5,628 nt of DNA from Collinsella aerofaciens. GTDB lineage: Bacteria; Actinomycetota; Coriobacteriia; Coriobacteriales; Coriobacteriaceae. Shown piece by piece: positions 1 to 5,628 of the stretch. The notes under the pieces are model-generated. The model searched no databases. It was not told the origin of the DNA and worked only from the letters and a program-made list of their open reading frames with translations. The translations under genes and the position numbers were made by a program. Where the stretch lies: the NCBI RefSeq assembly GCF_028209625.1, contig NZ_JAQLDU010000031.1:1-5628 (forward strand). The letters are read 5' to 3'. Numbering within the stretch: the stretch's first letter is position 1; each line of letters opens with the position of its first letter.

Positions 1-77
1 GCACTTCACGGCGTATATCGCAAGCGCCATCAGGCAGAAGTACCTGTGCTTGTATGATGCGCCCTCGCGTATCTTCC
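1..77. repeat. Terminal direct repeat, left copy (circular-closure overlap)
   Basis: Bases 1-77 are identical to 5552-5628. The repeat sits inside the rep coding sequence and keeps its frame across the junction. This is best explained as the k-mer overlap of a circular assembly, not a biological terminal repeat. The unique circle is 5,551 bp. Confidence 0.95.
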
Positions 78-900
78 GAAGCCACCAGTTGTATAGGTCT
101 TCCTTGGCATCCCATGAGCCGTCGGCATGACCGCCGTTGACGATGACCTTCTCGTACCACTCGGGGAACTTCTCCTTGGCCTGTTCGAGCGTGTACCTCG
201 TCTCCCTCCACTTCTTGGATAGGTCGACTTGCTGGTCTGGAGGAAGGAACCCGTTTAGCTCTTCGAGCGAGAACGGATGCGTGTTGACCCTGAATGCCCT
301 CACCGTACCGCCGTCCTTGGTCTTGCCGCCGATGATGCGGAACCCTTGGTTGATGCCCTGGTGCTGCGGGTGCTCCCATTCCCTCGATGTGTACTTGTTC
401 CACATCTGGTCGGTCAGGCGGTACTTCATGTCCTTCAGCAGGCTTTTGGTGTTCGGGTAAAGGTCGGCGGGTTCCTCGAGGACGTAGTACAGGTGGATAT
501 TGTGCCCGCTCAGGATGATGTAGTTCGGATCGGGATAGTAGGGGTAATCGCTGCGGCAGTTGTAAAAGAAGTTCCGCAGAGTAACGTCATCCTGACCGTC
601 GAGGTCGAAAATCAGGGCGCACATCTTGCTCTGCGCATCGGCGGTGTTCGCCCTGCCCCAGTAGGTGAGACCGTTCGTTATCGCCCAGTTCGCATCGCTG
701 AACTCGGCAAGAGTGTCCTCGAACGTGTCCTCGAACAGGATGCGACGGCGAACCCTGTCCCCTTCGAGCTTCCCGTCCTCGTCGTAATGACCGCCGAACG
801 AGCCGACGATGATGGGGTTCGCCTTGTGCTCACCGCTTGGCTCCCCTTCGGTCTGTATGAACCCGTACCCGAGCTGAAAGATATCGGAGTAGACATCCAT
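1..900 (-). CDS. Plasmid replication protein, AEP-type primase domain (N-terminal 300 residues; continues across the circle junction at 5551)
   Basis: This is the first 300 codons of a 468-residue replication protein that leaves the left edge and resumes at 5551 after circular closure. Translation gives an archaeo-eukaryotic-primase-like core. Residues 96-102 read LIFDLDG, which fits the metal-binding DxD motif I (D99, D101). Residues 131-139 read SGHNIHLYY, which fits motif II with its histidine (H136). Residues 185-195 read QGFRIIGGKTK, the conserved R-x-x-G-x-x-K segment of plasmid primases. The likely role is cytoplasmic priming and initiation of plasmid replication. ATG 900 is preceded by GAGG (912-909) at 8 nt. 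The frame is open up to a stop at 991-993, so GTG 960 remains an alternative start. It heads a minus-strand operon and diverges from the toxin-antitoxin pair. There is no helicase domain, so host helicase is presumably used. The motifs are read directly from the sequence; family and role are from knowledge of similar gut plasmid Rep proteins. Confidence 0.85.
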   Translation of the reverse strand, partial: MDVYSDIFQLGYGFIQTEGEPSGEHKANPIIVGSFGGHYDEDGKLEGDRVRRRILFEDTFEDTLAEFSDANWAITNGLTYWGRANTADAQSKMCALIFDLDGQDDVTLRNFFYNCRSDYPYYPDPNYIILSGHNIHLYYVLEEPADLYPNTKSLLKDMKYRLTDQMWNKYTSREWEHPQHQGINQGFRIIGGKTKDGGTVRAFRVNTHPFSLEELNGFLPPDQQVDLSKKWRETRYTLEQAKEKFPEWYEKVIVNGGHADGSWDAKEDLYNWWLRKIREGASYKHRYFCLMALAIYAVKC

Positions 901-989
901 GGCCGAGACCTCGAAAGCCCCGTACTCAAGAAGAACGGACTCAAGAGACAACCCACTCACCAACCTATCCCGGAAGCCCTCACAGGCAC

Positions 990-1018
990 GTTATATTATC
1001 AATAGATTTATTTTACAC
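990..1018 (-). promoter_or_regulatory. AT-rich segment upstream of rep: putative rep promoter and/or DNA-unwinding element
   Basis: Bases 991-1016 have only three G/C in 26, in an otherwise GC-rich plasmid. On the minus strand a -10-like TATAAC (995-990) lies 16 bp after a weak -35-like TGTAAA (1017-1012). It is placed correctly for rep transcription, with the start codon at 900. An AT-rich stretch next to rep could also be where the origin melts. The promoter match is modest, so both roles are inference. Confidence 0.35.
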
Positions 1019-1043
1019 CTAGAGCCAGAGAAAAAGGCCCCCT

Positions 1044-1061
1044 GAAATACGGGCGTATTTC
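1044..1061. promoter_or_regulatory. Inverted repeat GAAATACG-GG-CGTATTTC between rep and the toxin-antitoxin genes
   Basis: A perfect 8-bp inverted repeat with a 2-bp centre lies in the divergent promoter region. It overlaps the position expected for the -35 of the plus-strand promoter whose -10 is at 1081-1086. It may be an operator or a small hairpin. No T-run follows the stem closely enough on either strand to call a terminator. Confidence 0.4.
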
Positions 1062-1073
1062 TCCCGATAGAAA

Positions 1074-1099
1074 GATATGATATGATTTCATATCATATC
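1074..1099 (+). promoter_or_regulatory. Perfect 26-bp palindrome with embedded extended -10: operator-promoter of the toxin-antitoxin pair
   Basis: GATATGATATGA (1074-1085), a TT spacer (1086-1087) and TCATATCATATC (1088-1099) form a perfect inverted repeat. Inside it, TGATATGAT (1078-1086) matches an extended -10 (TGn plus TATGAT). The palindrome ends 1 bp before the toxin ribosome binding site, so transcription would start within or just after it. RHH antitoxins usually repress their own operon by binding such repeats; each half contains repeated ATATGA/TCATAT units that could seat successive RHH dimers. The regulator assignment is inference; the palindrome is seen directly. Confidence 0.7.
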
Positions 1100-1114
1100 G
1101 AGAGGAGAGCGGGC

Positions 1115-1375
1115 ATGAGCCAGATAGGGGTTCACCCCAGAATCAGCGAGCGGCACCCCGAGGTGAGCGATGCGGACGTGATGGCGGCGATGCGGTCGAT
1201 GATTCGCTACAAGCAGCGCGAATCGGGCGAGTGGATTGCCGTCGGCACGGACTCCCGCAGCAGGCTGGTCGAGCTCGTCTACATCTACGATGCCGACGAT
1301 GACTACTTCTTCGTCTACCACGGGATGACACCGCCGAGCGGCAAGACGCTCAGGGAACTAGGCTTGGAGAGGTGA
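1115..1375 (+). CDS. Small toxin-like protein, first gene of a BrnT-BrnA-like toxin-antitoxin pair
   Basis: This 86-residue protein starts at ATG 1115 with AGAGGAGA (1101-1108) 6 nt upstream. An ATG at 1082 would give 97 residues, but it lies inside the operator palindrome and lacks a ribosome binding site. The sequence has ISERHPEVSDADV near the N-terminus (R13-H14-P15-E16), then strands EWIAVGTDSRSRLVELVYIY and FFVYHGMTPP (H69), ending in KTLRELGL. This small alpha/beta pattern recalls compact RelE/BrnT-fold ribonuclease toxins, with the toxin gene first and an RHH antitoxin second as in BrnT-BrnA. No catalytic residues can be assigned with certainty. The next gene begins 5 nt after its stop. 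The likely role is plasmid stabilisation, by inference from gene pairing and size. Confidence 0.65.
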   Translation: MSQIGVHPRISERHPEVSDADVMAAMRSMIRYKQRESGEWIAVGTDSRSRLVELVYIYDADDDYFFVYHGMTPPSGKTLRELGLER

Positions 1376-1380
1376 TTTTG

Positions 1381-1653
1381 ATGAACGTGAACGATTTCAT
1401 GGCGAAGCACGGCATCACCGATGCCGACCTCGACCGTATGGCCGCGCCCTACGAAGACGGCAGCTTCGAGCCGGAACCCGATGGCAAGGTGTTCAGCGGC
1501 TCGCACCTCGACGCGGTCGGAACCCGCCGCGTGACGGTAGTCTACGACGCGAAGGACACGCAGAGGGTGGCCATGATAGCCCGCAGCAAGGGCGTGAAGC
1601 CGTCTTCGGTCTACAGGGACGCACTCGACTACTATCTTGCCGCACAGGCTTAA
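1381..1653 (+). CDS. RHH antitoxin-like protein, second gene of the pair
   Basis: This 90-residue protein has an acidic N-terminal half (ITDADLDRMAAPYEDGSFEPEPDG) and a C-terminal ribbon-helix-helix at about residues 49-87: strand RRVTVVYD, helix TQRVAMIARSKG, helix SSVYRDALDYYLAA. This is the usual antitoxin plan: one part wraps the toxin, the RHH part binds the operator. ATG 1381 is chosen because AGAGG in the toxin's last codons (1368-1372) lies 8 nt upstream. A GTG at 1372 overlaps the toxin stop but leaves almost no spacing to the ribosome binding site. The gene pair is tightly coupled, so translation of the two is probably linked. It probably represses the operon by binding the palindrome at 1074-1099. 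RHH identity is confident; the antitoxin role is inferred from context. Confidence 0.7.
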   Translation: MNVNDFMAKHGITDADLDRMAAPYEDGSFEPEPDGKVFSGSHLDAVGTRRVTVVYDAKDTQRVAMIARSKGVKPSSVYRDALDYYLAAQA

Positions 1654-1788
1654 ACGGTTGCCGCAGGCGGGTCAATGTAGCAGGCGGTGACTACGGGGCG
1701 GCGTGTTCCGCGCTTGCGCGGATCTAAGCCGACTCGTTCACCGGCTGCGGAATTGACGCGACGGTCAATCGAATAGACCAGACTTGAA
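1654..1788. other. Non-coding segment with small hairpins between antitoxin gene and terminator
   Basis: No convincing gene is seen. The segment holds TCCGCG-CTTG-CGCGGA (1707-1722), a six-pair stem with a CTTG loop, and ATTGAC-6 nt-GTCAAT (1752-1769). Neither is followed by a T-run. Possible roles are the 3' end of the toxin-antitoxin message or a single-strand initiation signal, but nothing decides between them. Confidence 0.3.
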
Positions 1789-1824
1789 AAAGGGTCGATG
1801 GACGCTCTGCTCCATCGACCCTTT
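1787..1824 (-). terminator. Intrinsic terminator of the relaxase gene (possibly bidirectional)
   Basis: A perfect 14-bp stem (1789-1802 with 1811-1824) has an 8-nt loop. On the minus strand it begins just after the relaxase stop codon and the stem runs into TTTTT (1791-1787), a good rho-independent terminator. On the plus strand the stem ends CCCTTTCC, so it may also stop toxin-antitoxin transcription, less efficiently. Confidence 0.85.
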
Positions 1825-1829
1825 CCTTG

Positions 1830-3461
1830 CTACCTGCCCTGCCCGATGTTGGGGTTCCGCTCGTGGCTCGGCTGCTCCTTGCGCCTTTGCGTCTGCTGTT
1901 GCGAAGCGGAACCGCCGCCCGGTCTCGGCTTTGGCTTGGGAGCGTCCTTCGCATGGCTCAGCCGCCACGCGTCGCACCTCTGCCAAGCGGACAAGATTGC
2001 CTGCTTTACGTCAGCATCGTCGGCGATTTCCGGTGTCGGGCGCGGCAACTTGAGCTTCGGCATGTCGGCGAGCATGTACCCGCCGCCGCGCGATTCCGCG
2101 CTCACGCCGCCCCTGTATTCCTTCTCGCGGCGCTTCACGTCGGCGATGTAGGCATCCCTCATGCAAGAGATACGTTCTGATTCAACCTCGGCGGAATTGT
2201 CGGAAAGATATTCGCCGAGCTTGGGGTCGAGGTCTGCCATGAGGGACGCGGCGCGCGGTTCGTCCTCGTCGTAGACCCAGAAGTCGCGACCCTTCCAAGC
2301 CGTTGCCGCGCCCCAGCCCTTGAGCCTTTCCCTGAAGTCGCGGAACCCCTTGGCGGCATCGAGCGCATAGAGGCAAAGCCCGCGCAGGTTGCGCAGCAGC
2401 GCGTCCATGACGGTCGGTCTGCACCACATGTCGAGTTCCCTCGACGCTTCGGCCATCTCGGCGTTCGCCATACGGCGCTCGGCATTCTGGGCACCGCGCA
2501 GGGTCACGGGTTCGTATTCGACCCCAGCCGCTTCGGCTTCGGCCTTGGCGCGGTTCTCCATGGCACGGACGCGGCTTCCCTCGTGCACCTGCGGGACGCG
2601 CTCGACGCCTTGGCGCTCGTAGCTCCTATGGTCTACGCGCCCATCGAACCCGTTCTCTTCGAGTGCGTCGTTTATGAGCGCCGCGATTTCGGAGCGCCAT
2701 TCCTCGGCCTTGGTCGGCTCGTTCCAGTCGGTAAGGTATCGCGTCTCCTGCTTCGGGTTGCGCCCCTGCCTGCTCTTTCTTGTCAGCTCGGATACGTCTT
2801 CCGGGTCTGCCGATTGCCCGAGTTTGCCACGCACCCGCGCGGCGGCTTCCGTCGGCGTGAGCCATCGCGTTTCGCCGCTGATTCGGTACCTGTAGACCTT
2901 TTCCCATCCCTCGGCTTTCAGGAAGGCGAACTCCTTGGCGCTCGCCTTCCTGTCATCTTTCTCGCCGAGCTTCCTGCACACGTAGACATTCTCCGATTTT
3001 GCGAGGAACCCGTTTTCGCCGACGGGGCGCAGCGGTTCAAGCTCGTGCACGTGCCAGTTCGTTCCGTCGACGTTGCAATGGATGCACGCATCGACCACGT
3101 GGCCGGCGGCTGCGCGCTGCGCCACGTGTTTCCTCGCGAGCCTGATTTTCTCGTCGTCCGGCAGCTCGTCGGGCAGCGCCCACTCGATTCGGCGGCAGAG
3201 CTGCGCGTCGGCCTTCTTCTCGACGCGCTCGACCTCGTTCCACAGCGCACCGCGCTCGCCGAACCGCTTCGGCGCGTTGTCTGGCAGCGCGATTCCCAAA
3301 TCCGCCACCAGACGCTCGTGCCTATGGGCTTTGGTGAAATCAAACATGGTTCCCTCGCGCTCGAACTCGATGGCCGAGCGCGATATGTATGCGGCACCAG
3401 CGACGGCGGACGCGCCGTCGGCGCGGGACGCGACGGATATGTTGCAGTGAAAGATGGCCAC
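1830..3461 (-). CDS. mobA: MobA/MobL-family relaxase (MOBQ-like)
   Basis: This 543-residue cytoplasmic transesterase nicks oriT and carries the strand covalently for conjugative mobilization. The N-terminus, MAIFHCNISVASR...AVAGAAY25, has the catalytic tyrosine at position 25, as in RSF1010 MobA. Residues 36-52 (EGTMFDFTKAHRHERLV) and ALWNEVERVEKKADAQLCRRIEWALP (about 72-97) are typical of the family. The histidine motif is H128 followed by H137-V-H139. DHRSYERQGVERVP lies further on. The C-terminal tail is rich in K/P, then Q (SASQQQTQRR), as in other MobA proteins. The start is GTG 3461, with GGGAGG (3474-3469) 7 nt upstream. The frame stays open to ATG 3638, but that start lies inside oriT and would add 59 unrelated residues. 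It diverges from the accessory gene at 3794 and ends in a terminator at 1824-1787. No coupling protein or type IV secretion genes are present, so transfer needs a helper. Confidence 0.93.
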   Translation of the reverse strand: MAIFHCNISVASRADGASAVAGAAYISRSAIEFEREGTMFDFTKAHRHERLVADLGIALPDNAPKRFGERGALWNEVERVEKKADAQLCRRIEWALPDELPDDEKIRLARKHVAQRAAAGHVVDACIHCNVDGTNWHVHELEPLRPVGENGFLAKSENVYVCRKLGEKDDRKASAKEFAFLKAEGWEKVYRYRISGETRWLTPTEAAARVRGKLGQSADPEDVSELTRKSRQGRNPKQETRYLTDWNEPTKAEEWRSEIAALINDALEENGFDGRVDHRSYERQGVERVPQVHEGSRVRAMENRAKAEAEAAGVEYEPVTLRGAQNAERRMANAEMAEASRELDMWCRPTVMDALLRNLRGLCLYALDAAKGFRDFRERLKGWGAATAWKGRDFWVYDEDEPRAASLMADLDPKLGEYLSDNSAEVESERISCMRDAYIADVKRREKEYRGGVSAESRGGGYMLADMPKLKLPRPTPEIADDADVKQAILSAWQRCDAWRLSHAKDAPKPKPRPGGGSASQQQTQRRKEQPSHERNPNIGQGR

Positions 3462-3526
3462 CGCCAGACCTCCCGTGGACGAACCTTGGCAAGATGCCGG
3501 AGCGCCGCCGCGACGGCATCGCGCAG

Positions 3527-3554
3527 CCCGCGATGATTCCGGAATCGCTGCGGG
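3527..3554. promoter_or_regulatory. Imperfect palindrome in the relaxase leader
   Basis: CCCGC at 3527-3531 and GCGGG at 3550-3554 flank a perfect GATTCCGGAATC core (3535-3546), giving an imperfect 28-bp palindrome about 65 bp upstream of the relaxase GTG. It could be an operator for a relaxase or accessory-protein repressor, or a leader hairpin. No function is shown by sequence alone. Confidence 0.4.
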
Positions 3555-3586
3555 AGAATGGCAAGACTGCGGAGCGGTCGCGCAGT

Positions 3587-3607
3587 CGGACGGTCTGACC
3601 GTTCCGA
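3587..3607. repeat. Inverted repeat with one bulge near oriT
   Basis: TCGGACGGT (3587-3595 region) faces ACCGTTCCGA around a CTG centre; the pairing is complete apart from one bulged T. It lies about 50 bp from the predicted nick, so it may be part of the relaxosome-binding region. This is inferred from position only. Confidence 0.35.
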
Positions 3608-3633
3608 CGGAGAAGCCCCGCGCAGCGGCGCAC

Positions 3634-3668
3634 GTCATGCCGCAGGCGTGACATATAAGTGCGCTTTA
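3634..3668 (+). other. oriT: oriT: inverted repeat plus TAAGTGCGC nick-site core
   Basis: GTCATGCC (3634-3641), loop GCA, GGCGTGAC (3645-3652) form an 8-pair stem with one G-T wobble. Three bases later comes TAAGTGCGC (3656-3664), the core shared by RSF1010/R1162-type (MOBQ) nick sites. By analogy with R1162, the plus strand would be cut at about 3663/3664. The repeat 5' of the nick matches the known arrangement. The strand polarity means the accessory gene side enters the recipient first and the relaxase gene last, as is usual. The site lies between the divergent relaxase and accessory genes. The match is seen directly; the cleavage position is inferred. Confidence 0.85.
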
Positions 3669-3686
3669 TCCCTACGGGCTAAAGAT

Positions 3687-3692
3687 ATTATA
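3687..3692 (-). promoter_or_regulatory. Putative -10 (TATAAT) for the relaxase gene, minus strand
   Basis: The minus strand reads a consensus TATAAT at 3692-3687. A -35 is weak (TTTCGC about 16 bp upstream). Transcription from here would cross oriT and give the relaxase a leader of about 220 nt. On the plus strand the same bases give TATTAT (3686-3691), a possible -10 for the accessory gene, so the site may serve both directions. Confidence 0.4.
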
Positions 3693-3718
3693 GCCATTCC
3701 GCGCCGCCGCGAAATGGC
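3693..3718. promoter_or_regulatory. Inverted repeat beside the mob promoter, possible operator
   Basis: GCCATTCCGCG (3693-3703) pairs with CGCGAAATGGC (3708-3718) around a CCGC loop, with one mismatch in 11. It abuts the TATAAT at 3692-3687, where a relaxosome protein could repress both divergent mob genes. A second smaller inverted repeat, GCGTCGG-8 nt-CCGACGC (3737-3758), follows. The structure is seen directly; the regulatory role is inference. Confidence 0.4.
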
Positions 3719-3793
3719 CTACCATATGCACGGGTAGCGTCGGTGCCGCCGCCGACGCGGACAATTTCGACGGATTGGGCAAGGTGGTTCCGC

Positions 3794-4096
3794 ATGGCGA
3801 CGCTTGAGGAATTGGAAAAACGCAAAAGGCAGCTCGAAGCGCAGATTCAGCGCAAGAAGCGCGAGCTTGCGAAGTCCGAGCGCAAGGCGAGGAACCACGC
3901 CGTCATGGTCGCTGGCGGCCTGCTGATGGCGAAGGCCCCGGGCGGTGACTGGAAGTCGGTCGATTGGAACGCGCTCGCCGCGTTCATCGCCGGGCACGCC
4001 GACGAGATTTCGGCGTGCGGTACGCAGCCGCTCGACACGGATGGGGCGAGCAAGCGCCTTCGCGAGTGGGAGAAGGCAAAGCGCCAGCAGGTGTAG
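3794..4096 (+). CDS. Small relaxase-accessory-like protein (MobC/TraD-type)
   Basis: This 100-residue basic protein has an N-terminal charged coiled coil (about residues 4-33, LEELEKRKRQLEAQIQRKKRELAKSERKAR). It is followed by HAVMVAGGLLMAKA, the glycine-containing helix seen in small Mob accessory proteins of the TraD/DUF3847 kind, then DWKSVDWNALAAFIAGHADEI. Such proteins are encoded next to MobA/MobL relaxases and help them bind or open oriT. ATG 3794 is preceded by AAGGTGG (3781-3787) at 6 nt. An upstream start at 3743 lies in a hairpin and adds 17 unlike residues. It diverges from the relaxase across oriT and would enter a recipient early. The family call rests on motif style and context, so the exact family is uncertain. 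Confidence 0.75.
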   Translation: MATLEELEKRKRQLEAQIQRKKRELAKSERKARNHAVMVAGGLLMAKAPGGDWKSVDWNALAAFIAGHADEISACGTQPLDTDGASKRLREWEKAKRQQV

Positions 4097-4132
4097 CGGC
4101 ACTCGCCAGATGCCCAGAATCGGCTTTAAAAG

Positions 4133-4165
4133 AACATGGCCGCAGAACTCTTCTGCGGCCATGTT
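4133..4165. terminator. Bidirectional intrinsic terminator between convergent genes
   Basis: A perfect 15-bp stem (4133-4147 with 4151-4165) closes a 3-nt CTC loop. On the minus strand the stem is followed by CTTTT and ends the rep operon. On the plus strand it is followed by TC after the TTT at its end, weaker, and ends the accessory gene transcript. A smaller GAGCC-7 nt-GGCTC repeat lies at 4169-4185. Confidence 0.85.
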
Positions 4166-4207
4166 TCGGAGCCTTAAAACGGCTCTCAGACGTTCATTTG
4201 TGCCAAA

Positions 4208-4540
4208 TCAGCTGAACGAGCAGTAGACGTACCCGCCCTTTCGGTCATACTCCCAATCTCCCGGAAGCTCGCTGCCGTCCGAATCGACCTCGACCCACCA
4301 GCCGTCCTCCGGGTCTCCCATGACGCGCCAGCGGCGCTTGCCGAGCTGCGACACGAGTTCATCGCCGTCAGGCTCGACGAGCGCGGAATCGCCCACATCG
4401 CCGACGCGCTCGACCGACAGAACCCACGCCTTGCCCTCGGCGCTCGCGATTCGGTTGAAGAACTCCGACAGCTCGAAGTCAGCCACCTCGGTGCGCTCGC
4501 ATTCCCCCGACCTGCGCAGCACGGATACGTTCCACTTCAC
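4208..4540 (-). CDS. Acidic protein of unknown function, third gene of the rep operon
   Basis: I do not recognise this 110-residue protein. It is acidic (about 24 D/E against 13 K/R) and rich in aromatic residues, with strands such as KWNVSVLRR, AWVLSVERV, RRWRVMG, GWWVEVD and GGYVYCSFS. This suggests a small beta-rich fold. It has no signal peptide or membrane segment. The start chosen is GTG 4540, two bases after the TAG of the preceding gene, with GGAGG in that gene's last codons 8 nt upstream; translational coupling is likely. An ATG at 4576 would overlap the upstream gene by 34 bp and is less likely. It ends before the shared terminator. The strong negative charge would allow a DNA-mimic or anti-restriction role, or binding to the basic partner upstream, but that is speculation. 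Confidence 0.7.
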   Translation of the reverse strand: MKWNVSVLRRSGECERTEVADFELSEFFNRIASAEGKAWVLSVERVGDVGDSALVEPDGDELVSQLGKRRWRVMGDPEDGWWVEVDSDGSELPGDWEYDRKGGYVYCSFS

Positions 4541-4542
4541 GG

Positions 4543-4965
4543 CTAGCCCCTCCAAGCCCTCTTGAGCCTTTGCCATCGGCTCAGCTTCTGCTCGGTCGAT
4601 TCCAGCGCGAGCGCCTGCGCCGTCTCGTGGTGGAGCGCCTGAGCGCCCTGCACGGCCTTGGTGCCGTCGGCCACCGTCTCCATGAGCTTGGCTATCTGCT
4701 CGTCCTTCTTGGCGAGCTGAGCATCCTTGACGGCCAACTGCTCGACGAGCGCGGCAAGCGCTGGCGAATCGGCTCCGCTCGACCGCTCGGCACCGTGTAT
4801 CTCCTGTGTATCTCGGTGTGTATCACCCTGTGTATCAGGCGGCTCCTCGTCAAGCGAGTCGATGAACCCGCGAATCAAATCAGTTTGGGAACATCCTCGC
4901 AGCTCGGAAACCTTTTTTAGCTTGCAGATTTGCTCATCTGTAAGCCTGAACATCTTCTGCGGCAC
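4543..4965 (-). CDS. Ribbon-helix-helix/coiled-coil protein, probable plasmid copy-control or segregation factor
   Basis: This 140-residue protein follows rep. Residues 4-40 fit an RHH DNA-binding domain: strand KMFRLTD, helix EQICKLKKVSELRG, helix SQTDLIRGFIDSL. Residues 44-57 (DTQGDTHRDTQEIH) are encoded by the second GATACAC array. Residues about 70-98 form a coiled coil (ALVEQLAVKDAQLAKKDEQIAKL), then an alanine/glutamine-rich helix and a basic tail (RWQRLKRAWRG). GTG 4965 is chosen because AGGAG (4976-4972) lies 6 nt upstream. GTG 5022 or ATG 5019 would add 19 residues that include another DTQGDTHRDTQEIH, but they lack a ribosome binding site. DNA-binding head plus coiled coil and no NTPase recalls single-protein partition factors such as pSK1 Par, and second genes of theta-plasmid rep operons. 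Function is inferred. Confidence 0.72.
   Translation of the reverse strand: MPQKMFRLTDEQICKLKKVSELRGCSQTDLIRGFIDSLDEEPPDTQGDTHRDTQEIHGAERSSGADSPALAALVEQLAVKDAQLAKKDEQIAKLMETVADGTKAVQGAQALHHETAQALALESTEQKLSRWQRLKRAWRG
4794..4838 (-). repeat. GATACAC array, copy 1 (inside the RHH/coiled-coil gene)
   Basis: This 45-bp block is identical to 4965-5009. Read on the minus strand it holds four GATACAC boxes (plus-strand GTGTATC at 4795, 4806, 4818 and 4830), with start-to-start spacing of 11, 12 and 12 bp, about one helical turn. It encodes DTQGDTHRDTQEIH. Such helically phased short repeats are typical of iterons, centromeres or RHH-protein operators. Confidence 0.85.
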
Positions 4966-5009
4966 GTGTATCTCCTGTGTATCTCGGTGTGTATCACCCT
5001 GTGTATCAG
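4965..5009 (-). repeat. GATACAC array, copy 2 (between rep and the RHH/coiled-coil gene)
   Basis: This is the exact copy of 4794-4838, offset by 171 bp (57 codons). Boxes are at plus-strand 4966, 4977, 4989 and 5001. The fourth box overlaps the AGGAG ribosome binding site of the next gene and ends right at its GTG, so a bound protein or structure here could govern that gene. It is the likeliest iteron or centromere of the plasmid. Confidence 0.85.
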
Positions 5010-5044
5010 CCCATTTCATCACCCAAATGAAAAGCGGGCAAGAA

Positions 5045-5628
5045 TCAATCGGCTTTCGGCTCCGTCATATCGACGTGAACGTGCCCGTTTTCGTACCATG
5101 CGCCATCCGGCAGGCCGTCGGTGTCGCACTTCCAACCCCTCAGCCATTTGATGACGGTAGGACGCGACACGCCAAGCGCCTTTGCTATGTCCGAGTGGTT
5201 GGCATCCGGGTGCTCGCGGGCATAGGAGCGAATCAGCTCGCGCTTCTCACCGCTTCCCTTCGGCCGACCTTGCAACGCATGACCGGCATCCTCGCTCAGA
5301 ATCTCAAGGTTCGAACGCGCCATTCTGAGGTGCAGCGCCTGCTTCCTGTAGTTCCGCTTGTTCTTCGGGATGGCCATACCCGATATCTTCTCCAAGTCCT
5401 TGATGGGGAACTTCTTGTACCGCAGGTCGAGGCATTCGAGTGCGTTCTCGACCTCGTGGTCGTTGCCGAACGGGTGCTCGGTGTCTACCGAATCCAGGAA
5501 CGGCACCAGCGAATCCATGTCCGCCTTGACGCGTTCGCGGTCGGTGATGCCGCACTTCACGGCGTATATCGCAAGCGCCATCAGGCAGAAGTACCTGTGC
5601 TTGTATGATGCGCCCTCGCGTATCTTCC
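5045..5628 (-). CDS. Plasmid replication protein, C-terminal part with helix-turn-helix (same gene as 1-900)
   Basis: This is the 3' part of the Rep gene whose 5' part lies at 900-1; bases 5552-5628 duplicate 1-77. Joined, the protein is 468 residues and ends at the TGA at 5047-5045. Residues about 285-375 form a helical segment (MALAIYAVKC through FPIKDLEKISG and NKRNYRKQ) typical of the region after the primase core in this Rep family. Residues about 395-440 carry GRPKGSGEKRELI, then a helix-turn-helix (HSDIAKALGVSRPTVIKWLRG), probably for origin recognition. Called on the linear sequence alone, this part would look like a 178-residue protein starting at 5581. That M is internal and matches the duplicated start of the window. 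The RHH/coiled-coil gene follows 79 nt downstream on the same strand, with a GATACAC array in the gap. The function as initiator-primase is inferred; the HTH and the frame continuity are seen directly. Confidence 0.85.
   Translation of the reverse strand, partial: KIREGASYKHRYFCLMALAIYAVKCGITDRERVKADMDSLVPFLDSVDTEHPFGNDHEVENALECLDLRYKKFPIKDLEKISGMAIPKNKRNYRKQALHLRMARSNLEILSEDAGHALQGRPKGSGEKRELIRSYAREHPDANHSDIAKALGVSRPTVIKWLRGWKCDTDGLPDGAWYENGHVHVDMTEPKAD
5552..5628. repeat. Terminal direct repeat, right copy
   Basis: This is an exact copy of bases 1-77. Merging the two copies restores one continuous 468-codon rep frame on the minus strand, which independently supports circularity. Confidence 0.95.

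Follow-up and report, generated by a model that had tools for sequence, protein, structure and literature searches.

The Collinsella aerofaciens plasmid described here appears to carry a one-protein partition system with a divided centromere. One half would lie upstream of the putative partition gene and the other within it, with two arrays of GATACAC boxes as the sites of the protein. From comparison of sequences and predicted structures we put the probability of this reading at about 0.65. It is very probable that these boxes, which surround and extend into the gene of the predicted RHH protein, are bound by that protein, and probable that DNA-binding domain and arrays are exchanged as a cassette. 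That the function served is plasmid partition seems rather likely.

Plasmid structure and gene order

The window, i.e. the whole stretch of 5,628 nucleotides that was analysed, represents a circular plasmid of 5,551 bp, its terminal 77 bases being identical to its first 77. The rep gene encodes 489 residues on the minus strand and continues over the junction of the circle. Its start lies at 963, the N-terminal part occupies positions 1 to 963, and the C-terminal part, with an HTH_23 domain, occupies 5045 to 5551. Read along the minus strand, rep is followed by a gap of 35 bp (5010 to 5044), by the upstream array, here designated U (4965 to 5009), and by a gene of 140 codons (4543 to 4965) which contains the intragenic array I (4794 to 4838). 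A search of positions 4100 to 5300 found no sigma-70 promoter or terminator, and the ParA, ParM and TubZ families were absent from the eight ORF pieces of the plasmid that were scanned with Pfam and NCBIfam.

The plasmid also encodes a MobA/MobL relaxase (1830 to 3638, minus strand; 188.9 bits in Pfam, above the cut-off, with the NCBIfam MobQ match below its cut-off) and is therefore probably mobilisable. Two overlapping small ORFs of 97 and 93 amino acids at 1082 to 1653 (plus strand) are ordered like a toxin-antitoxin pair. They are preceded by a palindrome-like stretch at about 1077 to 1100, and a Pfam scan gave no family above the cut-off for them. Three small plasmids of Coriobacteriia contain stretches 83-90% identical to an element of 166 bp at 1665 to 1830: in C. 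aerofaciens NZ_CP084006.1 and NZ_CP048435.1 the stretch is assigned to a Rep gene, and in E. lenta NZ_CP089340.1 it is unannotated. The element had no match in Rfam and could be an origin or a transfer site.

The two GATACAC arrays

U comprises four GATACAC boxes on the minus strand at 5001-5007, 4989-4995, 4977-4983 and 4966-4972, and I comprises four at 4830-4836, 4818-4824, 4806-4812 and 4795-4801. The arrays are identical over 45 bp and the identity stops exactly at both edges. Along the gene the boxes follow each other in steps of 12, 12 and 11 bp in U and in I alike. The preliminary description of this DNA, which reported two perfect 45-bp blocks of four boxes at steps of 11-12 bp, thus agrees with coordinates and sequence. 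The distance of 171 bp given there is correct from start to start, but the gap between the blocks is 126 bp. All eight exact matches to GATACAC in the window fall in U and I, four in each, and eight further matches with one mismatch are scattered over it. Eight copies of one 7-mer in the region of 327 nt were reached in none of 2000 dinucleotide shuffles (largest number 4), and in 219 segments of the same length elsewhere on the plasmid no 7-mer had more than five copies.

I lies in the linker between RHH domain and coil. As a result of the steps of 12, 12 and 11 bp its fourth box falls in a different reading frame: boxes 1 to 3 are in frame 0 and read as Asp-Thr, and box 4 is in frame 2, where it contributes to Glu-Ile-His. 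This had been noticed before and had been taken to mean that the DNA word, not the peptide, is what is conserved. The view holds up well, with boxes in two frames here and in three in the related Collinsella contig L123.

U overlaps a Shine-Dalgarno-like AGGAG (4972 to 4976, minus strand; read from the sequence), which lies between boxes 3 and 4 and overlaps box 4 by a single base. The last base of the array, 4965, is also the first G of the GTG start codon. Since the AGGAG precedes this GTG, the form of 140 residues is the likelier product. In-frame starts further upstream are the GTG at 5022, or an ATG after it, either of which would make U coding as well. Such an upstream start is annotated in 21 of the 79 homologues with the RHH type of the window (type 1) among the 120 matches listed.

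The predicted partition protein and its homologues

The putative one-protein partition gene (4543 to 4965, minus strand, GTG start) encodes 140 residues with a predicted RHH domain, a linker, a coiled coil and a basic, Trp-containing tail. In an AlphaFold2 model (alignment of 34 rows, mean pLDDT 78.5, pTM 0.31) two helices at residues 10-23 and 27-39 are followed by a linker at 44-63 with pLDDT below 50, which is the site of I. Then come a long helix at 68-120, predicted to be a coiled coil (mean pLDDT 84-94 over 71-110 and 74 over 111-120), and a basic terminal helix with Trp at 124-139. The structural neighbours of residues 1-45 were mainly RHH proteins, namely PutA (Z 4.5), Arc (4.2), MatP (4.2) and CopG (4.0), values that are weak alone. 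When the family profile was compared with the PDB, CopG appeared at an E value of 0.15, ranked behind designed helical proteins. The protein of L127, a locus with a related domain kind, exceeds the Pfam cut-off for RHH_1. RHH is the likely fold of the type-1 DNA-binding domain as modelled.

The segment encoding this domain (4839 to 4965, minus strand) is replaced by dissimilar domains in relatives. Conservation is higher in coiled coil and tail (4546 to 4758, minus strand) than in the DNA-binding domain. Where the coil begins, the sequence is weakly DUF536-like (16.7 bits, E 0.0065, below the cut-off of 20.7), the match covering 17 of 43 positions. In relatives DUF536 was likewise below the cut-off or absent, with no match in 4 of 16 proteins. 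A MinD-like amphipathic C-terminal helix was also looked for, and the hydrophobic moment of the tails was not above that of shuffles.

A protein search returned 873 homologues, and N-terminal motifs were classed for the 120 matches listed: 79 had type 1, 10 KVKKTFRIEE, 17 KVSRTYRIEQ and 14 others, with similar coils and tails. P0080, counted among these 14, belongs to type 1 but has an altered motif. In nine of them (P0074, P0075, P0077, P0081-P0084, P0086 and P0096) the array is fused directly to the coil, without RHH; P0074 represents 53 sequences on 9 contigs. These RHH-less forms may be either the outcome expected of recombination between U and I or an assembly collapse of the repeat. A second search, with an E. 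lenta protein as the query, gave 154 homologues, and among the 120 matches listed 90 were of the KVKKTYR type and 24 of the MKAxTFRL type, the remaining 6 having other domains. Closely similar coils carry different RHH domains, and more distant relatives, L135 and L147 among them, have an HTH instead. With three HTH relatives as queries, none of the PDB sequence matches listed was pSK1 Par-like (for L128, among the best 60 of 94).

IMG/VR yielded no match to the 42-bp array and no relative in two scans, with the protein and with its alignment. At least 120 IMG/VR stretches (L001-L120) contain three GATACAC at steps of 11-12 bp, a recurrence counted for this word alone; they look like other systems and were left out of the analysis. 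Some lie in phage genes, where they are translated as D-T-P-N with LTICNYDEYQ after it, and others have an 11-bp array in an apparent conserved phage regulatory site.

Replacement of domain and boxes in a related plasmid

L123 is, on sequence comparison, a natural cassette swap: RHH and boxes have changed, and Rep and coil have stayed. Base identity between L123 and the window is 90-94% to the last rep codons. BLASTN similarity then stops at about position 5054 of the window and restarts at about 4719, just inside the coil, with 95.7% identity. Rep is 91.7% identical (90% in its C-terminal part) and the coil 80.5% over 77 BLASTP columns. The RHH domains, in contrast, gave no BLASTP match, and the box word of L123 is GCCA(T/G)AC, not GATACAC. 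The replaced stretch of L123 also holds an extra small ORF (1398-1733). That the segment array-RHH-array is replaced as a unit goes beyond the preliminary description. Because RHH and boxes changed together while Rep and coil were retained, L123 separates the three candidate owners of the array. The complete E. lenta plasmid L127 has no match to the Rep of the window, and its coil and domain are 48% and 38% identical to those of L123, with which it shares the box word.

At the DNA level type 1 was covered by the window, an Ellagibacter contig (L121) and a Slackia contig (L122). The window and L122 differ at 4 of 216 positions in the U-RHH-I segment, at 18 of 206 in the end of rep (Fisher 0.002) and at 12 of 230 in the coil (0.07; a gap of 21 nt set aside). 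For L121 the corresponding numbers are 1 in 216, 7 in 206 (0.03) and 8 in 251 (0.04). The G+C content of the segment is 0.50 versus 0.67 for the coil. The same peptide with scrambled codons, named in the preliminary description as a finding that would speak against a role of the DNA, occurs in none of the three, whose divergence is too small for a powerful synonymous-codon test.

Box words and DNA-binding domains

DNA was compared for 17 loci of the family: the window, L121, L122, L123, L127, L134, L137 (on a contig of 1.6 Mb), L142, L143, L147, L135, L128 and L154-L156, L174 and L177, the last six being plasmids of C. difficile (L154), M. gnavus (L155), Leuconostoc (L156), E. hirae (L174) and Pusillibacter (L177) and an uncultured plasmid (L128). 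A 7-mer was repeated above shuffles around the domain-coding segment in 14 of the 17; no array exceeded shuffles in L143, L156 and L174. In a contrast set of four chromosomal HTH-coil genes none had arrays. Chromosomal genes for HTH and coiled coil of the MPTIKEIAD type (L149-L152), from four genomes of the family of Collinsella genome G003, are without arrays, and their products are possibly RocS-like.

GATACAC is the word of the window, L121 and L122, and GCCA(T/G)AC that of L123 and L127. Words seen at single loci are GAAATAC (L134), GCAATAC (L137), CGCACCG (L142), GAAATGC/CGAAA (L147), CGCAAAC (L177) and AGTGACA (L128); GCGAAAC, TGCGAAA and GCGAAAG are the words of L135, L154 and L155. The RHH-type words of the window, L123, L127, L134 and L137 (GATACAC, GCCATAC, GAAATAC, GCAATAC) have a common ATAC core and differ in what flanks it; this core is absent from the word of L142, a locus that looks RHH-like by eye. 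Boxes stand 5' of the start used and again within the gene in L147, in L128 and in the RHH-like loci. In L135, L154, L155 and L177 both main clusters are intragenic, around the HTH segment.

For 12 representative loci, with segments that we delimited ourselves (a fixed split at 135 nt in four HTH loci, and an uncertain start codon in L147), the first and second segments of a locus shared a mean of 13.8 seven-mers, against 2.65 when loci were crossed, and none of 20000 permutations reached the sum. When the test was confined to the six RHH-like loci, and their first segments to sequence strictly 5' of the gene, the sum was reached by 2 of 720 orders, one of them the true order. With 7-mers and 8-mers another locus beat the own one only for L127 (L123) and L154 (L155), in each case one of the same domain kind. 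With 6-mers L127 ranked third behind L123 and L142, and L134 third behind L128 and L137. Box sharing between loci tracks sequence identity over residues 1-40 (Mantel r 0.57; 0 of 5000), and no association was seen with identity over coil and tail (r 0.13; 600 of 5000). Box sharing, on these comparisons, goes with the DNA-binding domain and not with coil or Rep. The natural swap in L123 and the Mantel tests thus favour the earlier assignment of the array to the RHH protein.

L136 and L138 (coil-like matches only) and L144 and L145 (RHH genes of another kind) were set aside as not belonging to the family. L146 and L153 (no ORF passing the motif), L129 (gene start missing), L130 (a near copy of L127) and L139 (a second copy of L137 in one genome; 10/1000) were left out of the loci, and L124-126, L131-133, L140, L141, L148, L157-159 and L169 are the same places under other ids. 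Selection by Rep gave 17 places in 14 of 396 genomes, with a coil gene at most 900 nt downstream in four (L157, L158, L159 and L169) by a crude motif scan. Among the further Rep-selected plasmids fetched (L174-L177), L174 failed the array test and L177 passed it, and no coil-type gene was seen downstream of Rep in L175.

Alternative explanations

It might be thought that the arrays are iterons of Rep, the origin lying downstream of rep with one copy in the next gene. Iterons are a frequent form of direct repeat in the neighbourhood of rep genes, the rep stop is 35 bp from U, and Rep carries HTH_23 at its C-terminal end. Yet L123 keeps its Rep while the word changed together with RHH, L127 has the word of L123 without a match to this Rep, and L135 and L177, whose Reps are relatives (28% and 36%), have further words. 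We regard the iteron explanation as very improbable. Much the same applies to a recent duplication of 45 bp, or selection for D-T repeats in the linker, in which the DNA itself would play no part. Fresh duplication or gene conversion would account for the exact identity of the two blocks, and the linker is conserved: D-T repeats number 0 to 5 in the 79 listed type-1 homologues, but 61 have three, and 77 have an E-I-H-like end. This leaves the boxes in several reading frames, the position of U 5' of the likely start and the same layout of diverged arrays, with other words and other domain kinds, poorly accounted for, and such an origin is highly unlikely.

An autoregulatory operator fits more of the observations. 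The RHH protein would repress its own gene at U, with I as a second site acting via looping and no part played in partition. U covers both the Shine-Dalgarno-like site and the start codon, the arrays are about 16 helical turns apart, which suits looping, and many of the structure matches are RHH repressors, a group to which CopG, Arc and several antitoxins belong. A simple repressor, however, would not need a coiled coil of 50 residues and a conserved basic tail with Trp, and RocS and pSK1 Par have the same domain order. We therefore consider an operator without partition function unlikely.

Comparison with known systems

The parC site of plasmid R1 consists of two clusters of five 11-bp repeats bound by the RHH protein ParR. 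ParR-parC, ParG and omega resemble the present system in that an RHH protein is matched with direct repeats at helical spacing. As far as is known, the repeats in those systems are not intragenic, and they need a ParM or ParA NTPase, of which there is none among the scanned ORFs of the window. CopG, another small plasmid RHH protein, has about 45 residues and no coil and acts at the rep promoter, whereas the sites described here are downstream of rep. Copy control in the sense of CopG, which the preliminary description had offered beside partition, fits badly for this reason.

In pSK1 the repeats precede the par gene; for RocS we know of no repeat array. Compared with pSK1 Par, the present protein has a predicted RHH in place of a winged HTH, half of its repeats are intragenic, and word and domain are exchanged together. 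RocS differs in being chromosomal and in having a winged HTH, while the present gene is plasmid-borne with arrays. In both pSK1 Par and RocS the DNA-binding domain is followed by a coiled coil, by DUF536 and by an amphipathic or MinD-like C-terminal end (PMC11500499), and PMC13042908 gives RocS the same order. The likeness to pSK1 Par lies in a single protein, the lack of an NTPase (here among the scanned ORFs), the domain order and repeats in front of the gene, and that to RocS of Streptococcus pneumoniae in the domain order, the weakly DUF536-like start of the coil and the basic terminal helix being putative counterparts of DUF536 and the amphipathic helix. An intragenic centromere as such is already known from a repABC plasmid, whose parS lies within the repB coding sequence (PMC4492784). 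That parS belongs to a three-gene system, whereas here a pair of arrays flanks the DNA-binding domain and travels with it. In the literature covered, which lay mostly outside the subscription journals, we recognised no account of a partition system whose DNA-binding domain is both flanked and accompanied in exchange by a pair of arrays.

A possible mechanism and its implications

The domain order shared with pSK1 Par and RocS, the lack of an NTPase in the scanned ORFs and the existence of HTH relatives point to an RHH variant of single-protein partition. The earlier suggestion of a one-protein partition gene with half of its putative centromere intragenic still seems apt. Speaking against this reading are the three of 17 loci without arrays, the DUF536 scores below the cut-off and the tails whose hydrophobic moment does not exceed that of shuffles. 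RHH dimers would bind side by side to the boxes of both arrays, about one per helical turn. Coil and tail might then link the bound dimers and bridge the half-centromeres and sister plasmids. If the complex were tied to the membrane or the nucleoid, as has been proposed for RocS and pSK1 Par, copies would reach both daughter cells. Binding at U would repress expression of the gene itself, because U covers its ribosome-binding site and start. A half-centromere in the linker would keep domain and target together, so that a plasmid could acquire another specificity, and with it probably another incompatibility group, through a single recombination event.

Little is understood of how plasmids are shared out by a single protein, and the question arises how protein and centromere can change specificity without a broken intermediate. 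Possible intermediates may be present among the sequences: the same Rep and coil with different domain-box segments, RHH and HTH versions, and RHH-less forms. The rule that the box follows the domain is testable and yields a set of predicted protein-site pairs. For proteins of the KVSRTYRIEQ kind, such as P0099, the peptide EKYAEKYVGNT would predict boxes close to AAATACG both 5' of the gene and within the linker. There is perhaps an even chance that plasmids of gut Coriobacteriia and some Bacillota possess a one-gene partition system with a plug-in centromere cassette, in which half of the centromere is intragenic and domain and sites move as one, and that a swap would change specificity in one step and let similar plasmids coexist in one cell.
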